Positions 1 to 64,000 of a stretch of 64,000 nucleotides of DNA are shown here, in pieces. The translations under genes were made by a program, and so were the position numbers. This DNA comes from Clostridiales bacterium (lineage in GTDB: Bacteria > Bacillota > Clostridia > Peptostreptococcales > Anaerovoracaceae), in contig SVCQ01000008.1 of assembly GCA_015058275.1 (NCBI GenBank), forward strand, positions 1 to 64,000. The letters are read 5' to 3'. A model generated the notes under the pieces. It searched no databases. It was not told where the DNA came from and was given only the letters and a program-made list of their open reading frames with translations. Numbering within the stretch: position 1 is the first letter of the stretch; every line of letters begins with the position of its first letter.

Positions 1-65
1 TGGCTTGTTTGCTATGCGCTTATTCTGAAAACTATTTTTTCGGAAAAGACCTTGACTTCGAATAG

Positions 66-281
66 CTAGTCACCTCTGGACTCTACCATCACATCCAGAC
101 CAAGCATCCCGGCAATGAACAGAGCCTTTTCGAGCTCTGCTGTCTTCTTGCCTCTCTCCAGATCGGAAATGAAGCTTATGCTCAGTCCTGTGAATGACGC
201 AATATCACGCTGGGTATAACCCAGTTCCTTTCTGCGCTCCCTGATTGCCCTGCCGAATTGAATGCTGTTGCCCGCTTTCAT
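66..281 (-). CDS. HipB/Y4mF-like XRE-family helix-turn-helix regulator
   Basis: A 71-aa protein that is almost entirely one Cro/C1-type helix-turn-helix (residues 9-65; core YTQRDIASFTGLSISFISDL). The tail GLDVMVESRGD is typical of HipB-like antitoxins, which normally precede a HipA kinase and repress their own operon. The start is supported by AAGGAG-type ribosome binding sequence just upstream of the ATG. Upstream lie three identical palindromes that are probably its operators. Downstream, in the 65 bases left in the window, no start codon for HipA is seen: the GTG overlapping the stop opens a frame that ends after 13 codons. A toxin partner is therefore not demonstrated here. Family assignment is from recognisable sequence; the antitoxin role is inference. 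Confidence 0.8.
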   Translation of the reverse strand: MKAGNSIQFGRAIRERRKELGYTQRDIASFTGLSISFISDLERGKKTAELEKALFIAGMLGLDVMVESRGD

Positions 282-298
282 GATCGCTCCTTTTGTAA

Positions 299-385
299 CC
301 CGTACGGCTAAATATCTTAATTATTCAACAAAATAAGCCGTACGAACAATTTATGTAAAATCATTATAAATTGCGCCGTACGGCT
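299..385. promoter_or_regulatory. Three evenly spaced GCCGTACGG palindromes (operator array)
   Basis: The 8-mer CCGTACGG occurs at 300-307 and 376-383, with a one-base variant (CCGTACGA) at 338-345. The start-to-start distance is exactly 38 bp each time. The copy at 375-384 is the perfect 10-bp palindrome GCCGTACGGC. They occupy the AT-rich region upstream of the leftward HTH gene, and a possible leftward promoter (TTTACA, 17 bp, TTATTT) overlaps the middle copy. Autoregulation by the HTH protein is inferred from position and symmetry. Confidence 0.6.
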
Positions 386-413
386 CTGTCAAGGCAGGTC
401 TCTGCCACTCAAT

Positions 414-437
414 TAAAGAGGCGGTCTTTCGACCGCC
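414..437 (-). terminator. Intrinsic terminator of the first surface-protein gene
   Basis: GGCGGTC (420-426) pairs perfectly with GACCGCC (431-437) around a TTTC loop. Read leftward it is followed by TCTTTAATT. It lies 35 bp after the stop at 472. Confidence 0.65.
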
Positions 438-471
438 CCCGTGTGTGATTTTGAGCCTCGCAGGTATAGGG

Positions 472-2556
472 TTATTTCTTTGTCTTCGCCGTCTTCCACT
501 TCGACCACGCGGATACATGTTTGACTCCGTCAGTGTAGTTGTACGCTCTGACTCTGCAGATGTATTTCTGCTTAGGCAGGAGTCCTTTTATCTTCTTTGA
601 AGTCTTTTTCTTGCCGGCTGTGACGACCTTGTCGACACCCGGACCGCTGACCTGGATCTCGATACCGTCGATCCTCTTCTTGCTCTTCTTCAGCTTCTTC
701 TTGCTGATCTTCTTCCACTTGACGGTGACGGCCTTCTTGCCCTTGGCCGGCTTGGAAATCTTGACAGCCGGCAGATCCTGGATCTCGACCGGTGCCGCAG
801 GAACGACACTTGGAGCCGGTGGATTTGGTGCAGGTGGAACAACATTCTCCGGGAACTCAACTCTCTTAAACGTCAGCGTCTGGCCCAGATCAGTATTGAT
901 ATTGATCTTCGTCCTTCCTGTTTTGCCATCGGTGTCTGTCCAGCCGGTACCTGCCATTGAGTTCTTTACAGTGCCACTAAGGCCGCCCTTGACACCTCTT
1001 GCCGTAACTTTGCCGCCGCTTATTATTATATTGTTTACATTGGATCTAATGCCGGAATCAGCATTTCCCCTGGCGTTAACGGTACCACCCTCAATCGTTA
1101 TATCATTATTGGCGTAGATGCCGTATGAATTATTTGCACCCGTTCCTTCTGCATTAACCGTGCCGCCTTTGATCATAACTTCTTTTTTAGCATTAATGCC
1201 GACATTATTACCGTAGGCAGTAACATTCCCACTATTGATTATTACAAGTCCTTCCCCCTCATTATCGCCATAGGCAGATATTCCCGCGGCACTGCTGCCG
1301 CTTATTCCTTTTGCAGTCACCTGGCTGTTGTCAATCGTTATTTTTTTAGATGAAATGCCGTACCAAGTACCTCCTTCTGCTTCCACATTGCTGTTGTTAA
1401 TTGTCATCTCTCCGGAACAACTAATGCCGAACTCATCGGCTTTAGCAATCACCTTTCCACCGGAAATCATTATGCTTCCACCAGCGACGATCCCTCTTGA
1501 ACCCTTTGCGGTCTCCAACTTTCCTCCGCTAACCGTTACGGTTCCGTTGGCTTTTATGGCATACTGGCTGTTATTTGCGAGGGTGACAGTAACTTCACCG
1601 CCATCAACCGTTATATTCCCGGCCTCGATTCCCTTAAGATTATTTTTGGCGCTAACTTTGCCGTCAGTGATAGTTACATTTCCCCTGGCGTTGATACCAT
1701 TTCCGGTGCACGTAGCATCTACGTTGCCGCCGCTGATCGTTACATCGCCGCCATCTGCATAGATACTTTTTTCAGTATTGCTCGCGGTACTCACGTTGCC
1801 GCCGCTGATTACTATATTATGTTTCTTTTCTGTCTCTTCTGTGGTACAGATACCATTTTGCCCCGTAATATTCACGGAGCCTCCACATATCGTTATATCT
1901 CCACCTCCGGAGCAGATATCTTTACTATTCTTTGCCTCATCTGCTTTCGCAAAATTCACAATTCCGCGGTTGATTGTAATGTTTTTACCAGCGTATATTC
2001 CGGAGGAACCAACAGCTGTAACATTGCCGCCGTTGATAATCACTTCGCTGGATTCAGACCTTATACCATAATTCTTACCTTTGGCGATAATGGTTCCACC
2101 GTTGATCGTCATATCGTTATTACTATTCACGACACTGATTCCGGACCAAGTATCTGTAGTTGTAGCTGACAGCACTCCCATATTCTGACCCGTGCTCTGG
2201 GCATAAATTGTAAAGTCGCCATTGACAGAGATAGCGTTACCGCTGTCATTACTAACAGTAAGATTCGCGCCATCACAAAGTATAAGGTGAACGTCGCTTG
2301 ACGCGGATACTCCTCCGGCAATCTCCACAGTTCCTTTGACTACATACCAGTCTTCAGTCCAGTTAGTAGTGCTACTGGTGACCTCGGCATATTTGTTACA
2401 CGTCTGCTCTTTGCCGTTAGCGTCAATGTACGTAACAGAGGTTTGATTCGGAGCAGGATCTTCACTGCCCGCATATGTTGTCAACCCCACAGTCGGCATC
2501 ATCGTCAGCATGAGTGCAAGGCTGAGCAGGATGCCTAATAGTCTCTCCTTTTTCAT
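472..2556 (-). CDS. Secreted beta-helix (carbohydrate-binding-domain-like) protein with C-terminal Fn3, paralog 1
   Basis: About 694 aa. An N-terminal signal peptide (KKERLLGILLSLALML...) is followed by some 20 degenerate rungs of about 20-25 residues. These have the pattern [IV]T[IV]xGGxVxAxG, as in secreted right-handed beta-helix or DUF4353-type proteins. A Pro-rich linker (about 580-597) leads to a Lys-rich fibronectin-III-like domain of about 95 residues. No LPXTG motif or transmembrane anchor is seen at the C-terminus, so the protein is probably released or held non-covalently through its basic tail. The first possible codon is a GTG at 2568; I prefer the ATG at 2556 because GGAG lies 7 nt upstream and the same arrangement occurs in both paralogs. 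Ligand unknown; adhesion or glycan binding is inference. Confidence 0.85.
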   Translation of the reverse strand: MKKERLLGILLSLALMLTMMPTVGLTTYAGSEDPAPNQTSVTYIDANGKEQTCNKYAEVTSSTTNWTEDWYVVKGTVEIAGGVSASSDVHLILCDGANLTVSNDSGNAISVNGDFTIYAQSTGQNMGVLSATTTDTWSGISVVNSNNDMTINGGTIIAKGKNYGIRSESSEVIINGGNVTAVGSSGIYAGKNITINRGIVNFAKADEAKNSKDICSGGGDITICGGSVNITGQNGICTTEETEKKHNIVISGGNVSTASNTEKSIYADGGDVTISGGNVDATCTGNGINARGNVTITDGKVSAKNNLKGIEAGNITVDGGEVTVTLANNSQYAIKANGTVTVSGGKLETAKGSRGIVAGGSIMISGGKVIAKADEFGISCSGEMTINNSNVEAEGGTWYGISSKKITIDNSQVTAKGISGSSAAGISAYGDNEGEGLVIINSGNVTAYGNNVGINAKKEVMIKGGTVNAEGTGANNSYGIYANNDITIEGGTVNARGNADSGIRSNVNNIIISGGKVTARGVKGGLSGTVKNSMAGTGWTDTDGKTGRTKININTDLGQTLTFKRVEFPENVVPPAPNPPAPSVVPAAPVEIQDLPAVKISKPAKGKKAVTVKWKKISKKKLKKSKKRIDGIEIQVSGPGVDKVVTAGKKKTSKKIKGLLPKQKYICRVRAYNYTDGVKHVSAWSKWKTAKTKK

Positions 2557-2639
2557 ACGTTTCTCCACTTCTTCAATTCGCGGCCGTTATTGCCGCCACG
2601 TGCCTATGTATATTGCTATTCATTATAGTTTGTTTTTCA

Positions 2640-2674
2640 TCATTTTTAAACAAGGGGTTCCAAAATGGAACCCC
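2640..2674 (-). terminator. Intrinsic terminator of surface-protein paralog 2
   Basis: GGGGTTCC (2654-2661) and GGAACCCC (2667-2674) form a perfect 8-bp stem with loop AAAAT. Leftward it is followed by TTGTTTAAAAATG. It lies just after the stop of the gene ending at 2684. Confidence 0.75.
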
Positions 2675-2683
2675 CTGAAGCGA

Positions 2684-4240
2684 TTATCTTCTTACGCTGA
2701 CCTTCTTGCCCGCGTTCTTCTTTGTAAAGATCTTCTTATACTTCTTTACGAACTTCTTGTTCTCCTTCTTCTTGCCGACCTTGACCTTTACAGTCCTGAC
2801 CTTTGATCCCTTGAGCGAGCCTTTGACGGAAGCCTTGGTCAGACCTTTGGTCTTGACGGTAAGAGTCCTGACCTTTGTACCCTTGAAGGCCTTGGCATTT
2901 ATGCCTGTGACATTGAACACCTTTCCGTTGATAGTTACTGTGGCCGGAAGAGTGTACGACTTCTTGCTTGGCGCCTTTGCAAGTGAAACCGCGTCCGCCG
3001 CTGTCACAACGTACACTCCCACACTGCTCGGCACTTCATGAAGTGTCCCTACCGCCGTCGGATCAATCGGCGCAGGTTCAGGATCAGGTGTAACAACTAC
3101 GTGTACCCACTTCTGATCATGCTCTTTTGCGAACGTAGAAGTAACATCTACCGCACTCGCTTCATTATCGCCTGCCTTGACGGTGGCTTTGTCAGAAAGA
3201 AACACCTTTCTGTCAGCGCGCACCCCCTTATTCGTACCGGAAGCAGTAACATCACCGCCATTGAAATATATTCTGCGGTTTGTGTAGATACCATTCCTTC
3301 CTGAAGCAATCACAGTGCCGCCATTGATTACAGCATCGCCATTGTCAACATAGATACCATTTCTATTATCTGCACAAACAGCTTCCATACGACCGCTGTT
3401 CATCTCTAGGTTGAGAACACTAATTGAGTTACCAGTGAGACTGGAGGTTCTTACGAAACCGCCGTTTATTTCAAGTTTGCCAAAAGCACAAATACCATTA
3501 CCATTTTCGCTGGCACTGGTTACTACACCACTGTTGATGATAACATTGCCATCAACGACTATGTTATCTGTTTTTCCGGAAATACTGACTGTAGCATCGC
3601 TGATTTCAAGATTGCCATTAACGCCGACATTTATACGACTTGAGTCTTCTGCGGTAATATTTCCGCCATTGATACAGAAATCACCATTCAATACATGGAA
3701 TCCGTAATATTTTCCGTGGGTATTTATCGTTGCATTATCAACAATAAGATCACCGTCTATAGTGGCGATACTGTAATCAATTCCGCTCTCCGGAAAAGTC
3801 AGTTTGCCATCTCCATCTACGGTTAATGCCTTTTTTGCATAAATGCCATATACCCATTCTGTATGAGGATCGTTTTTAATAGTATTTGCGCCCTTGACTT
3901 GAACTGTCAGATCGTTTTCGGCGTAAATTGCCGCAAAATAATCGCTCCCATCTTCTGCCCATTGGTGGCCTGCACCATTGTAGCTAAAATTGTCGAGTGT
4001 CAAGGTATGGGAAGCAACATCATAGCTCCAGCCTTTGCCGGAAAGTTTTTCGCTTGTTACCTGTGTTTCACCGATCCAGAGCGGATATTGCACTTCTCCC
4101 GATACCGGTACTTCCTCCGCTGCCACATTCTTTGTCTCTGTATTTTCTGCATCCGGCTCATCCTGAGCAAACGCCAGGGCCGACATCATTGTCATCATCA
4201 GCGCGAGGCTGAGAAGGATCCCTAATAATCTTTTCTTCAT
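2684..4240 (-). CDS. Secreted beta-helix protein with C-terminal BspA/LRR-like domain, paralog 2
   Basis: About 518 aa with the same signal peptide as its neighbours (KKRLLGILLSLALMMTMM). An Asp/Glu-rich spacer is followed by a region with rungs such as LTVDGDGKLTF and VINGGTVIASG. The C-terminal 120 residues differ from paralogs 1 and 3: a TVTINGKVFNVTGINAKAF-type segment followed by K/T-rich strands resembles the leucine-rich (BspA-like) module common in clostridial surface proteins. The last 40 residues are very Lys-rich. Start chosen at the second of two adjacent ATGs because of its spacing from GGAG; 4243 and 4252 are alternatives. Tandem duplication with different C-terminal modules suggests domain shuffling. 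Function unknown. Confidence 0.83.
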   Translation of the reverse strand: MKKRLLGILLSLALMMTMMSALAFAQDEPDAENTETKNVAAEEVPVSGEVQYPLWIGETQVTSEKLSGKGWSYDVASHTLTLDNFSYNGAGHQWAEDGSDYFAAIYAENDLTVQVKGANTIKNDPHTEWVYGIYAKKALTVDGDGKLTFPESGIDYSIATIDGDLIVDNATINTHGKYYGFHVLNGDFCINGGNITAEDSSRINVGVNGNLEISDATVSISGKTDNIVVDGNVIINSGVVTSASENGNGICAFGKLEINGGFVRTSSLTGNSISVLNLEMNSGRMEAVCADNRNGIYVDNGDAVINGGTVIASGRNGIYTNRRIYFNGGDVTASGTNKGVRADRKVFLSDKATVKAGDNEASAVDVTSTFAKEHDQKWVHVVVTPDPEPAPIDPTAVGTLHEVPSSVGVYVVTAADAVSLAKAPSKKSYTLPATVTINGKVFNVTGINAKAFKGTKVRTLTVKTKGLTKASVKGSLKGSKVRTVKVKVGKKKENKKFVKKYKKIFTKKNAGKKVSVRR

Positions 4241-4294
4241 CATTTTCTCCATTTTCTTAATTTGCGGTTATCCCGGCCGCTGAATAATAATCGG

Positions 4295-6799
4295 CTATTT
4301 AATTCTGACCTTGCGTGCCTTGCACAGGACTCCGGTGTATGTGACACCATTGTATTCCTTTACAGGTCTTACTTTGACATAGTACTTGCCCTTCTCAAGG
4401 CCGGTCACCTTATATGACTTGGCTGTCGAAGCGACCTGGATGACCTGCGCACCGTTCATCTTCTTGTTCTTTGCTATCAGGATTTCATAGCTTGTGGCAA
4501 CCTTGTCCTTCTTCCATTTGACCTTGATCGCACCCTTGCTGACTCTGGCTCTTGCCTGAACACCCTTGAAGTAGCGGCAGCTTACATCAGACCAGACATC
4601 TCCATCACTTGTAACTGCGGCTACCTTGTACTCGTAGAGGCCTTTGAGCTTTTGTCTCTTGATGACATACTTTGTCTTCTTGGTATTCTTGACCTTCCAC
4701 TCATTGCTGCCAACCTTGCGATAAGCAAGCTTGTAGCTTGTTGCGTCAGTGGCCTTGTCCCAGCTCCACTTGACTGTCGTGGTTTTTGCGGATGTCTTGG
4801 CTATAGTCGTGATAGTTGGACCGATCTTTTTTCTGAAAGTCACCTTGACCGTGACGTTTGAACGACCCATCGTGAACGCACTCTTCTCTGTGATGTCAGC
4901 CTCTATGCCGTCCTCATCGATGATGATTATCTTGTCGACTTCGTTTCCTTCATCAGGTGTTGTAACGACTTTGACTACCTCACCTTCTCCGGCTTTGACA
5001 GGCTCAGTCTTCGCTTTGCCGCCGGTCGTATCTGCAACATCAATCTTATATGCCGCAGGCTGGATCACCGCATGGGTGGCATACTTGTCGCCATCCATGA
5101 TTGTGGCGGAACCCTCTCCAGTATTACCAATCGTACCACCCTTAGGTGTTGTTATAGCGAGTCCATCTCCTATTTTGAGGGAGTTCTTGCCGGTTGCAAT
5201 CGCAAAATACACATTTTCCTGACCGTTTGATTCTGCCTTGGCGTCAACACATGTGTTGCGTTTACCACCTTCTGTAGATTCAATACTGAGTGAAGCAGCT
5301 CTTATACCACGCCCGTTATCATTTATAGCAGTGACCTTGGCATCGTTTATCGTCATATTCTTATTTGAATAAATGGCATCGCTTTCATTACCTGCATTAT
5401 TGACGCTGGCAGTGACTTTAGCGTCATTTATATTCATGGAACCCGCCCCAAGAGCATTGCATAGTATCCCCACGTTACTGACACTGGCAGTGACCTTGGC
5501 ATCGTTTATCGTCATATTATTATATGAATAAATGGCATCGCTTTTTATCCCTGCTTCATTAATACTTGCAATTACCTTTGCATCGTTTATCGTCATATTA
5601 TATGAATAAATGGCATCGCTTTCTTTTCCTACTTCACTAGCAATTGCAGTTACCTTTGCATCGCTTATCGTTATATTGTTATCTGAATAAATGGCATCGC
5701 TTTCAGCTCCCGCTTCACTAACATTGGCATTAACCATGCCTCCACTAATGTTAACGTCGCCATAAGCAAAAATTGCACTCAAGCCATTTACATATTTCTC
5801 CTTAGAGTCACCGGTAATATCCGCAATTACAACAGTGTCATCTCCATCGATGGTTAAAGCCCCATATGAAGAAATTGCTGCACAATAATTATAGTACGAC
5901 GAGTGGTATGCATGTTCTACTCTTGCATTAACAACGCCTCCACTAATTGTGACGTTTTCTCGGCCACAAATACCACATTCCGTTCCCGATGTTGCCGACA
6001 CCCTTCCTCCACTGATTACAACATTGTTTTCGCCATTGATCCCAATGTCATGTTCAGATGTTGCGGATATCTCACCACCGCTGATTGTACAATCATTGTC
6101 TGCGTTAATTGCGCATCCCGCAAATGCTGTCGCTGTTATCCTGCCATTCTTGATCTCACAATTGTTATCAGTGTAGACGGCACACATGTTACCATTAACA
6201 GCTAAAGATCCGGAACCTTTGAAACTCAAGCTACCTCCTTTAGAGTCTTTTTTTTCCACATAAATCGCATAATCTGCAGGATCCGGAACATCCCCAGATT
6301 CTGATTTGCTTTCTATATTGTTAGTGCCAGTCAATTCGATTGTAAGATTGATTCCCTCTGAATGGATGTTGGCATAATAACTATTAGGAGCATTCCCATA
6401 TTCTTTTTCCCCTCGAATCGTGGCATTTGACAGCCTCAGTGCTGCATCACCGTTGTCATCAAAAACAACGTTTACACCTCCGGTTATTCCTTCGCCTTTT
6501 ACCGGACCGGATTCTGTGACAGGGATTGACCCAATCCAAAGATGTGGATCTCCTCCCGTTTGTACAGAAACATCTTTCGATGTCATATCCTGAGCCTTTG
6601 CGTTTTCTACACTCGGTTCTTCCTCCGCTGCCGCATCCTGTGCCTCTGCGTTTTCAACAATCGAATCATGTTCCAATGCTACTTCCCGACTCTCTGCATT
6701 GTCTGCATCCGGAGCATCCTCCGCAAATGCCAGGGCTGGCATCATCGTCATCATCAGCGCAAGGCTGAGCAGGAATCCCAATAGTCTCCTTTTCTTCAT
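4295..6799 (-). CDS. Secreted beta-helix protein with InlB-like repeat and two Fn3 domains, paralog 3
   Basis: About 834 aa. Signal peptide (LLGFLLSLALMMTMMPALAFA), then an acidic segment with three repeats ending near AQD, then the longest beta-helix of the three paralogs. A block of five near-identical 27-residue repeats (consensus MTINDAKVTAS...SDAIYS) lies inside it. Then comes a short GGKAKTEPVKAGEGEVV segment of bacterial-repeat type, followed by two Fn3-like domains (roughly 650-735 and 745-834). The start at 6799 has GGAG 8 nt upstream; the TTG at 6820 is less likely. The near-identical DNA repeats make expansion or contraction of copy number likely. Ligand unknown. Confidence 0.83.
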   Translation of the reverse strand: MKKRRLLGFLLSLALMMTMMPALAFAEDAPDADNAESREVALEHDSIVENAEAQDAAAEEEPSVENAKAQDMTSKDVSVQTGGDPHLWIGSIPVTESGPVKGEGITGGVNVVFDDNGDAALRLSNATIRGEKEYGNAPNSYYANIHSEGINLTIELTGTNNIESKSESGDVPDPADYAIYVEKKDSKGGSLSFKGSGSLAVNGNMCAVYTDNNCEIKNGRITATAFAGCAINADNDCTISGGEISATSEHDIGINGENNVVISGGRVSATSGTECGICGRENVTISGGVVNARVEHAYHSSYYNYCAAISSYGALTIDGDDTVVIADITGDSKEKYVNGLSAIFAYGDVNISGGMVNANVSEAGAESDAIYSDNNITISDAKVTAIASEVGKESDAIYSYNMTINDAKVIASINEAGIKSDAIYSYNNMTINDAKVTASVSNVGILCNALGAGSMNINDAKVTASVNNAGNESDAIYSNKNMTINDAKVTAINDNGRGIRAASLSIESTEGGKRNTCVDAKAESNGQENVYFAIATGKNSLKIGDGLAITTPKGGTIGNTGEGSATIMDGDKYATHAVIQPAAYKIDVADTTGGKAKTEPVKAGEGEVVKVVTTPDEGNEVDKIIIIDEDGIEADITEKSAFTMGRSNVTVKVTFRKKIGPTITTIAKTSAKTTTVKWSWDKATDATSYKLAYRKVGSNEWKVKNTKKTKYVIKRQKLKGLYEYKVAAVTSDGDVWSDVSCRYFKGVQARARVSKGAIKVKWKKDKVATSYEILIAKNKKMNGAQVIQVASTAKSYKVTGLEKGKYYVKVRPVKEYNGVTYTGVLCKARKVRIK
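5332..5735 (-). repeat. Five tandem ~81-bp coding repeats in surface-protein paralog 3
   Basis: The motif CCTTGGCATCGTTTATCG or a close variant recurs at about 5333, 5412, 5491, 5572 and 5651. The spacing is 78-81 bp, always a multiple of three. Each unit encodes a 26-27-residue beta-helix rung. The second unit is the most divergent. Confidence 0.75.
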
Positions 6800-6846
6800 A
6801 ATACTTCTCCACTTCTTCAATTCGCGGCTGTTATGACCGCCGCTAA
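6800..6846 (-). promoter_or_regulatory. Leader conserved upstream of the three surface genes
   Basis: Read leftward, the leader contains GCGAATTGAAGAAGTGGAG just before the start. The same sequence occurs before paralog 1 (about 2557-2600) and in diverged form before paralog 2 (about 4241-4280). A GGC/GCC-rich hairpin precedes it in each case. It supplies the GGAG ribosome binding site. Conservation outside the coding part shows that the duplication included the 5' region. Confidence 0.55.
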
Positions 6847-6935
6847 CTATAACGCTTTAAGTTTAACATAGCTCTATCGATCTACAAGGTTAACAATACC
6901 CAATTTAATGGCAGTCCTTCGTGGTCTGCCGTGTT

Positions 6936-7757
6936 TCATTTGCTGATCATATCCCTGCCTCCGGCGTAGGCCAGGAAGTCCACGCGGGATGCGCCGGCGT
7001 AGGTCTCGCCCTTTTCATTCACATGATCTTCCTTGAGAAGTGAAGCGATCTCATCGATCGTGGCTCCCGTTGTAAAGATGTCGTCGATGAGGAGTACGGA
7101 TTTGCTGCAAAGAAGCGGCAGCCTGCTCTCCCTGAGCCGGAAGGCGCCGCGGATGTTGTGCTGTCTTTCCTCAGGGCCGAGGCCCTTCATCGGGGCTGTG
7201 TTCCTGGTCCTGATGACTATGTCCGGGTCGTATCTCAGGCCAGCCCTTTTTGCAAAGCTCTCGGCTATGAGATCTGCGTGGTTATAGCCTCTTGTCAGCT
7301 TCTTGTCCCTGTAGATCGGGACAGGTATGACAAGATCGTACATACCGGCGAGGACATCGGTTCCGTACTCGGCAGCCATGCGGTCATACATTATCTCTCC
7401 GAGGGTGACGCCTATGTCGCTTCTCGAGCCGTATTTCATCGCAAAAATAAGGGACTGCTCGCAGGCTCCGTAGCCCGCGCAGGCATGTCCCTTGTCAAAG
7501 CTGTGAGGTCGTCCGGCTGCTGCTCTCTCATTGCATGCAAAGCAGCTCTCTCCCGGGTCTGTTTCGGCAAGCGGTTTGCCGCAGACCGGGCAGTGCCGGC
7601 CGGTGATCCAGTTCATCGCCTGCATGCAGTCGTTGCACAGCCTGTATGTGCGGCTCTCATCGATTATCTTGCCGCAGCTGATGCAGTACAGATACGGCGG
7701 ATAGACCAGATCAAGCAGTTCATTTCCGATCCTCCTGATCCAAGTATCTGCCGCCAT
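6936..7757 (-). CDS. comF: ComF family phosphoribosyltransferase-like protein
   Basis: 273 aa. The N-terminus carries paired Cys motifs (CISC at about 25, CNDC at 40, CPVC at 58 and CFAC at 73) that form zinc-binding knuckles. The C-terminal half has the PRTase signature VLLIDDIFTTGATIDE. ComF proteins act in DNA uptake during natural transformation in Gram-positives, but many anaerobes carry the gene without the full com system and no other com gene lies in this window. It is the last gene of a leftward run and starts 4 bp after the pfkB-type gene ends, so the two are co-transcribed. An imperfect hairpin at 6910-6930 could end the transcript. Confidence 0.88.
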   Translation of the reverse strand: MAADTWIRRIGNELLDLVYPPYLYCISCGKIIDESRTYRLCNDCMQAMNWITGRHCPVCGKPLAETDPGESCFACNERAAAGRPHSFDKGHACAGYGACEQSLIFAMKYGSRSDIGVTLGEIMYDRMAAEYGTDVLAGMYDLVIPVPIYRDKKLTRGYNHADLIAESFAKRAGLRYDPDIVIRTRNTAPMKGLGPEERQHNIRGAFRLRESRLPLLCSKSVLLIDDIFTTGATIDEIASLLKEDHVNEKGETYAGASRVDFLAYAGGRDMISK

Positions 7758-7761
7758 GATT

Positions 7762-8712
7762 TTAATCCTTATCTACTTCGAGTCCGAACTCGGCCGGGCG
7801 GAATCTCGGGCATACGCTCTCATCCGTCACGATGACCGAATTGGCGATCCTCGTGCCTATATTGCAGGCCTCCGACAGGCTCTTGCCGTAGGTGAGCCCG
7901 ATCGCAACTCCGGTAAAGAAGGCGTCTCCCGCTCCGGTAGTATCCCTGACCTCGGTCTCGGGAGCCGGGCAGTACCCGCACTCTCCGTCCAGCGAGGCGT
8001 ACACAGCGCCCTCGCTTCCCATGGTGACGACCATGGCCGGGATCTCCGCCTGCTCGATCTTGGTCTTCAGTATCTCCGACATCTCCTCAGGCTCAACGCC
8101 ATCGTAGCTCTCGGTGAAGAGAAGCCCCGCCTCCTCGATGTTACACACAAGGCAGGCTACCCTCTGCAGCAGGTCGCGCCTCTCCATGGCTATCGACATA
8201 TTGGATACAGGAGCGTATACCTTTTTGTTGTACTTCTCCGCAAGAGTCAAAAGGCGTTTGAGTATAGGCACGTCTATGTCGAATTCCACAGCTATACTGT
8301 CGCAGTATTTGACTATCTCATCTCCCTTGTCATCAAGGACGTCCGCGATCCGCGAGAGGTCCGGGCGCTTTGAGATGGACGCGACCACATCGCCGCTGTT
8401 GTCGAATACAGCTAGCCATGTGCCGAGACCGCCCTCGTAGCGCTTTATGTACTCAGTATTGCATTTATGCCTTGCGAGCTTCTCCTCGACATCGTTACTG
8501 ATTCCCTTCGGATCGAGTATCGTGAGGAAGGTAGGCCTCAGCTCAATGTTGGCTATGTCCTCTGCGATGTTACGCGCAACTCCGCCGTGCACCTCGACCA
8601 CCTGGCCTGAATTGCGGCCGCCCGGTATGTACTGCGCATAAGGATATCCCTTGATGTCCACAAACGATGCGCCTACCACAACTATGCCGTTGTCTTTCTT
8701 CTTTGCTGCCAT
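7762..8712 (-). CDS. PfkB-family carbohydrate/nucleoside kinase
   Basis: 316 aa, the usual length for the ribokinase fold. The N-terminal glycine pair is in the segment around GGVARNIAEDIANI, and the C-terminal signature DTTGAGDAFFTGVAIGL contains the catalytic Asp of GAGDAF. The substrate cannot be told from sequence; the closest recognisable group is the PfkB sugar kinases, including pseudouridine kinases, which share VVGASFVDIKGYP-like starts. No pseudouridine-monophosphate glycosidase gene is adjacent. It sits between recD2 (12-bp gap) and comF (4-bp gap) in one leftward transcription unit. Confidence 0.85.
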   Translation of the reverse strand: MAAKKKDNGIVVVGASFVDIKGYPYAQYIPGGRNSGQVVEVHGGVARNIAEDIANIELRPTFLTILDPKGISNDVEEKLARHKCNTEYIKRYEGGLGTWLAVFDNSGDVVASISKRPDLSRIADVLDDKGDEIVKYCDSIAVEFDIDVPILKRLLTLAEKYNKKVYAPVSNMSIAMERRDLLQRVACLVCNIEEAGLLFTESYDGVEPEEMSEILKTKIEQAEIPAMVVTMGSEGAVYASLDGECGYCPAPETEVRDTTGAGDAFFTGVAIGLTYGKSLSEACNIGTRIANSVIVTDESVCPRFRPAEFGLEVDKD

Positions 8713-8724
8713 GATATCTCCTTC

Positions 8725-10959
8725 TTACCTGATCCCGAACGGATCCGCATCCTGCATTATGAGTCTCGATTTAAGTCCCGTATACCGCCCGTCTGCACGG
8801 TTGTTGTCTATCATCATGCGCACCCTCGCCGGGTCGCCAATTATCAATACGAGTCGCTTGCCTCTCGTCACCGCCGTGTAGAGGAGGTTCCTCGTCATCA
8901 GCATAGGCGGGAAGTTCAGCACCGGTATTATCACCGCAGGGAATTCCGAGCCCTGGCTCTTGTGGACGGTCACCGCATACGCGAGGTCGAGCTCCTCGAG
9001 CATCTCGCCGGCGTAATCGATGATCCTGTCGTCCATGCGGACTGTCATCCTGCGGTCCGAAGTGTCTATCGACTCGATCGTACCCATGTCACCGTTGAAG
9101 ACGCCCTCTCCCTCAGTCGTGAAGTATTCAGTCCTCCACTCGGCCGAGTAGTTGTTGCGAAGCTGCATCACCTTGTCTCCCTCGCGGAAGGTGACCATGC
9201 CGACTCTGAGCTCCGCCTTGCCCTCCTCGGGAGGATTGATGACCTCCTGGAGCATCGCGTTGAGGCTCGGTGCTCCGAGCATGCCTCTCTTGGTAGGAGT
9301 CAGTACCTGTATGTCATCCGGAGATCCCACGAAGTCGAAGCCCGCCGCTATGCGTCCTCCGACCATCTCGCGTATCGTCTCCGCGATGGAATTCTCGGTG
9401 TTCCTGCTGATTATATAGAAGTCGTCACCGCTTTGCTGCTCCGGATACTCACCGCTGTTGATGAGATGGGAGTTTGTGACTATGCCGCTGTCCGATGCCT
9501 GCCTGAATATCTCTTTGAGGCGTATGGTCGGGATGCACTCGCTGGCTATCATGTCGCGCAGCACATTGCCCGCTCCGACTGACGGCAGCTGGTCGGCATC
9601 GCCTGTGAATATAAGGCGGCTGCCCTCCTGTACGGCGGCCAGGAGCCCGTCCATCAGCATCAGATCTATCATCGAGGCCTCATCGACGATTATCACGTCC
9701 TGCTCGAGAGGGTTGTCTTCGTTCCTCCCGAAGTTGAGAGCGTCCTCCTCATCCGACCAGACGAATTCCAGCATGCGATGTATCGTCATGGCGGGACTTC
9801 CGGTGGCCTCCTCCATCCTCTTGGCTGCGCGTCCCGTCGGAGCCGCGAGAGCGACGCTCAGTCCGGCAAAGCTGAATATCCTGACCAGCGTATTGATGAT
9901 GGTGGTCTTGCCCGTACCCGGGCCGCCCGTGATTATACTTATATTATTACTTATGCATTCGATGATCGCCCTCTCCTGCTCAGTTGAGAGCTCGACCTCA
10001 TCGCCGCTGTATGCCGACACGCATTCTCTCGCGGCGTGGAGCACATTCGCTGTCTCAAGAGGCACCGGCTTTGGTGCAGCATCTCTTATGAGCCTCAGCC
10101 TGTGAGCCACTCTCTGCTCGGCGTGATAGTATCCGTAGAGATAAATCACCGCCACATCGTCTATGCGGTCCTCTTCGAGCTCGCCCGCGAATATCATGTC
10201 GCGGACCGAGTCCGCCACGCGGTCCATCATCACATCGAGCAGGGCCGCGGTCTTTTCGATCAGCAGGCTCTCAGGCATCAGTGTGCTGCCGCTCGATGCC
10301 CAGGATCTCAGCGTATGTCTTATGCCGCTCTCTATCCTGACGCTGCTCTCGGGCTCAAAGCCTATGCCCGCAGCTATGGCATCCGCCTTGTTGAAGTTGA
10401 TGCCGCGTATATCCTCTGCCAGCTGGTACGGGTTGTCTCTCACCACTTCGATGGACTCGCTGCCGTAGAGCTTGTGTATGCGAACCGCCTCGCTCATCTC
10501 TATGCCGAGCTCGCGAAGCTGTATCGATACGTTGGCGAATTCCCTCGACTCCCCGAACGACTCGCTGATCTTTGTCAGGGTCTTCGGCCCAATGCCGCTG
10601 ATGGCAAGGAGCTTCTCAGGAGCCTCCTCGATGATGGTCAGCGCCTCGTCTCCGAACGCGTCGACTATCTGTCTTGCGGTCGCCGGTCCTATCCCGCGGA
10701 TATTGCCGGCGGAGAGGAATTCGAGTATGGCATCGGCGCCCTCCGGCATTATCTCCTCAAAGCTTGTAAAGCTGAACTGCTCGCCGTATCTCGGATGGAC
10801 GGTAAACCTGCCCTCGAGCCTGTAGCTTGCCCCGGTCTTCGGTTCAGCAAAAGAACCGGCTATCCGGAACGAGCTCTCTTCGGTATCGAAGATCGCCACG
10901 GTATAGCCGTTCTCAGCATTATGGAAGATGATCTTACCGAGTTTGCCTTCCTGCCTCAT
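8725..10959 (-). CDS. recD2: RecD2-type ATP-dependent 5'-3' DNA helicase
   Basis: 744 aa, typical of stand-alone RecD2 rather than the shorter RecD of RecBCD. The order is an N-terminal OB-like region, two helix-hairpin-helix segments (NIRGIGPATARQIVDAF near 90 and SGIGPKTLTKI near 120), Walker A GGPGTGKTT near 345, Walker B VIIVDEASM, and C-terminal UvrD-like motif VTVHKSQGSEFP with YTAVTRGKRLV. RecD2 proteins unwind DNA with 5' overhangs and act in repair and replication-fork maintenance. The start overlaps the stop of the upstream yhaM-like gene (shared bases at 10959), which indicates translational coupling. Confidence 0.95.
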   Translation of the reverse strand: MRQEGKLGKIIFHNAENGYTVAIFDTEESSFRIAGSFAEPKTGASYRLEGRFTVHPRYGEQFSFTSFEEIMPEGADAILEFLSAGNIRGIGPATARQIVDAFGDEALTIIEEAPEKLLAISGIGPKTLTKISESFGESREFANVSIQLRELGIEMSEAVRIHKLYGSESIEVVRDNPYQLAEDIRGINFNKADAIAAGIGFEPESSVRIESGIRHTLRSWASSGSTLMPESLLIEKTAALLDVMMDRVADSVRDMIFAGELEEDRIDDVAVIYLYGYYHAEQRVAHRLRLIRDAAPKPVPLETANVLHAARECVSAYSGDEVELSTEQERAIIECISNNISIITGGPGTGKTTIINTLVRIFSFAGLSVALAAPTGRAAKRMEEATGSPAMTIHRMLEFVWSDEEDALNFGRNEDNPLEQDVIIVDEASMIDLMLMDGLLAAVQEGSRLIFTGDADQLPSVGAGNVLRDMIASECIPTIRLKEIFRQASDSGIVTNSHLINSGEYPEQQSGDDFYIISRNTENSIAETIREMVGGRIAAGFDFVGSPDDIQVLTPTKRGMLGAPSLNAMLQEVINPPEEGKAELRVGMVTFREGDKVMQLRNNYSAEWRTEYFTTEGEGVFNGDMGTIESIDTSDRRMTVRMDDRIIDYAGEMLEELDLAYAVTVHKSQGSEFPAVIIPVLNFPPMLMTRNLLYTAVTRGKRLVLIIGDPARVRMMIDNNRADGRYTGLKSRLIMQDADPFGIR

Positions 10960-11924
10960 TAAAACTTCCTTTTATATAGCTTCCTGTTGTCGAGGGTGAA
11001 GACTCTCTCGCTGAAGCCGCCCGGCTCCACATAGCGGAGCGCATCCTCCATGTCGAACATCTTGGCATCCGTCATGTCCAGATAGTGAAGCATCTCCGCC
11101 TCAGGGAAGAGAGGCTTCTTTGGGCTTCCGAACTCAGGCTCGTAGTGATGTGTCAGCGACATGTGCTGGAGCAGCAGACACTTCTCAGGGTCTATGCCGA
11201 GCTCCGCGCATCTCTCGCCTATCACCTCGACACCCATGACAAGGTGGCCGAGCATCTTGCCCTCGAGGGTGTACTCAGGCACCACGCCGTTCTCATCGGA
11301 ATCAAGTTCATTGAGCTTCTCTATATCGTGGAGAGCGACTCCTGCCAGGAGCAGGTCCCTGTTGAGGAATGTATATACCTCGCAGGCGCGCTCGCCCATC
11401 TCCATCATCCTCTTGACGTGATAGAGAAGTCCCGCATACTCCGCGTGATGGTTGCTCATCGCAGCCGGATAGTACATGAGGCGCTCCTTCTCTCCCTCGT
11501 AAAAGCTGAGGCAGAGCTTCTTGAGATCCTCGTCCTCGAAGGCCTCTATCCTGCCGACTATATATGCATACATGTCCTCCGGCTTCTCAGGGGCGGCCTT
11601 GTAGAGATCGGCTCTCTCGTAAGTGTCCTCTTTGGCCTGGCCCTTGATCGAGTCGAGGATGAGCTGGTTCTGGCCCTTGTAGTCGCGGCACCTGCCAACG
11701 ACGCTTATGACCATGCCCGGCTCGATCTTTGAATAGGCCTTGAGCTCGTCCGGAGTGAGGCTCCACTTGACCGACTGGATGTCGCCCGTGGCGTCTCCGA
11801 GGTTCATGTAGAGATGTCTCTTGCCGTTATTGCCGTCGCGTATATCGACGTTCCTGACCAGGTATCTGTCCTCGATCCTGTGAGCTTCGTCTGGCTTAAG
11901 GTCCTTGATGTAATATGGTTTCAT
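10959..11924 (-). CDS. yhaM: YhaM-like 3'-5' exoribonuclease (OB fold + HD domain)
   Basis: 321 aa, matching the family length. An OB-fold occupies about residues 15-90 (KRHLYMNLGDATGDIQSVKW), and an HD-type phosphohydrolase domain follows, with His of the SNHHAEYAGLLYHV segment near 160 and the HD pair in VALHDIEKL near 197. Members degrade RNA and single-stranded DNA from the 3' end with metal ions. The gene is the first of the leftward operon yhaM-recD2-pfkB-comF. Its 5' region faces nadE across 190 bp that must contain both promoters. Confidence 0.9.
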   Translation of the reverse strand: MKPYYIKDLKPDEAHRIEDRYLVRNVDIRDGNNGKRHLYMNLGDATGDIQSVKWSLTPDELKAYSKIEPGMVISVVGRCRDYKGQNQLILDSIKGQAKEDTYERADLYKAAPEKPEDMYAYIVGRIEAFEDEDLKKLCLSFYEGEKERLMYYPAAMSNHHAEYAGLLYHVKRMMEMGERACEVYTFLNRDLLLAGVALHDIEKLNELDSDENGVVPEYTLEGKMLGHLVMGVEVIGERCAELGIDPEKCLLLQHMSLTHHYEPEFGSPKKPLFPEAEMLHYLDMTDAKMFDMEDALRYVEPGGFSERVFTLDNRKLYKRKF

Positions 11925-12114
11925 AAATGCTGATTACCTCTTTCGCTATAGCTTTGTTATCTGCTTAATTATCATCGATAGTATATCATATGTGGTATAC
12001 TTATCAGGTGATGAAAACCGAGGATTTGATGAAAAGCATCTGACGGTTTTCTGAATCTGACCGAAATCAAACAATAACTGCACTTTTGTGTGCATGGAGA
12101 AAGGAAGGAACATA

Positions 12115-12873
12115 ATGGGATTTGACGCCGCCAAGGCCGTACAGGCCACAGTTGAATGGATCAGAGACTGGTTTGACAAGAACGGACCGGGATGCAATGT
12201 CATCATCGGTATCAGCGGAGGCAAGGACAGCTCCATCGCTGCCGCCATCTGCGTCGAGGCACTGGGCAAGGACAGGGTCATCGGAGTGATGATGCCTAAC
12301 GGAGAGCAGTCGGACATCGACATGTCCAAGCTGGTCATCGACCACCTCGGCATCGAGCACTACACGATCAACATCAAAGGCGCATTCGATGCTCTCATCG
12401 ACCAGATGAAGTCAGCCGGCATCGAGCCTTCCAAGGACACCATCATCAACCTTCCGGCCCGCCTTCGCATGTCCACTCTCTATGCAGTATGCCAGAGCAA
12501 GAACGGCAGAGTCGTCAACACCTGCAACCTCTCCGAGGACTGGGTAGGCTACTCGACACGCTACGGCGATTCCGCAGGCGACTTCAGCCCGCTGTCCGGA
12601 TTCACCACAGCTGAGATCAGAGCCATGGGCAGAGAGCTCGGGCTTCCGTCCGTGCTCGTCGACAAGGTCCCAAGCGACGGACTCTCCGGCATGAGCGATG
12701 AGGACAAGCTTGGCTTCACATACGAAGTGCTCGACAGATACATCCGTACAGGTGAGATCGACGATCCTGCCACCAAGGAGCGCATCGATTCGCTCCACAA
12801 AAAGAACCTCTTCAAGCTGAGATACATGGACAGCTTCGTATATGACGGAGTAGAGGTCAAAGCCGCCAAATAG
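12115..12873 (+). CDS. nadE: NAD(+) synthase, NH3/Gln-amidotransferase-independent type
   Basis: 252 aa. It makes NAD from deamido-NAD, ATP and ammonia, the last step of NAD synthesis. The PP-loop motif GISGGKDSS is at about residues 32-40. Later motifs include the TCNLSEDWVGYSTRYGDSAGDFSP segment that binds deamido-NAD, and VPSDGLSGMSDEDKLGF. There is no N-terminal nitrilase domain, so it uses free ammonia. A GTG at 12088 opens the frame, but AAGGAAGG (12101-12108) sits 6 nt before the ATG at 12115, which I take as the start. A terminator follows. Confidence 0.94.
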   Translation: MGFDAAKAVQATVEWIRDWFDKNGPGCNVIIGISGGKDSSIAAAICVEALGKDRVIGVMMPNGEQSDIDMSKLVIDHLGIEHYTINIKGAFDALIDQMKSAGIEPSKDTIINLPARLRMSTLYAVCQSKNGRVVNTCNLSEDWVGYSTRYGDSAGDFSPLSGFTTAEIRAMGRELGLPSVLVDKVPSDGLSGMSDEDKLGFTYEVLDRYIRTGEIDDPATKERIDSLHKKNLFKLRYMDSFVYDGVEVKAAK

Positions 12874-12894
12874 ACGGATGCGACAGAGATCAAA

Positions 12895-12937
12895 AGATGC
12901 CAGGCGTTCTGAATGATCAGAGCCTGACATCTTTTTT
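12895..12937 (+). terminator. Terminator after nadE
   Basis: AGATG-C-CAGGC (12895-12905) pairs with GCCTG-A-CATCT (12922-12932) with a single mismatch, followed by six T. Confidence 0.85.
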
Positions 12938-12963
12938 CATTAAACATCATTTTTGCCCGGCGA

Positions 12964-13680
12964 TCAGTCGTCGGTCCTCTTTAACACCAGTACAGCGGCA
13001 AGGGCGAACAGCACAGCGGACGCTGCGAAGATGCCGCCTATCCACATCGCCGCATCGGCAAAGACCTGCTCCTGCATTATGTTGATGAGATTGTCCTTGT
13101 CCGGATAGAGTATCCAAAGATCGTTGTCAAAGAATATGTGATGGAACTTCGTAAAGACAAAGGTGAAGTTCCATATGGCGAGCGCGGTCACGATCAGTGC
13201 GGCCGCGAAGACGGCGGCGAGTGATCTGAGATAGCCGGCAGAGAGGAGCCTCAGCGTGCCCGTCTTACCATTGTGCATGTAGATGTATATGGTGAGAGCT
13301 ATCAGCATCAAGGCGGCTATCATCCTCCAGCGAAGGCCGGCGGTGAATAGTTCGCGGCAGTCCGCCAGGTGGGACTTCTCGCGCTCCGTAAAGAACGGAG
13401 CTGTCACCCCGTCTATTGTCGCTTCGGTATCATCGAGGGTATCGATGCGGCCTATGCAGTAGTCGAGCATGTCCTCTGTAACGTGTACGGCATCGTCAAG
13501 TGACATCTCTCCCCTGACATTGGAGGGTGTGTCATACTTTGCGTATTCATTCCTCCACCAGTTCGGGATCCAGAAGCACAGAGCCTGGACGGAAGTGGTG
13601 AGCAGGATAAGCAGCAGGCAGAGCCCGCAAATGAATGCCGCTATCTGATGTGTCAAAGCTGATTCGTGTACTTTCTTCAT
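12964..13680 (-). CDS. TIGR01906/DUF1461-like integral membrane protein
   Basis: About 238 aa from the ATG at 13680. Four hydrophobic segments (near 15-40, 125-145, 155-175 and 205-230) flank an extracytoplasmic loop of about 85 residues with the family-like stretch FFTEREKSHLADCRELF. This matches the small Firmicutes family TIGR01906, whose function is unknown. The upstream ATG at 13743 would add 21 residues that look unlike the family. Neither start has a clear Shine-Dalgarno sequence; TATAGT lies about 6 nt before the 13680 ATG, so the mRNA may be leaderless or nearly so. It is divergent from yerC across the dyad at 13736-13761. Confidence 0.72.
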   Translation of the reverse strand: MKKVHESALTHQIAAFICGLCLLLILLTTSVQALCFWIPNWWRNEYAKYDTPSNVRGEMSLDDAVHVTEDMLDYCIGRIDTLDDTEATIDGVTAPFFTEREKSHLADCRELFTAGLRWRMIAALMLIALTIYIYMHNGKTGTLRLLSAGYLRSLAAVFAAALIVTALAIWNFTFVFTKFHHIFFDNDLWILYPDKDNLINIMQEQVFADAAMWIGGIFAASAVLFALAAVLVLKRTDD

Positions 13681-13735
13681 GGTATGACTATAGCACATAC
13701 GCGAGTGCATAAAACAATACAAAAAAATACACAAT

Positions 13736-13769
13736 ACTTTCACACGCTAAAGTGCGAAAGTAGTATAAT
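13736..13769 (+). promoter_or_regulatory. Dyad operator and -10 element of yerC
   Basis: ACTTTCACAC (13736-13745) and GTGCGAAAGT (13752-13761) form an inverted repeat with one mismatched pair around GCTAAA. TATAAT follows at 13764-13769. The dyad covers the expected -35 region, which has no good consensus hexamer. Repression by the TrpR-like YerC product is inferred. Confidence 0.55.
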
Positions 13770-13853
13770 GTCAACATCACATTCTTACAGGGGCTGACTC
13801 CCTATCCAGGGCTGCACCGGTACAGGCAGCGCTCAATCAAGAGGAATAAAGAT

Positions 13854-14147
13854 ATGATCACCGATAAAGACAGAAGTAACATGAAGCAGTTCTTCAAGGC
13901 CGTGCTGGCTCTTGAGGATGAGGAAGAATGCAGGAAGTTCTTTGATGATGTAGCGACGATCAAGGAGCTACTGGATCTGTCAGCCAGGCTCGAGGTAGCG
14001 AGGATGCTGACCGAGGGCGCTGTCTTCAGCGAGATCAGCAAGGAGACCGGTGCGAGCTCGGCCACGATAAGCCGCGTCAACAAATGTATCAGCTACGGCG
14101 AGGGCGGCTACGAGACCGTGCTGGCCAGACTTCGCGAAGACAATTAG
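13854..14147 (+). CDS. yerC: YerC/YecD family TrpR-related regulator
   Basis: 97 aa, the usual size. TrpR-like all-helical fold: DLSARLEVARMLTEGAVFSEISKETGASSATISRVNKC gives the helix-turn-helix (residues about 42-80). GAGGA lies 8 nt before the ATG. Members of this family in Gram-positives are DNA-binding repressors, but their effector and regulon are mostly unknown; tryptophan binding should not be assumed. The gene is monocistronic, with about 85 nt of leader after the probable promoter and a strong hairpin terminator downstream. Confidence 0.88.
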   Translation: MITDKDRSNMKQFFKAVLALEDEEECRKFFDDVATIKELLDLSARLEVARMLTEGAVFSEISKETGASSATISRVNKCISYGEGGYETVLARLREDN

Positions 14148-14233
14148 GATGACCGCGCCCCTCTCCGGGAAAGGGAGCGGCCGCAATCAAGAACAGGCCG
14201 CTGACAATAGCAGGTAAAACATACAGATAACAA

Positions 14234-14264
14234 AAATGCCGCTTTCGAAGCGGCGTTTTTGTAT
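14234..14264 (+). terminator. Terminator after yerC
   Basis: GCCGCTT (14240-14246) and AAGCGGC (14250-14256) form a perfect stem with loop TCG, followed by GTTTTTGT and preceded by AAAAA, so it could work in both directions. Confidence 0.85.
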
Positions 14265-14400
14265 TGATGTAGATATTGTTAAGAGGGATGAAAGTATTAT
14301 GGTGTAGTTAGGAGTGTCTAACTCTTTCTTACAAGCACATATTAGCACCGGTATTTCCTATTGTCAAGGTAGGAATTAAAATTTTTTAAAAATTTTTTGA
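14265..14400. other. AT-rich intergenic stretch between two terminators
   Basis: Part of the 314-bp gap between yerC and the leftward small gene. It holds a short inverted repeat, AGTTAG (14306-14311) with CTAACT (14318-14323), and an A/T run near 14375-14400. I see no gene or clear promoter in it. Confidence 0.4.
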
Positions 14401-14434
14401 TTACAAAACAACCGGCAGCATTTCTGCTGCCGGC
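14401..14434 (-). terminator. Terminator of the 2-hydroxyacyl-CoA dehydratase operon
   Basis: CCGGCAGCA (14412-14420) and TGCTGCCGG (14425-14433) form a perfect 9-bp stem with loop TTTC. Leftward it is followed by TTGTTTTGTAAT. Confidence 0.88.
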
Positions 14435-14461
14435 TGCCTGTTCTTAAAATCGCCCTGTCGA

Positions 14462-14632
14462 TTAGAGGTGCTGGTTCCTTGGGAGCCTGTCGTACCACTT
14501 GAGCAGGAGCGGCTCGATCATCGAAGTCAGCTTCATGTCAAGATTGAAGAAATAGACTGTGAATGTAACTACGAAGAAAGCAAGACCGCCTGTCATTACA
14601 TACAGTAATAGTTTAAAGAGTTTCTTTTTCAT
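14462..14632 (-). CDS. Small single-pass membrane protein of the dehydratase operon (56 aa)
   Basis: An open frame of 56 codons starts at the ATG 14630-14632 and ends at TAA 14462-14464. AGGAGG lies 6 nt upstream, a near-perfect Shine-Dalgarno sequence. The protein begins MKKKLFKLLLYVMTGGLAFF, has one hydrophobic helix (about 8-30) and a charged amphipathic tail with YFFNLDMKL and KWYDRLPRN. It begins 46 bp after the stop of the dehydratase large subunit and is followed at once by the operon terminator, so it belongs to that operon. I do not recognise a named family. An accessory or anchoring role for the oxygen-sensitive dehydratase is only a guess. Confidence 0.75.
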   Translation of the reverse strand: MKKKLFKLLLYVMTGGLAFFVVTFTVYFFNLDMKLTSMIEPLLLKWYDRLPRNQHL

Positions 14633-14677
14633 TTTTGCCTCCTGGTTTATTCTGCAGTTATGAATAAGCTCTGTGCT

Positions 14678-16279
14678 TTACCACGAATTCTCATCGTCAA
14701 GGATCTCCAGTGACGGATCAAGAGGCTCTTCGCCCATTACCGTCCTCATGTACTGGTTGATCTGGTCTCTTACGCCCTGTCTCGAAACGACACGAGGGTC
14801 GAAGAGCTGGTGCTGTACCCAGATCAGAGGAACGCCGAGTTCTCTTGCTCTGTCCTCGAAGAGTCCGTGCATGCCGTCCAGGGCCTTGCAGGTGATGTGC
14901 TCCCAGAGGATGATCATGTCTGCGTTGTACTGCTCTACGAACTCGAAGAGGTCGTCAAGGAGTACCTTGTAGCCGCCGTGTGTACGGTTACGCATGATCA
15001 TCTCCTCAGTCAGCATGGCCATGTCGTAGTAAGCCTGCTCTCTGTTCTCAGGAGTATCTGTCTCTGCGATCATCTCCGTGTTGATGCAGGAGAGCATGTC
15101 TGTCAGAGGCACGATGCCCCAGCAGTTGAGCAGCCATACGAGGAAGTCCATGTAGTAGTGAGACTGTACGCCCCAAACGATAGCTCTGTGGCGGTACTCA
15201 GGAGCTGCCATCTTTTGCTTTTTGTATGCCTTTTCGGCGAGCTTCATGAGCTTTTTGTCAGCCTTCTCGAATGCAGGTACTCTGCCGCAGATGGCCATGT
15301 AGTTGGTCTCTGTGTAGAGTGCGAGATTGCCGCCGAATACCTGCGGATAGTCTGTCTTGTTCATGTCGAGCCATTCGTTACGGGCCTTGGTAGCCACATT
15401 GACTCTGTGTGCGCACTCGAAGTAGTAATCCCAGTCCCACTTGTGGCCGGTGTTCTCTTCGACGAACTTGATCGCTCTTCTGATCTCCTCAGCAGCGTAG
15501 TCCTGTACGTCCTCCTCCTTGTGACGGAGCGGAGCCGGCAGCTGGAATACAGGGATGCCGTCTTCCTTTTCGAGCTTCCTCGAGATAACTCCGTTACCGA
15601 GAAGCGAACCGTCGCAGGTTGTGTTGCACTGGATAGCGCAGGCACCGAGGATAGGAGCGTCATCGTCTATGGACGTGCCGGCCTCAGCAGCAGGCATCGG
15701 GCAGACGTCGCCCGGAAGTCCGAATTCCTGTACTACGTCGAGGTAGTGCTCTACAGCGTGCTGGTTGAGCAGTACCGGTACGTAAGTCGAAGGTGTCTCA
15801 CGGCTTGTAGTCTTGATATCCGGGAATCCCATCATGACAGCTGTCATTTCGTTCTCGTCTACGAGTACTACCTTCTTTGAGAACTCTTCGTCATTACCGA
15901 CTCTGCGGTCGCCGCGGGCGAGGTTGCCGAGCAGCTTGGCTACGTCGATGATGATGAGGTCCTGCTCCTCGTGAGCCATGCGGAGGTATTCGCCTCTGAG
16001 GCCCTGTGTGAAGCGGTCGACCATCATCGGTACTGCCAGATAGTTGGCCATCCAGCGGTATCTGAAGAAGAATTTGATATTGCGCGGCACTACCATGAAT
16101 TTACCGAGTGTGAACAGGATGCCGAGCCATCTCGAATAATCGTACAGTGTGTCGCCTACTCCGCGCCACTCACGGCGTTTTCTGACCTTGCCGTGCGGTT
16201 TATATAAGTCACCGTATCTTGTATCACCTTTGATCTTTTCAGGGTTGATCATGACCTTTGCTTTTTTGATTGCCATCAC
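14678..16279 (-). CDS. 2-hydroxyacyl-CoA dehydratase family subunit (large)
   Basis: 533 aa, longer than HgdA or FldB (about 400-480). It belongs to the 2-hydroxyacyl-CoA dehydratase / benzoyl-CoA reductase family, which uses a [4Fe-4S] cluster and ketyl-radical chemistry for syn-elimination of water from 2-hydroxyacyl-CoA in amino-acid fermentation. Candidate cluster cysteines lie in the segment from DVCPMPAAEAG to CAIQCNTTCDGSLLG (roughly 200-240). Its start overlaps the stop of the upstream subunit by 4 nt (ATGA type), so the two are coupled and presumably form a heterodimer. Substrate unknown. The ATP-dependent activator (HgdC type) is not in this window and must be elsewhere if the enzyme is active. 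Confidence 0.87.
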   Translation of the reverse strand: MMAIKKAKVMINPEKIKGDTRYGDLYKPHGKVRKRREWRGVGDTLYDYSRWLGILFTLGKFMVVPRNIKFFFRYRWMANYLAVPMMVDRFTQGLRGEYLRMAHEEQDLIIIDVAKLLGNLARGDRRVGNDEEFSKKVVLVDENEMTAVMMGFPDIKTTSRETPSTYVPVLLNQHAVEHYLDVVQEFGLPGDVCPMPAAEAGTSIDDDAPILGACAIQCNTTCDGSLLGNGVISRKLEKEDGIPVFQLPAPLRHKEEDVQDYAAEEIRRAIKFVEENTGHKWDWDYYFECAHRVNVATKARNEWLDMNKTDYPQVFGGNLALYTETNYMAICGRVPAFEKADKKLMKLAEKAYKKQKMAAPEYRHRAIVWGVQSHYYMDFLVWLLNCWGIVPLTDMLSCINTEMIAETDTPENREQAYYDMAMLTEEMIMRNRTHGGYKVLLDDLFEFVEQYNADMIILWEHITCKALDGMHGLFEDRARELGVPLIWVQHQLFDPRVVSRQGVRDQINQYMRTVMGEEPLDPSLEILDDENSW

Positions 16280-17472
16280 TTACCCTCCTTTTGTATCTTC
16301 TTGATGTCGATACTCTCGATGAACGCCTGTACACGGGTGCGCATCTGTCCGGAGGTACCGATAGCGTACGGTCTGTCAACTGCGAGCACCGGATATCCGT
16401 ACTCCTCTCTGAGGATATGGGATCCCAGCATTCTCTCGTATGCCCATGGATCGCAGAACTTCATCTGCTGATAGATGATACCGTCTGCCTTGTACTCTTT
16501 GGCAAGCTCTGCGACATACTCGCGGCGGCCGTCCATGGTCGCTGTGTCCATCATACGAGGGCACTCACATCTGTACATGTAGTGTCTGCAGACCTGAGTC
16601 AGTGCATCCTCTTCGTCGTTGAGCTCGATCAGGTCTCTGCCAGGCAGCGAGCCGTAGCAGAATCTGTCAGCACATACGAATGCGCCGCTGTCCTCAACTA
16701 CCTTGATGAAGTCTGTGTCATCGACCTCGGAGCCTACGACCACGACTCTTGCGTTGAACCATGGCTTGTCGTCTGGTTTTCTCTTCTTGAGCTCCTTGAG
16801 TGTGTCCTCGAGTTTGTCGATGATGAGATGCTTTGGAGCGACGTAGCTCGCGAGGCAGAGCACGTTGTACTCGTAGCCTGTGATGGTAGGCTCGTCGAGC
16901 TTACGGAAGTCGCCGATCTCTCTCAGCAGCTTGCAGACCTTGTTGTGCTCCTCGACAGCCTTGCGGATAGCCGCGTCGGATGTGTCGATGCCGTAGTTCT
17001 CAGCGAGCGGCTTGAGAATGTGGTTTTGGCACTGAAGTACGTAGAGGTCAAGACCGTTGTAGTCGGCCTTCATCGGGATCTCCATGTAATCGAAGAAGAA
17101 TCCCTTCTTGTCCTTGCCCATCGCCTGGAGAACGTCCATGTTCTCTACGCAGCGGTTGAGCATCGTGCATCCGTCAGGAGTGATGACTCCGTCGAGGAAG
17201 TTGAAGCCTCCCTCGAGAGCTCTCTCAAGGATCGCTCTGGAGTACTCGCAGAGGAAGCTTGTAAGATAGTAGGTGCCTACGTCGATCGAGCCCGTACGCG
17301 GTGCGCGGAGTCTCGCCGAGAAGCAGCCCGGAAGATTGAGGAGCGGCTCAGGAACGTTCTCGCACATGTAGCCGATGCACTTGAGGCCTTCCTTTTGGGC
17401 CTTGCCGATCAGCTCATTGTTGGCTTCCTGAAGCAGATCCTCAAAGTAGATAAGGTGCTTTAGGTCTTTCAT
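16276..17472 (-). CDS. 2-hydroxyacyl-CoA dehydratase family subunit (HgdB/FldC-like)
   Basis: 398 aa, close to the size of HgdB (about 380). Conserved cysteines expected for a [4Fe-4S] cluster are visible at about Cys50 (LPGCFSARL), Cys75 (TSFLCEYSR) and Cys102 (DGCTMLNRC). It is the first gene of the leftward operon dehydratase small - large - 56-aa membrane protein. A GAGGAG-like ribosome binding sequence precedes the ATG at 17472. Substrates known in the family include 2-hydroxyglutaryl-, lactoyl-, phenyllactyl- and 2-hydroxyisocaproyl-CoA; sequence alone does not choose between them, and no CoA-transferase or dehydrogenase is adjacent to help. Confidence 0.87.
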   Translation of the reverse strand: MKDLKHLIYFEDLLQEANNELIGKAQKEGLKCIGYMCENVPEPLLNLPGCFSARLRAPRTGSIDVGTYYLTSFLCEYSRAILERALEGGFNFLDGVITPDGCTMLNRCVENMDVLQAMGKDKKGFFFDYMEIPMKADYNGLDLYVLQCQNHILKPLAENYGIDTSDAAIRKAVEEHNKVCKLLREIGDFRKLDEPTITGYEYNVLCLASYVAPKHLIIDKLEDTLKELKKRKPDDKPWFNARVVVVGSEVDDTDFIKVVEDSGAFVCADRFCYGSLPGRDLIELNDEEDALTQVCRHYMYRCECPRMMDTATMDGRREYVAELAKEYKADGIIYQQMKFCDPWAYERMLGSHILREEYGYPVLAVDRPYAIGTSGQMRTRVQAFIESIDIKKIQKEGK

Positions 17473-17645
17473 AAAAAACTCTCCTCTTCCCTCTCAAACC
17501 GGCCTTGTGTCGGCCGTCGAGCACCTTAGGAAAATGGTGCTCACACTACTGTTAACATTTTATCACGCGGCTTGCATCGCGCACAATATAAAACAGAAAC
17601 CGTACACAAAAAAACAGTTTCCGTGTCGAGCCCCGAAACCAATGC

Positions 17646-17701
17646 TTGACACATACCCTACGGGGGTATATATTACATCTGTTGATACCCCCGAGGGGTA
17701 T
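17646..17701 (+). promoter_or_regulatory. csoR-copA promoter with two CsoR-type operators
   Basis: TTGACA (17646-17651), a 17-bp spacer and TATATT (17669-17674) make a strong promoter. The spacer region is itself the operator ATACCCTACGGGGGTAT (17653-17669). A second copy, ATACCCCCGAGGGGTAT (17685-17701), lies just after the expected transcription start. Both have the TACCC...GGGTA layout of CsoR sites. Copper-free CsoR would block RNA polymerase here; Cu(I) would release it. Confidence 0.88.
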
Positions 17702-17713
17702 GTGGAGGATAAG

Positions 17714-18037
17714 ATGAAAGACAAGACAAAGAGCACGGATGAATGCTGCGCATGCAGCGAAAAGCACAAGGAAAGAAGCCCTGAGGAGTACAGGGACCTG
17801 ATGAACAGGCTAAGCCGCATCGAAGGCCAGGTCCGCGGCATCAAAGCCATGGTCGAGCGCGGTGCGTACTGCCCGGACATTCTCGTTCAGACTTCGGCGG
17901 TCAACTCCGCCCTCAACAGCTTCAGCAAGGTGCTTCTGTCCAATCACATACGCACCTGCGTCAGGAACGACATAAAGGACGGTAACGACGAGGTCGTCGA
18001 GGAGCTCGTCGCCACCCTTCAAAAAATGATGAAGTAA
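17714..18037 (+). CDS. csoR: CsoR family Cu(I)-sensing repressor
   Basis: 107 aa, all-helical DUF156 fold. The Cu(I) ligands of the family are visible: Cys in GAYCPDIL and the His-x3-Cys pair in SNHIRTCV. The conserved YRDLMNRLSRIEGQVRGIK N-terminal helix is present. An extra Cys pair near the N-terminus (ECCACSEKH) is outside the core. The frame opens at 17507, but GGAGG 7 nt before the ATG at 17714 and the position of the promoter fix the start. The product should repress itself and copA, which begins 19 bp downstream. Confidence 0.93.
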   Translation: MKDKTKSTDECCACSEKHKERSPEEYRDLMNRLSRIEGQVRGIKAMVERGAYCPDILVQTSAVNSALNSFSKVLLSNHIRTCVRNDIKDGNDEVVEELVATLQKMMK

Positions 18038-18055
18038 CAGGAGTTGCAAGGTCAT

Positions 18056-20611
18056 ATGGAACAATACACAGTTACCGGAATGAGCTGTGCCGCATGTCAG
18101 GCACGGGTCGAAAAGGCTGTATCCAGAGTCGAGGGGGTCGAATCCTGCTCGGTCAGCCTTCTTACAAATTCAATGGGAGTTGACGGAAGCGCATCTCCCG
18201 AGGACGTAATACGTGCGGTCACCGAAGCCGGCTACGGAGCCAGGCTCAAGTCGGATATGGGATCATCCCCTGCCGGCAGTTCTTTTGCTGCCGATGAGGC
18301 GGCGCTTGAGGACAGGGAGACTCCTGTATTAAAGAAGCGGCTCCTGTGGTCGCTGGGCTTTCTCATAGTACTCATGTACTTCTCAATGGGCCATTCGATG
18401 TGGGGATGGCCTGTGCCTTCATTCTTTGAGGGCAACCCGGTGGCCATCGGGATACTCCAGATGATGCTCTCAGCCATCGTCATGGTCATCAATCAGAAGT
18501 TTTTTATCAGCGGCTTCAGAGGTCTCATCCACAGGGCCCCTAACATGGACACCCTCGTTGCCATGGGCAGCGCGGCTTCATTCGGCTGGAGCGTATACGT
18601 GCTCTTTTCCATGACAGGGGCTGCCGCTTCAGGCGATGCTGCGGCCGCTCACGCATACCTGCACGAGCTGTACTTCGAATCCGCCGCCATGATACTCACG
18701 CTCATCACGGTCGGCAAGATGCTGGAAGCCAGATCCAAGGGTAAGACAACAGACGCTCTTAAGAGCCTGATGAAGCTCGCTCCTCAGACAGCGGTAGTTG
18801 AGAGAGACGGGATCGAAACCGAGATACCCGTGTCCGAGCTCCGTGTAGGCGATGTCTTCCTGGTGAATCCGGGCGAGAACATTCCTGTCGACGGTGTCGT
18901 GATGGAGGGCAACTCGGCGGTCAACGAGGCCGCACTCACAGGAGAATCTGTACCGGTCGACAAAAAGCCCGGAGACAATGTCTCCGCCGCCACGACCAAC
19001 CAATCGGGATTCATCCGCTGCAGGGCTGTCAGGGTCGGCGAGGATACCACCCTGGCTCAGATCATACGCATGGTCAGCGATGCTGCTGCGACAAAGGCCC
19101 CTATTGCCAAGATCGCAGACCGCGTCTCGGGCATCTTCGTGCCTGTGGTCATAGGCATTGCCCTTCTGACGCTTGTGATCTGGCTGGCTGTCGGCAAGGA
19201 CGCGGGCTTCGCCCTTGCAAGAGCCATATCTGTACTTGTAATAAGCTGCCCTTGCGCGCTCGGACTTGCGACCCCTGTCGCGATCATGGTCGGAAGCGGT
19301 GTCGGGGCGAGGAACGGCATACTCTTCAAAACAGCCGCTGCTCTTGAGGAGACCGGCCGCATAGAGATAGCCGCGCTCGACAAGACGGGCACTATCACGG
19401 GCGGCGACCCTGTGGTCACGGATGTGTTCACCTGTCACGGCGTTTCAAGAGACGAGCTTCTCACAGTCGCCGCCGCCGTTGAGGCGAGGTCGACTCACCC
19501 GCTTGCAAAGGCGATATCCGAATACGTCGGAGGCACCACCCTCAGGATAAGTGACTACACAGAGGTCCCGGGCCGCGGCATCAAAGCCTTCACGTGGGAC
19601 AAATCCAAAGCGGTCAGCGTAGCCGGAGGCAACGCCGCATTCATGGCAGAGAACGGCATTGATGCCGGAGATACAGACCGACTTCTCAAGGAGACTTCGG
19701 AGTACGCAGCCGCAGGCAAGACATCCGTGCTCTTCCAGAAAGGCGGCAGGCTGCTCGGCCTTATAGCTCTTGCTGATTCGGTCAGAGAGGACAGCGTGGA
19801 TGCCATACGAGCGTTCAAGGAGATGGGCATACGCACGGTAATGCTGACAGGCGACCGGCGGAATACGGCTGAAGCCATCGCCGCCGAGGTAGGCGTCGAT
19901 GAGGTCATAGCTGAGGTTCTGCCGGGCGGCAAGGAAGAAGCCATCCGCAGTCTCATGGAGCAGGGCCGCACCGCGATGATCGGAGACGGCATCAACGACG
20001 CCCCTGCCCTTACAAGAGCTGATGTGGGCATCGCCATCGGCGCAGGTACAGACGTCGCCATAGACGCAGCCGATGTTGTGCTGGTCAACAGCAGCCTGGC
20101 AGACGCTGTCAAGGCGGTCAGGCTCGGGCGCAAGACCCTGAGGAACATCCACGAGAACCTCTTCTGGGCCTTCTTCTACAACGCGCTGTGCATACCGGTC
20201 GCAGCAGGTGCCTACTACCACCTCTTCGGCTGGGCTCTCAATCCGATGCTCGGAGCAGCCGCGATGAGCCTGTCGAGCTTCTGCGTAGTAACAAACGCTC
20301 TCAGGCTCAACTTATTCGATGCAGGTCAAAAAGGGACTGCCGTCAAGACCGGCGGGACCGTTAGCGATAAAGACAATACAAACGAAAGCGAGGAAAAACA
20401 GATGACAAAGACAATGAAGATCGAAGGAATGATGTGCCCGCACTGCGAGGCTGCTGTCAAGGGAGCGCTCGAGGCTCTCGACGGAGTTACATCAGCTGAG
20501 GTCAGTCATGAGGCAGGCACTGCCGTAGTAAGCATGCAGGCTGAGGTAGCTGATGCTGCTCTCAAGGAGGCAGTCGAGGCCAAGGACTATAAAGTGCTCG
20601 GCATTGAGTAA
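18056..20611 (+). CDS. copA: Cu(I)-exporting P1B-type ATPase with fused C-terminal CopZ-like domain
   Basis: About 851 aa. N-terminal heavy-metal-associated domain with GMSCAAC; eight membrane helices; the CPC transport motif in VISCPCALGLATP; phosphorylation site ALDKTGT; STHPLAKAI; and the ATP hinge GDGINDAPAL. After the last helix and a polar linker (about residues 760-780) comes a second metal-binding domain with GMMCPHC. N-terminal HMA domains are usual; a C-terminal one after a linker is unusual and looks like a fused CopZ chaperone. The ATG at 18056 is preferred over the TTG at 18044 because GGAG ends directly at the TTG. Transcribed with csoR and ended by a strong terminator. Confidence 0.94.
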   Translation: MEQYTVTGMSCAACQARVEKAVSRVEGVESCSVSLLTNSMGVDGSASPEDVIRAVTEAGYGARLKSDMGSSPAGSSFAADEAALEDRETPVLKKRLLWSLGFLIVLMYFSMGHSMWGWPVPSFFEGNPVAIGILQMMLSAIVMVINQKFFISGFRGLIHRAPNMDTLVAMGSAASFGWSVYVLFSMTGAAASGDAAAAHAYLHELYFESAAMILTLITVGKMLEARSKGKTTDALKSLMKLAPQTAVVERDGIETEIPVSELRVGDVFLVNPGENIPVDGVVMEGNSAVNEAALTGESVPVDKKPGDNVSAATTNQSGFIRCRAVRVGEDTTLAQIIRMVSDAAATKAPIAKIADRVSGIFVPVVIGIALLTLVIWLAVGKDAGFALARAISVLVISCPCALGLATPVAIMVGSGVGARNGILFKTAAALEETGRIEIAALDKTGTITGGDPVVTDVFTCHGVSRDELLTVAAAVEARSTHPLAKAISEYVGGTTLRISDYTEVPGRGIKAFTWDKSKAVSVAGGNAAFMAENGIDAGDTDRLLKETSEYAAAGKTSVLFQKGGRLLGLIALADSVREDSVDAIRAFKEMGIRTVMLTGDRRNTAEAIAAEVGVDEVIAEVLPGGKEEAIRSLMEQGRTAMIGDGINDAPALTRADVGIAIGAGTDVAIDAADVVLVNSSLADAVKAVRLGRKTLRNIHENLFWAFFYNALCIPVAAGAYYHLFGWALNPMLGAAAMSLSSFCVVTNALRLNLFDAGQKGTAVKTGGTVSDKDNTNESEEKQMTKTMKIEGMMCPHCEAAVKGALEALDGVTSAEVSHEAGTAVVSMQAEVADAALKEAVEAKDYKVLGIE
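20402..20611 (+). other. Possible internally initiated CopZ-like copper chaperone inside copA
   Basis: In frame with copA, an ATG at 20402 is preceded by GAGGA (20390-20394) at a 7-nt spacing, an ideal ribosome binding site. Translation from here would give a 69-aa protein starting MTKTMKIEGMMCPHC, the normal size and layout of a stand-alone CopZ. The linker just before it (SDKDNTNESEEKQ) looks like a former intergenic region. Free CopZ production is inference. Confidence 0.5.
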
Positions 20612-20666
20612 TCGCTTCTGATCATCACCCGGACGATCGTCCCGGAAGATATGAAGGTAATAGAAT

Positions 20667-20715
20667 AGAGCGCCCTGCCAGCCGGTTTATCCCGGTGGCA
20701 GCGGCGCTCTTTTTT
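20667..20715 (+). terminator. Terminator after copA
   Basis: AGAGCGCC (20667-20674) pairs with GGCGCTCT (20703-20710), with further inner pairing CTGCCA/TGGCAG and CCGG/CCGG, followed by TTTTTT. Confidence 0.9.
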
Positions 20716-20765
20716 ACTTCGTTGCGCGGACCTCTTCATAGCCGGCAGGCCCGCGGGGAACGGTA

Positions 20766-21788
20766 TTATGCATCCGCAAGGACTTTGATGTCCTCTTCGC
20801 TTGTGGACCAGCTGGTCGCAAGTCTTACGATGGTGTGGGTATCGTCGTATACTCCCCAGCGGTCGAAGACCACGCTCTTACCAAGCTCCTCCATCTCTGC
20901 GTCCGTCATGATGATGAGCTGCTGGTTGGTCGGCGAATCCATGTAGACCTTCCAGCCCTTCTCCTTTATGATCTCCTTTACCTTGAGGGCCATGTCTATA
21001 GCATGGCGGCTTATCTTAAAGTACAGGTCATCCGTAAAGAGTGTGTCGAACTGTATGCCGAGAAGCCTTCCTTTAGCGAGCAGCGCTCCCCTCTTCTTGA
21101 TCGAGGTCATGAAATGGGCCGGCCGGTTGTGCTTTGTAAATACGACAGCCTCGCCGCAGAGCGCACCGACCTTGGTGCCGCCGATATAGAATACATCCGT
21201 GATCCTCGCGATATCCTCGAGCGTCATGTCCGAGGCATCGCTCATGAGGCCGTAGCCCAGTCTCGCACCATCGAGGTACAGCGGGAGATCATACTCGTGG
21301 CAGACATCCGCAAGAGCCTCGAGCTCCTTCTTCGTATAGAGTGTGCCCGGCTCTGTCGGATGGGATACATATACCATGCCCGGGAACACCATGTGATCAT
21401 GTGTAACGTCCTTATAAAAATTTTCAAGATAGTCTCTGACATCATCAGCTCTGAGCTTGCCGTCGTGGGCAGGCAGCGTGATCACCTTGTTACCCGTGTA
21501 CTCGATGGCACCTGACTCATGGACGCTTACATGACCGCTTTCGGCCGAGATCACTCCCTCCCAGTCATTCAGCATGGTCGAGATCACCACGGAGTTGGTC
21601 TGAGTGCCGCCGACGAGGAATTCCACTTCCGCATCAGGCATGCCGCAGGCCTTCCTGATCTTAGCCTTGGCACTCTCGGTGTAGTGGTCAAAGCCGTAGC
21701 CCGGCAGACTCTCCATGTTGGTCTCTGTCAGTCTCCTGAGTATCTCCGGATGAGCACCGGCGATGTAGTCGCATTCAAATGAAACCAT
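20766..21788 (-). CDS. ltaE: Low-specificity L-threonine aldolase / beta-eliminating lyase family PLP enzyme
   Basis: 340 aa, aspartate-aminotransferase fold type I. Typical segments: FECDYIAGAHPEIL at the N-terminus, FLVGGTQTNSVV for phosphate binding, LYLDGARLGYGL with the PLP-binding Asp, and FYIGGTKVGAL with the Schiff-base Lys (about residue 200). The family cleaves L-threonine or allo-threonine to glycine and acetaldehyde; this branch (clostridial, starting with F-x-CDY) is annotated by similarity only. Single leftward gene; copA's terminator lies beyond its 3' end and the next leftward gene starts 45 bp upstream. Confidence 0.85.
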   Translation of the reverse strand: MVSFECDYIAGAHPEILRRLTETNMESLPGYGFDHYTESAKAKIRKACGMPDAEVEFLVGGTQTNSVVISTMLNDWEGVISAESGHVSVHESGAIEYTGNKVITLPAHDGKLRADDVRDYLENFYKDVTHDHMVFPGMVYVSHPTEPGTLYTKKELEALADVCHEYDLPLYLDGARLGYGLMSDASDMTLEDIARITDVFYIGGTKVGALCGEAVVFTKHNRPAHFMTSIKKRGALLAKGRLLGIQFDTLFTDDLYFKISRHAIDMALKVKEIIKEKGWKVYMDSPTNQQLIIMTDAEMEELGKSVVFDRWGVYDDTHTIVRLATSWSTSEEDIKVLADA

Positions 21789-21833
21789 CTCTAATCTCCT
21801 TCTTATCTTTATGTCTCTGTCAATTATAATCTC

Positions 21834-22976
21834 TTACTGCAGTTTTGATCTCAGATCATCAGCGCATGTGCATGCGGTCGACCAGCACATCTGGAGGTTG
21901 TATCCCCCGGTGATGCCATCCGCATCTAGCGCCTCGCCTATGACATACAGGCCATCAGACTGTTTCACCTGCATTGTCTTCATGTCTATCTCATCGAGCT
22001 TCACCCCGCCTGCTGTGACCATGCCGCGCTCATCGACTCTGTCCACCGTAAAGTCGTCGTGATCCAGAAGCGATGCAAGCAGCTTGGTCTTAACATCGCC
22101 CGACTCGCCTCTCGCCCTGTCCTTGAGGATGCGCTGCATGCGCTTTGGTAGTTCTTCAAGCTCTTTGTTGTAGCTGAGTCTTATCTTCTCAGCTGCCTCG
22201 GCGTACTTTGATATGTTGAGTATCGCCGGACCCGAGAAGCCGTCATGGGTAAAGAGTATGTCGCCCGTCATTCGCGCCGCCTTGCCCTTGCAGGTCGTCG
22301 CCGCGTCGCTTCCAAAAGCGGTGACAGCGACATCGCTGAGGGACACGCCCGCAAGCTCCGCATACGGATAGTCCCTGACATATACAGGTGCAAGAGCCGG
22401 CCTCAGCTCAGAGACCCCGATGCCAAGCTCAGCAAGCAGGCCGTGCATTGATCCGTCTGAGCCCGTCTCAGGATATGTGATGCCGCCGCATGCGATCACG
22501 ACATTGTGCGACCTGAACTCGAATCCGTTCTCAAGCCTGATCACCCAGTCATCATCCTTTATAAGGCTGACGACCTTTGTACCGGTCTCTATCTGCCAGA
22601 GATTGGATGCAGCTTCCCCGATAAGAGCATCAAGTATGTCACGCGCCCTCATGGAGGCCGGGAATACACGTCCGTCCTCGTCGTTCAGCTCAATTCCGAT
22701 CCCCTCAAACCACTTCATCAGCTCGGTATTGCTGTGGCTGTACAGGCAGCGTCTCAGGGCCTGTCCCTCATTGCCATAGGCATTGATGAAGTCCTTGATC
22801 GAGCCTCCATGCGTTATATTGCAGTGCCCGCCCCCGCTCATCAAAAGCTTGCTGCCCAAAACAGCACTGCCTTCAAGAACGATGCCGACAGCATCGCCTA
22901 TATCGAGGTTCGCAGCCAGCATCAATCCCGATGCCCCGCCGCCTATTACCGCTACATCTGCAATTACATTACTCAT
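21834..22976 (-). CDS. BaiN/HI0933-like NAD(P)/FAD-dependent oxidoreductase
   Basis: 380 aa. Rossmann FAD motif VIGGGASGLMLAANL at the N-terminus; the family stretch MSGGGHCNITHG near 65; CGGITYPETGSDGSMHGL near 170; and the C-terminal TAGGVKLDEIDMKTMQ and GEALDADGITGGYNLQMCWSTA. This is the HI0933/YhiN family, a member of which (BaiN) was linked to bile-acid 7-dehydroxylation. The true substrate of most members is unknown, so no bile-acid role is claimed. Leftward; a short gap separates it from the orphan nuclease gene upstream. Confidence 0.88.
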   Translation of the reverse strand: MSNVIADVAVIGGGASGLMLAANLDIGDAVGIVLEGSAVLGSKLLMSGGGHCNITHGGSIKDFINAYGNEGQALRRCLYSHSNTELMKWFEGIGIELNDEDGRVFPASMRARDILDALIGEAASNLWQIETGTKVVSLIKDDDWVIRLENGFEFRSHNVVIACGGITYPETGSDGSMHGLLAELGIGVSELRPALAPVYVRDYPYAELAGVSLSDVAVTAFGSDAATTCKGKAARMTGDILFTHDGFSGPAILNISKYAEAAEKIRLSYNKELEELPKRMQRILKDRARGESGDVKTKLLASLLDHDDFTVDRVDERGMVTAGGVKLDEIDMKTMQVKQSDGLYVIGEALDADGITGGYNLQMCWSTACTCADDLRSKLQ

Positions 22977-23018
22977 GCATGAATTGTATCACACTATTGC
23001 GCCCGGCCGGCAGAATCA

Positions 23019-23897
23019 TTACGGGCGAACATGGCTTTTCAAAATGTCCAGTATTGGGCCGATATCAAATCCGCCTTTGTTGTCATCAAAGGTAAAGAAC
23101 ACATCTCTTGCCGGCAGGAAGCCGCTGTTCCAATAATCATACTCTCTCGATACAGATTTATCTCTGTAGTCGCTCTTACCAAACATGCCCTGATGTTCTA
23201 TCCTGACTTCAGTTTTGTAGTCGATCTCCGACAGCACAGTGAAGTCCGGATAAAAGAGACGGTTCTGTCCACGCAGCGGAAGCTCGTACGCAAAAGTATA
23301 TCCGCCTTCTACAAGGGTGTTATAGATGAGAGCTTCCGACTTAGACCGGACCATAGTTCCGTCAATAGTACTGTGTATCAGCTCTTCCGGGCGGAACACC
23401 CCAAAGGATGCTTTCAGTTCTTCAGCCTGTTTCTTCCATTTCTTCGCAGCCATATTTCTGACATCTGCACGATAGATGTCAGACCTGTATGTCTTCGGGA
23501 GTCGAGAGTTGATGTCAGAGAACGAGATCGACTGGTAACTTTCGAGAAACGCCTCGATCAACGATATATCACGCTCTATCGCAGCCAAAGATTTCGAAAG
23601 ATAGCGTTCCTCCCTGATCATACATACCTCAGGTTTTGACGCATCTCCGATATATCGGATCTTTGTTCCCCCGAACTCGCACGCACCATAATAAATACGA
23701 TCAGTCCTTTTAAGTAACGGCTTGAGCCATATCTTCGAATAGTCTGATAGCTCACCCAGTCTTTCCCGCTGACCATCCCTTATCTTTTCCAATTGGGAAA
23801 GGTATTGTCTCATGTCTAAAAGCAATTTATTTTCCATACCAAAAGAGTAATAAAGTCTCATCGAAAAGAAAAACGATAAATGCACTTTTTTCGACAT
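23019..23897 (-). CDS. Orphan PD-(D/E)XK nuclease-like protein
   Basis: 292 aa. The N-terminal 150 residues are charged and helical. The C-terminal part has the restriction-endonuclease-like pattern: RSKSEALIYNTL (Glu188), FAYELPL, FYPDFTVL (Asp218) and VRIEHQGMFG (Glu234-x-His region), in the order seen in small PD-(D/E)XK proteins of Firmicutes. Ending is RP after a conserved DIGPILDIL segment. Start at 23897 is supported by AAGGG 6 nt upstream; the ATG at 23837 lacks such a site. No methyltransferase, helicase or other defence partner is adjacent. AT-richer than its neighbours and next to a gene-poor region, so horizontal gain is possible. DNA cleavage is inferred. Confidence 0.72.
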   Translation of the reverse strand: MSKKVHLSFFFSMRLYYSFGMENKLLLDMRQYLSQLEKIRDGQRERLGELSDYSKIWLKPLLKRTDRIYYGACEFGGTKIRYIGDASKPEVCMIREERYLSKSLAAIERDISLIEAFLESYQSISFSDINSRLPKTYRSDIYRADVRNMAAKKWKKQAEELKASFGVFRPEELIHSTIDGTMVRSKSEALIYNTLVEGGYTFAYELPLRGQNRLFYPDFTVLSEIDYKTEVRIEHQGMFGKSDYRDKSVSREYDYWNSGFLPARDVFFTFDDNKGGFDIGPILDILKSHVRP

Positions 23898-24022
23898 TTA
23901 AATCCCTTTTTTTGAGCCGGACCCCATCAATTGCATCGATCGCAAATAACGAGGAGATCATAATACTCAAAATACAGGACCCGGTCTCAGCTGTCTGGTT
24001 AAAGTCAAAAGCTCATAAAGCA

Positions 24023-24065
24023 CGCGCGAGAGCACCACGTATCCCGAGACACGCTATCTCGCGCG
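24023..24065. repeat. Inverted repeat CGCGCGAGA...TCTCGCGCG
   Basis: A perfect 9-bp inverted repeat (24023-24031 and 24057-24065) with a 25-nt centre. The centre contains CGAGA (24044-24048), which can pair with the same right arm, giving an alternative fold. No T-tract follows on either side, so it is not an ordinary terminator. Confidence 0.6.
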
Positions 24066-24134
24066 CGCACAAATACGCATAGTCGAAAGATTGCGCAAAG
24101 TATTACCCCCTATTAGCCCTATTGCCGTGTCGCC

Positions 24135-24238
24135 CTCCTGTGGGCTCCACGGGTCTGCTAATACGATCGCCCCGCTCTACTGCTGGCGTCAGGGTTTAGT
24201 AGCCCCCGCCGCCAGCGCTGGGGCTCTCGTAGCAGACC
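24135..24238. other. Nested long hairpin, candidate structured RNA or DNA element
   Basis: Outer arms GGTCTGCTA (24152-24160) and TAGCAGACC (24230-24238) are perfect complements. Inside are GCCCC (24169-24173) with GGGGC (24220-24224), and GCTGGCG (24182-24188) with CGCCAGC (24210-24216), all nested. A separate stem CCTGTGG/CCACGGG precedes it (about 24137-24153, partly competing). Three nested helices in 87 nt are unlikely by chance. I do not recognise an RNA family. Confidence 0.5.
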
Positions 24239-24279
24239 GGATGGTCAAATTATTCCTTGTAGGTGTGCCCATATGTTTT

Positions 24280-24541
24280 AGGCAATACAATTTCGATGCT
24301 TGTGAATGTAGCTGTATTGCCTGTTCCTTCTCATTTTGTTACAGGCAATACATTCACCTTGTTTATGGGCGCATCTGTATTGCCTACACCTTTTTATGTT
24401 GTTGCAGGCAATACATTCACCGTATTCGTGGACGCATCTGTATTGCCTGCGCCTTCTCATTTTGTCAGAGGCAATACATTCACCTTGTTCGTGGGCGCAT
24501 CTGTATTGCCTGTATATTTACATTCCCGGTGAAGCAATACA
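24280..24541. repeat. Four 43-bp hairpin repeats with exact 63-bp period
   Basis: Units at 24280-24322, 24343-24385, 24406-24448 and 24469-24511 each begin AGGCAATACA and end TGTATTGCCT, a perfect 10-bp inverted pair (unit 1 has 9 bp). Units 2-4 differ from each other at 2-5 positions in the 23-nt loop; unit 1 is more diverged. The three 20-bp intervals are themselves related (CCTTCTCATTTTGT in two of them), so this is a 63-bp tandem repeat. A degenerate AGCAATACA at 24533-24541 marks the start of a fifth copy. Confidence 0.85.
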
Positions 24542-24576
24542 ACAGGCTCTCCATTCTCAAACAATCGTCTGAAATG

Positions 24577-24627
24577 ACAATAAAACACGCCCGGGTGTAC
24601 AGGTTTTGTCGAGTACACAAGGGCGTG
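24577..24627 (-). terminator. Terminator of the EIIC-like gene
   Basis: CACGCCC (24586-24592) pairs with GGGCGTG (24621-24627), and TGTAC with GTACA inside. Read leftward it ends in TTTTATTGTC. Confidence 0.75.
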
Positions 24628-24722
24628 CTGTATGGATTCGTTATCTGCAGTTGATGCGCTAGTTGACCAGCAGGTCGGGTGTAAGTGCCCTATCCGGCCG
24701 GATCAACAGCAGCGCAAGCATA

Positions 24723-25820
24723 TTACAGTGTCATGTCGCCGTCTTTGACCCAGCCGAGCTTGCGGCAGCCCATGTTGATGAGAGGCGCCAGTACCGATGG
24801 GAGGACGAAGCAGATGAGTATGAGTCCCAGCCAGTCCATGCCGGTGATAGCAGCCTTGGTGCCGGATGCGACGTCTGCTACCCAGCCGGAGTATACGCCG
24901 ATAGGGCCTACGAAGCCGCAGGTGCCCATGCCGCTCGATACAGGAGCGCCGTTCATCTGCAGTCTGAATACACAGGTGGCGATCGGGCCTGTTATGGCCG
25001 ATGCCAGCGTAGGCGCAATCCAGATCCTAGGGTTCTTGACGATGTTGCCCATCTGGAGCATCGAGGTGCCGATGCCCTGAGAGATGAGTCCGCCCCATTT
25101 GTTCTCGCGGAACGACATTACCGCAAAGCCCATCATCTGGGCGCAGCAGCCCGCGACAGCAGCGCCTCCCGCAAGGCCTGTCAGGCCGAGGGCAGCGCAG
25201 ATAGCGGCCGAGGATATTGGGAGGGTCAGAGCCATGCCGACAACGACGGATACGATGACGCCCATCATGAAAGGTCTAAGCTCAGTGGCCCACATGATCA
25301 GTGTGCCGATCTTCATGGCGGCGGCGCCGAGTCCCGGAGCCCACCATGCCGAAAGACCTACTCCGATGCCTATGGTGACAAGCGGAGTCACGAGTATGTC
25401 TATCCTTGTCTCGCCGGCGACAGCCTTACCGAATTCGGCGGCGATGATCGCGACGATGAGTACGGCGAGCGGGCCTCCAGCTCCGCCGAGTCCGTTGGCC
25501 GCAAATCCCACTGTAGCGAGTGAGAAGAGCACCAGCGGCGGACACTTGAGTGCGTATCCTATTGCTACAGCCATTGCCGGTCCGGTCATCGCCATTGCGA
25601 GACCGCCGACAGTGTAGCTGGTCGTTTCATTGACTACCCATACAGGCTCTGTGAGGAAGCCTATATGGAACTGCGTACCGAGCGTATTGATGATGGTGCC
25701 GATCAGCAGGGAGCAAAAGAGTCCCTGAGCCATTGCAGACAGCGCATCGATGCCGTAGCGACGCGCACTTATTTCGATATTCTTGCGTTCGAGGAACGCT
25801 TTGACAGAATCCTTTGTCAT
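24723..25820 (-). CDS. PfoR/PTS_EIIC_2-type membrane protein
   Basis: 365 aa with about ten Gly/Ala-rich hydrophobic segments from residue 25 to the end, and an N-terminal amphipathic stretch (VKAFLERKNIEISARRYGIDALSAMAQGLF). This N-terminus and the GTQFHIGFL and NGAPVSSGMGTCGFVGPIG segments match the PTS_EIIC_2 family, which includes PfoR of Clostridium perfringens. No EIIA, EIIB or HPr domain is fused or nearby, so phosphotransfer is not supported; it may act as a transporter or regulator with an unknown ligand. Single leftward gene divergent from mltG. Confidence 0.8.
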   Translation of the reverse strand: MTKDSVKAFLERKNIEISARRYGIDALSAMAQGLFCSLLIGTIINTLGTQFHIGFLTEPVWVVNETTSYTVGGLAMAMTGPAMAVAIGYALKCPPLVLFSLATVGFAANGLGGAGGPLAVLIVAIIAAEFGKAVAGETRIDILVTPLVTIGIGVGLSAWWAPGLGAAAMKIGTLIMWATELRPFMMGVIVSVVVGMALTLPISSAAICAALGLTGLAGGAAVAGCCAQMMGFAVMSFRENKWGGLISQGIGTSMLQMGNIVKNPRIWIAPTLASAITGPIATCVFRLQMNGAPVSSGMGTCGFVGPIGVYSGWVADVASGTKAAITGMDWLGLILICFVLPSVLAPLINMGCRKLGWVKDGDMTL

Positions 25821-25913
25821 TTTAACCCTCTTCCTTTATAATTGAGCAAAGAGAGGCTTTCCGCCTCCGCCGAAGTGTATTATAGCATAACAGTCATCGA
25901 AAGGGGCTATTTT

Positions 25914-27056
25914 ATGAGTCGTGTACAACGCGCTGAAGTTTCACATCAGGCCGCGCCTGCCAAAAAGAGAAAGAAGAAAAAAAGTTCAAAAGGACTGTGG
26001 ATCATCATACTGATCCTTGCGATACTCGTAGGCTGCGGCGGTTACTATACCTTGGGTCTGAGACCTGTGGAGCCGGGCAGCGATGAGGAGGTCGTGGTCG
26101 AGATCCCGAGCGGATCCGGAGCCTCCATGATAGTCGAGATACTCGACGGAGCCGGGCTTGTAAGGAACAAGTTCTGCGCCAAGGTCAATTCCAGGATCGG
26201 AATGTATCATGATCTTCAGGCCAATACATACATCTTCAACAAGGGCATGTCCTTCCCTGCGATCATGAAGGCCATCAACGAAGGCGACTTTGAGTATATC
26301 TCCAAGGAGTCGATCGAGGTCAAGGACGGCGCCAGACTCGAGCAGGTAGCAGCCGCCATGGCAGAGCAGCTCCCGTTCAGTCAGGAGGAGATACTCGCCA
26401 AGTGGTCAGACAAGGCTTATGTGAAGGAGCTGATCGATAAGTACTGGTTCCTCACAGATGAAGTGCTCGACAAGGACGTCAAGTATCCGCTCGAAGGATA
26501 CCTGTACGCAGATACATATTATGTAACTACAGACAACTCCACCATCGAGGGCTTCACAGAGATGTGCCTCGACAGGATGGATGCAGAGCTCTCGACACGC
26601 AGAGACCAGATCGAGTCCTCGGGCTTCACGGTCCACAAGTTCCTGACTCTGACCTCGATAGTCACCAAAGAGTCGAGGGCCGAGGATCAGGCCAAGGTAG
26701 CCGGCGTATTCATGAACAGGCTCGATCAGGATATCTCGCTCGGATCCGACGTTACGGTCTGCTACATATTCCAGGAGGACAGAGTCGAGCTCAAGCAGAG
26801 CCAGCTCGACAGCGACAACCCGTACAACACACGTAAGTTCAAGGGACTGCCTCCGGGGCCTATCTGCCAGGTAGTAGGCGATGCGATGGATGCCGTTCTC
26901 AATTACGAGAAGTCCGACAACCTCTTCTTCTTCGCCGATGAGGACGGAGTCGTCCACTACTACAAGGACGAGGCCTCCTTCTCAAAGGGCATCGAGGACG
27001 AGGGATTGCTCAAGGATGATGAGTCCAAGGAAGAGTCATCCGAAGAGACCGAATAG
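25914..27056 (+). CDS. mltG: Endolytic transglycosylase MltG
   Basis: About 380 aa. A basic cytoplasmic N-terminus (KKRKKKKSSKG), one transmembrane helix (about 25-47), a LysM-like region (VVVEIPSGSGASMIVEIL) and the YceG catalytic domain follow. The catalytic Glu is in LTSIVTKESR, and the substrate-binding stretch YNTRKFKGLPPGPI is present. MltG cuts nascent glycan strands at the outer face of the membrane and sets chain length. The frame opens at 25842 but AAAGGGG 8 nt before the ATG at 25914 fixes the start. The C-terminal 20 residues are acidic and probably disordered. A strong terminator follows. Confidence 0.93.
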   Translation: MSRVQRAEVSHQAAPAKKRKKKKSSKGLWIIILILAILVGCGGYYTLGLRPVEPGSDEEVVVEIPSGSGASMIVEILDGAGLVRNKFCAKVNSRIGMYHDLQANTYIFNKGMSFPAIMKAINEGDFEYISKESIEVKDGARLEQVAAAMAEQLPFSQEEILAKWSDKAYVKELIDKYWFLTDEVLDKDVKYPLEGYLYADTYYVTTDNSTIEGFTEMCLDRMDAELSTRRDQIESSGFTVHKFLTLTSIVTKESRAEDQAKVAGVFMNRLDQDISLGSDVTVCYIFQEDRVELKQSQLDSDNPYNTRKFKGLPPGPICQVVGDAMDAVLNYEKSDNLFFFADEDGVVHYYKDEASFSKGIEDEGLLKDDESKEESSEETE

Positions 27057-27075
27057 ATTAAGCGTAAAATAACAT

Positions 27076-27116
27076 GCGGAGATCAGTTCAAAGCTTAACT
27101 GATCTCCGCTCTTTTG
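27076..27116 (+). terminator. Terminator after mltG
   Basis: GCGGAGATCAGTT (27076-27088) and AACTGATCTCCGC (27097-27109) are perfect 13-bp arms with an 8-nt loop, followed by TCTTTTGTTG. Confidence 0.93.
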
Positions 27117-27142
27117 TTGCCTTTATTGTATATGTCCGGGCC

Positions 27143-28105
27143 CTATTCCTTCATCACTGTCTGCGATTCATAGAACATTGGGAGGAAAATATAGCCCTGA
27201 TCTTCGAGATATTCGATCATCTCGGGGAGGGCCTCCTCCGTCGGCTTGCTCCATTCGTGGCAGAGGACGACCATTATCTTTTGATCCTTGGCGGCCTTTT
27301 TGACCTGCTTGAGGATGAGCTTTTTGGAGGCCTTGTCCTTGCCCCAGCTGTCGCCCGAGTCGACGGTCCAGTCAGCCCAGCCGTAGCCCTCGGCAGCGAG
27401 GGCCTCCTCTATATCGCCGAGGGTCTTGCCCGCGGTGGCCCTGCCTCCGGGGAATCTCACGATCTGAGGCTTGTAGCCTCCGGTCGCCTTTTCGGTGAAT
27501 TCCTCCTGTTTTTTGACATCGTTCATAAATGTCTTGCTTGACTTGTATATACCGCCGCTTGAGTAATTATGTGAGTATGTGTGGTTGCCGATGGTATGGC
27601 CGTATCTGAGATACTCGGGATACATCGAGGCCGCGCTCAGCTCGCCCTTGTCCGGCAGCTTGTCTCCGTTGGCCGTGGTCAGGAAGAATGTCGCTTTGAC
27701 GTCGTATTCGTTCAGTATGTCCAGGAGCTTGTGGCCATGATAATACGGCCCGTCATCCACTGTCAGATAACAGATCCTGTTATCGTTGTGACCGGCCTTG
27801 ATGTCCTTTTCGAGCTGAGCCGCGAGCTTGAATGTCTCGCTGCGAAGTGACTCGATCTGGCTGTCGTCATACTCGAGCTTTGTCTTCTGCTCGATGTATG
27901 AGTCCCTCTCCTCCTGAGCAGAGGCGAGCTCCGCCTTTACGGCCTTGAGCTCCTTTGACTGCTTTTTGTACTCGCTTACGGTACCTCCTATGTGCAGGAG
28001 TATCCATATAGCGGTAACAGTGACAGCCAGCATGACTATGCCCGCCAGTATCAGTAGGAGGTTTCCTCCGCTGCCTTTTTGACTTTGTCTCTTAGCCTCT
28101 CCCAT
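27143..28105 (-). CDS. Membrane-anchored polysaccharide deacetylase (NodB domain)
   Basis: 320 aa. One transmembrane helix at about 17-40, a coiled-coil stalk (about 42-95), then a NodB domain: TVDDGP (motif 1, metal-binding Asp pair), HTIGNHTYSH (motif 2, H-x3-H), RFPGGR (motif 3), and a C-terminal VLCHE motif. Such enzymes remove acetyl groups from peptidoglycan N-acetylglucosamine or related glycans outside the cell. The motif-1 Thr-Val-Asp-Asp replaces the usual Thr-Phe-Asp-Asp, a common variant. Its first 55 bp overlap the end of the upstream coiled-coil gene, so the two are translated together and may form one surface complex. Confidence 0.9.
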   Translation of the reverse strand: MGEAKRQSQKGSGGNLLLILAGIVMLAVTVTAIWILLHIGGTVSEYKKQSKELKAVKAELASAQEERDSYIEQKTKLEYDDSQIESLRSETFKLAAQLEKDIKAGHNDNRICYLTVDDGPYYHGHKLLDILNEYDVKATFFLTTANGDKLPDKGELSAASMYPEYLRYGHTIGNHTYSHNYSSGGIYKSSKTFMNDVKKQEEFTEKATGGYKPQIVRFPGGRATAGKTLGDIEEALAAEGYGWADWTVDSGDSWGKDKASKKLILKQVKKAAKDQKIMVVLCHEWSKPTEEALPEMIEYLEDQGYIFLPMFYESQTVMKE

Positions 28106-28788
28106 GACTGTCTGAGTTCCTCTGTGCTGTCGTAATCTCCGAGTTCATCGAGTTCCTTTGTGAGGAGCTCGTTTTCCTTTTGTGTAAGTTCGAGTTCCTT
28201 CTGAGTCTCTTTGATCTCAGAAGGCATCTTTTTGACGTGGTTTGCGAATGCGAAGTATCCGATCTCAAGCAGAAGTACGATGAGTATCACTCCCATGACC
28301 TTGAGGAAGCGTCTGAACTTCGCGCTGTCGCCGACCCTGACGCGCCGCAGCGACTCTACAGCGCCTCCGGTCGCTGAAGCCGCGGCTTTGAGTCCGGCTC
28401 CGGCCCTGCCGGCGACCGCTCTGGCGGTGTCCGCAAATCCGCTGTCCGCATCTCCGCCGGACTCCGGCGCGTCCATATCACCGCGGGATGCGCGGGTACC
28501 GACTATGCGGGTGTTGCTGTCCCGTCCGATGCGGGTGTTCCTGTCGAGCTGAGCGTCCTGCGGCCTGTCTATGTCCGTCATGGTCTTCCTTATGGCCATG
28601 GTATTGCGGCCCACAGGCTTGATGACCTCCTCGTCGTCATCGTCTATCCATCTGTGCTCCGACGGCTTGATTGCGGACCTGACCGGGACATCATAAATAC
28701 GCGTCTTGTCCTTTGCAGGATCAGCCGCGCTTTTTTTGTCCACCACTATGGTCTCTTTACCAGTGATCTTGTCCGTCTCTTTGCTCAT
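28051..28788 (-). CDS. Single-pass membrane protein with C-terminal coiled coil, unknown function
   Basis: About 245 aa from the ATG at 28788 (a GTG two codons earlier is the alternative; no strong Shine-Dalgarno for either). A long polar, Asp/Arg-rich cytoplasmic part (1-165) with RNTRIGRDSNTRIVGTRASR precedes one transmembrane helix (about 167-187). A Glu/Lys/Leu-rich external coiled coil (about 190-240) follows. The layout resembles DivIC/FtsL-like or stalk proteins, but I see no family signature. It overlaps the deacetylase gene by 55 bp, and both proteins carry a membrane helix plus a coiled coil, which suggests they pair through these coils. That is inference. Confidence 0.7.
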   Translation of the reverse strand: MSKETDKITGKETIVVDKKSAADPAKDKTRIYDVPVRSAIKPSEHRWIDDDDEEVIKPVGRNTMAIRKTMTDIDRPQDAQLDRNTRIGRDSNTRIVGTRASRGDMDAPESGGDADSGFADTARAVAGRAGAGLKAAASATGGAVESLRRVRVGDSAKFRRFLKVMGVILIVLLLEIGYFAFANHVKKMPSEIKETQKELELTQKENELLTKELDELGDYDSTEELRQSWERLRDKVKKAAEETSY

Positions 28789-28816
28789 CAGCACTCATGC
28801 CCCATACATATATATA

Positions 28817-28851
28817 GTGGCTGACCTGCCTAAAAAACGCCGATCAGCCAC
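28817..28851. repeat. Perfect hairpin between the Nudix and coiled-coil genes
   Basis: GTGGCTGA (28817-28824) and TCAGCCAC (28844-28851) are perfect 8-bp arms with a 19-nt loop. It includes the Nudix stop codon. Leftward it is followed by TATATATATG rather than a T-run, so it may be an attenuator or a weak terminator before the coiled-coil gene. Confidence 0.5.
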
Positions 28852-29338
28852 TAATTATTGTACACTTCTCTCCTGTGTATTGCAATGTCATTGAGATGCG
28901 CTCAGCCCCTTTGAGAAGCTCCCCGAGGAAGGCCTTGTCGCCCTCCCACATCGGAAGTCCGGGCAGGTCCTCCTTTGGTATCCATTCAAGTCTGCCCTCG
29001 CTGCAGGCCGGTGGCTCATACGCCCCTGTCCTCTCGTACAGCTCAGCCGCCTCCGGATCAGCCGGCACAAAATCCGAAGATGAGTACAGATACATGTCCT
29101 CGTCCTCGTAGCTGTCGGCCCTGAACTTTATGACGCCGTGGAAGTGTGCGGATATGAGCAGGAGGCCGGTCTCCTCCAGCACCTCTCTTTGATTGCACTC
29201 ATCCGGCTCCTCACCCGGCTCTATCTTGCCGCCGATGCCGAGCCACTTGCCCTCATTGGGATCATCGGGCTTGCGGTCGCGGTAGAGCATCAGGTAGGCT
29301 CCGCTGTTCTCTATGTAGCAAAGCGTGGTCCTCTTCAT
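28844..29338 (-). CDS. Nudix hydrolase (MutT-like)
   Basis: 164 aa. Complete Nudix box at about residues 36-58: GGKIEPGEEPDECNQREVLE followed by ETGLL, with all catalytic Glu present. N-terminus KRTTLCYIENSGAYLML and a partly conserved C-terminal FLGELLKG fit the 8-oxo-dGTP diphosphatase-like group of Firmicutes. The probable role is removing damaged or unwanted nucleoside diphosphate derivatives; the exact substrate cannot be read. Leftward, divergent from the cyclophilin gene with 68 bp between them. Confidence 0.9.
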   Translation of the reverse strand: MKRTTLCYIENSGAYLMLYRDRKPDDPNEGKWLGIGGKIEPGEEPDECNQREVLEETGLLLISAHFHGVIKFRADSYEDEDMYLYSSSDFVPADPEAAELYERTGAYEPPACSEGRLEWIPKEDLPGLPMWEGDKAFLGELLKGAERISMTLQYTGEKCTIISG

Positions 29339-29406
29339 AATGATATTTTAGCACAGCCGTGGTATTATTATGTCATCACATTCAAAGCCGAAAGGAATTA
29401 CAAAAC

Positions 29407-29886
29407 ATGAAGACATTTACTATCGAAATGAAAGACGGCGGCATCATGAAGGGCGAGCTCTACGAGGACATCGCGCCTAAGTCAGTCGCCAATTTTGAGA
29501 AGCTCGCCAACGAGGGCTTTTATGACGGACTCATCTTCCACAGGGTCATCCCGGGATTCATGATCCAGGGCGGATGTCCTGAGGGCACAGGCATGGGCGG
29601 CCCGGGATACACCATCGAGGGCGAGTTCAGCGCCAACGGATTCAAAAACGACCTCAAGCACGAGAGAGGAGTTCTCTCCATGGCAAGAGCCATGAACCCT
29701 AACTCCGCAGGCTCTCAGTTCTTCATCATGACCACTACTTCCCCTCACCTCGACGGCCAGTACGCCGCATTCGGCAAGGTGCTCGAGGGCATGGAAGTCG
29801 CCGATGAGATAGTCAACCAGAAGCGCAACATGATGGACAAGCCGCTTGTCGATCAGGTGATTAAGAGCATTCGCGTAGAGGGATAG
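29407..29886 (+). CDS. ppiB: Cyclophilin-type peptidyl-prolyl cis-trans isomerase
   Basis: 159 aa, no signal peptide, so cytoplasmic. Family motifs present: FEKLANEGFYDGLIFHRVIPGF, GFMIQGGCPEGTG, MARAMNPNSAGSQFFIM and LDGQYAAFGKVLEGM, including the active-site Arg, Phe, Gln and His/Leu positions. It catalyses proline isomerisation during protein folding. The frame opens at 29359, but AAAGGA lies 10 nt before the ATG at 29407, where the conserved protein begins. The K+ channel gene starts 18 bp downstream and is probably co-transcribed. Confidence 0.93.
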   Translation: MKTFTIEMKDGGIMKGELYEDIAPKSVANFEKLANEGFYDGLIFHRVIPGFMIQGGCPEGTGMGGPGYTIEGEFSANGFKNDLKHERGVLSMARAMNPNSAGSQFFIMTTTSPHLDGQYAAFGKVLEGMEVADEIVNQKRNMMDKPLVDQVIKSIRVEG

Positions 29887-29904
29887 CCCCTTTCTCCATC
29901 TGAC

Positions 29905-31134
29905 ATGTCTGACAAGAACGAACAAAAGAACAGCAACTGGGAGCAGATCCAGAAGAAGCTCTTTGCGATGGTATCGACCGGCGTGGTCGACAGCCGTATA
30001 AATCAGGTATACGACATCGTAAGCACGCTGGCGCTGATCGCCAATCTCGTGGCTGCCTTTGCGGTGACCTTTGACGATGTCAAGGCCGCCCACGGGCCGC
30101 TTCTGTACTGGACGGATCAGATCACCATCGCCTTCTTTGCCGTGGATTACGTGCTCAGGATACTCACTGCCAGCCAGCAGTATCCGGGGTGCTCCAATGC
30201 CGAGGCCGTCCGCAAGTACGTGACCTCAGGCTACGGGATAATCGACCTCCTGTCATTCCTGCCTAACTATCTGCCGGCGTTCTTCCCTTCGGGAGCCGCC
30301 GTGTTCAGGATGTTCAGGGTCGTCCGTATATTCAGGCTCTTTAGAGTCAACGCATATTCGGACTCGCTCACCCTGATCGGCAATGTAGTCTCAGGCAAAA
30401 AGACCCAGCTCATGGCATCGATGTTCATCATCACTCTGCTGATACTGGCATCCAGCCTCTGCATGTACAGCGTCGAGCACGAAGCCCAGCCTGATGTATT
30501 CAAAAATGCCTTCTCGGCGATATGGTGGTCGACCTCAACGCTTCTGACCGTCGGCTACGGCGACATATACCCCATCACCGTGATGGGCCAGATACTGGGC
30601 ATACTCATCACCTTCCTCGGAGTCGGGCTTGTAGCCATCCCTACAGGTATCCTCTCCGCAGGATTCGTCGAAGAGTACCAAAAGGCCAAGCGCCTTGCGG
30701 ACATAGCTCAGGAGCAGGATGTGCACTTCATCAAGATCTCAATAGATGAGGGAGATGCCTGGATCGGCAGGACGATAAACGAGATAGCGGTACCGAGCGG
30801 ATCGATAATCGCTCTCATCATAAGAGGGAGCGACACCATCGTGCCGCGCGGGGACAGCGAGATAGCACTTGGAGACAAGCTGATAATGTGCGCCGAGTCG
30901 GCGACCGAGGGTATGCTCGAGGACGTCAAGGAGATAGTCCTCCACAAGAAACACCCGTGGAACGGCCAGAGGATAGCGGATCTGGATATATCCAGACAGA
31001 CCTTTATAATCCTGGTCGACAGGGGTGGCAGGATGATAATGCCAAGCGGCGATCTCGTCCTCATGGAGGACGACAAGCTGCTGCTCTATACAAAGGAGAG
31101 CGTCCGCAAGTACCGCCACGAAGCGCCGTTCTGA
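29905..31134 (+). CDS. Voltage-gated-type K+ channel with two C-terminal TrkA-C (RCK_C) domains
   Basis: 409 aa. Six-helix ion-channel core (about 35-245): an Arg-rich S4 (FRMFRVVRIFRLFR, 134-147) and the selectivity filter TVGYGD (215-220). After the pore come two RCK_C/TrkA-C modules (about 262-335 and 340-405), each with the IGRTINEIAVPSGSIIALI-type fold that binds ligands such as c-di-AMP in related proteins. It would be a K+-selective channel gated by voltage and a cytoplasmic ligand. No clear Shine-Dalgarno precedes the ATG; translation may depend on the cyclophilin gene 18 bp upstream. Followed by a terminator. Confidence 0.9.
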   Translation: MSDKNEQKNSNWEQIQKKLFAMVSTGVVDSRINQVYDIVSTLALIANLVAAFAVTFDDVKAAHGPLLYWTDQITIAFFAVDYVLRILTASQQYPGCSNAEAVRKYVTSGYGIIDLLSFLPNYLPAFFPSGAAVFRMFRVVRIFRLFRVNAYSDSLTLIGNVVSGKKTQLMASMFIITLLILASSLCMYSVEHEAQPDVFKNAFSAIWWSTSTLLTVGYGDIYPITVMGQILGILITFLGVGLVAIPTGILSAGFVEEYQKAKRLADIAQEQDVHFIKISIDEGDAWIGRTINEIAVPSGSIIALIIRGSDTIVPRGDSEIALGDKLIMCAESATEGMLEDVKEIVLHKKHPWNGQRIADLDISRQTFIILVDRGGRMIMPSGDLVLMEDDKLLLYTKESVRKYRHEAPF

Positions 31135-31150
31135 TCGGATAAGATATGCT

Positions 31151-32176
31151 CTACGCCTGATCCTCGTGGTCAGGCGTTTTTATTGTCTCTGCCTCGGTAT
31201 CGTCTGCTACAGTCTTTGCCGCCTCGGCAGCCTGTTTTAAAAGCTTTGCCTCCTCGCGGCTGCTCCTGTAAGCGGCTGCTTCGCCTGTCTGCTCCTTGCT
31301 TACGAGCAATTCTCCGAGCCTGCCCTGCCTGTATGCCAGCCAGGCTATCACTACGATGATCAGCAGGTCTACGAATACCGCGGGGATCGCGCCCTCCACT
31401 CCGAAATCATAATCATAGATCAGGTTGCTGACAGCGTTCATCGCGTCCACACGGAACATTGAGGCCTCGGATACAAGACCGCTGTTAGGCAGTCCGAAGA
31501 TGAAATTCTGCGTGAAGTTCCACATCGTGTGTATGCCAAAGCAGGCCCACGGAGATCCCGTATACCAGCGCAGCAGTGAATATGCCAGACCGCACGCGAT
31601 AAGGTCTGTCATTGCAAGCGCTGTTATGCCGTCGTTGAAGCTGTGCAGCAGGCCGAATACAGTACCGTTGACGACTATGGCCACCCACAACGGATAGTGG
31701 ACGTTGATACGCTCGTACATCATGACACGGCACCACAGCTCCTCGGATGTGCTCTGGAAGAATACCGAGAGCAGTGCCAGGATCATCAGCGGTATCTGAG
31801 CTACAGCGAAGTTCCACGTAAACCTTATGTCGCCGTGCAGCATCGCGCAGAGTATACAAAAGAAATTGGTCAGAAATCCGAGCAGAAGTCCTATTGCAAG
31901 CCAGTGCATGCTCCGTTTTGCCCCCGTCGGACGCACGATTTCCAGCATCGGCCTGTTCTTTTTGGTAACGCAGCACATGATCAGGAACACTGCGCACGAG
32001 GCGAGTAGCGGCGTGTAGAATTCGAGGACAAAATGCAGCCCGGCGGACGGTTCCTTAACCAGACTAAAGATGATGTCTTCGAGGCCCAGGCAGGACAGCT
32101 CCCCTATCAGTATGTACCATACAAAGAATGCCAGTAATATCCAGATTATGCGGTTATTGATGCTTGTCTTACGCAT
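31151..32176 (-). CDS. CPBP family intramembrane metalloprotease
   Basis: 341 aa with eight or so hydrophobic segments. The CPBP (Abi/CAAX-like) motifs are present: EELWCRVMMYE (EExxxR-type, near 165), the FGLLHSFNDG His and the ACFGIHTMWNF His. These are the metal- and substrate-binding residues of Rce1-type proteases. The last 45 residues are charged and cytoplasmic (Glu/Ala/Lys-rich). In bacteria such proteins process membrane peptides or give bacteriocin immunity; no bacteriocin gene is seen here. It lies 24 bp after the second trkH gene and is probably in the same leftward operon. Confidence 0.88.
   Translation of the reverse strand: MRKTSINNRIIWILLAFFVWYILIGELSCLGLEDIIFSLVKEPSAGLHFVLEFYTPLLASCAVFLIMCCVTKKNRPMLEIVRPTGAKRSMHWLAIGLLLGFLTNFFCILCAMLHGDIRFTWNFAVAQIPLMILALLSVFFQSTSEELWCRVMMYERINVHYPLWVAIVVNGTVFGLLHSFNDGITALAMTDLIACGLAYSLLRWYTGSPWACFGIHTMWNFTQNFIFGLPNSGLVSEASMFRVDAMNAVSNLIYDYDFGVEGAIPAVFVDLLIIVVIAWLAYRQGRLGELLVSKEQTGEAAAYRSSREEAKLLKQAAEAAKTVADDTEAETIKTPDHEDQA
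31153..31183 (+). terminator. Terminator of the ppiB-channel operon
   Basis: ACGCCTGA (31153-31160) and TCAGGCGT (31170-31177) form a perfect stem followed by TTTTATTG. It lies inside the last codons of the convergent CPBP gene. Confidence 0.87.
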
Positions 32177-32200
32177 TTGCTTTTCCCCTGCGAAACAGCT

Positions 32201-33667
32201 TTAAACAGCGCTGTCAGATTTCCAGAAATTCCTGAGGAATATCATAATGAACGGATATATTTCAAGACGTCCGGCTATCATCTGAAGGCACATGACGATC
32301 TTGCTGAAGGCCGAGAAGTTCGCTACTGTTGCCGGCTTTGACAGCTCTCCTATGGATGTGCCGGTGTTGGTGAGCATGGCCTGCGAGTAATTGAGTGCAT
32401 CCGCCACGCTTATCGTATCAAGCGAGAGCATGAGCGCCCCTCCCAGGAAGAAGATCATAAAGAGCACGATGAAGAGATTGGCTCTCACGATCTGATCGTT
32501 TGTAAGCGGCTTGCGGTTGAAGGTCAGAGTCCGCACGCTGCTCGGATGTATGTGTTTGTATATCGTGAGTGATATGGTCTTGACCGCTATTATTGTACGC
32601 GCCTCTTTGATGCCGCCTCCGGTGGACACAGCGCATGATCCTATGAACATCTGGATCAGTATTATGATAGCGCAAGCGTCCGGCCAGCGGCCGCAGTCGC
32701 TGATCAAATAGCCCGAGGTCGAAAAGAAAGAGATCACCTGCATCAGCACATCGCCCAGGGTCCTCAAAAAATCGCGGCCCGGAGCGTCTATATATATGAG
32801 GCCTGCAAGAATAAGGCTGGTCACGAGTATCCTCGAGCAGTACATCTTTAACTCGCTGAGGTTACTGATCGCCTTGGGTCTGCGCTCCATTACAAAGAGG
32901 AAGACCGTACAGTTGACCGAGCCGAGGAAGGCAAAGACTGTGATTATGATCTTGATCCTCATCGGCAGAGCGACAGCCATACCGTTATCTATGTGCCTGA
33001 GTCCGGCCGTGCTTGTATTTGACAGCGCGGTCAGAAGGGATGTGAATTCCGGCATCCCCGCGAGCGCAAGCAGTATGAACTGCGTCATGGTGAAGAGTAT
33101 GTATACGAGGACTACCATGCGGTATCCCTTCCTGAACGGATCGCCGCTCTTGAGGAAGGATGGCCCCGGGAATTCCGTCGACACCAGGCCGTAGCCCAGG
33201 AACTGCCTGGTCGGTACCAGAGACAGTATGGTCATGATGATGCCCACGCCGCCGAGCCAGTTACATGTGGCCCTTACAAGCTTTAGTGAATACGGCATGG
33301 ACGCGCTGTCATAAATGCCCGCACCGGTCGTGGTCCAGCTCGCGCTGGCCTCAAATAAGGCATCGATCACCGAGTGCTGCGGCATGCCCGTATAGAACAC
33401 AGGCACAGTCAGTGCTATAAGCATTATCCAGGTAAAGAAGGTGGTCATATACCATATCCTCGGCCTTACCTGAGCCTCTATCTTGCCGGCTCTCTGTCTT
33501 GCATAGAACCCACCGAGGATACATAGAGCGGAGATGAAGCCCACTCCCCTTGTGACAGGCATCTCGCCGCAGATCACAGACAGCACAAAAGACGGCAGCA
33601 GGAACGCTCCGTATATCATGAGGGCATCGCCCGTAATATTCATGATGAATTTCCTGTTCCTGTTCAT
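32201..33667 (-). CDS. trkH: TrkH-type K+ uptake channel subunit, copy 2
   Basis: About 488 aa. Four M1-P-M2 pore repeats with selectivity-filter glycines: TTTGAGIYDS, NTSTAGLRHI, STSGYLISDC and NTGTSIGEL. The frame opens at 33790, but the upstream 40 residues are a non-homologous extension lying over the previous gene. GAGG is 5 nt before the ATG at 33667 and overlaps the stop of trkH copy 1 (33675), so translation is coupled. It is the same length as copy 1 but clearly diverged. Needs TrkA-type RCK subunits, encoded just upstream. Confidence 0.92.
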   Translation of the reverse strand: MNRNRKFIMNITGDALMIYGAFLLPSFVLSVICGEMPVTRGVGFISALCILGGFYARQRAGKIEAQVRPRIWYMTTFFTWIMLIALTVPVFYTGMPQHSVIDALFEASASWTTTGAGIYDSASMPYSLKLVRATCNWLGGVGIIMTILSLVPTRQFLGYGLVSTEFPGPSFLKSGDPFRKGYRMVVLVYILFTMTQFILLALAGMPEFTSLLTALSNTSTAGLRHIDNGMAVALPMRIKIIITVFAFLGSVNCTVFLFVMERRPKAISNLSELKMYCSRILVTSLILAGLIYIDAPGRDFLRTLGDVLMQVISFFSTSGYLISDCGRWPDACAIIILIQMFIGSCAVSTGGGIKEARTIIAVKTISLTIYKHIHPSSVRTLTFNRKPLTNDQIVRANLFIVLFMIFFLGGALMLSLDTISVADALNYSQAMLTNTGTSIGELSKPATVANFSAFSKIVMCLQMIAGRLEIYPFIMIFLRNFWKSDSAV

Positions 33668-33674
33668 CATAGCC

Positions 33675-35141
33675 TCACAACACTCTGTAAGGGTCCCAGA
33701 AGAACCTCGAGAACAGTATAAAGAAGGTACTGAGCTCGAGTCTGCCCGCCACCATAACAAGCGCGAGCACGAACTTGCTGAATCCGTCATAGAAATGGAA
33801 TGTGCAGGTCGGGCCTACTCCACCGAGCCCCGGACCTACGTTGCTGATGCACGTGAGCACAGCAGTGAAGTTGGTGACGAAGTCCCCGCTTCCCGTCACG
33901 GATATGAGCAGAGTCGCCGCCATCAGCGTCAGGAAGTACATCGTCACAAATCCGATTATATAGGTCACCGTCTCGGACAGGACCTTTTGCTCATCAAGCG
34001 AGACATCGTCAACGATATTGCCGTGCAGCTTGATGTTGATCTCCCTCTTGATCATCTTGAAGAGCACCAGCACCCTCACCACCTTGACGCCTCCGGCCGT
34101 GGATGAGCTAGATCCGCCAATGACCATGAGGATAACGAGCAGCATCTGGCAGAATGCGGGCCACATAGCGAAGTCCGTGGTCGCATAGCCCGTGGTCGAG
34201 AGGATGGTCATCACCTGGAAGGCCGAGTCTCTCAGAGCATGGCCCGCGCTGCCGTAGCCTCCGCGCAGCATAAGAGAGGCCGTGATCGCGAGCGTCGAGA
34301 CCGCTACTATGCCCGTATACAGCCTGAACTCTTCGTTTTTGAATGCGCGTCCCGGATGTCCGTCCGCGATGATAAAGAAGAGCTCAAAGTTGGTGCCCGC
34401 CAGGAACATAAAGATGGTGATCACCCATGTAACATAGGCGCTGTGGAAGTGTCCTACGCTGGTGTTGTATGTCGAGAAGCCTCCCGTAGCCATGGTCGTG
34501 AAGGCGTGATTGACAGCATCATAAAAGCTGAGTCCACCTCCCATCAGGAAGATGCAGAGCATGACGGTAAGTATGATGTATGCGATGTACAGCCTGCGGG
34601 CCGTACCCTCGAATCTCGATGTGAGCTTGGTGACCGTAGGTCCCGGAGTCTCGGCCTTGGCGATATTGCGGGCTTTGATGCCGAATCTCGGCAGAAGCGC
34701 CACGAAAAGCACGATGATACCCATGCCGCCCAGCCACTGCGTCAACGAGCGCCATAAAAGCACCGCTCGAGGCAGGGCCTCTACATCGCCGATTACGGTA
34801 GAGCCTGTCGTGGTAAATCCCGAGCAGGTCTCAAAGAAGGCCTCAATGAATCCCGGTATGGCTCCTGTCAACATGTAAGGCAGGCAGCCTATGACCGAGG
34901 CTATGAGCCAGATGCTGGCCACGATGAAATAGCTCTCGCGCAGCTTCATGTCCATCTCGCTCAGCCTGGATTTTGTGATCAGAGGGATCACGGCGCCCAG
35001 AGCAAAGCAGGAAACCATCACAAGAGCAAAAGCTCTGACCGAAGATCTCTCTCCGTATATCAGAGCAGTTATAAGGGGCAGTGCAAGGCATCCGCCCATC
35101 AGATTCAGAAACATCGCGTAGAAATTCGCCAGCCGCTTCAT
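33675..35141 (-). CDS. trkH: TrkH-type K+ uptake channel subunit, copy 1
   Basis: 488 aa, four pore repeats. Filters: CSGFTTTGSTVIGD, TTMATGGFSTYNT, ILSTTGYATTDF and CISNVGPGLGGV. The conserved intracellular segment PGPTVTKLTSRFEGTARRLY and the C-terminal GRLELSTFFILF are typical. TrkH/KtrB proteins import K+ with Na+ or H+ and are gated by an RCK ring; TrkA lies directly upstream (12-bp gap). Two consecutive TrkH genes behind one TrkA suggest either two channels sharing one gating subunit or isoforms with different affinity. Confidence 0.93.
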   Translation of the reverse strand: MKRLANFYAMFLNLMGGCLALPLITALIYGERSSVRAFALVMVSCFALGAVIPLITKSRLSEMDMKLRESYFIVASIWLIASVIGCLPYMLTGAIPGFIEAFFETCSGFTTTGSTVIGDVEALPRAVLLWRSLTQWLGGMGIIVLFVALLPRFGIKARNIAKAETPGPTVTKLTSRFEGTARRLYIAYIILTVMLCIFLMGGGLSFYDAVNHAFTTMATGGFSTYNTSVGHFHSAYVTWVITIFMFLAGTNFELFFIIADGHPGRAFKNEEFRLYTGIVAVSTLAITASLMLRGGYGSAGHALRDSAFQVMTILSTTGYATTDFAMWPAFCQMLLVILMVIGGSSSSTAGGVKVVRVLVLFKMIKREINIKLHGNIVDDVSLDEQKVLSETVTYIIGFVTMYFLTLMAATLLISVTGSGDFVTNFTAVLTCISNVGPGLGGVGPTCTFHFYDGFSKFVLALVMVAGRLELSTFFILFSRFFWDPYRVL

Positions 35142-35152
35142 TTCTTTAAGAA

Positions 35153-36520
35153 TTATCTTCTTATGTTGAGTCTCATCGTAGGCCTTGTCAGCTTCTCAAC
35201 ATATCCTATATTGGATACGAGGCAGACTATTATGACACGGTCTCCGTCTTTTATTACTGTGTTACCGTCAGGGATGATGGTCTCGGCGCCGCGGCGTATG
35301 GCCGCGATGATGATGTACTCAGGCAGCTCCAGATTGCGGAGCGGTACATTGAGCATGTTCATCCTGTCTGATGCGTATATCTCGAGCAGCTCGGCCTGAC
35401 CCTGGAGAAGGACGGACGAGAGCACTCTCTTTGATCCGCGGATGGCCCTCAGTATGGAGCTTGCGGATATGTCGAGCGGATTGAGCACTATATCGATGCC
35501 CAGCTTGGAGATGAGCTCCTTGTAGCTCTCGTGGCTCACCTTGGAGATGACGTCCTCGACGCCGTGGTTTTTGGCCGTGAGAGCCAGCAGGAGGTTCTCC
35601 TCATCGTAGCCCGTGCAGGTTACAAAGGCATCCATCTCGTTGAGGTCCTCCTCCTCGAGCATCCTGATATTGGCTCCATCGCCGTTGAGCACCATGACGT
35701 TCCTCAGCTTGTTGGTCAGATAGTGGCAGCGCTGCTTGTCCTGCTCGACGATCTTGACCTTGGATCCGTACTCGGACAGGCGCCTTGCCAGATAGTATCC
35801 GGTCTTGCCGCCGCCGATGATCATCACCTTGCGGGAGTCCGCATGGTGGAACTTCGAGTGCACCCTCTTGCTGAGTTTGAATATATCCTGCTTCTCGCCG
35901 ATGAGGTAGAGCAGGTCGCCCTCCTCGATCACGTCAGGTCCGTGCGGCACTATGATCTTGCCGTTCTTGGATATGCCTATGACCAGGAAGTCAGGCTGGA
36001 TCGCACGGAATTCGATGAGGTTCTTGCCTACGACCTCAGGCATCCTGGATGCCTCGAATTCTATGAGCGCTATCCTGTCAAAGGTGTAGATGCCGTTCGA
36101 CAGAGTGTACTTATCTATCAGATATCTGTATATCTCGCCCGTGATCAGCAGATCCGGGTTGATGATCATGTCGATGTTGTAGTGTTCGCGTATGAACTCG
36201 AGCTGATTCATATGTTCAGGATCCCTGACCCTGGCCGCGACGTACTTGCAGCCGAGTATCTTGGCGAATGAAGCTGCCAGGATATTCGTATCGTCGGAAG
36301 TCGTCGTGCTCAGGAGGAAGTCTGCCTCCGAGACGTTGACCTCGCGCAAAAGCTCGACCGTCTTGGCGTCTCCCGCGACAGTCAGGACGTCGTACTGCTG
36401 AGCCAGATGGTTCAGCTTCTCTTCGTTATTGTCCACCAGCGTTACATCATAGTCGCCGTCCACCAGAGCTTCCACAAGGCGGATGCCGAGTTTGCCGGCG
36501 CCGAGTATTATGATCTTCAT
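35153..36520 (-). CDS. trkA: TrkA, NAD-binding regulatory subunit of Trk K+ uptake
   Basis: About 455 aa, with the duplicated layout RCK_N-RCK_C-RCK_N-RCK_C. The nucleotide-binding motifs are IILGAGKLGIRLVEAL (residue 5) and IIGGGKTGYYLARRL (near 232), and a TrkA-C module follows each. The frame opens at a TTG (36532), but the conserved protein begins at MKIIILGAG, so I use the ATG at 36520; the AAGGAGA sequence directly before the TTG is then 13 nt away. A separate promoter lies upstream (36589-36617). Confidence 0.93.
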   Translation of the reverse strand: MKIIILGAGKLGIRLVEALVDGDYDVTLVDNNEEKLNHLAQQYDVLTVAGDAKTVELLREVNVSEADFLLSTTTSDDTNILAASFAKILGCKYVAARVRDPEHMNQLEFIREHYNIDMIINPDLLITGEIYRYLIDKYTLSNGIYTFDRIALIEFEASRMPEVVGKNLIEFRAIQPDFLVIGISKNGKIIVPHGPDVIEEGDLLYLIGEKQDIFKLSKRVHSKFHHADSRKVMIIGGGKTGYYLARRLSEYGSKVKIVEQDKQRCHYLTNKLRNVMVLNGDGANIRMLEEEDLNEMDAFVTCTGYDEENLLLALTAKNHGVEDVISKVSHESYKELISKLGIDIVLNPLDISASSILRAIRGSKRVLSSVLLQGQAELLEIYASDRMNMLNVPLRNLELPEYIIIAAIRRGAETIIPDGNTVIKDGDRVIIVCLVSNIGYVEKLTRPTMRLNIRR

Positions 36521-36588
36521 AATAAGGAACAATCTCCTTGTCTATTTTGAATTGGTCCCGCCGAATTACAAGCGGATGACATTCATTG

Positions 36589-36617
36589 ATTATAGTCTTC
36601 AAGCCCTCTGCTTACAA
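36589..36617 (-). promoter_or_regulatory. trkA promoter
   Basis: Read leftward: TTGTAA (36612-36617), 17-bp spacer, TATAAT (36589-36594). The spacer overlaps the right arm of the small inverted repeat AAGCCCT/AGGGCTT, so a regulator could act there. Confidence 0.6.
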
Positions 36618-36622
36618 GGGCT

Positions 36623-38926
36623 TTATTGTGCGGCCTGTGAGACCTCCTTTTCGTGGGTGCCGGCCTCACCGACGGAGTGCGACGCCACGGTCTTGAGGTT
36701 CCTGTTTGTGCCTACCAGCCAGAGTATATCCCCCTCCTCGATCATCATATTGGAATCCGGCAGCTTGGTCGCATAGCCTTCTCTCTCGATGCCGAGTATC
36801 ATGCAGTTGCCGTGCTGTTTGATGCCGCTTCGTTTGATTGGTTTGCCCACATAGCTCTCGGTGCCTCTGACCCTGATGACCGCGCACTCAAGAGCGTTCT
36901 CCTCATCGTGATATCCGGTCTCCAGGAATTCCCTGAGCGTCCTGAGCGGTTTAGGATCCTTGATGCCGAGCTGCCTTATGAAGGCTTTGAGATGTTTCTT
37001 CTCAGCTATGACATGCACCTTGTCACCTTCATTCAGAACAGTCCTCGATGAAGGCATAGGCATGCGCTTATCTCCCTTCTTTACCTTGACCACATATACT
37101 GAGTTCAGCCTGCCCCAGTGGAGGTCTTCTATGCTGCTGTTTGCGTAGGTCGCCCCCTCCGGAATGATCCAGCTGAATATATGATAGTCCTCGTCGAGCC
37201 AGAGGCCCTTGTCTCTCACTCCTCCGCGCTCCTCCATCGTCTTTTGGTTGAGGTTGGCGAGGAAGTGGGTCTCGAGCTGGAGATAATACGTCGCGATCAT
37301 ATCCGATCTGGAGACGTAGATTATGCTGAGCGGTATCAGCAGGACTATGAGCAGATTGCCTATATTATAGAACTGTAGCAGAGGCATCACAGCTATGAAC
37401 TCCAGCAGCAGGATCTTGACTATGGTCATGACCACGAGCGGCGGGCGGTTGCTCAGCCTCTCCATCCACAGATGTGAGAAGCTGACGCTGCGCCTTCTCA
37501 TATACGGGACAGCAATGAGCGTGATCATTATATAGATCAGTACTATGATGATAGCCTTGGACGCATTCTCTCCGATCGCATTGGCAAGGGCAGGCTCCGC
37601 ATATTTGATACTGAAGATCGTCAGCACGAGCATGATGGATCCGTACACGATGATCGAAAAGAAGAACTCCTTGATAACTTCCTTCCAGTCAGAGCTGTCC
37701 TCCTCATCGCTTCGGGCCTCCGAGGTATAGCTGTCTATCTTGCGTTTGAGCTTCTCGGGAATCCTCGATGTGATAAGGCCGACGCCTTTGTCCGACTGCT
37801 TTATGAGTATCGGGGTCATTATGATCGTTATGATCGACGACGCCACGATAACAGGATAGAGGTAGTCATCGATGACTCCGAGTGAGATGCCGAGACTTGC
37901 GATGATGAATGAGAATTCTCCGATAGGCGCGAGCGCGATCCCGCCCTTCATCGACGTTTCTATATCCTGACCCGAGAGCATCATCCCGATCGTCGCGAAG
38001 ATCTCCTTTGCTATAACTGCGAGTATCGCTATAGGGACTATCGAGGTCCAGCGCTGCATGATGATGTCAGGATCGACCATCATGCCTACCGATAGGAAGA
38101 ATACCGCTCCGAACATATCCTTGATGCCGGCAGTGACCCTCTCCACCTGATGTGCATGACGGGTCCCCGCAAAGAGCGAGCCCGCCACAAAGGCTCCGAG
38201 CTCCATCGAGAAGCCCAGCCAGTTGGCGTAGAGCGCCATCAGGAAGCAAAAGCCTATGCTGAGCAGCGTGAGAGTCTCGTCGTTCATCAGGTTCATCGTC
38301 CTGTCCAGGAAGGTCGGCAGGAAGAAAATCCCGAGGACGAGCCAGAGCACGAGGTAGGTCACCATGAGGAGCATCTGTACAGGCGAGCCTCCGCCCGATG
38401 ATCCTGTCGAGATGGTGGTCAGTATGACCATCATAAATACCGCTATGACGTCCTCCATGACAAGCGAACCCATGACAAGACCCGCGTACTTCTCCTTTTC
38501 GAGCCCCATCTCGCTGAAGCACTTTTGTATTACTACAGTCGAGCTGATCGAGAGCATGGCCCCGAGGAATATCGAGTCCATATTGCTCATGTGCAGGATG
38601 CGGCCAAAGGCGTAGCCCACCGCAAGGACTCCTCCCATCTTGACAAGCGCTGATACTATCGCCGTACTGCCCACTTCCTTGAGCTTGTTGAAGTCGAACT
38701 CGAGTCCTATATGGAACAGTATTATGATGACGCCGATCTCGCTCCACATCTCTATGGATTCGGCGGACGATACATCCAGGAAGAGAGGGAAGTTCGGGCC
38801 GATCAGAAATCCCGCGAGAATATACCCCAGGATCGTCGGGATCCTGAGCTTTTTGAACGTGATCGTGACCACGGCAGCCGTGGTCAGCATGACCGCAAGA
38901 TCGACTATCAGTTGTGGTACTTCCAT
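36623..38926 (-). CDS. KefB/CPA2-type cation:proton antiporter with TrkA-C domains
   Basis: 767 aa. Twelve to thirteen helices of a Na+/H+-exchanger fold at 1-390 (GYILAGFLIGPNFPL, GLEFDFNKL, LGAMLSISSTVVIQKCF and GAFVAGSLFAGT). A second, smaller membrane region lies near 415-560. Two TrkA-C modules come at the end (about 595-680 and 700-760). It lacks the TrkA-N domain of E. coli KefB/KefC, so gating is likely by a ligand of the TrkA-C domain, such as c-di-AMP, which controls related Firmicutes exporters. A role in K+ or Na+ efflux next to the Trk genes is inferred. Its start codon shares a base with the stop of the YgjP-like gene (TAATG). Confidence 0.87.
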   Translation of the reverse strand: MEVPQLIVDLAVMLTTAAVVTITFKKLRIPTILGYILAGFLIGPNFPLFLDVSSAESIEMWSEIGVIIILFHIGLEFDFNKLKEVGSTAIVSALVKMGGVLAVGYAFGRILHMSNMDSIFLGAMLSISSTVVIQKCFSEMGLEKEKYAGLVMGSLVMEDVIAVFMMVILTTISTGSSGGGSPVQMLLMVTYLVLWLVLGIFFLPTFLDRTMNLMNDETLTLLSIGFCFLMALYANWLGFSMELGAFVAGSLFAGTRHAHQVERVTAGIKDMFGAVFFLSVGMMVDPDIIMQRWTSIVPIAILAVIAKEIFATIGMMLSGQDIETSMKGGIALAPIGEFSFIIASLGISLGVIDDYLYPVIVASSIITIIMTPILIKQSDKGVGLITSRIPEKLKRKIDSYTSEARSDEEDSSDWKEVIKEFFFSIIVYGSIMLVLTIFSIKYAEPALANAIGENASKAIIIVLIYIMITLIAVPYMRRRSVSFSHLWMERLSNRPPLVVMTIVKILLLEFIAVMPLLQFYNIGNLLIVLLIPLSIIYVSRSDMIATYYLQLETHFLANLNQKTMEERGGVRDKGLWLDEDYHIFSWIIPEGATYANSSIEDLHWGRLNSVYVVKVKKGDKRMPMPSSRTVLNEGDKVHVIAEKKHLKAFIRQLGIKDPKPLRTLREFLETGYHDEENALECAVIRVRGTESYVGKPIKRSGIKQHGNCMILGIEREGYATKLPDSNMMIEEGDILWLVGTNRNLKTVASHSVGEAGTHEKEVSQAAQ

Positions 38927-39477
38927 TAAGATCTCCTCATCTCTTTGCGTATATCCTTCCAGCCCGGCATGTATCTGTCCATCATGGCGTAGAAGTCCGG
39001 CCCGTGGTTGGGCACTTTTGTATGTACGAGCTCGTGCAGTATGACATAGTCGAGCTCCTCATCCGATCTGTCAGCCAGCATCAGGCTGAAGTTCAGGTGG
39101 AACGTTACGGTATTACAGCTCCCCCAGCGGCTCTTCATGTCCCTTACGGCCCAGCCGCTGCTCTTAAGGCCCGTGGCCGCCTCTATATACGGAAGCCTCT
39201 CTTCGATGCGCCTTTTGAGATGACGCCTCCTCGCTTCCTTTTCGGCCTTTGTCTCAGGCTCCGGATGAGCGGCGGCCCTGGCGCGGACCATCTCGGCGTT
39301 ACGGTCTATCCATCTGCGCTTGCTGCGCACGAAGGCGATTATCTCGCTTTCGGGCACGCGATATGGAGCGCTGATGACGACCCTGCCGTCCGGCTCCTTG
39401 ATGCGCATGTTCATTCTCTTTATACGCTTGCGGGTCACTTCGACCCCAAGCCCGTCGATTATCAGTTTTTTGGCCAT
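38926..39477 (-). CDS. YgjP-like (M48/DUF45) metallopeptidase-fold protein
   Basis: 183 aa. The zinc-binding signature HELVHTKVPNHGPDFY (about residues 148-163) is complete, preceded by MKSRWGSCNT, the other hallmark of the YgjP family. The N-terminus SRKRIKRMNMRIKEPDGRVVIS is also typical. The family has a metallopeptidase fold; E. coli YgjP was reported to act as a UTP pyrophosphatase, so peptidase activity should not be assumed. First gene of the leftward unit with the antiporter (TAATG overlap). Confidence 0.9.
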   Translation of the reverse strand: MAKKLIIDGLGVEVTRKRIKRMNMRIKEPDGRVVISAPYRVPESEIIAFVRSKRRWIDRNAEMVRARAAAHPEPETKAEKEARRRHLKRRIEERLPYIEAATGLKSSGWAVRDMKSRWGSCNTVTFHLNFSLMLADRSDEELDYVILHELVHTKVPNHGPDFYAMMDRYMPGWKDIRKEMRRS

Positions 39478-39513
39478 ACATAATTATTGTACCACAAAAA
39501 AACAATCCCCGCG

Positions 39514-39544
39514 AAAAAACCCGCCTCTCTTACGAGAAACGGGT
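39514..39544 (-). terminator. Terminator of the sodium/alanine symporter gene
   Basis: ACCCG (39519-39523) and CGGGT (39540-39544) with inner CTCT/AGA pairing form a hairpin that, read leftward, ends in TTTTTT. It is 140 bp beyond the stop at 39682. Confidence 0.65.
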
Positions 39545-39583
39545 CTGAATTATGCCTTCATTTAATAACGATGGATTTTTGTT

Positions 39584-39663
39584 CACAGCGAGGCGGCAAG
39601 CGACCGAGGAGCGGAGCGTACCCGGGAGTACGTGAGCACCGAGGGCGCGCAGCCAACGAAGCT
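39584..39663. repeat. REP-like extragenic palindrome
   Basis: A GC-rich block centred on CGTAC (39617-39621) - CCGGGA - GTACG (39628-39632). It is flanked by ACCGAGGAGCGGAGCGTAC on one side and GTACGTGAGCACCGAGG on the other, so CACCGAGG/GACCGAGG recur directly on both flanks. It lies between a stop codon and its terminator. The pattern resembles dispersed extragenic palindromes seen in many clostridial genomes; only one copy is in this window. Confidence 0.5.
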
Positions 39664-39681
39664 GTGGAGAAAAATACGAAG

Positions 39682-41109
39682 TTATTTCCAGCAGTCTACC
39701 TTATCTTCGCTCAGTCCGATATCCGCAGCCTTGAAGTGAGGAGCCTTGCCTTCCTTCTTTTGTCTGGTGTAGTCGTCAAGAGCCTTGACAGCAACACCGC
39801 CGAGGATAGCGATAGTAGGGATATTGCATACTACCATGAGTCCCTGGAACATGTCGGCTGTATCCCATACCAGTCCTGCGCTCGAGATAGCTCCGAGGAA
39901 GACGAGTACGATAGCGATGATCCTGAAGATCATTACCTCTGTCTTGGTCATGTCTCTCTTGAGGATGAATGCGAAGCAGCCCTCGCAGTATGAGTAGTTA
40001 CCGATCAGCGTGGTGAACGCGAAGAGTGTCATCGAGATCGCGATGAACACAGGGCCGAAGCTGCCGAGCGAAGTCTGGAGGCATGTCTGTACATAGCCTG
40101 CCGCGTTGGCTCCGCCGTCCTCGAGTACGTAGTCAGCCGGCTTGACCGACATGGTGGACAGGCACATGAAAGCTGTAGCCGAGCAGATCAGCAGTGTGTC
40201 GATAAATACGGACAGTGTCTGTACGAGACCCTGCTTGACCGGGTGGACTACGTCAGCCTTGGCGGCAGCGTTCGGAGCAGAACCCATACCAGCCTCATTG
40301 GAGTAAAGGCCTCTCTTGAGTCCCCACATGATCACCGAACCGGTGAATCCTCCGAAGATAGCCTTGAAGTCGAATGCCGTGCTGAAGATCAGGCTGAACA
40401 TCGCTCCGAGGTTCTTTGCGTTGAGGACGAGAACTACGAGAGACATAGCTACGTAGATAACGCCCATTACAGGTACGAGGAATCCCGTAACGTCTGTGAG
40501 CTTTTTGGCGCCGCCGAGGATGGTGGCCGCAAAGAATACAGCAAGGATGACACCGATCACCATCGGAGTCGACTTCTCGTTGTAGAAGTTGAATGTAGCG
40601 AATGTCGACTGCAGGTTGTACGCGGCGAGCATATTATATCCTACAGCATATGTGAAGATGATCAGGATGGAGAAGATAACTCCGAGCCATCTCTGACCGA
40701 GCGCATTCTGCATGTAGTATGAAGGTCCGCCGTAATAAGTGCCGTCATCGGCTTTCTTCTTATAGATCTGGGCCAGTGTCGACTCAATGAATGCGTTGGC
40801 ACCGCCGAAGATTGCAGTGATCCACATCCAGAAGATAGCTCCCGGGCCTCCGAGGATGATAGCGGTACATACACCGATGATGTTGCCTGTACCTACACGG
40901 GAAGCTGTGGATACCATCAGAGCACCGAATGACGAGATACCCTTTTCGTCTGCAGGCTTCTCGCTGACTACCCTGAACATCTCCGCAAACATACGGATCT
41001 GTACACCCTTTGTTCTGATCGTAAAGTAGATACCTACGGCGATCAGGAACAGAGGAACGATGTATGGCTGATATAGCCAGTTGTTCATAAATCCTACAAA
41101 ATTAGCCAT
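39682..41109 (-). CDS. Sodium:alanine/glycine symporter (AGCS family)
   Basis: 475 aa, 10-11 membrane helices. Family motifs include GTGNIIGVCTAIILGGPGAIFWMW (near 73), GTYYGGPSYYM, RGLYSNEAGMGSAPNAAA and the C-terminal FAFTTLIGNYSYCEG. It imports alanine, glycine or related small amino acids with Na+ across the cytoplasmic membrane. Leftward and monocistronic; 169 bp separate it from the aconitase-X operon terminator upstream. A link to amino-acid fermentation by the neighbouring operon is plausible but not shown. Confidence 0.92.
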   Translation of the reverse strand: MANFVGFMNNWLYQPYIVPLFLIAVGIYFTIRTKGVQIRMFAEMFRVVSEKPADEKGISSFGALMVSTASRVGTGNIIGVCTAIILGGPGAIFWMWITAIFGGANAFIESTLAQIYKKKADDGTYYGGPSYYMQNALGQRWLGVIFSILIIFTYAVGYNMLAAYNLQSTFATFNFYNEKSTPMVIGVILAVFFAATILGGAKKLTDVTGFLVPVMGVIYVAMSLVVLVLNAKNLGAMFSLIFSTAFDFKAIFGGFTGSVIMWGLKRGLYSNEAGMGSAPNAAAKADVVHPVKQGLVQTLSVFIDTLLICSATAFMCLSTMSVKPADYVLEDGGANAAGYVQTCLQTSLGSFGPVFIAISMTLFAFTTLIGNYSYCEGCFAFILKRDMTKTEVMIFRIIAIVLVFLGAISSAGLVWDTADMFQGLMVVCNIPTIAILGGVAVKALDDYTRQKKEGKAPHFKAADIGLSEDKVDCWK

Positions 41110-41152
41110 TCATAATCTCCTTTGCAATAATCCATATAACCTTTAACAATAC

Positions 41153-41188
41153 GTAAAAGAGCCGTCCGCCTGATAAAACGGTCCGCTC
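41153..41188 (-). terminator. Terminator of the aconitase-X operon
   Basis: GAGCCGTCCG (41159-41168) pairs imperfectly with CGGTCCGCTC (41179-41188). Read leftward it ends CGGCTCTTTTACG. Confidence 0.7.
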
Positions 41189-41278
41189 CTTTCGACTACG
41201 GTTATTTTATCAAATGCGTTCGGCTCTTGTCTATAATTACAAAAAAATCTGTATAAATGTATACAAAACCACTATTTC

Positions 41279-41737
41279 CTAAAACGGATCGCTCACCAGG
41301 ACCTTGCCGTCCTCCTGGATGATGATGTTCATGCCGTCCTTGACGTACTCAAGGAATTCATCGCCCAGCGAGTCTATAACAGGCATCTTTGTCTTCGGAT
41401 CATCCAGCCATACATCGGCGAGCACCGCGCCCGCTGCCGCCAGCGAATCTATAGGATTCGAGAAGAGCATCGCCGCAGGCTGCCTGCCCATCGAGCATGC
41501 GCAGTACAGCACGAGGCCGCCCGTGGTGGAGCCTATGGTCTGAGGCAGGCACAGCGCCTTGCCGGCCATCTGCTTGCCGTAGAGGTCCGGGTTGTTCTGG
41601 TCGCCGCAGGTGGCCTTCTTGTCACCGAACTGCAGAGCCTTCTGGAAGGAGGCAAGCGTGTTGAGACCGCCGTGGCTCACAAGCGCCTCGGCAGATACTC
41701 TCCCCGGCGCTACTACGCGTCCTTTAAAAGTCTTCAT
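41279..41737 (-). CDS. Aconitase X small (swivel) subunit, DUF126
   Basis: 152 aa. The swivelling-domain segments are recognisable: FKGRVVAPGRVSAEALVSHGG at the N-terminus, GKALCLPQTIGSTTGGLVLY in the middle and FSNPIDSLAAAGAVLADVWLDD towards the end. It pairs with the catalytic subunit directly upstream (one base between stop and start). In bacteria, characterised aconitase-X enzymes dehydrate cis-3-hydroxy-L-proline; in archaea the two-subunit form acts on phosphomevalonate. The split into two genes here is the archaeal-like organisation and also occurs in Firmicutes. Last gene of the operon. Confidence 0.88.
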   Translation of the reverse strand: MKTFKGRVVAPGRVSAEALVSHGGLNTLASFQKALQFGDKKATCGDQNNPDLYGKQMAGKALCLPQTIGSTTGGLVLYCACSMGRQPAAMLFSNPIDSLAAAGAVLADVWLDDPKTKMPVIDSLGDEFLEYVKDGMNIIIQEDGKVLVSDPF

Positions 41738-41738
41738 A

Positions 41739-43043
41739 CTATCTGCCTCCTTTCCTGTTCTGAGTTATCTGATCGAGTATCTCATCGTCCGTATAGTAGC
41801 GGGCCGAGGTGTATGTCCTGAGCTTGTTGCTCGAGGTGATGACAGGCATCTTCTCGCTCAGAGGGTTGTTCATATACATCAGAGGGCAGATATACGAGGT
41901 GATGACGCCGGTCGCCCTGAGCCTCTCCGCATAAGGCGTCTTGCCGAACTCCTCCAGCACATCAGGTGCGGCGGTAAATACGGTAGGTACCGACACCTTG
42001 TCTGCACCGCTCTTTGCGAGCCCCTCTTCGACCTTGTCTGTCCAGTCCTTGAGCTGCTGCAGGCTCATGTGCGGGCAGCCCATGAAGCAGAGCGTAGGCG
42101 CGGCATCTGCGTTCTTCCAGATGACCGGGTACTCCCTGTACACTCTCTCGAGCTCCGCATCGTCTATGACATATGTCTTTGCGTCCTTTTTGATGAGCTT
42201 CTTCCCTTCTTTTTTGGCCTCAGGGGTGAGCCCGTCGATGTGATAGAGTCCGACCGCGCCGTTTGAAGCTGTGGCAGCACCGAAGTCCTTGAGGTAAGTG
42301 CAGGCTTCGTCATCGAGCTCATTTCCGAGCCACTTGTCGAGGCCGATCACATAAGGCACGTCCTCCATCACCTTCATGCCTATGGCCGAGCCGAGCAGCT
42401 GGGCCTCAGGCTTCTTTTCGGTCTTTATCTCGATGATCCAGTCGGCCTTGCGCCCCTCGTCGGTCAGGAGACCGAACTTAGGCACGTATCCGATGACCGA
42501 GCCCATCAGATCGATGATGCCGGAATTGCGGTTGCACCTTGCTCCGAGCACGGAGTTGGCGTATACGACCGCGGAGGATTCGGACCAGCTCAGCACCTCG
42601 CCGAAGCCCGGCTTATTGCCTACCTCATCCATGTAGCACGTGCATGTGAAGGCGTTGTCCGAGAGAAGGCCCAGATCCCTGAGCTGCTTCTCGTAGTCCT
42701 TCTGGCGGCTGTACATAAACACCTTGAACACAAGATCCTGTATAGGATTGCTCGGCACGTTCGGGTCGAGCGGCTTTGGGTCCACCGTGAACTTCTGTCC
42801 CGACGGAGCGCCGGCCTCGAGCAGCTTGTCCATCAGCTCATATACAGGGCCGAGGGCCTTTAGCCCGAATGAAGTAACGAGGTGGTTGTACTTGCTGCTG
42901 ATAGGCACCATCTCGGTGGCGCCGAAGAGCTCGCCGTACCTTACGAGCGACTCCATGACCTTTGCGAGGGTCTCCCCCTTAGAGCCTTCGAGTATCGCTC
43001 TTTGCTCATCTGTCAGCTTAACCTTGTAATCCAATACTCTCAT
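41739..43043 (-). CDS. Aconitase X catalytic subunit (DUF521)
   Basis: 434 aa, the aconitase-X large domain. Segments that carry the Fe-S ligands and active site are seen: FTCTCYMDEVGNKPGFGE near 135, YANSVLGARCNRNSGIIDLMG near 160 and LCFMGCPHMSLQQL near 310. Family members are dehydratases with a [4Fe-4S] or [2Fe-2S] cluster. The gene lies 19 bp after the CyuA-like gene. Substrate is not determined; cis-3-hydroxyproline is the main bacterial candidate because a prolyl-tRNA editing gene is in the same operon, but that is weak evidence. Confidence 0.9.
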   Translation of the reverse strand: MRVLDYKVKLTDEQRAILEGSKGETLAKVMESLVRYGELFGATEMVPISSKYNHLVTSFGLKALGPVYELMDKLLEAGAPSGQKFTVDPKPLDPNVPSNPIQDLVFKVFMYSRQKDYEKQLRDLGLLSDNAFTCTCYMDEVGNKPGFGEVLSWSESSAVVYANSVLGARCNRNSGIIDLMGSVIGYVPKFGLLTDEGRKADWIIEIKTEKKPEAQLLGSAIGMKVMEDVPYVIGLDKWLGNELDDEACTYLKDFGAATASNGAVGLYHIDGLTPEAKKEGKKLIKKDAKTYVIDDAELERVYREYPVIWKNADAAPTLCFMGCPHMSLQQLKDWTDKVEEGLAKSGADKVSVPTVFTAAPDVLEEFGKTPYAERLRATGVITSYICPLMYMNNPLSEKMPVITSSNKLRTYTSARYYTDDEILDQITQNRKGGR

Positions 43044-43062
43044 CTCCTTCCCTTAATGACCG

Positions 43063-44340
43063 CTAATCCTCCATCATCAGGCGGATTATCTCTTCGTCTG
43101 TCTCCTTCATGCCGAAGCGGGCGAGCCTGCCGACTGTATCGATCGTCTTTTCGATACCCTCCTTGACAAGTCCGTCGCCTCCGAAGAAGTTGTTGCCTTT
43201 GTTATACATGGACAGTCCCATGAGGCCTGCCTCTACTGCCATGGAGATCTTGCCTGCACAGCTTGCCTTGGCTCCGTCGCAGACTATGCCGGAGTCTATC
43301 GCAATCGCGTTGACCGTGGTGTGGGCCACTCCGTCCACGCCGAGGCCCTGCATGTATGCGATGCCGGCTCCCGCTCCCGCGCCGGCGCTCACCGCGCCGC
43401 AGTAGGCCGAGAGCCTGCCGATGCCCGTCTTGAGGTGGGCTGTTACGAGGTTGGATACACAGAGCGCTCTGTAGAGATCCTCAGTGGATCTGTTCCTGGC
43501 TCTCGAGTATACGACCACAGGCACGCTGGCTGTGATGCCCTGGTTGCCGCTGCCGGAGTTGATGACTACCGGGAGCTCGCATCCGTTCATACGTGCGTCG
43601 CTTCCCGCCGCGGCGTAGGCTCTCATGACGTATTTGATATCGTATTCGTGGCCCAGCATCAGAGTGCTGCCTATATTGGCTCCATAGTCGCCGCTGAGGC
43701 CCTCCTCTGCTATGGCCATGTTGTAGCTGACCTGTCTTTCGAGAACTTCTCTGACATCCTCGATATCCACGCTGTCTGCGAACTCGACTATGCCTTCCAT
43801 GCTGAGGCAGCTTCTGTCGGTAAGACCCGACTCTCTGGACTCGCCGGTCTCCTTCTCGAGCTGCACATCGTCATTCCTGCGCACCAGCACGATGTTGGTG
43901 TGGTAATCCACTATCCTGACGCAGGCTTCGTCGCTTCCCTTGTATGCGGTGACAGCTATGTCAAAGATATGCCCGTTGTCGACGTGGCGTATCTCTATCT
44001 CCTTTGTGTCCAGGAAGTCCTGTATCTCCCTGATCTGGTCTTCCGTGACATTCGAGATTACCTCAAGCTCTGCATCGGCATCGCCCGCGACAGCTCCGGC
44101 AGCAGCCGCAGCCGGTATGCCTCTCAGGCCTCCCGTATGAGGCACTACAACGCTCTTGACGTTCTTGATTATATTGCCGCTTACTTCCACGAGGAGCCTG
44201 TCGGGTGTAACGCCCAGGACCCCGGCAGCCTTGGCGGCCGCGTAGGCGATGGCGATAGGCTCTGTACAGCCCATGGCCGGAAGAAGTTCTTCCTTGAGGA
44301 TCTGTACGTACGCTTGGTATCTCGGGTCTTTTTTGTCCAT
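43063..44340 (-). CDS. CyuA-like L-cysteine desulfidase / serine dehydratase alpha family protein
   Basis: About 425 aa, UPF0597 (YhaM/CyuA) family. The hallmark start ELLPAMGCTEPIAIAYAAAKA with the first cluster Cys is at about 25. Other conserved stretches are VSGNIIKNVKSVVVPHTGG, INSGSGNQGITASVPV, and GAVSAGAGAGAGIAY with IVCDGAKASCAGKIS containing further cluster cysteines. Members carry a [4Fe-4S] cluster and release H2S, ammonia and pyruvate from cysteine, or deaminate serine. The frame opens at a GTG (44349), but the ATG at 44340 has AAGGAAG 10 nt upstream. The upstream selenoprotein-like gene ends within this leader, so both are translated as a pair. Confidence 0.88.
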   Translation of the reverse strand: MDKKDPRYQAYVQILKEELLPAMGCTEPIAIAYAAAKAAGVLGVTPDRLLVEVSGNIIKNVKSVVVPHTGGLRGIPAAAAAGAVAGDADAELEVISNVTEDQIREIQDFLDTKEIEIRHVDNGHIFDIAVTAYKGSDEACVRIVDYHTNIVLVRRNDDVQLEKETGESRESGLTDRSCLSMEGIVEFADSVDIEDVREVLERQVSYNMAIAEEGLSGDYGANIGSTLMLGHEYDIKYVMRAYAAAGSDARMNGCELPVVINSGSGNQGITASVPVVVYSRARNRSTEDLYRALCVSNLVTAHLKTGIGRLSAYCGAVSAGAGAGAGIAYMQGLGVDGVAHTTVNAIAIDSGIVCDGAKASCAGKISMAVEAGLMGLSMYNKGNNFFGGDGLVKEGIEKTIDTVGRLARFGMKETDEEIIRLMMED

Positions 44341-44345
44341 TTCTG

Positions 44346-44693
44346 TCACACTTCCTTATCTGTATCTTTGCTGTTGATGCCCGGCTGCCAGATGCAGCAG
44401 GTCTGAGACGGACGGATGCCGTCTATCTCGAATTTATGTATCCACGGGTACTTCATGTACCTGATCCCCGGCTCCTCATCGAGCTCCACGGAATGGAGCG
44501 GGATGTATACAAGCCCGATCGGGGACCTTTCGATCATGTATTCGTCCGGGGACAGTTCTTCGTCGGTAAAACTTACCGCCACCTCCGCCCTGGAGGGATC
44601 GCATCAGGTCCTGCCGTCACCGGTCAGGAGCACTATGTCTTTGAAACCGAGACGCTCCATGTACCTGATCGCTTCATCGTTGAGTCTGATCAT
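44346..44693 (-). CDS. Candidate selenoprotein with in-frame UGA (Sec30-Cys31), CC/Se-motif-like
   Basis: Read through one UGA (44604-44606), the frame from ATG 44693 to TGA 44346 encodes 115 residues. The first 29 end in LLTGDGRT; then UGA, then CDPSRAEVAVSFTDEELS onward, ending GINSKDTDKEV. GAGG lies 6 nt before the ATG, 10 bp after the ProX stop, and the final stop overlaps the cyuA leader, so the ORF fits the operon exactly. Two SECIS-like hairpins follow the UGA. The layout (short alpha-beta N-terminus, then Sec-Cys pair) resembles small clostridial (seleno)proteins with CC or UC motifs. An ordinary gene finder would call only the 3' part from GTG 44582. No sel genes are in the window. 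Function unknown; a redox role is expected from the U-C pair. Confidence 0.7.
44564..44596 (-). promoter_or_regulatory. SECIS-like hairpins after the in-frame UGA
   Basis: Leftward from the UGA, CCTCC-AGGGC-GGAGG (44596-44582) has its loop 12 nt after the UGA with G at the second loop position. CGGTAA-GTT-TTACCG (44578-44564) has its loop 31 nt after the UGA with G first. Bacterial SECIS elements need a short stem with G in the first two loop positions about 16-37 nt from the UGA; the second hairpin meets this and the first is borderline. Confidence 0.55.
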
Positions 44694-44703
44694 GGGAAAC
44701 CTC

Positions 44704-45192
44704 TTAAAGCTTTACGAAGTGGAGCTCGTTGCCGTGGTCCTTTATGAGCTTTGCGACGTCGCGGCAGCCCACATATACTGTCGCGGTATTGTCGCACGGA
44801 TGGATGCCCATGAGCTTGTGCTCGAAGTCTTTGTCCAGGTATACGACCACGTCCCTGTCATCGTTATTGAGTATGCCAAACGGCGTGACCGCACCTCGAA
44901 TGAGCCCCATCTTGTCCATCAGATCCTCCTCGGACGCGAAGGTCAGAGGTCTTGTATCGAATTCCTTCCTGAACTCCTTGAGGTTGATCTTTTTGTCCTC
45001 GAGGCATGTGATCAGGTAGTACCTGCGCTTTTTGTCATCCCTGATGAAGAGATTCTTGGCGATCTGCTCCGGATGAGGCAGGCCGCACTCGAGCATCTCA
45101 TCTATGGTGTACACGGCTTTGTGTTCGACGATCTCGTATTTGATCTTCTTATCGTCAAGCAGTCTGACGATGTCATCCTTTGTGAGCGGCAT
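44704..45192 (-). CDS. ProX/YbaK-like prolyl-tRNA deacylase
   Basis: 162 aa, one YbaK/ProX editing domain. Conserved features: YEIVEHKAVYTIDEM at the start, IAKNLFIRDDKKRRYYLI with the catalytic-region Lys, RPLTFASEEDLMDKMGLIRGAVTPFGI (family GxVTPFG motif) and DVVVYLDKDF. It hydrolyses mischarged Ala-tRNA(Pro) or Cys-tRNA(Pro) in trans. In clostridia the related PrdX gene sits with proline reductase; none is seen here. It lies between galM (20 bp) and the selenoprotein candidate (10 bp). Confidence 0.88.
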   Translation of the reverse strand: MPLTKDDIVRLLDDKKIKYEIVEHKAVYTIDEMLECGLPHPEQIAKNLFIRDDKKRRYYLITCLEDKKINLKEFRKEFDTRPLTFASEEDLMDKMGLIRGAVTPFGILNNDDRDVVVYLDKDFEHKLMGIHPCDNTATVYVGCRDVAKLIKDHGNELHFVKL

Positions 45193-45211
45193 CTGAAGTC
45201 CTCCCCTCTGT

Positions 45212-46339
45212 CTATGATGAGAATCTGTATGTTGTCCTCGATGTGAACTTCTCTCCGGCTCTTATGAAGCCTCCCGGGAAGTCCTCGTGATTGACCGAAT
45301 CCGGCCAGAACTGGGTCTCAAAGCAGACCCCGCTGCGCGGCCCGTAGACGGCTCCGTCCTTGCCGGTCTCGCCTTCCATGCCGTTGGCCGTATAGAGCTG
45401 GACACCCGGCATGTCCGTCAGCACGTCCATGCGTATGCCCGTGACTCTTGAGTACAGCGTAGCGGTCTCGCAGTAGCCCTGGGCAACCGCCGGCGTCACG
45501 TAGTTGTGATCATAGCCGCCTCCCGCCTTAAGAGCGTCGTAGTCGGCATCGATGTCCCTGCCGAGAGCCTTCGGTATCCTGAAATCCATCGGAGTGCCGG
45601 TCACGTCCCTCAGCTCACCCGTCGGCAGGAGGTCATCGTCCGATGCGGTGAAGGTGCCCGAGTGGATCTGCACCACCTGGTCGAGCACGCTCCCGCTATT
45701 GTGACCGTCCATGTTGAAATAGCTGTGGTTGGTCAGATTGAGCGGAGTGTCCGAAGCAGACTCCGCGGCGTAATCTATGTGGAGCTCGTTGTCGTCTGTC
45801 AGGGTGTATGTCACCTCGACGTGAACCGCCCCCGGGAAGCCCTGGTCTCCGTCCGGGCTGTCCAGGGTGAACGTGACTGTCTTGTTGGACACATTGTATC
45901 TGGCAAGCGATGATACTCCGTCGCTTATGCTCTCAGGAGCACTCGCTCCCATGACGTCTCTTGAGCTGACCTGTCCGAAAGGGATCCTGACATCCCACAG
46001 CCTCTTTGAGTACGGATCGCAGCCGCCGTGAAGGGTATTCGGTCCGTTGTTGACTGTAAGCTCAAATGTCCTGCCGTCAAGCGTGAAGCTTCCGCCGCCT
46101 ATCCTGTTGGCGACCCTGCCCACCACAGCTCCGATCGAGCCGTGCCCGTTCTCATAACCCGATACATCATCATGACCGAGCACCACATCCTTAAGAGCTC
46201 CCATCCTGTCAGGAACGAATATGCTCACTATGGATGCGCCGTAATCCGTCAGAGACACTGTCATGCCTCTGCTGTTACGCAGTATGTACAGTCCGGCCCG
46301 CCTGCCGTCGCTGAGTCTTCCGAAGGATAAAGTCTCCAT
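45212..46339 (-). CDS. galM: Aldose 1-epimerase (galactose mutarotase)
   Basis: 375 aa. Active-site segments: VGRVANRIGGGSFTLDG near 70, the catalytic His in NLTNHSYFNMDGH near 205, YDHNYV near 275, and the catalytic Glu in GVCFETQFWPDSVNHEDFPG near 340. It interconverts alpha and beta anomers of hexoses in the cytoplasm. No galK, galT or galE gene is nearby, so its presence in this operon looks incidental. It follows the HerA-like gene by 4 bp. Confidence 0.93.
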   Translation of the reverse strand: METLSFGRLSDGRRAGLYILRNSRGMTVSLTDYGASIVSIFVPDRMGALKDVVLGHDDVSGYENGHGSIGAVVGRVANRIGGGSFTLDGRTFELTVNNGPNTLHGGCDPYSKRLWDVRIPFGQVSSRDVMGASAPESISDGVSSLARYNVSNKTVTFTLDSPDGDQGFPGAVHVEVTYTLTDDNELHIDYAAESASDTPLNLTNHSYFNMDGHNSGSVLDQVVQIHSGTFTASDDDLLPTGELRDVTGTPMDFRIPKALGRDIDADYDALKAGGGYDHNYVTPAVAQGYCETATLYSRVTGIRMDVLTDMPGVQLYTANGMEGETGKDGAVYGPRSGVCFETQFWPDSVNHEDFPGGFIRAGEKFTSRTTYRFSS

Positions 46340-46343
46340 GTCC

Positions 46344-48053
46344 CTACCTCTTTGTGAGTGTGCCGAAGAGATTCCTGCCTATCGAGGAACCTATATTGCC
46401 TCCGATCGTGCGGCCCTTCTTGCCGAGTACGGCCTCTCCTATGGACTTGCCGATCTCCCTGCCGATAGTGCCGCCGGTCGACCTGATCACCTGTCTTGTC
46501 CCGGACCTTCCGAGCAGGTTGTCCGCCAGGTCTCCGATCGCAGAGCCTTCATCCTGAGGCTCCTCAGCCTTTGCTGTCTGTCTTGCCTTCTTCGGGGCAG
46601 GAGCAGCCGGCTCTGTCTCTACCGACGTCTCTACGTCTATTGTGATCTCAGGCTGTCCGGCCTCCGCCGCAGGCGCAGCCGGTATGCCCGATGTATTGCC
46701 GTATACGCTGCCGTCAGGCGCTGTCACGGAGTCTCCCGGGGCTCCGGCCTGAGGGCCTCTTCCCGTCAGCACCTCGTAGGCGGATACGTTGTCCACCATC
46801 TCGAGATACTTGGAGTTGAGAGGCGAATTGCTGACCGCAGTCTGTCTCTCCTCATCTGCGAGAGCTCCCATGCGGCTCTCAGGAGGCAGCACGAAGGCAT
46901 GCTCCGCCATCGAAGGCGCGCCCTTCTCGTCGAGCACGGATACGACAGCTTCTCCCGTACCTAAATTCTGCATGAGCTCTTTGGTATCGAATTCCGGATT
47001 GACCCTGAACGCGTCGGCTGCAGCGTTGAGAGTCTTCTGCTCTGCCGGCGTGTACGCGTGGAGGCCGTGCTCGATCTTGTTGCCGAGCTGGGACATCACA
47101 GCACCCGGTATGTCTCCCGGGCTCTGGGTCACGAAGAATATAGACACGCCCTTGGACCTTATGAGCTTGACAACCTGTTCGATCTTTTCGAGCAGGCTCT
47201 TTGATGCGTTCTTGAAGAGCAGATGAGCCTCATCAAAGAAGAAGACGATCTTAGGCTTGTCCGGGTCTCCCACTTCAGGAAGAAGCTCAAAGAGCTCCGA
47301 CAGGAGGTAGAGCATGAACGCCGAGTAAAGTCTCGGTTTGTTGATGAGGGTCTCTGCGTCGAGTATGTTGATGATGCCCCTGCCGTCCGGCGCCGTCAGG
47401 AAGAAATCCCTGATGTCTATAGCCGGCTCGCCGAAGAACTTGTCCGCGCCCTCGGCCTCCATCGAGACTATGGCCCTGATAATGGCGGATGCGGTCTGCT
47501 GCGGTATGAGGCCATAGTCCATCTTGTACTCGGCGGAATGATCGGCCGCGTACTGGACCATCGCCTTCATGTCCTTGGTGTCTGTAAGTATGAGCCCGAG
47601 ATCGTCAGCGATCTTGAATATGACCTGCATCAGCTCGGTCTGGGTGTCGTTAAGGTCGAGCACCTGGCTGAAGAGCTGAGGTCCCATCTCGGATACCGTG
47701 GTGCGAAGAGGCGTGCCCTTCTCGGCGTATATATCGAATACGGATACCGGGAAGCCGCGGAATCTGAAATCGTCACTGATCTCAAAGCGGTCGATCCTCT
47801 CCTGCATGCCTGCATTATCCTCCCCGGGAGCAGCTATGCCGGCCATGTCGCCCTTGACATCCGACATGAATACCGGTACTCCGATCTCCGAGAAGCTCTC
47901 CGCGAGCACCTTGAGCGTGACCGACTTGCCCGTGCCCGTCGCTCCGCAGATGAAGCCGTGTCTGTTGGCCTTGTCAGGCCTCATGCATATCCTGTCCGAC
48001 AGCTTTTCGCCGTCGCCCTTCCTGGCAAAATAAATCAATCCGTTGTCTGTCAT
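46344..48053 (-). CDS. HerA-like (DUF853/YjgR) ATPase
   Basis: 569 aa. Walker A GATGTGKSVTLKVLAE near 40; Walker B KIVFFFDEAHLLF near 270; the VKLIRSKGVSIFFVTQSPGDIPGAV segment near 300; and the Arg-finger/C-terminal region. A Pro/Ala-rich, low-complexity linker (about 430-500) precedes a Gly-rich tail with GGTIGREIGKSIGEA-type repeats. It belongs to the DUF853 HerA-helicase-like group; helicase activity is not proven for it, and no NurA partner is adjacent. First gene of the seven-gene leftward operon, divergent from the M16C peptidase across 139 bp. Confidence 0.88.
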   Translation of the reverse strand: MTDNGLIYFARKGDGEKLSDRICMRPDKANRHGFICGATGTGKSVTLKVLAESFSEIGVPVFMSDVKGDMAGIAAPGEDNAGMQERIDRFEISDDFRFRGFPVSVFDIYAEKGTPLRTTVSEMGPQLFSQVLDLNDTQTELMQVIFKIADDLGLILTDTKDMKAMVQYAADHSAEYKMDYGLIPQQTASAIIRAIVSMEAEGADKFFGEPAIDIRDFFLTAPDGRGIINILDAETLINKPRLYSAFMLYLLSELFELLPEVGDPDKPKIVFFFDEAHLLFKNASKSLLEKIEQVVKLIRSKGVSIFFVTQSPGDIPGAVMSQLGNKIEHGLHAYTPAEQKTLNAAADAFRVNPEFDTKELMQNLGTGEAVVSVLDEKGAPSMAEHAFVLPPESRMGALADEERQTAVSNSPLNSKYLEMVDNVSAYEVLTGRGPQAGAPGDSVTAPDGSVYGNTSGIPAAPAAEAGQPEITIDVETSVETEPAAPAPKKARQTAKAEEPQDEGSAIGDLADNLLGRSGTRQVIRSTGGTIGREIGKSIGEAVLGKKGRTIGGNIGSSIGRNLFGTLTKR

Positions 48054-48192
48054 TTTGGGTCTCCTGTCGTGATCTGCATATTCTTATACAAAATAAAGTA
48101 TATCACAATGAGGCACGAACGGACTTTAATTGTCTGTCCTCTTGTTATATTATTTACGGGACGACTTTTATGACACATACAAAGGATAAGAA

Positions 48193-51063
48193 ATGAAAGC
48201 AAACGACAGGATCCACGGATTCACCGTGACGAACATCAGAGAAATCAAAGAGATCGAAGGCCGCCTAGTAGAGATGGTCCACGACGCCGCCGGCGCACGC
48301 CTCGTATGGGCAGACAACGGCGAAGAGAACAAACTCTTTGCCGTCGGGTTCAGGACCCTTCCGGAGGACAGCACCGGCGTGTTCCACATACTCGAGCACT
48401 CAGTGCTCTGCGGTTCGGACAATTACCCGGTCAAGGAGCCGTTCGTCGAGCTTCTAAAGACATCGATGAACACCTTCCTCAACGCGATGACCTATCCGGA
48501 CAAGACTCTCTACCCGGTATCAAGCCGCATCAGGCAGGACTACCTCAATCTCGCCGGGGTCTATCTTGACTCCGTATTCAGGCCGCGCATCTTAAGCGAC
48601 CCTAATATCTTCTATCAGGAGGGCTGGCACATAGATACAGGCGATGAAGAGCCGGCATTCAAGGGCGTGGTCTTCAACGAGATGAAGGGCGCCATGTCCG
48701 ATGTCGACCAGCTCGCCGAGCGCAGCATGGTCAAGATGCTCTTCCCGGACAACTGCTATGGATATAACTCCGGCGGCGATCCGGACGCCATAGTCGATCT
48801 GACTTACGAGAAGTTCCTCGAGATGTACAGGCGCTACTACCATCCGTCGAATTCGTACTTCTATCTCGACGGAGATGTTCCGCTGGACGAGACTCTTGAG
48901 ATGATCGAAGGCTATCTCGCCGGTTACGACAGGCTCGAAGACATCCCTGAGATCGCAGTCCAGGTCCCTGTCACCGCCAGGCAGTCCATGCCGTTTGATG
49001 CAGGCAGCCCTGACGACAAGGGCGTAGTCGCCTGCGGACGCATCATCGGCAGCTGGGAAGACAGAGACAAGATGTTCGCTCTCAGCATAGTGCTCGAGCA
49101 GCTCGCAGATTCGAACGAGTCTCCTCTCAAGAGAGCCGTGCTCAGCACAGGTCTCGCAGAGGATCTTGAGATATACGTGGCTGACGGCATCGCCCAGCCA
49201 TACCTCATGATGATCTTCAGAGGTGTGGCTGACGCCGAAGGCGACGCGGACAAGCTCCTTGACACCGCGTGCGATGCCCTTCACAAGGCACTGGGCGAAG
49301 GCATCCCAAGGCGCGACCTCGAGGCTTCCATCAACCAGCTCGACTTCAGGTTCAGGCAGTACCCTGAGCCTCAGGGTCTGTACAGAGCCAACGCGGTATT
49401 CAGCTCATGGCTGTACGGAGGCGATCCTGCGCTCCACCTCTTCACAAACGAGGCCATCGCCAATCTCCGCCACATGGCAGATAACGGCGAGTTCGAGGAG
49501 ATCGCAAAGGATCTCATGGGAGACAGGGACGCATACTCAGTCCTCTCGCTCATCCCGGATGCAGAGCTCGGAGCCGCCGAGGCCAAAGCCGAGGCAGATT
49601 TCGTCGCCGCGACCGTAAAGGCAATGAGCGATGATGAGCGCGCAGAGCTTGACAAGCTCAACGAGGACCTTCTCAGCTGGCAGCAGACGCCTGATTCGGA
49701 GGAGGCTCTCGCCACGATACCGATGCTCGATCTTTCGGACATAAACGAAAAGCCTGAGCTCATCCCTACGGAGATAAAGAAAGCCGGAGACTGCGATGTC
49801 ATATTCCACAACATCCCGTCAAACGGCATAGTCAACATAAACGCATACTTCCCGATCACTCAGCTCGGCCTGGAGGATCTGCCGGCAGCCGCTCTCATCA
49901 CGGAGTTCTACAAGGATCTGCCTACAGAGAACTACGACGTGCTCGCCCTCCAGAACGAGATCCGCATGTATACAGGATCGATAAGCTTCGGTCTTGACAT
50001 ACTCGCATCGGACAAGGACACAAAGGCATGCATCCCTTGCATCAGAGCCAGGGCTGCAGTCCTCGAGGACAAGCTCTCATACGCTGAGGATCTCATGGTC
50101 GAGATACTCACGCGCACCAGATTCGAGGACAAGGCTCTCATGAGAGAGCTGATCACCCAGATCGACGAGGATTCAAAACGCGCCGCAGTATCTTCGGGGC
50201 ACCGCCTCGCCATGTACGAGGCCAGGTCGCACTGGTCGGCAAGAGACGCAGCCGCCGAGGCAGTCAACGGCTACACGTTCATGCAGCACATGCACCGCAT
50301 GGCCAGGGCCTCCGATCAGGAGCTCGATGCCTTCATCGGCTTCGCCAAAGACACGATCAGCCGGAGCATCAACCGCTCCAACATGATACTCAGCGAGACC
50401 GCTTCATCGTACGCTGATCTTTCAGGTCTCGTATCCGGTCTTCCGGAGGGCAGCGAACAGCCTGCAAGCGCTTCGTACGAGTCGAAGCTCCCACGCAGGA
50501 TGGGCATACAGATCCCTGCCGCCGTGTCATTCTCAGTGCTCGCATGCGATATAACGAGCGCCGGATACAAAATGAACGGCCACATGTCGGTTGCAGCCAA
50601 CATACTGTCGCTGTCCCATCTGTGGAACCAGATCAGAGTGCAGGGCGGAGCCTACGGCGCTTCGATGACAGCCGGCAGGACGGGCAATCTCTTCTGCTAT
50701 ACATACAGGGATCCGAGCCCGGACCGCTCGCTCGAAGTACTCAAAACTCTGCCTGACTTCATCGGGGAATTCGCATCCGAAGAGGACATGGACATAGACG
50801 GCTTCATCATCTCCACGATAGCCGGCACGGAGCCTCTGCTCTCGCCTGCCGCAAGAGGCAGGGCCGCAGACGACTTCCTGCTGTCGGGCTTCACCGATGA
50901 TGACCGCATCCGCTTCCGAAGGGAGATGCTGACTACCACAGCGGCCGATCTCCTCGCACAAAAAGAAGCCATCAGCGAGATGACTTCGTCAGGATGCGTA
51001 TGCGTGATCGGACCTAAAGCCGCACTCGATTCATGCGGCGACCTTGAGATATTCGAGCTCTGA
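48193..51063 (+). CDS. M16C zinc metallopeptidase (presequence-protease/insulinase family)
   Basis: 956 aa, the size of the two-lobe M16C enzymes. The inverted zinc motif HILEH is near residue 62 (FHILEHSVLCGSDNYP), with the further zinc Glu in the FNEMKGAMSDVDQL segment. The second lobe has VQGGAYGASMT and the family ends with a CVIGPKAALD-like stretch. No signal peptide, so cytoplasmic. These peptidases degrade unstructured peptides inside a closed chamber. ATG at 48193 with AAAGGA 8 nt upstream. Monocistronic, ended by a strong terminator. Confidence 0.93.
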   Translation: MKANDRIHGFTVTNIREIKEIEGRLVEMVHDAAGARLVWADNGEENKLFAVGFRTLPEDSTGVFHILEHSVLCGSDNYPVKEPFVELLKTSMNTFLNAMTYPDKTLYPVSSRIRQDYLNLAGVYLDSVFRPRILSDPNIFYQEGWHIDTGDEEPAFKGVVFNEMKGAMSDVDQLAERSMVKMLFPDNCYGYNSGGDPDAIVDLTYEKFLEMYRRYYHPSNSYFYLDGDVPLDETLEMIEGYLAGYDRLEDIPEIAVQVPVTARQSMPFDAGSPDDKGVVACGRIIGSWEDRDKMFALSIVLEQLADSNESPLKRAVLSTGLAEDLEIYVADGIAQPYLMMIFRGVADAEGDADKLLDTACDALHKALGEGIPRRDLEASINQLDFRFRQYPEPQGLYRANAVFSSWLYGGDPALHLFTNEAIANLRHMADNGEFEEIAKDLMGDRDAYSVLSLIPDAELGAAEAKAEADFVAATVKAMSDDERAELDKLNEDLLSWQQTPDSEEALATIPMLDLSDINEKPELIPTEIKKAGDCDVIFHNIPSNGIVNINAYFPITQLGLEDLPAAALITEFYKDLPTENYDVLALQNEIRMYTGSISFGLDILASDKDTKACIPCIRARAAVLEDKLSYAEDLMVEILTRTRFEDKALMRELITQIDEDSKRAAVSSGHRLAMYEARSHWSARDAAAEAVNGYTFMQHMHRMARASDQELDAFIGFAKDTISRSINRSNMILSETASSYADLSGLVSGLPEGSEQPASASYESKLPRRMGIQIPAAVSFSVLACDITSAGYKMNGHMSVAANILSLSHLWNQIRVQGGAYGASMTAGRTGNLFCYTYRDPSPDRSLEVLKTLPDFIGEFASEEDMDIDGFIISTIAGTEPLLSPAARGRAADDFLLSGFTDDDRIRFRREMLTTTAADLLAQKEAISEMTSSGCVCVIGPKAALDSCGDLEIFEL

Positions 51064-51087
51064 TCTCCAGTTGATGATCACAACAGA

Positions 51088-51118
51088 ATGCAGCCGGCTG
51101 CCCGGCTGCATTCTTTAT
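51088..51118 (+). terminator. Terminator of the M16C peptidase gene
   Basis: ATGCAGCCGG (51088-51097) and CCGGCTGCAT (51102-51111) are perfect 10-bp arms, followed by TCTTTATT. Confidence 0.88.
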
Positions 51119-51123
51119 TCAAC

Positions 51124-51286
51124 CAGGAGCGAAGCTCCAACAAGCTCGCTTGATTGGAGCGAGCGACACCGTCAACAGACGCCGAGAGCTTCAGCTCCTG
51201 AGAGCGTCGGTCGGGGATTGTACCCACCACCGACGGTCGAAGACGGAACCCGCCGCCTATAGAGGCGGGGGACATCGGCGTCTGTT
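51124..51286. other. Structured element with 12-bp terminal inverted repeats
   Basis: AACAGACGCCGA (51174-51185) and TCGGCGTCTGTT (51275-51286) are perfect complements. They enclose three hairpins: GAGC-TTCA-GCTC (51186-51197); CGTCGGT/ACCGACG (51205-51211, 51229-51235) with inner GGG/CCC; and CCGCCT-ATAG-AGGCGG (51253-51268). Just outside is GGAGC-GAA-GCTCC and GCTCGCT/AGCGAGC (51124-51166). It lies between convergent genes. The last hairpin region resembles right ends of IS200/IS605-type elements and their associated RNAs, but no transposase or TnpB is present; identity unknown. Confidence 0.55.
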
Positions 51287-51316
51287 ATATGTTTCTGTTC
51301 TCTTTATCCTTAGCCA

Positions 51317-52012
51317 CTAGTGCTTCGGCTTGTATCCGGATGTCGATACGGACGCCTTCACAGGCTTCTCCTCTGCATCCCCTCCGGCGATGACCGCTCC
51401 GAAGGCCAGGAGCAGCGTAGCGCTCAGGAGAATCCCTCCGACGATGTCAGTGAGCCAGTGCACTCCGCAGTACAGCCTGCCGCATAAGGTGACGAGTGCG
51501 ATGATGCCGCATAGCACCTTGACGAGCTTCGCGGCGCCTGACGGCAGGTACTTGTCTATGATCATGATGACCGCGACCATGACTACCAGTATGAGCACCG
51601 TGTGTGACGACGGGAATGAAGCCTCAGGCTCTTCCTCTCCCGGCATTATGATCGGCCTGTAGTTTATGATGAACTTCTCAAACAGCACATAGAAGCCGAT
51701 GGTCACTGCAAAGAGGCCGCCGAGGGACAGGATCTCCCTGTCGACTGCAAAGAGGCTCCTGCGCTTTATGAGCTGGATGAGTCCCACAAGAGCGAACAGC
51801 ACGCAGACTGCGATCGCTCCGTAGCCTATGTAGTCCGTGATGTCGTACCAGAGCATGTTGACTCCGGTCATGTCGTGGACCTTCTGATTGATGTGCGAGA
51901 ATCCGATCTCCGTCTCCATAGGACCGATGGCTGCCACGTCGTATACTTTGAGCAGCACGATCTCGGCTATGAAGAGAAGACCTGTGATGACTGCCAATAT
52001 CACTCTTTTCAT
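51317..52012 (-). CDS. PAP2 family membrane phosphatase
   Basis: 231 aa with six hydrophobic segments. The three PAP2 motifs are complete: KFIINYRP near 112, PSSHT near 134 and GRLYCGVHWLTDIVGG near 182. The catalytic His residues face the outer side. Substrates in this family are phosphatidic acid, undecaprenyl pyrophosphate or related lipids; a role in undecaprenyl phosphate recycling is possible. The last 25 residues are charged. Leftward single gene. Confidence 0.9.
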   Translation of the reverse strand: MKRVILAVITGLLFIAEIVLLKVYDVAAIGPMETEIGFSHINQKVHDMTGVNMLWYDITDYIGYGAIAVCVLFALVGLIQLIKRRSLFAVDREILSLGGLFAVTIGFYVLFEKFIINYRPIIMPGEEEPEASFPSSHTVLILVVMVAVIMIIDKYLPSGAAKLVKVLCGIIALVTLCGRLYCGVHWLTDIVGGILLSATLLLAFGAVIAGGDAEEKPVKASVSTSGYKPKH

Positions 52013-52152
52013 TTCTGATTTCTTTCCTTTTCTTTCTTACTGTATATCTCTTCAGCCTTCTTCAGGCTTTATCTTTAGTCCCCGGTATCCCTGACCTTGC
52101 GGTCCCAAGGCGAATATTACCACTTACGCGCCCGCCTGTCCATCCGGGGCAA

Positions 52153-52182
52153 TTGCCACAGCGCCCTTGCAGATGGTATACT
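52153..52182 (+). promoter_or_regulatory. tagD promoter
   Basis: TTGCCA (52153-52158), an 18-bp spacer and TATACT (52177-52182), 37 bp before the tagD start. Confidence 0.6.
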
Positions 52183-52218
52183 TTGCGGGTAAACAAGACA
52201 GAGATACGGAGATCAATC

Positions 52219-52674
52219 ATGAAGAGAGTAATCACATACGGTACATACGACCTTCTCCACTACGGTCACATCAACCTTCTCAAGAGAGCCAAGGCACAGG
52301 GCGACTACCTCATCGTCGCCATCTCAACGGACGAGTTCAACTGGAACAGCAAACGCAAAAAATGCTACTTCTCATACGAGCAGCGCAAGGCCCTGGTCGA
52401 ATCCATCAGATACGTCGACCTGGTGATCCCTGAGGAGAGCTGGGAGCAAAAGGTCTCCGACATGCACGAGTATCACATAGATACCTTTGTCATCGGAGAT
52501 GACTGGAAAGGCAAGTTCGACTTCCTCAAAGACGAGGGCGTCGAAGTTGTCTACCTGCCGAGGACTCCTGAGATCAGCAGCAGCCGCATCAAAAAGGATC
52601 TGTACGATGCCAACGCAGTCGACGGCGAGTCCAAGACCTCACACGATGACATCAACACCAACCCGAATAAATAG
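52219..52674 (+). CDS. tagD: Glycerol-3-phosphate cytidylyltransferase
   Basis: 151 aa. Nucleotidyltransferase motifs TYGTYDLLHYGHINLLKRAK (HxGH-type, residues 5-24), the lysine-rich KRKKCYFSYEQRKALVESIRYVD segment, VIGDDWKGKFD and the ISSSRIK signature near the C-terminus. It makes CDP-glycerol for teichoic acids or similar polymers. No other tag genes are nearby, so use for a glycolipid or a capsule is equally possible. GGAG 7 nt before the ATG at 52219 decides the start. Terminator follows. Confidence 0.92.
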   Translation: MKRVITYGTYDLLHYGHINLLKRAKAQGDYLIVAISTDEFNWNSKRKKCYFSYEQRKALVESIRYVDLVIPEESWEQKVSDMHEYHIDTFVIGDDWKGKFDFLKDEGVEVVYLPRTPEISSSRIKKDLYDANAVDGESKTSHDDINTNPNK

Positions 52675-52691
52675 ATTGAAGCAATAAAAGA

Positions 52692-52738
52692 GCTGCATAT
52701 CCGGAGGATCTGTCTACGGATATGCAGCTTTTGTTTTG
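52692..52738 (+). terminator. Terminator after tagD
   Basis: GCTGCATATCCG (52692-52703) and CGGATATGCAGC (52717-52728) are perfect 12-bp arms, followed by TTTTGTTTTG. Confidence 0.92.
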
Positions 52739-52759
52739 TCTCCTGCCGGAGATCCCGGA

Positions 52760-53539
52760 TCAGTACGAGATGATCTCCTGGTTGAGGTCGTCTACCGTTA
52801 CGTTGACGTTGTGGTAGCGCTCGCGTTTCTCTGTGATCTTGCCGAAGTTGATGGCTTCCTGCGGGCAGTACTGCACGCATGCGCAGCATGAGATGCACTT
52901 GTCCCCGAATACTACAGCGTCGCCGACGTATCTGATGTTCTCCATCGGGCATACCTTGGCGCATGTGCCGCACTTGACGCAGTTGTCGTTGGCCTTGAGC
53001 GTCTGGCCCTGCTTGCGGGCGATGACCGGCCACTGCGAGTGCTCAAGGGTATTGACGTAGGCCTTTGGGACTGCCCTCTTTGTCTTTACTCCGTCCTTGA
53101 TGTCTCTTGCGAACTTCTCGGCGAAGTGCTCGGATCTGGCCTGGGCCTCGACCGCTCCCATCTTAGGAAGCATGAGGTCGTGCGGGAAGAGCCAGATGCA
53201 TGTGCACTGATGTGTGACCGCGGCCCAGTAGTCGAGAGGGATGAGCTCATTGAGTTTGCGGAGCCCCTCGCCCTTGTAGGCTGCACTCTGATTGATGGCA
53301 AATGTATATGCGTCAGGGCTGACCTTGATGTCGTGAAGGTATCTCTCCACATGTCCCGGAAGTCCTCCTCCGTAGCAAGGGAAGATGAATCCCACTCTTT
53401 TGGCTTCTCTTACATCTGTCACTGCCGGATACTTACGCATCATGATGATGTCGGTATCGCCGAGTGACTTTGCGATGTTCCTGGCCATGTCAAGGCAGTT
53501 GCCTGTACCCGAATAGCAGAAAATTACGTTTTCTTTCAT
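52760..53539 (-). CDS. EFR1-type ferredoxin-flavodoxin protein
   Basis: 259 aa. N-terminal flavodoxin-like fold with the FMN phosphate loop YSGTGNCLDMA (residues 9-19), then two [4Fe-4S] clusters from CVKCGTCAKVCPMENI and CISCCACVQYCPQEAI near 187-225. This EFR1 layout is widespread in gut Clostridia; electron donors and acceptors are unknown. No signal peptide; cytoplasmic. Leftward monocistronic gene, with 226 bp to the divergent YcxB-like gene. Confidence 0.9.
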   Translation of the reverse strand: MKENVIFCYSGTGNCLDMARNIAKSLGDTDIIMMRKYPAVTDVREAKRVGFIFPCYGGGLPGHVERYLHDIKVSPDAYTFAINQSAAYKGEGLRKLNELIPLDYWAAVTHQCTCIWLFPHDLMLPKMGAVEAQARSEHFAEKFARDIKDGVKTKRAVPKAYVNTLEHSQWPVIARKQGQTLKANDNCVKCGTCAKVCPMENIRYVGDAVVFGDKCISCCACVQYCPQEAINFGKITEKRERYHNVNVTVDDLNQEIISY

Positions 53540-53765
53540 AATATTACGTCTCCTCTAAAAACCGCGGCCTGCAAGTGATGAGCTGCCGATAAAGTCCCCG
53601 GCCGCTGCCAAAATTATATACTCGTACAGGAAACTTGTGAAGCACTTTTGGTTTTCCCGCCGGGCCTGTTCAGTGGCGGCGGCCGGATCTCTCCCGCTTT
53701 ACAAACCCGGACAGCCCGATTATACTTTTGTTACCAAAAGCACTATCACCAGGAGAGTTCACCAC

Positions 53766-54455
53766 ATGGCAAAGAACAAATCAAGACAGACCAAAGCAAA
53801 GACACAGACAAAGCCTGCGGGCGAGGCCAAAGAGGTCAGGGCCGAAAAGACCGTTTCAAGAGACAAGGATCCGGTCTATCAGGCAGTCACAAAAAGAGAC
53901 GCCGGCGTGATCAAGGCGTACATCACCTTCACATACCGCGTCTTCCATCCGGGAGTCTCGGCCAGACTCTTCATATACGGCCTGCTCATACTGCTGCCGG
54001 GGCTGTTCTTCTTTAAGGATCTCTTCTGGAGGCTCTTTTTCATCGTGATCGGCATCGCAGTCATACTGCTGGCATTCTTCCGGCAGTACATCTCGCTGTG
54101 GATCACAAAGAGGAATGACCCGGACTACAAGGCCGGCACGGAGTTCACATACAACTTCTATGATACGGACGCGGATTTCCTCAGGGACGGAGTCAGATTC
54201 TCAAGACTCGCCAAGTACAAGGACATCACGAACTTCTACTACGATGATGACTATTACTACCTGGCAGTCACGAGCCGCGACTTCTTCGTCATCCCCAAGA
54301 GCGCATTCACTATCGGTGATGCGGCTGAGTTCGAAGAGTTCATATACAAGAAGTCCAAGCACACCTGCCGCTGGATACCTGTCAAGTTCAGCGACCGGAT
54401 GAAGAAGCGCCGCGCGGAGCGCACTATCGCTTCGACAGGCGGTCTGCTCAAATAG
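53766..54455 (+). CDS. YcxB-like membrane protein
   Basis: About 229 aa. A basic, disordered N-terminus (1-40), then two adjacent helices (about 72-92 and 95-112) separated by a short loop, then a PH-like C-terminal domain (TEFTYNFYDTDADFLRDGVRFSRLAKYKDI...) as in the YcxB family. Function of the family is unknown. AGGAG lies 9-10 nt before the ATG at 53766; the frame open from 53637 is not used. A terminator follows. Confidence 0.8.
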   Translation: MAKNKSRQTKAKTQTKPAGEAKEVRAEKTVSRDKDPVYQAVTKRDAGVIKAYITFTYRVFHPGVSARLFIYGLLILLPGLFFFKDLFWRLFFIVIGIAVILLAFFRQYISLWITKRNDPDYKAGTEFTYNFYDTDADFLRDGVRFSRLAKYKDITNFYYDDDYYYLAVTSRDFFVIPKSAFTIGDAAEFEEFIYKKSKHTCRWIPVKFSDRMKKRRAERTIASTGGLLK

Positions 54456-54475
54456 CTTCAATAATATGTAGTAGA

Positions 54476-54503
54476 AAACGGGCCTCGCAGCCCGTTTTGT
54501 TGT
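54476..54503 (+). terminator. Terminator of the YcxB-like gene
   Basis: AAACGGGC (54476-54483) and GCCCGTTT (54490-54497) form a perfect stem with loop CTCGCA, followed by TGTTGTG; A-rich on the left, so it can serve both strands. Confidence 0.85.
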
Positions 54504-54541
54504 GTCATTTATTATCGCTGCTTGCGCGCAGCCATTATTCG

Positions 54542-55132
54542 CTACTTGCGGGTAGCCATGATCTCCTCCACGACCGGATCGAGTGCGCCCGCGTCGACTC
54601 CGTTGTAATTGGAAGCAGCACGCTCATTTATGAGATCCGCCGTCTCGGCTCCGTAGATCCTCCCTGCGTCGATAAGGAACTTGTCGAACTGAGGACCGTC
54701 CAGTCTCTTCATGCGGCTGCGGTCCACCCTGCCAGGCAGTATGTAGCACGAGCACAGCCCCTGATTACTGCCGCTCCTGGCCATGACCTTGTCGAGGTAT
54801 TCCCTGTTATCAGGATCTCCGAGGCCGACTCCGCAGACTATGATCTTCTTGCCATCGAGGCCGAAGTTGTGGTGGTTCTGCCACAGGAGGTTGATGCCGA
54901 TGATCTCGGCGTCCTTGATGGCGCCTATCCAGACTATATTGCGGTACAGCGAAGCGTAGCCGAGCTGTCTCTTGTTATACGGGATGGCATCGCAGCCCAG
55001 CCTGTCCATGAGCCATCTCGTGTACTGCTCGCTGCTGCCGTACTTGCCGGCGCATATGATGAGCGTATCCGGCCTTACGACCTCACCGCTCTCCTCGCGT
55101 CTCTGACGCGCAGTTCTGTTGGTATTCCTCAT
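54542..55132 (-). CDS. Flavodoxin-domain protein (HemG-like fold)
   Basis: 196 aa. The flavodoxin fold is seen in TLIICAGKYGSSEQYTRWL (FMN loop, residues 23-41), then YRNIVWIGAIKDAEIIGINLL and GKKIIVCGVGLGDP, like the Flavodoxin_5/protoporphyrinogen-oxidase-type group. Haem biosynthesis genes are absent, so an HemG role is not claimed. The N-terminus is basic and polar (MRNTNRTARQRREES). It is downstream of the next leftward gene (18 bp) and co-transcribed. Confidence 0.8.
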   Translation of the reverse strand: MRNTNRTARQRREESGEVVRPDTLIICAGKYGSSEQYTRWLMDRLGCDAIPYNKRQLGYASLYRNIVWIGAIKDAEIIGINLLWQNHHNFGLDGKKIIVCGVGLGDPDNREYLDKVMARSGSNQGLCSCYILPGRVDRSRMKRLDGPQFDKFLIDAGRIYGAETADLINERAASNYNGVDAGALDPVVEEIMATRK

Positions 55133-55150
55133 AAGCCGATCCTCCCTGCT

Positions 55151-55762
55151 CTACAGATACTTCTCGGAGTATCTCAGGCGAAGCTCGCCGTCTGCCTTTT
55201 TGACCTTCTTGCCGTAAGGCTGAAGGAGGTCGTCGAGATCGTACTTGTCAAAAGGCACCAGGGCGTAGAACTCGGAGATCTGCTCCTCTGTCTCGCCCCT
55301 GCGCGACTGGATGTTGACCGTCGCATCGCCTTCGATCAGCAGTACTCCTGCTTTATCATCGCGCCAGATCTTTTTGATCGCCTTATCCTTGATATAGTAA
55401 GTCCTGAGGGTCATGCCCTTTTGATACTGATAGTAGACTGTATCGTCGTCCACCTCGAAGTGGGCCATGTGAAAGCCCGCGAACGGCTGCTCGGAGACCT
55501 TCTTGCCCTGCTTGGATACCACTATGGCTGTGATGGCAGTCACCCAGATGGCGATGTGCATCGGCAGCTGGCTCATGGCGGTAGCGCCGCCCCTGACTCT
55601 TGTATATGTATAGATGATAACGATGAAGCCGATGGCGATGACAGCCCACGCGGCTATCCTGAATTTGACCGAGGAATCCTCGGCTGCAGACCATGCGTGC
55701 TTCCTTGCGTTGAGGGTCGCAAGATCGCCCTGATATACATCGTTGTCCGGATTGAGTTTCAT
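55151..55762 (-). CDS. Two-helix membrane protein with cytoplasmic C-terminal domain
   Basis: About 203 aa from the ATG at 55762, with AAGGAG 6-7 nt upstream; the ATG at 55777 is only part of that ribosome binding site. Two helices (about 38-58 and 68-84) precede a beta-rich C-terminal domain with HFEVDDDTVYYQYQKGMTLRTYYI, which resembles a PH-like or YcxB-like module. I do not recognise a named family. It lies just upstream of the flavodoxin gene and points away from the TSUP gene, with 296 bp between. Confidence 0.72.
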   Translation of the reverse strand: MKLNPDNDVYQGDLATLNARKHAWSAAEDSSVKFRIAAWAVIAIGFIVIIYTYTRVRGGATAMSQLPMHIAIWVTAITAIVVSKQGKKVSEQPFAGFHMAHFEVDDDTVYYQYQKGMTLRTYYIKDKAIKKIWRDDKAGVLLIEGDATVNIQSRRGETEEQISEFYALVPFDKYDLDDLLQPYGKKVKKADGELRLRYSEKYL

Positions 55763-55943
55763 ATTTATCTCCTTCATTAGAAAATGATTATTTGCACGCG
55801 GTAATTGTACTATATATCAATTGAAAAAAACAATTGTGACCCCGCCGTCGTATAAATCGGCTTGTTCAGTCAGTAAAGTCCGTTTTAACAATTTCTTCCA
55901 ACATTTTGTTCACACAGCTTCGTCACAAATCTATCACATTCAG

Positions 55944-55971
55944 TTGACTTTGTTTTCAGTAATGCTATAAT
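55944..55971 (+). promoter_or_regulatory. TSUP gene promoter
   Basis: TTGACT (55944-55949), a 16-bp spacer and TATAAT (55966-55971). About 80 nt of leader precede the start at 56059. The 5' part of the 296-bp gap (55763-55943) is AT-rich with no other feature I can name. Confidence 0.65.
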
Positions 55972-56058
55972 CAGTTTATACAAATCGTGAACTCGCTATT
56001 ACTGCGCGCTTTCACGGTTGCTATCTCATTATTTATAACATTATAGGGAGGTTTTATC

Positions 56059-56985
56059 ATGATTGTACTGAAAGCACTTTCGCTCATCGGTCTCGTACTC
56101 TGCGTAGTACTCATGCTCAGAAAGCAAAAACAGCTTGCTTCTAACCCTGAGAAGGACCCTGTAACAGGTCTGACTTTCAAGGAGACTTGGGCAAGAGGTA
56201 TGGAGCCGAAGAATCTCATCTCTACTATCATCATCGGTGTTGTAGCTAACTTCTTCGACACACTGGGTATCGGTTCCTTCGCTCCTTCGACTACAGCATT
56301 CAAGCTGACTAAGTCGGTAGACGACGTTAACATCCCGGGTACACTCAACGTAGGCGACACAGTTCCTGTATGCGTAGAGGCATTCCTCTTCTCCGGATTC
56401 GTAGACATGGATCTTCTCACACTCGTATCCATGATCGTCGCTTCCATCGCAGGCGCTTACCTCGCTGCAGGCGTTGTATCGAAGTTCAACCGTAAGAAAG
56501 TTAGATACGCTATGTTCGTAGCTATGTTCATCCTTGCTACAGTAATGCTCTGCAAGGTTCTCGGAGTTGGTCCTTTCGGTGAGATCGGAACAGATATGGG
56601 ACTCAGAGGCATCAAGCTGATCATCGCTATCGTAGTTAACTTCATCCTCGGCGGACTCATGTCCATCGGCGTTGGACTCTACGCTCCTTGCATGGCTCTC
56701 TGCGTACTCCTCGGACTCGACACAGGCTGCGCATTCCCTGCTATGATGGGATCCTGCGCTTACCTGATGGCGTTCGGTAATGGTCCTAAGTTCATCGCTG
56801 AGGGACGTTATGACCCTGTAGCTTGCTGGACTCAGGCTATCGGCGGAGCTATCGGTGTATGCCTCGCTTACTTCATCGTTAAGAGCCTCGACCTGAGAAC
56901 TCTTACATTCGTAGTTGTATGCGTATGCTACATCACTTCGTTCCTCTTCCTGCACGACGCTATCAAGAAGGGCGAGGCATTCTAA
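56059..56985 (+). CDS. TSUP (TauE/SafE) family permease
   Basis: 308 aa, eight to nine helices. The family stretches are IIGVVANFFDTLGIGSFAPSTTAF near 55 and IIAIVVNFILGGLMSIGVGLYAPCMAL near 195, in two related halves. These proteins export or import sulfonates, sulfite or organic acids. GGGAGG precedes the ATG by 8 nt. Codon use differs from the neighbours: GTA, GCT and ATC are strongly preferred and rare codons are few, which suggests very high expression (or a different origin). A LysR regulator follows on the same strand. Confidence 0.87.
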   Translation: MIVLKALSLIGLVLCVVLMLRKQKQLASNPEKDPVTGLTFKETWARGMEPKNLISTIIIGVVANFFDTLGIGSFAPSTTAFKLTKSVDDVNIPGTLNVGDTVPVCVEAFLFSGFVDMDLLTLVSMIVASIAGAYLAAGVVSKFNRKKVRYAMFVAMFILATVMLCKVLGVGPFGEIGTDMGLRGIKLIIAIVVNFILGGLMSIGVGLYAPCMALCVLLGLDTGCAFPAMMGSCAYLMAFGNGPKFIAEGRYDPVACWTQAIGGAIGVCLAYFIVKSLDLRTLTFVVVCVCYITSFLFLHDAIKKGEAF

Positions 56986-57029
56986 GAATTCCGGCCCTTG
57001 CATCGATGCAAGACTAACGAACACAAATC

Positions 57030-57066
57030 AATACCGGCGGGATTTGTCTCCCGTCGGTATTTTTTC
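57030..57066 (+). terminator. Terminator after the TSUP gene
   Basis: AATACCG-GCGGGA and TCCCGTCGGTATT are complementary with one mismatch, followed by TTTTTC. It lies in the 101-bp gap before the LysR gene. Confidence 0.85.
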
Positions 57067-57086
57067 TCAACTGAGAGGAAATCAAG

Positions 57087-57971
57087 ATGGATGTATTAAA
57101 GTGTAAGGCATTTGTGGCTGCCGTCGACGAGGGCAGCCTTACAGGAGCCGGCAAAGTGCTCGGTTATACACCTTCCGGCATAAGCCAGCTCATATCAGCG
57201 ATGGAAGCCGAGTTCGGCTTTGCGCTTTTGACGCGCAAAAGCAACGGAGTCGTCGCCACAAGTGAGGGCGATTATATCTATCCTCTCGCCATCGAGTATA
57301 TCGAAAAGGAATCCGAGATATACAGGGCCGCGACAGAGCTGTCCGGCATGTACAAGGGCAACGTCATGATCGCCACCTACTCGAGCATAGCCTCCCATAC
57401 TCTGCCCGGGATCATCAAGGCGTTCGCAGACCAGCACCCTTCCATCAACATACAGATAGAGGAAGGCACCAAAAACCACATCGAAAAGATGCTCAGCTCG
57501 GGCAAGGCGGACCTCGCGTTTGTTTCGAAGCTGCCTCATCCGAACTACATCTGGATCCCATTCGGAGAGGACCGGATGGTAGCGGTGCTTCCTAAGGATC
57601 ATCCGTGCGCAGGCTGGCAGAGCTTCCCTCTCGAGAGATGCAAGACTGAGCGTCTCATAATGCCAAGCGAGGGAGATGACGCCGATGTAAGGGATATGTT
57701 CCGTAAGTACGGCATAGTCCCTAACGTCCGCCTCACGACCCTCGAGAACTACACCGCTATCAACATGGTATCCGGCGGTCTCGGTATAGGCATAATGAAC
57801 GAAGGCATCACCCGCTACTGGAACACAGACACAGTGGTGCTGCCGGTCGATCCTCCGAGTCACATAGAGCTTGGTATAACGCTTCCGTCCTTCGAGGATG
57901 CTGCCCCTGCAGTCAAAGAGTTCGTTTCATTTGCCGCATCGGTGCTCGAAGCTCCCATACCCGAGAACTGA
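57087..57971 (+). CDS. LysR family transcriptional regulator
   Basis: 294 aa. N-terminal winged helix-turn-helix (FVAAVDEGSLTGAGKVLGYTPSGISQLISAMEAEFG, residues 8-45) and a LysR substrate-binding domain from about 90, with VMIATYSSIASHTLPGIIKAF and MVSGGLGIGIMNEGI. GAGAGG precedes the ATG at 57087. Acts as a ligand-responsive DNA-binding regulator; the neighbouring TSUP gene is a possible target but the terminator between them means it would be regulated from its own promoter. Confidence 0.92.
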   Translation: MDVLKCKAFVAAVDEGSLTGAGKVLGYTPSGISQLISAMEAEFGFALLTRKSNGVVATSEGDYIYPLAIEYIEKESEIYRAATELSGMYKGNVMIATYSSIASHTLPGIIKAFADQHPSINIQIEEGTKNHIEKMLSSGKADLAFVSKLPHPNYIWIPFGEDRMVAVLPKDHPCAGWQSFPLERCKTERLIMPSEGDDADVRDMFRKYGIVPNVRLTTLENYTAINMVSGGLGIGIMNEGITRYWNTDTVVLPVDPPSHIELGITLPSFEDAAPAVKEFVSFAASVLEAPIPEN

Positions 57972-58002
57972 TCAGCCGGCAATCAGACAAAAGTATTCAA
58001 AC

Positions 58003-58035
58003 AGGCCGCCTGTCCGTCATGGACAAGCGGCCTTT
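58003..58035. terminator. Bidirectional terminator between LysR and pfkA
   Basis: AGGCCGC (58003-58009) and GCGGCCT (58027-58033) with inner GTCC/GGAC, T-rich on the right side. Confidence 0.65.
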
Positions 58036-58053
58036 GAACTGACTGTAATATCC

Positions 58054-59019
58054 TTACATGCTGAGTATGTCGACTGCCTTGTACATGTCGAGGTCGAAGC
58101 CTCTCTCAGCCTTGAGCGCATCATCGAGGTCAACAGCGATGATGCGGCCGTCCACCTCTCCGATGGCCTTGCCTGTCTCGCCATGCCTTATAAGGTCGAT
58201 GGCTTTCATGCCGCACTCCGTGGCGAGTATCCTGTCGCGGTAGGTCGGCGAGCCTCCCCTCTGGAGATAGGACAGCACAACGAGCTTGACATCCCTGCCC
58301 GTGCGATCGGCAAGCGTGTGTACGAGCTCATGCGAGTCCACAGGCACGCCCTCAGCCTTGATTATGATATTGTGGAGCTTGCCTGAAGTCACGCCTTCGG
58401 TGACCTTCTTGCAGACTGCCTCGAGATCCGTGTCGAACTCAGGCAGCAGCACGCACTCCGCGCCGCCGGCAACGCCTGCATAGAGCGCGATATCCCCGCA
58501 CTCACGTCCCATTACTTCGATAACAGTCGTCCTTTCGTGGGCCGAGCTGGTATCTCTGATGCGGGTGATGGCATCAAGGACTGTGTTGAGCGCCGTGTCG
58601 TATCCTATGGTGTAGTCCGTATAGCCCAGATCGTTATCGATAGTGCCCGGGATACCTATCACGTTGACCCCGTGCCTCTCGGCAAGTATCTTGGCGCCGG
58701 TGAGCGAGCCGTTACCGCCTATGACCACGAGGTCCTCGATCTTGAGGTCCTTGATCGTGGCGAAGCCCTTCTCCATGCCTTCAGGGGTCTGGAAATGAGC
58801 ACTCCTCGCCGTCTTGAGGATGGTGCCTCCTCTCTGCATGATATCTCCGACCGAACGCCTGTAGAGCCTCTCGATGTCTCCGTCGATGAGGCCTTCATAG
58901 CCGCGTCTGATGCCGTATACCTCCATGTCATGATAGATACCGTATCTTACTACGGCTCTGATCGCCGCATTCATACCCGGCGCGTCTCCTCCGCTTGTCA
59001 GCACTCCGATTCTCTTCAT
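58054..59019 (-). CDS. pfkA: ATP-dependent 6-phosphofructokinase
   Basis: 321 aa, bacterial PfkA length. Motifs: GVLTSGGDAPGMNAAIRAVV (ATP site), GNGSLTGA, GIPGTIDNDL (the catalytic Asp and Asn) and EVMGRECGDIALYAG. Commits glucose carbon to glycolysis by phosphorylating fructose 6-phosphate; allosteric control is typical. Its start overlaps the stop of the upstream GNAT gene by 4 bp, so it is coupled and lies at the end of the leftward SpoIIE-GNAT-pfkA unit. Confidence 0.96.
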   Translation of the reverse strand: MKRIGVLTSGGDAPGMNAAIRAVVRYGIYHDMEVYGIRRGYEGLIDGDIERLYRRSVGDIMQRGGTILKTARSAHFQTPEGMEKGFATIKDLKIEDLVVIGGNGSLTGAKILAERHGVNVIGIPGTIDNDLGYTDYTIGYDTALNTVLDAITRIRDTSSAHERTTVIEVMGRECGDIALYAGVAGGAECVLLPEFDTDLEAVCKKVTEGVTSGKLHNIIIKAEGVPVDSHELVHTLADRTGRDVKLVVLSYLQRGGSPTYRDRILATECGMKAIDLIRHGETGKAIGEVDGRIIAVDLDDALKAERGFDLDMYKAVDILSM

Positions 59020-59588
59020 TTGTACTTCTCCTCTGAATTATCCTGTATTGAATTCCTGTCCCGGAGCCACTCCTCGCGGGTCAGTATATTGATGTGACAG
59101 ATGCGTTTCTCCCCCATGAGCGGGACGTCCCATTCAGGCTCGGTCCTCTGATGTCTGAACCCCAGACGTCTCTGGACCGCCGCCGATCTGTCATTACCCT
59201 CATAATATGCGCACCAGACCCGCTCCATGCCGATGTCCTCAAAGGCACGCGCCAGCAGCAACCTGCCCGCTTCGGTCATGATGCCCCTGCCCCAGAACGG
59301 ACGTCCGAGCCAGTATCCGAGCTCACACTCATCATCGCCTGAGGCAAGTTCGCTGTCACCCTTCATTTTGAGCGAGATCTCTCCTATCGGTCTGTCATCG
59401 CAGCTCAGGCAAATGGCGTAATCCTCAGGGCCCGAGAATACGGTGCGTATCACCTGCGCACTCTCTGCCGCGTCCATGTGAGGCGGCCAGCCGGCAGGAG
59501 GCCCTATCTCAGGGTCCTTTGCGTATTCATAAAGATCATCCGCGTCGCATTGCTTCCAGCGCCGGATCTTCAGCAAGCTGTTTTCCAT
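59016..59588 (-). CDS. GNAT N-acetyltransferase (RimJ/RimL-like)
   Basis: 190 aa. GNAT fold with the acetyl-CoA loop in ELGYWLGRPFWGRGIMTEAGRLLL (near 88-111) and the ERVWCAYYEGNDRSAAVQRRLGF signature (near 124-146). The family acetylates N-termini or small molecules. Its first 53 bp overlap the end of the SpoIIE gene, and its last bases overlap the pfkA start, so all three are translationally linked. Substrate unknown. Confidence 0.87.
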   Translation of the reverse strand: MENSLLKIRRWKQCDADDLYEYAKDPEIGPPAGWPPHMDAAESAQVIRTVFSGPEDYAICLSCDDRPIGEISLKMKGDSELASGDDECELGYWLGRPFWGRGIMTEAGRLLLARAFEDIGMERVWCAYYEGNDRSAAVQRRLGFRHQRTEPEWDVPLMGEKRICHINILTREEWLRDRNSIQDNSEEKYK

Positions 59589-61671
59589 TGTATCTGAACC
59601 CCAGCATGGTTATATCGTCAAATTGCTCGGCCTTGCCGACGAAGCGGTCCATGCTCCTCTTGGCTCCCCGCAGGATTGCCTCCATGGATTCACCGCTGTG
59701 CCTGTTGATCGCGCGGAGCATGCGGTCTGTACCGTACTGTTCATCCTTGGTATTGATCGCCTCCGGAACGCCGTCAGTATATACATACAGGCTGTCACCC
59801 GGATCTAGGTGCAGCTCGTACTCCTTGAATTTAAGCCCCTCCATGGCGCCAAGCGGCATGCCGTGTTTGTCCTTTACCAGTTCATAGCGTCCTCCGCTGC
59901 GCATCAGCGCCGGATACTCGTGGCCTGCATTTGCGGCACGGACATCGCCTGTATCAAGATCGACGACCGCGATCCATACCGTTACGAACATGCTGGCTTC
60001 ATTGCCTTCACACAGATCGTTATTGACACTGCTCAGCACATCGCTGATGGATTTGCCCTCCTCGGCGATCCCACGCAGCGCGGTCTTGCTCCTCATCATG
60101 AAGAGCGCGGCCGGTATGCCCTTGCCTGCTACGTCTGCGATAACAAGCGCCAGCTTGTCCTTGCCGACAAAGAAGTAGTCGTAGAAGTCACCTCCGACCT
60201 CTCTGGCAGGATCCATAGTCGCATAGAGTTCAAAGCTGTTGTTGTCAAAATCGAATTTTTTCGGAAGAGCGGAGTTCTGTATGACATGAGCCATCTGGAG
60301 CTCCTGCTCCATCTTCTTTTCGGCTGCGTCGATATATCCCTTGAGGGCGTCTACAGTCTGATTGATGTCATCCGAAAGAGACGCGAATTCGATCGAGCTG
60401 TACACGTTTACCTTCTCGTCCAGGTCGCCGTGGGTGATCCTGTCAAGCGAGTTATTGACGAGCCTCAACTTGTCGACCACCAGCACCTGTACGAGGAGCG
60501 ACATGATCACGTAGATCGCAAAGAATAGCAGTATCCCGGAGAACAGTGATTCGTAACCCTGAATATCGCGATTAAGATATACCTCTTCCTCAGGCAGCAT
60601 TACCATCAGTCTGTCGTTGTCTTCGAGCGCGCCTATCCTCATCAGGTATTTTTCATTATTGATATTGGCAGTGAATATGATACCGGGTTCATAATTGAGG
60701 ATCAGCTCTCTGACTTCTTTTTTGAATCCGTCTCCTGTCTGTATACTCATGATGAGCTCGTCGTTATCATCCTCCCAGATAGCGAACATTCCGGTCGTTC
60801 CGACCTGTCTTCTGATACCGTGCAGCTTGATGTTGTTCTCTCCGAAGCCGCTCTCGCTTATCCGGTAATAGATATACTCTATATCCTGTTCAGCGGTATA
60901 CAGCTCTACGATGGAGTCATCATACGCAAGACGCGTCTCAGTCAGGTAATTGAACGTATAGTTCATTGCAAAAATAGAGAGGGTGACTATTATCATCCAC
61001 TTCTGGAACATCGCTGAGATGTTCTTTTCCTCCGGCTTTCTGGTCTTGAACGGGTTGATCCATTCGCCATTCATCCTGACATCGACAGCGGCTATGGCTT
61101 CAAGCCCGATGGCACTAAAGACTATCATAGGCAAGGATACGGCCTTGACTACCCTAAATGCCATCTCGATGTCCTCCGGGTGAGTGATAAAGATCATATA
61201 CATGTGGAACACTTCCATTACTGCGCCCACAGACAGGGCATACGCTACGGAAGGTCTCTTGCCCTTGAAAACGATCCTATTGAAGAAGGCAGCGAGGAAT
61301 CCCGCAAGTACTGTGGATACGCTGCATGCTGTTTTGGTGTAGGCCCCTACATCCCACAGCTCTGCCGCTGCATATCTCTCAATGCCGCCAATAAGGCCTG
61401 CGATGATGCCGGATACCGGATCAAAAAAGAGTCCGGCAGTCAGCGGTCCCAGGTCTCTGACGTTCATGACCCATGTGTGATAGCTTACGCCGAAGTGCGT
61501 CGACAGTATCGACATGATACCAAAGATTACGCCGAGGCCTATCCTGTCCAGGGCAGTTATCTTACGATCCCTGTACCTTCTGAACAGCAAAAATGCCAGC
61601 AGTACGTACAAAGCCGTAAGCACTGTCATCTTCAATACCATCATGATCGTTTCCTGGTTGCCCGGGTGCAT
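59536..61671 (-). CDS. Membrane PP2C/SpoIIE-type serine phosphatase with LytS-like sensor
   Basis: 711 aa. Six N-terminal helices of the 5TM-5TMR_LYT type (1-200) are followed by a seventh helix, an extracytoplasmic sensor loop (about 250-370), another helix and a HAMP segment (390-445). A coiled-coil linker leads to the SpoIIE phosphatase domain (about 470-700: REVGGDFYDYFFVGKDKLALVIADVAGKG, MFVTVWIAVVD, ANAGHEYPALM and DDITMLGFRY, with its metal-binding Asp residues). Probably a signal-sensing phosphatase for an anti-sigma antagonist; no such partner is in the window. AGGAG 7-9 nt before the ATG supports 61671. Confidence 0.9.
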   Translation of the reverse strand: MHPGNQETIMMVLKMTVLTALYVLLAFLLFRRYRDRKITALDRIGLGVIFGIMSILSTHFGVSYHTWVMNVRDLGPLTAGLFFDPVSGIIAGLIGGIERYAAAELWDVGAYTKTACSVSTVLAGFLAAFFNRIVFKGKRPSVAYALSVGAVMEVFHMYMIFITHPEDIEMAFRVVKAVSLPMIVFSAIGLEAIAAVDVRMNGEWINPFKTRKPEEKNISAMFQKWMIIVTLSIFAMNYTFNYLTETRLAYDDSIVELYTAEQDIEYIYYRISESGFGENNIKLHGIRRQVGTTGMFAIWEDDNDELIMSIQTGDGFKKEVRELILNYEPGIIFTANINNEKYLMRIGALEDNDRLMVMLPEEEVYLNRDIQGYESLFSGILLFFAIYVIMSLLVQVLVVDKLRLVNNSLDRITHGDLDEKVNVYSSIEFASLSDDINQTVDALKGYIDAAEKKMEQELQMAHVIQNSALPKKFDFDNNSFELYATMDPAREVGGDFYDYFFVGKDKLALVIADVAGKGIPAALFMMRSKTALRGIAEEGKSISDVLSSVNNDLCEGNEASMFVTVWIAVVDLDTGDVRAANAGHEYPALMRSGGRYELVKDKHGMPLGAMEGLKFKEYELHLDPGDSLYVYTDGVPEAINTKDEQYGTDRMLRAINRHSGESMEAILRGAKRSMDRFVGKAEQFDDITMLGFRYNGKQLAEDPALEAMRRG

Positions 61672-61693
61672 GAACTCTCTCCTGTGGCCCTCT

Positions 61694-62245
61694 CTACAAG
61701 TCCCTCTGTTGACCCTGTCCGCTAATTATATCATCATCGGCGCGGTCGCTGATAGCTTTTGTCAGGGAAATCGCGGTCGTTACCGCTATGACGCTGCAGG
61801 AAAGAGCCCCGACATAATTCTTGATCACTATGTTGAAGGCCACGTACATCACCATATTGGCGATGAACGCTGCTTTTAGTCCCTTTTCATTGTCCTTCAT
61901 CCTGAATACAGCGACCGAGTATTCGAAGTTCGCGACTATCGGAAGCCATCCGAGCAGCCCGAGATTATTGAATATCGCTCCCAGTACAACGCCCGCCATG
62001 ATCAGCACCCACTCGAGCGCCCTGCTCTTTATGTTCTTCATCGCCGCGTAGTTACGGAGTACAGCGACAGCATTCTGGGCTGTGCCGCTGTAGCCTTTGA
62101 GGGCGATGGTGGATGCACCGTAAAAGAACTGACTCACTATCTGAACACCCATCATCTCCTTGTGCGTCTTACGTGTGCCGCTGAATGAGTCACTTATCAT
62201 CGCACAGAGGCTGAGTATATTACCTATTATTACTGCAGTTTGCAT
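61694..62245 (-). CDS. YgjV family inner membrane protein
   Basis: 183 aa, five or six helices. The YgjV signatures SLCAMISDSFSGTRKTHKEMMGVQIVSQFFYG and LRNYAAM are visible at the N-terminus. The family has no known function. It follows the histidine kinase gene by 43 bp and precedes the SpoIIE gene by 22 bp, so the three are probably co-transcribed. Confidence 0.85.
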   Translation of the reverse strand: MQTAVIIGNILSLCAMISDSFSGTRKTHKEMMGVQIVSQFFYGASTIALKGYSGTAQNAVAVLRNYAAMKNIKSRALEWVLIMAGVVLGAIFNNLGLLGWLPIVANFEYSVAVFRMKDNEKGLKAAFIANMVMYVAFNIVIKNYVGALSCSVIAVTTAISLTKAISDRADDDIISGQGQQRDL

Positions 62246-62288
62246 TTTAAAATCTTCTCTTATATATGATCATACTTGAAATACTTTT

Positions 62289-64000
62289 TTATTGTTCGTT
62301 CTCCCATATCAGCTCTTCGAGAGCCTGATACAGGTGCTCCGGCTCCACAGGCTTGGAGAGATGCGCATTCATCCCCGCCTGGAGCGAGAGCTGTACATCC
62401 TCGTCAAAGGCATTGGCCGTCATCGCGATGATAGGTATCCGCTTGGCATCCGGTCTGTCCAGAGCTCGGATAGCAGCTGTCGCCTCAAGGCCGTCCATTT
62501 CAGGCATGCGTACATCCATAAGTATGGCGTCATAGTGACCCACAGGACTGTCTTTAAACATGTCGAGCGCTATCCTGCCGTTCTCGGCGTGGTCGATCTC
62601 CGCCCCGCGGGTGCTTACGATCTTTTTGGTGATCTCCGCATTGACCAGCACATCCTCTGCCATCAGTATATGGCGGCCGTTCAGATCGGCGCGTTTCTTC
62701 TCCTTGTAGAGGTCCATGTTGTTCCTCCTGGCGATGCGTTCGAATTCATCAAACACATTGGAGGCAAACAGCGGTTTTGCGAGGAAGCTGTCTACACCGC
62801 AGTGCAGAGCCTCGTCCATGATCTCGTCCCAGTCGAACGCGGTCAGTATGATGACCGTCGTCTCCTTGTCGTAGCGCGCTCTGATCTCCTTGGCGAGCTC
62901 GATACCGTCCATCTCAGGCATCTTCCAGTCCACAAGTACCAGATTGTACGGCTTATTCTTGGCGTGTGCGAGCTCCAGCATATTGAGAGCCTCCTCCCCA
63001 CTGAGGCAGGTGTCCGCCAATATTCCGGCCTCGTCCAGCACGATACGTGCGTGCTCCGCCGCGATCTCCTCATCGTCAACTACGAGAGTGCGCATATCCT
63101 CCGGATTCAGATATCTGGATGCCGATTCCTTCCTGTTGCTGTTGGTCAGTGTGAGGGACACAGTGAACTCAGTGCCTTTACCCTTATCCGACTTCACGGA
63201 GATCGTTCCGTTCATCAGCTCTACGATGTTCTTTGTGATTGCCATGCCCAGTCCGGTACTGCCGTATTTGTTGCTGCGCCTGTTGTCCTCCTGTGTGAAC
63301 GGTTCGAAGATCTTAGGCACAAATGAAGGATCCATGCCGATGCCGGTATCCTTTATTACGAATTTCAGAGCGGAGTGGTCTCCGTAGACCGCCGTGCGCT
63401 CGACCGTCAGAGTGACGCTTCCCGGCGCTTCCGTGAACTTGATAGCATTGGACAGGATGTTGATCAGCACCTGCTTGAGCTTCATATCATCGCCGATATA
63501 GTAGTCGCTGACTCCTCCGACGAGGTGGCACTCGAAGTCGAGTCCCTTCTCCCTGCACTGGGTCATCACCATGGTGTTGATCTGCTCCAGCATCTCGCTG
63601 AACGGGAATTCCTCCCTGCGCAGGAGCAGTCGTCCCGATTCTATACGGCTCATGTCGAGTATGTCGTTGATAAGGCCAAGCAGATGTCTTGCGCTTCCGC
63701 CGATCTTCTCAAGATACTCGCGTGTCTCCCCGTCCAGGGATGCATTGCACAGAGCCAGGCTGTCCAGACCGATGATGGCATTCATCGGAGTTCGGATCTC
63801 ATGGCTCATATTGGAGAGGAAGGCCGTCTTGGCGTTGTTGGCCTGCTCAGCCGCGGTCAGGGCTTCGCTGAGCACCTTTTGCTGTGCCATGGAATTACGC
63901 ATCTCCTCGTCTATATCCGTAAATCCCGCGCCTATAGCATGGACGATATTATCGTCCCTGTCGTCCACGTGCCTTACACCGGCTATACGGAGCATGCAGT
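62289..64000 (-). CDS. Hybrid sensor histidine kinase with two receiver domains (5' end outside window)
   Basis: About 570 aa are present. The reading frame continues past the right edge, and the visible first residues ([12 protein letters not shown]) look like the end of a PAS-type domain, so the protein is partial. A coiled coil leads to HisKA ([18 protein letters not shown], phospho-His), HATPase ([28 protein letters not shown] and STGLGMAIT), a first receiver ([15 protein letters not shown] with Asp in [11 protein letters not shown]) and a second receiver ([15 protein letters not shown] with Asp in [11 protein letters not shown]). It is an evolved hybrid kinase; output partners are not in the window. 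Confidence 0.92.

Follow-up and report, generated by a model that had tools for sequence, protein, structure and literature searches.

Background

Two described families come closest to the gene reported in this work. The first is the CC/Se motif family (accession NF041239), which is predicted in Moorella thermoacetica (Table 1 of PMC13188914) and, in the available part of the same review, is counted among the selenoproteins, for most of which the functions are described as not clear; a full-text search of the literature for NF041239 found the family accession mentioned in this review alone. The second is the HesB-like selenoprotein, presented in the available part of PMC11097638 as a distant IscA relative of unclear function. 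As for the signal of selenocysteine insertion, the bSECIS model is published with an energy limit of -7.5 kcal/mol, as given in the accessible portion of PMC13188914.

Here we study a window of 64,000 nucleotides, that is, the whole stretch of DNA analysed (positions 1 to 64,000 of contig SVCQ01000008.1, assembly GCA_015058275.1, Clostridiales bacterium), in which a preliminary description had proposed a selenoprotein gene split by an in-frame UGA. On the whole our results support this reading: the conserved UGA, the presence of the sel genes, the Cys-bearing relatives and a covarying hairpin indicate that the gene very probably encodes a selenoprotein, and profile comparison places it in a divergent subfamily with kinship to the CC/Se family (NF041239). 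To the selenoprotein and its family together we assign a probability of about 0.93.

The UGA-containing gene

The gene lies at 44693-44346 on the minus strand and comprises 115 codons. Its start codon is the ATG at 44693, preceded by an AAGAGG whose end lies 6 nt upstream; from there it runs for 29 codons to the in-frame TGA at 44606-44604 (codon 30), and continues with TGC (Cys31, 44603-44601) and 84 further codons to the terminator TGA at 44348-44346; a Cys-Cys pair is encoded at residues 99-100 (44399-44394). The split frame with a Cys codon after the UGA, previously given without a strand, is real and belongs to the minus strand. The full frame also fits the operon layout that had been claimed for it, as the upstream gene, which is YbaK/ProX-like, extends to 44704 and leaves a gap of 10 nt before the start, and the next ORF overlaps the stop, with a GTG at 44349 and an in-frame ATG at 44340. 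For this part of the frame, a list of ORFs with a lower limit of 60 aa has a single entry, of 78 aa from GTG 44582, in agreement with the earlier expectation of a truncated annotation, and ordinary annotation would probably yield this 78-aa fragment. On the plus strand, an ORF of 276 aa at 44416-45246 runs antisense to the selenoprotein and YbaK-like genes, and is probably a by-product of codon usage.

Conservation of the UGA

Searching 148 genomes of the bacterial family with the window protein gives matches in 16 genomes (17 rows). Among them, 11 rows are near full-length, all 11 with TGA, and the other six are chance matches, which span 45-53 residues within long ORFs (628-768 aa) and have no UGA. 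A profile built from seven members matches 57 rows in 53 of 349 family genomes, with TGA in 54 rows; the three rows lacking it are a Cys-Cys copy in G715, the second piece of a broken copy in G575, and a weak partial match (G560:C24, L152), the last of which was left out of the copies read. Overall, the UGA stands at the codon 30 position in 54 of the 55 gene copies read, window included, a count that takes in the broken G575 copy and a G598 copy cut by a contig end, while the G715 copy has Cys-Cys. The subfamily of the window makes up 45 of these 55 copies (38 come from the same genus as the window) and has TGA in all 45, followed by TGC (27 copies) or TGT (18 copies). Since the same codon is UGA in 54 of 55 copies and the next codon is Cys in 45 of 45 subfamily copies, the UGA at codon 30 is not due to chance.

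Beyond the bacterial family, 15 of 391 genomes in a search of the class have a match, mostly weak, and in the order an NF041239 match is present in 92 of 297 genomes, above its cut-off in 63. In class and order the wider family includes both TGA-bearing and uninterrupted copies, and those uninterrupted ones that were read have Cys at the place of the UGA. The pattern which had been named as the mark of a pseudogene, that is, homologues with a stop in the same place but no Cys or Sec relatives, is not what we find, as the UGA is kept in 54 of 55 copies and related genes without it carry Cys. A model of the subfamily matches only the window's own genome among 398 genomes of the phylum, and a scan of viral contigs gave no match. 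One locus from Acidobacteriia (L043) was rejected as a relative, being a short, unrelated-looking frame with 7.1 bits against the subfamily profile.

Hairpins 3' of the UGA

Single copies of the gene fold as two hairpins 3' of the UGA. Hairpin I (CCUCC paired with GGAGG, 44596-44582, minus strand) is indicated by folding, alignment and codon choice; hairpin II, the likely SECIS, lies at 44580-44562 on the same strand, with the loop AGUUU at 44573-44569. The distance from the UGA to the start of the hairpin II loop is 30 nt in the subfamily; in nine more distant UGA copies, which have one codon fewer, it is 27 nt. When 35 distinct segments are compared (245 cells), hairpin II is paired in 96.7% of the cells, and both-side changes occur at six of its seven pairs. 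Its covariation score of 0.559 compares with a mean of 0.271 for shuffles, none of 500 reaching it, and slid versions score at most 0.219. The loop has 5 nt, and the G at its second place is invariant in the same 35 segments. In hairpin I the register shifts by one base where Pro-Pro is replaced by Pro-Ser, with 4-5 pairs kept. Synonymous constraint is also evident against the background of the neighbouring ORFs: Glu37 is GAG in 42 of 42 copies (background 55%), Phe42 is TTT in 40 of 45 (30%), and residue 34, where it is Ser, is TCC in 18 of 18 (18%).

The window copy itself carries a G.A mismatch in hairpin II, arising from A39 (GCG). Its hairpin II alone has -5.5 kcal/mol and the 51-nt two-hairpin region -13.5 kcal/mol; folding of the 60-nt region is no more favourable than that of its shuffled versions (z +0.33), and six relatives that were folded give z from -1.18 to -2.41. 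Because the window hairpin alone is weak, the case for a SECIS rests on the comparison of relatives and not on the folding energy of this copy. The SECIS hairpin suggested in the preliminary description covaries strongly across relatives, and its copy in the window is weakened by the single mismatch. An Rfam scan of the window at the gathering threshold found no match.

Selenocysteine machinery

The genome carrying the window is 82.8% complete, and selA, selB, selC and selD, whose absence would have spoken against a selenoprotein, are all present. Contig C30 carries, next to one another, the tRNA-Sec (71.9 bits, cut-off 47; anticodon tca (UCA) by ARAGORN), SelB (372.4 bits) and SelA, whose two pieces together score 551.6 bits; SelD (368.7 bits; L154, G000:C22:94247-95185) is on C22. 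The selD gene has one in-frame TGA, within GGUGAK, and is therefore a second UGA gene in the same genome; SelD is of a kind known to occur as a selenoprotein. Another locus, at C12:151892-151976, is just above the tRNA-Sec cut-off (48.5 bits versus 47).

In the genus, selB is found in 37 of the 38 genomes with the UGA gene, versus five of the nine without it (Fisher p 0.003); in these five members with selB no copy of the UGA gene was found. Among 22 chosen genomes outside the genus, 18 have selB. Three of the four lacking it (G715, G475 and G261) have uninterrupted Cys-Cys copies, G715 being the one with the lone non-UGA copy among the 55 read, and the fourth, G685, has UGA copies in an assembly that is 89% complete and in about 260 contigs. 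G685 and G557 (82% complete) are the two UGA-bearing genomes without detected selB among those tested, and two further genomes, G236 and G253, have selB plus Cys-Cys copies. In G036, a UGA-bearing gene of CC/Se type (L149) closely follows selB in the same orientation (C93:14932-15219 and 13015-14823, respectively).

In the mechanism that we propose, the ribosome would read the UGA at 44606-44604 as selenocysteine by means of tRNA-Sec and SelB, the hairpin at 44580-44562 would direct the insertion at this codon, and the product would be a protein of 115 aa with a U30-C31 pair.

Family assignment and branches

The window protein matches no Pfam family at E up to 10, and its one NCBIfam match, TIGR01512 (E 0.35), was discarded as due to chance. 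It has no match to NF041239 at E up to 10, and four of nine relatives match this family weakly, the best with 23.8 bits versus the cut-off of 40. The window's own genome has no NF041239 match at E up to 0.001 and no PF01521 match.

Profile comparisons by hhalign reach further. The subfamily is joined to the distant members within the bacterial family at 99.6% (reversed-sequence control 0.3%), and to the CC/Se loci at 97.7%, or 98.2% in an independent alignment (reversed control 1.3%), with an alignment that spans the whole core. The CC/Se loci in turn match the HesB-like loci, which were fetched with PF01521, at 96.7% (reversed control 19.6%). The direct match between the subfamily and the HesB-like loci is weak, at 8.2% (reversed 1.2%), and eight unrelated neighbour families reach at most 2.7%. 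In addition, a comparison of 15 CC/Se loci with PF01521 gave matches for eight of them at E up to 0.1, the best having 1.6e-6. A PDB sequence search with the subfamily profile gave four weak matches (best E 0.0059), and one with the CC/Se set gave none at E up to 1; single-sequence AlphaFold2 of the window protein gave no usable structure (pLDDT 38.5).

In these comparisons 42 CC/Se loci were handled, 30 from the NF041239 search of the order and 12 from the class search, and 34 of them entered the profile that gave 97.7%. The omitted loci are L069 and L076 (misframed), L040 and L041 (partial matches), and L032, L034, L037 and L042 (by choice), of which L034 and L037 start inside the protein. 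The set of 15 rows used for the 98.2% alignment and for the PF01521 and PDB tests has 12 loci from the order search and three from the class search, and the HesB-like profile holds 24 of 25 loci, the misframed L167 being dropped by length. Taken together, the profile comparisons clearly indicate that the window protein is a divergent relative of the NF041239 "CC/Se motif family (seleno)protein", and the CC/Se family in turn is apparently an outlying branch of HesB/IscA (Fe-S_biosyn). The window protein would then be a remote HesB/IscA relative, linked to that family only through its CC/Se relatives.

In a tree of 55 rows, based on few columns and with the bootstrap not settled, the window groups with 17 others (100/100). 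Of the 18 members of this clade, 17 have Cys-Cys in a short tail, and it was seen in none of the other rows within the tail stretch printed for them. Another 20 copies from the genus belong to the subfamily, and in 18 of them (among L103-L137) the core is followed by a C-terminal extension of about 110-165 aa, for which a scan of one extended copy gave no Pfam or NCBIfam match. Those of the extensions that were looked at share a stretch EN[MV]WRxG. Five copies elsewhere in the bacterial family have another tail, and the one that was scanned resembles a winged helix below threshold (HTH_27, 17.2 bits versus the cut-off of 22.2). HesB/IscA proteins have three Cys ligands, one central and two C-terminal; the window protein has U30 and C99-C100.

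Gene neighbourhood and possible function

The genes around the UGA-containing gene are all on the minus strand. Upstream, 45192-44704 encodes an aminoacyl-tRNA editing domain, YbaK/ProX-like (PF04073, 89.9 bits), and a gene with this domain is directly upstream in 13 of the 18 clade members. Downstream lie an SDH_alpha domain gene (PF03313, 204.2 bits; 44349-43063), which is presumably CyuA/UPF0597-like, the large part of aconitase X (PF04412, 309.7 bits; 43043-41739) and its swivel domain (PF01989, 51.1 bits; 41737-41279), and the sodium:alanine symporter agcS (TIGR00835, 444.1 bits; 41109-39682). The symporter is downstream in 14 of the 18 members; SDH_alpha and aconitase X are there only in the window and in G580, for which no symporter was found in the stretch examined. 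In the extended branch a three-gene ABC importer is downstream in 12 of 18 loci, and by reading it looks like a methionine-type, MetNIQ-like importer.

A different setting is seen among the CC/Se relatives. In four of 42 loci (L073, L079, L084 and L085), a sublineage with the motif UCHSG or UCRSG has an arsR-type gene on its upstream side and acr3 downstream, and in three of the four a downstream gene of arsenate-reductase type (LMWPc) adjoins the CC/Se gene according to BLAST clusters; the profile scores are 62.9 bits for ArsR and 84.7 bits for LMWPc in L073, and 383.1 bits for ACR3 in L079. Another UCHSG sublineage (L072, L074, L078, L081, L086 and L087) adjoins, on the opposite strand, a gene for a PLP-dependent enzyme that we take to be D-cysteine desulfhydrase-like; it was identified as PALP by scan for L072 and by BLAST cluster for the other five.

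Based on the arsenic-operon setting, the relationship to IscA and a Cys-Cys tail that follows U30 by 69-70 residues, we hold it most likely, though at no better than about even odds, that the selenol-thiol pair binds a soft metal(loid) or an Fe-S cluster. The U30-C31 pair, standing at the place of the HesB-like Sec, would bind the metal(loid) or cluster together with the C-terminal Cys-Cys, and the protein may act as a small carrier in an operon of amino-acid uptake and catabolism. On the other hand, it is quite possible that the selenoprotein is real and its role is thiol/selenol redox (e.g. through a selenenyl-sulfide) or amino-acid metabolism instead. The shared operon with the tRNA-editing-domain protein and the amino-acid symporter, here also with SDH_alpha and aconitase X, agrees with such a role, as does the importer gene set of the extended branch, whereas the HesB/IscA kinship and the arsenic operons of one CC/Se sublineage point to metal(loid) binding, and the neighbours differ between branches, so that the operon need not reveal the role.

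Returning to metal(loid) or Fe-S binding, a further and rather speculative suggestion concerns evolution: in the window's clade a HesB/IscA-like carrier may have turned selenium-based, with Sec-Cys and a newly acquired Cys-Cys holding the metal(loid) or Fe-S cluster, and with CC/Se members serving arsenic operons. If true, the CC/Se superfamily would be a set of selenol-based metal(loid) carriers. The profile link between CC/Se and HesB/IscA, along with the arsenic operons of the sister lineage, at least gives a concrete, testable guess at function for selenoproteins without an assigned role.

Alternative readings of the UGA

It is very improbable that the UGA is a true stop, leaving a pseudogene or two separate small genes. 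Standard ORF calling does yield a 78-aa ORF from GTG 44582, and in the G575 relative the frame is broken, as it contains a TAA in addition to the TGA; however, the UGA is fixed in all 45 subfamily copies (38 in the window's genus), the hairpin covaries, and the Cys relatives are in one piece. Moreover, constraint at the protein level extends over both sides of the UGA, with pooled pN/pS of 0.49 and 0.50 at synonymous changes near saturation, and, for the window versus its sister G580, 0.16 before the UGA and 0.39 after it.

Insertion of a standard amino acid (Trp, Cys or Gly) at the UGA, whether through suppression or through an altered genetic code, would leave the frame equally open but is hardly credible, as UGA is still a terminator (the split gene itself ends in TGA, and its relatives in TGA, TAA or TAG), tRNA-Sec (anticodon tca), SelA and SelB are present, the UGA-less copies carry Cys at the codon 30 place, and the hairpin is inside the UGA-to-SECIS spacing published in the available part of PMC13188914.

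Comparison with known systems

The selenoprotein favoured here belongs to a subfamily that is limited to one bacterial family in the genomes sampled and that falls below the Pfam and NCBIfam cut-offs in the proteins scanned. With the HesB-like and IscA proteins (TIGR01911, PF01521) it shares U-x-x-P at the active site, which is found in both the subfamily and the HesB-like loci; unlike them, the window protein has no family match, and a C-terminal Cys-Cys was seen only in its own clade. The likeness to the NF041239 CC/Se family lies in the length of the core (about 90-100 aa), the place of the U/C motif and the exchange of Sec and Cys. The differences from that family are the Cys-Cys tail of the window's clade and the motif, which is U-C-x-P in 43 of the subfamily's 45 copies and is given as CxxU for the family in the available part of the review (PMC13188914).

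The SECIS is a well-supported one, and its tandem hairpin offers material for testing SelB recognition. Compared with the bSECIS model, as far as the accessible portion of PMC13188914 describes it, hairpin II of the window alone is short of -7.5 kcal/mol, and an extra conserved hairpin stands between the UGA and the SECIS in this subfamily, while the 5-nt loop with G at the second place, 30 nt from the UGA and inside the published spacing, is like that of the model.
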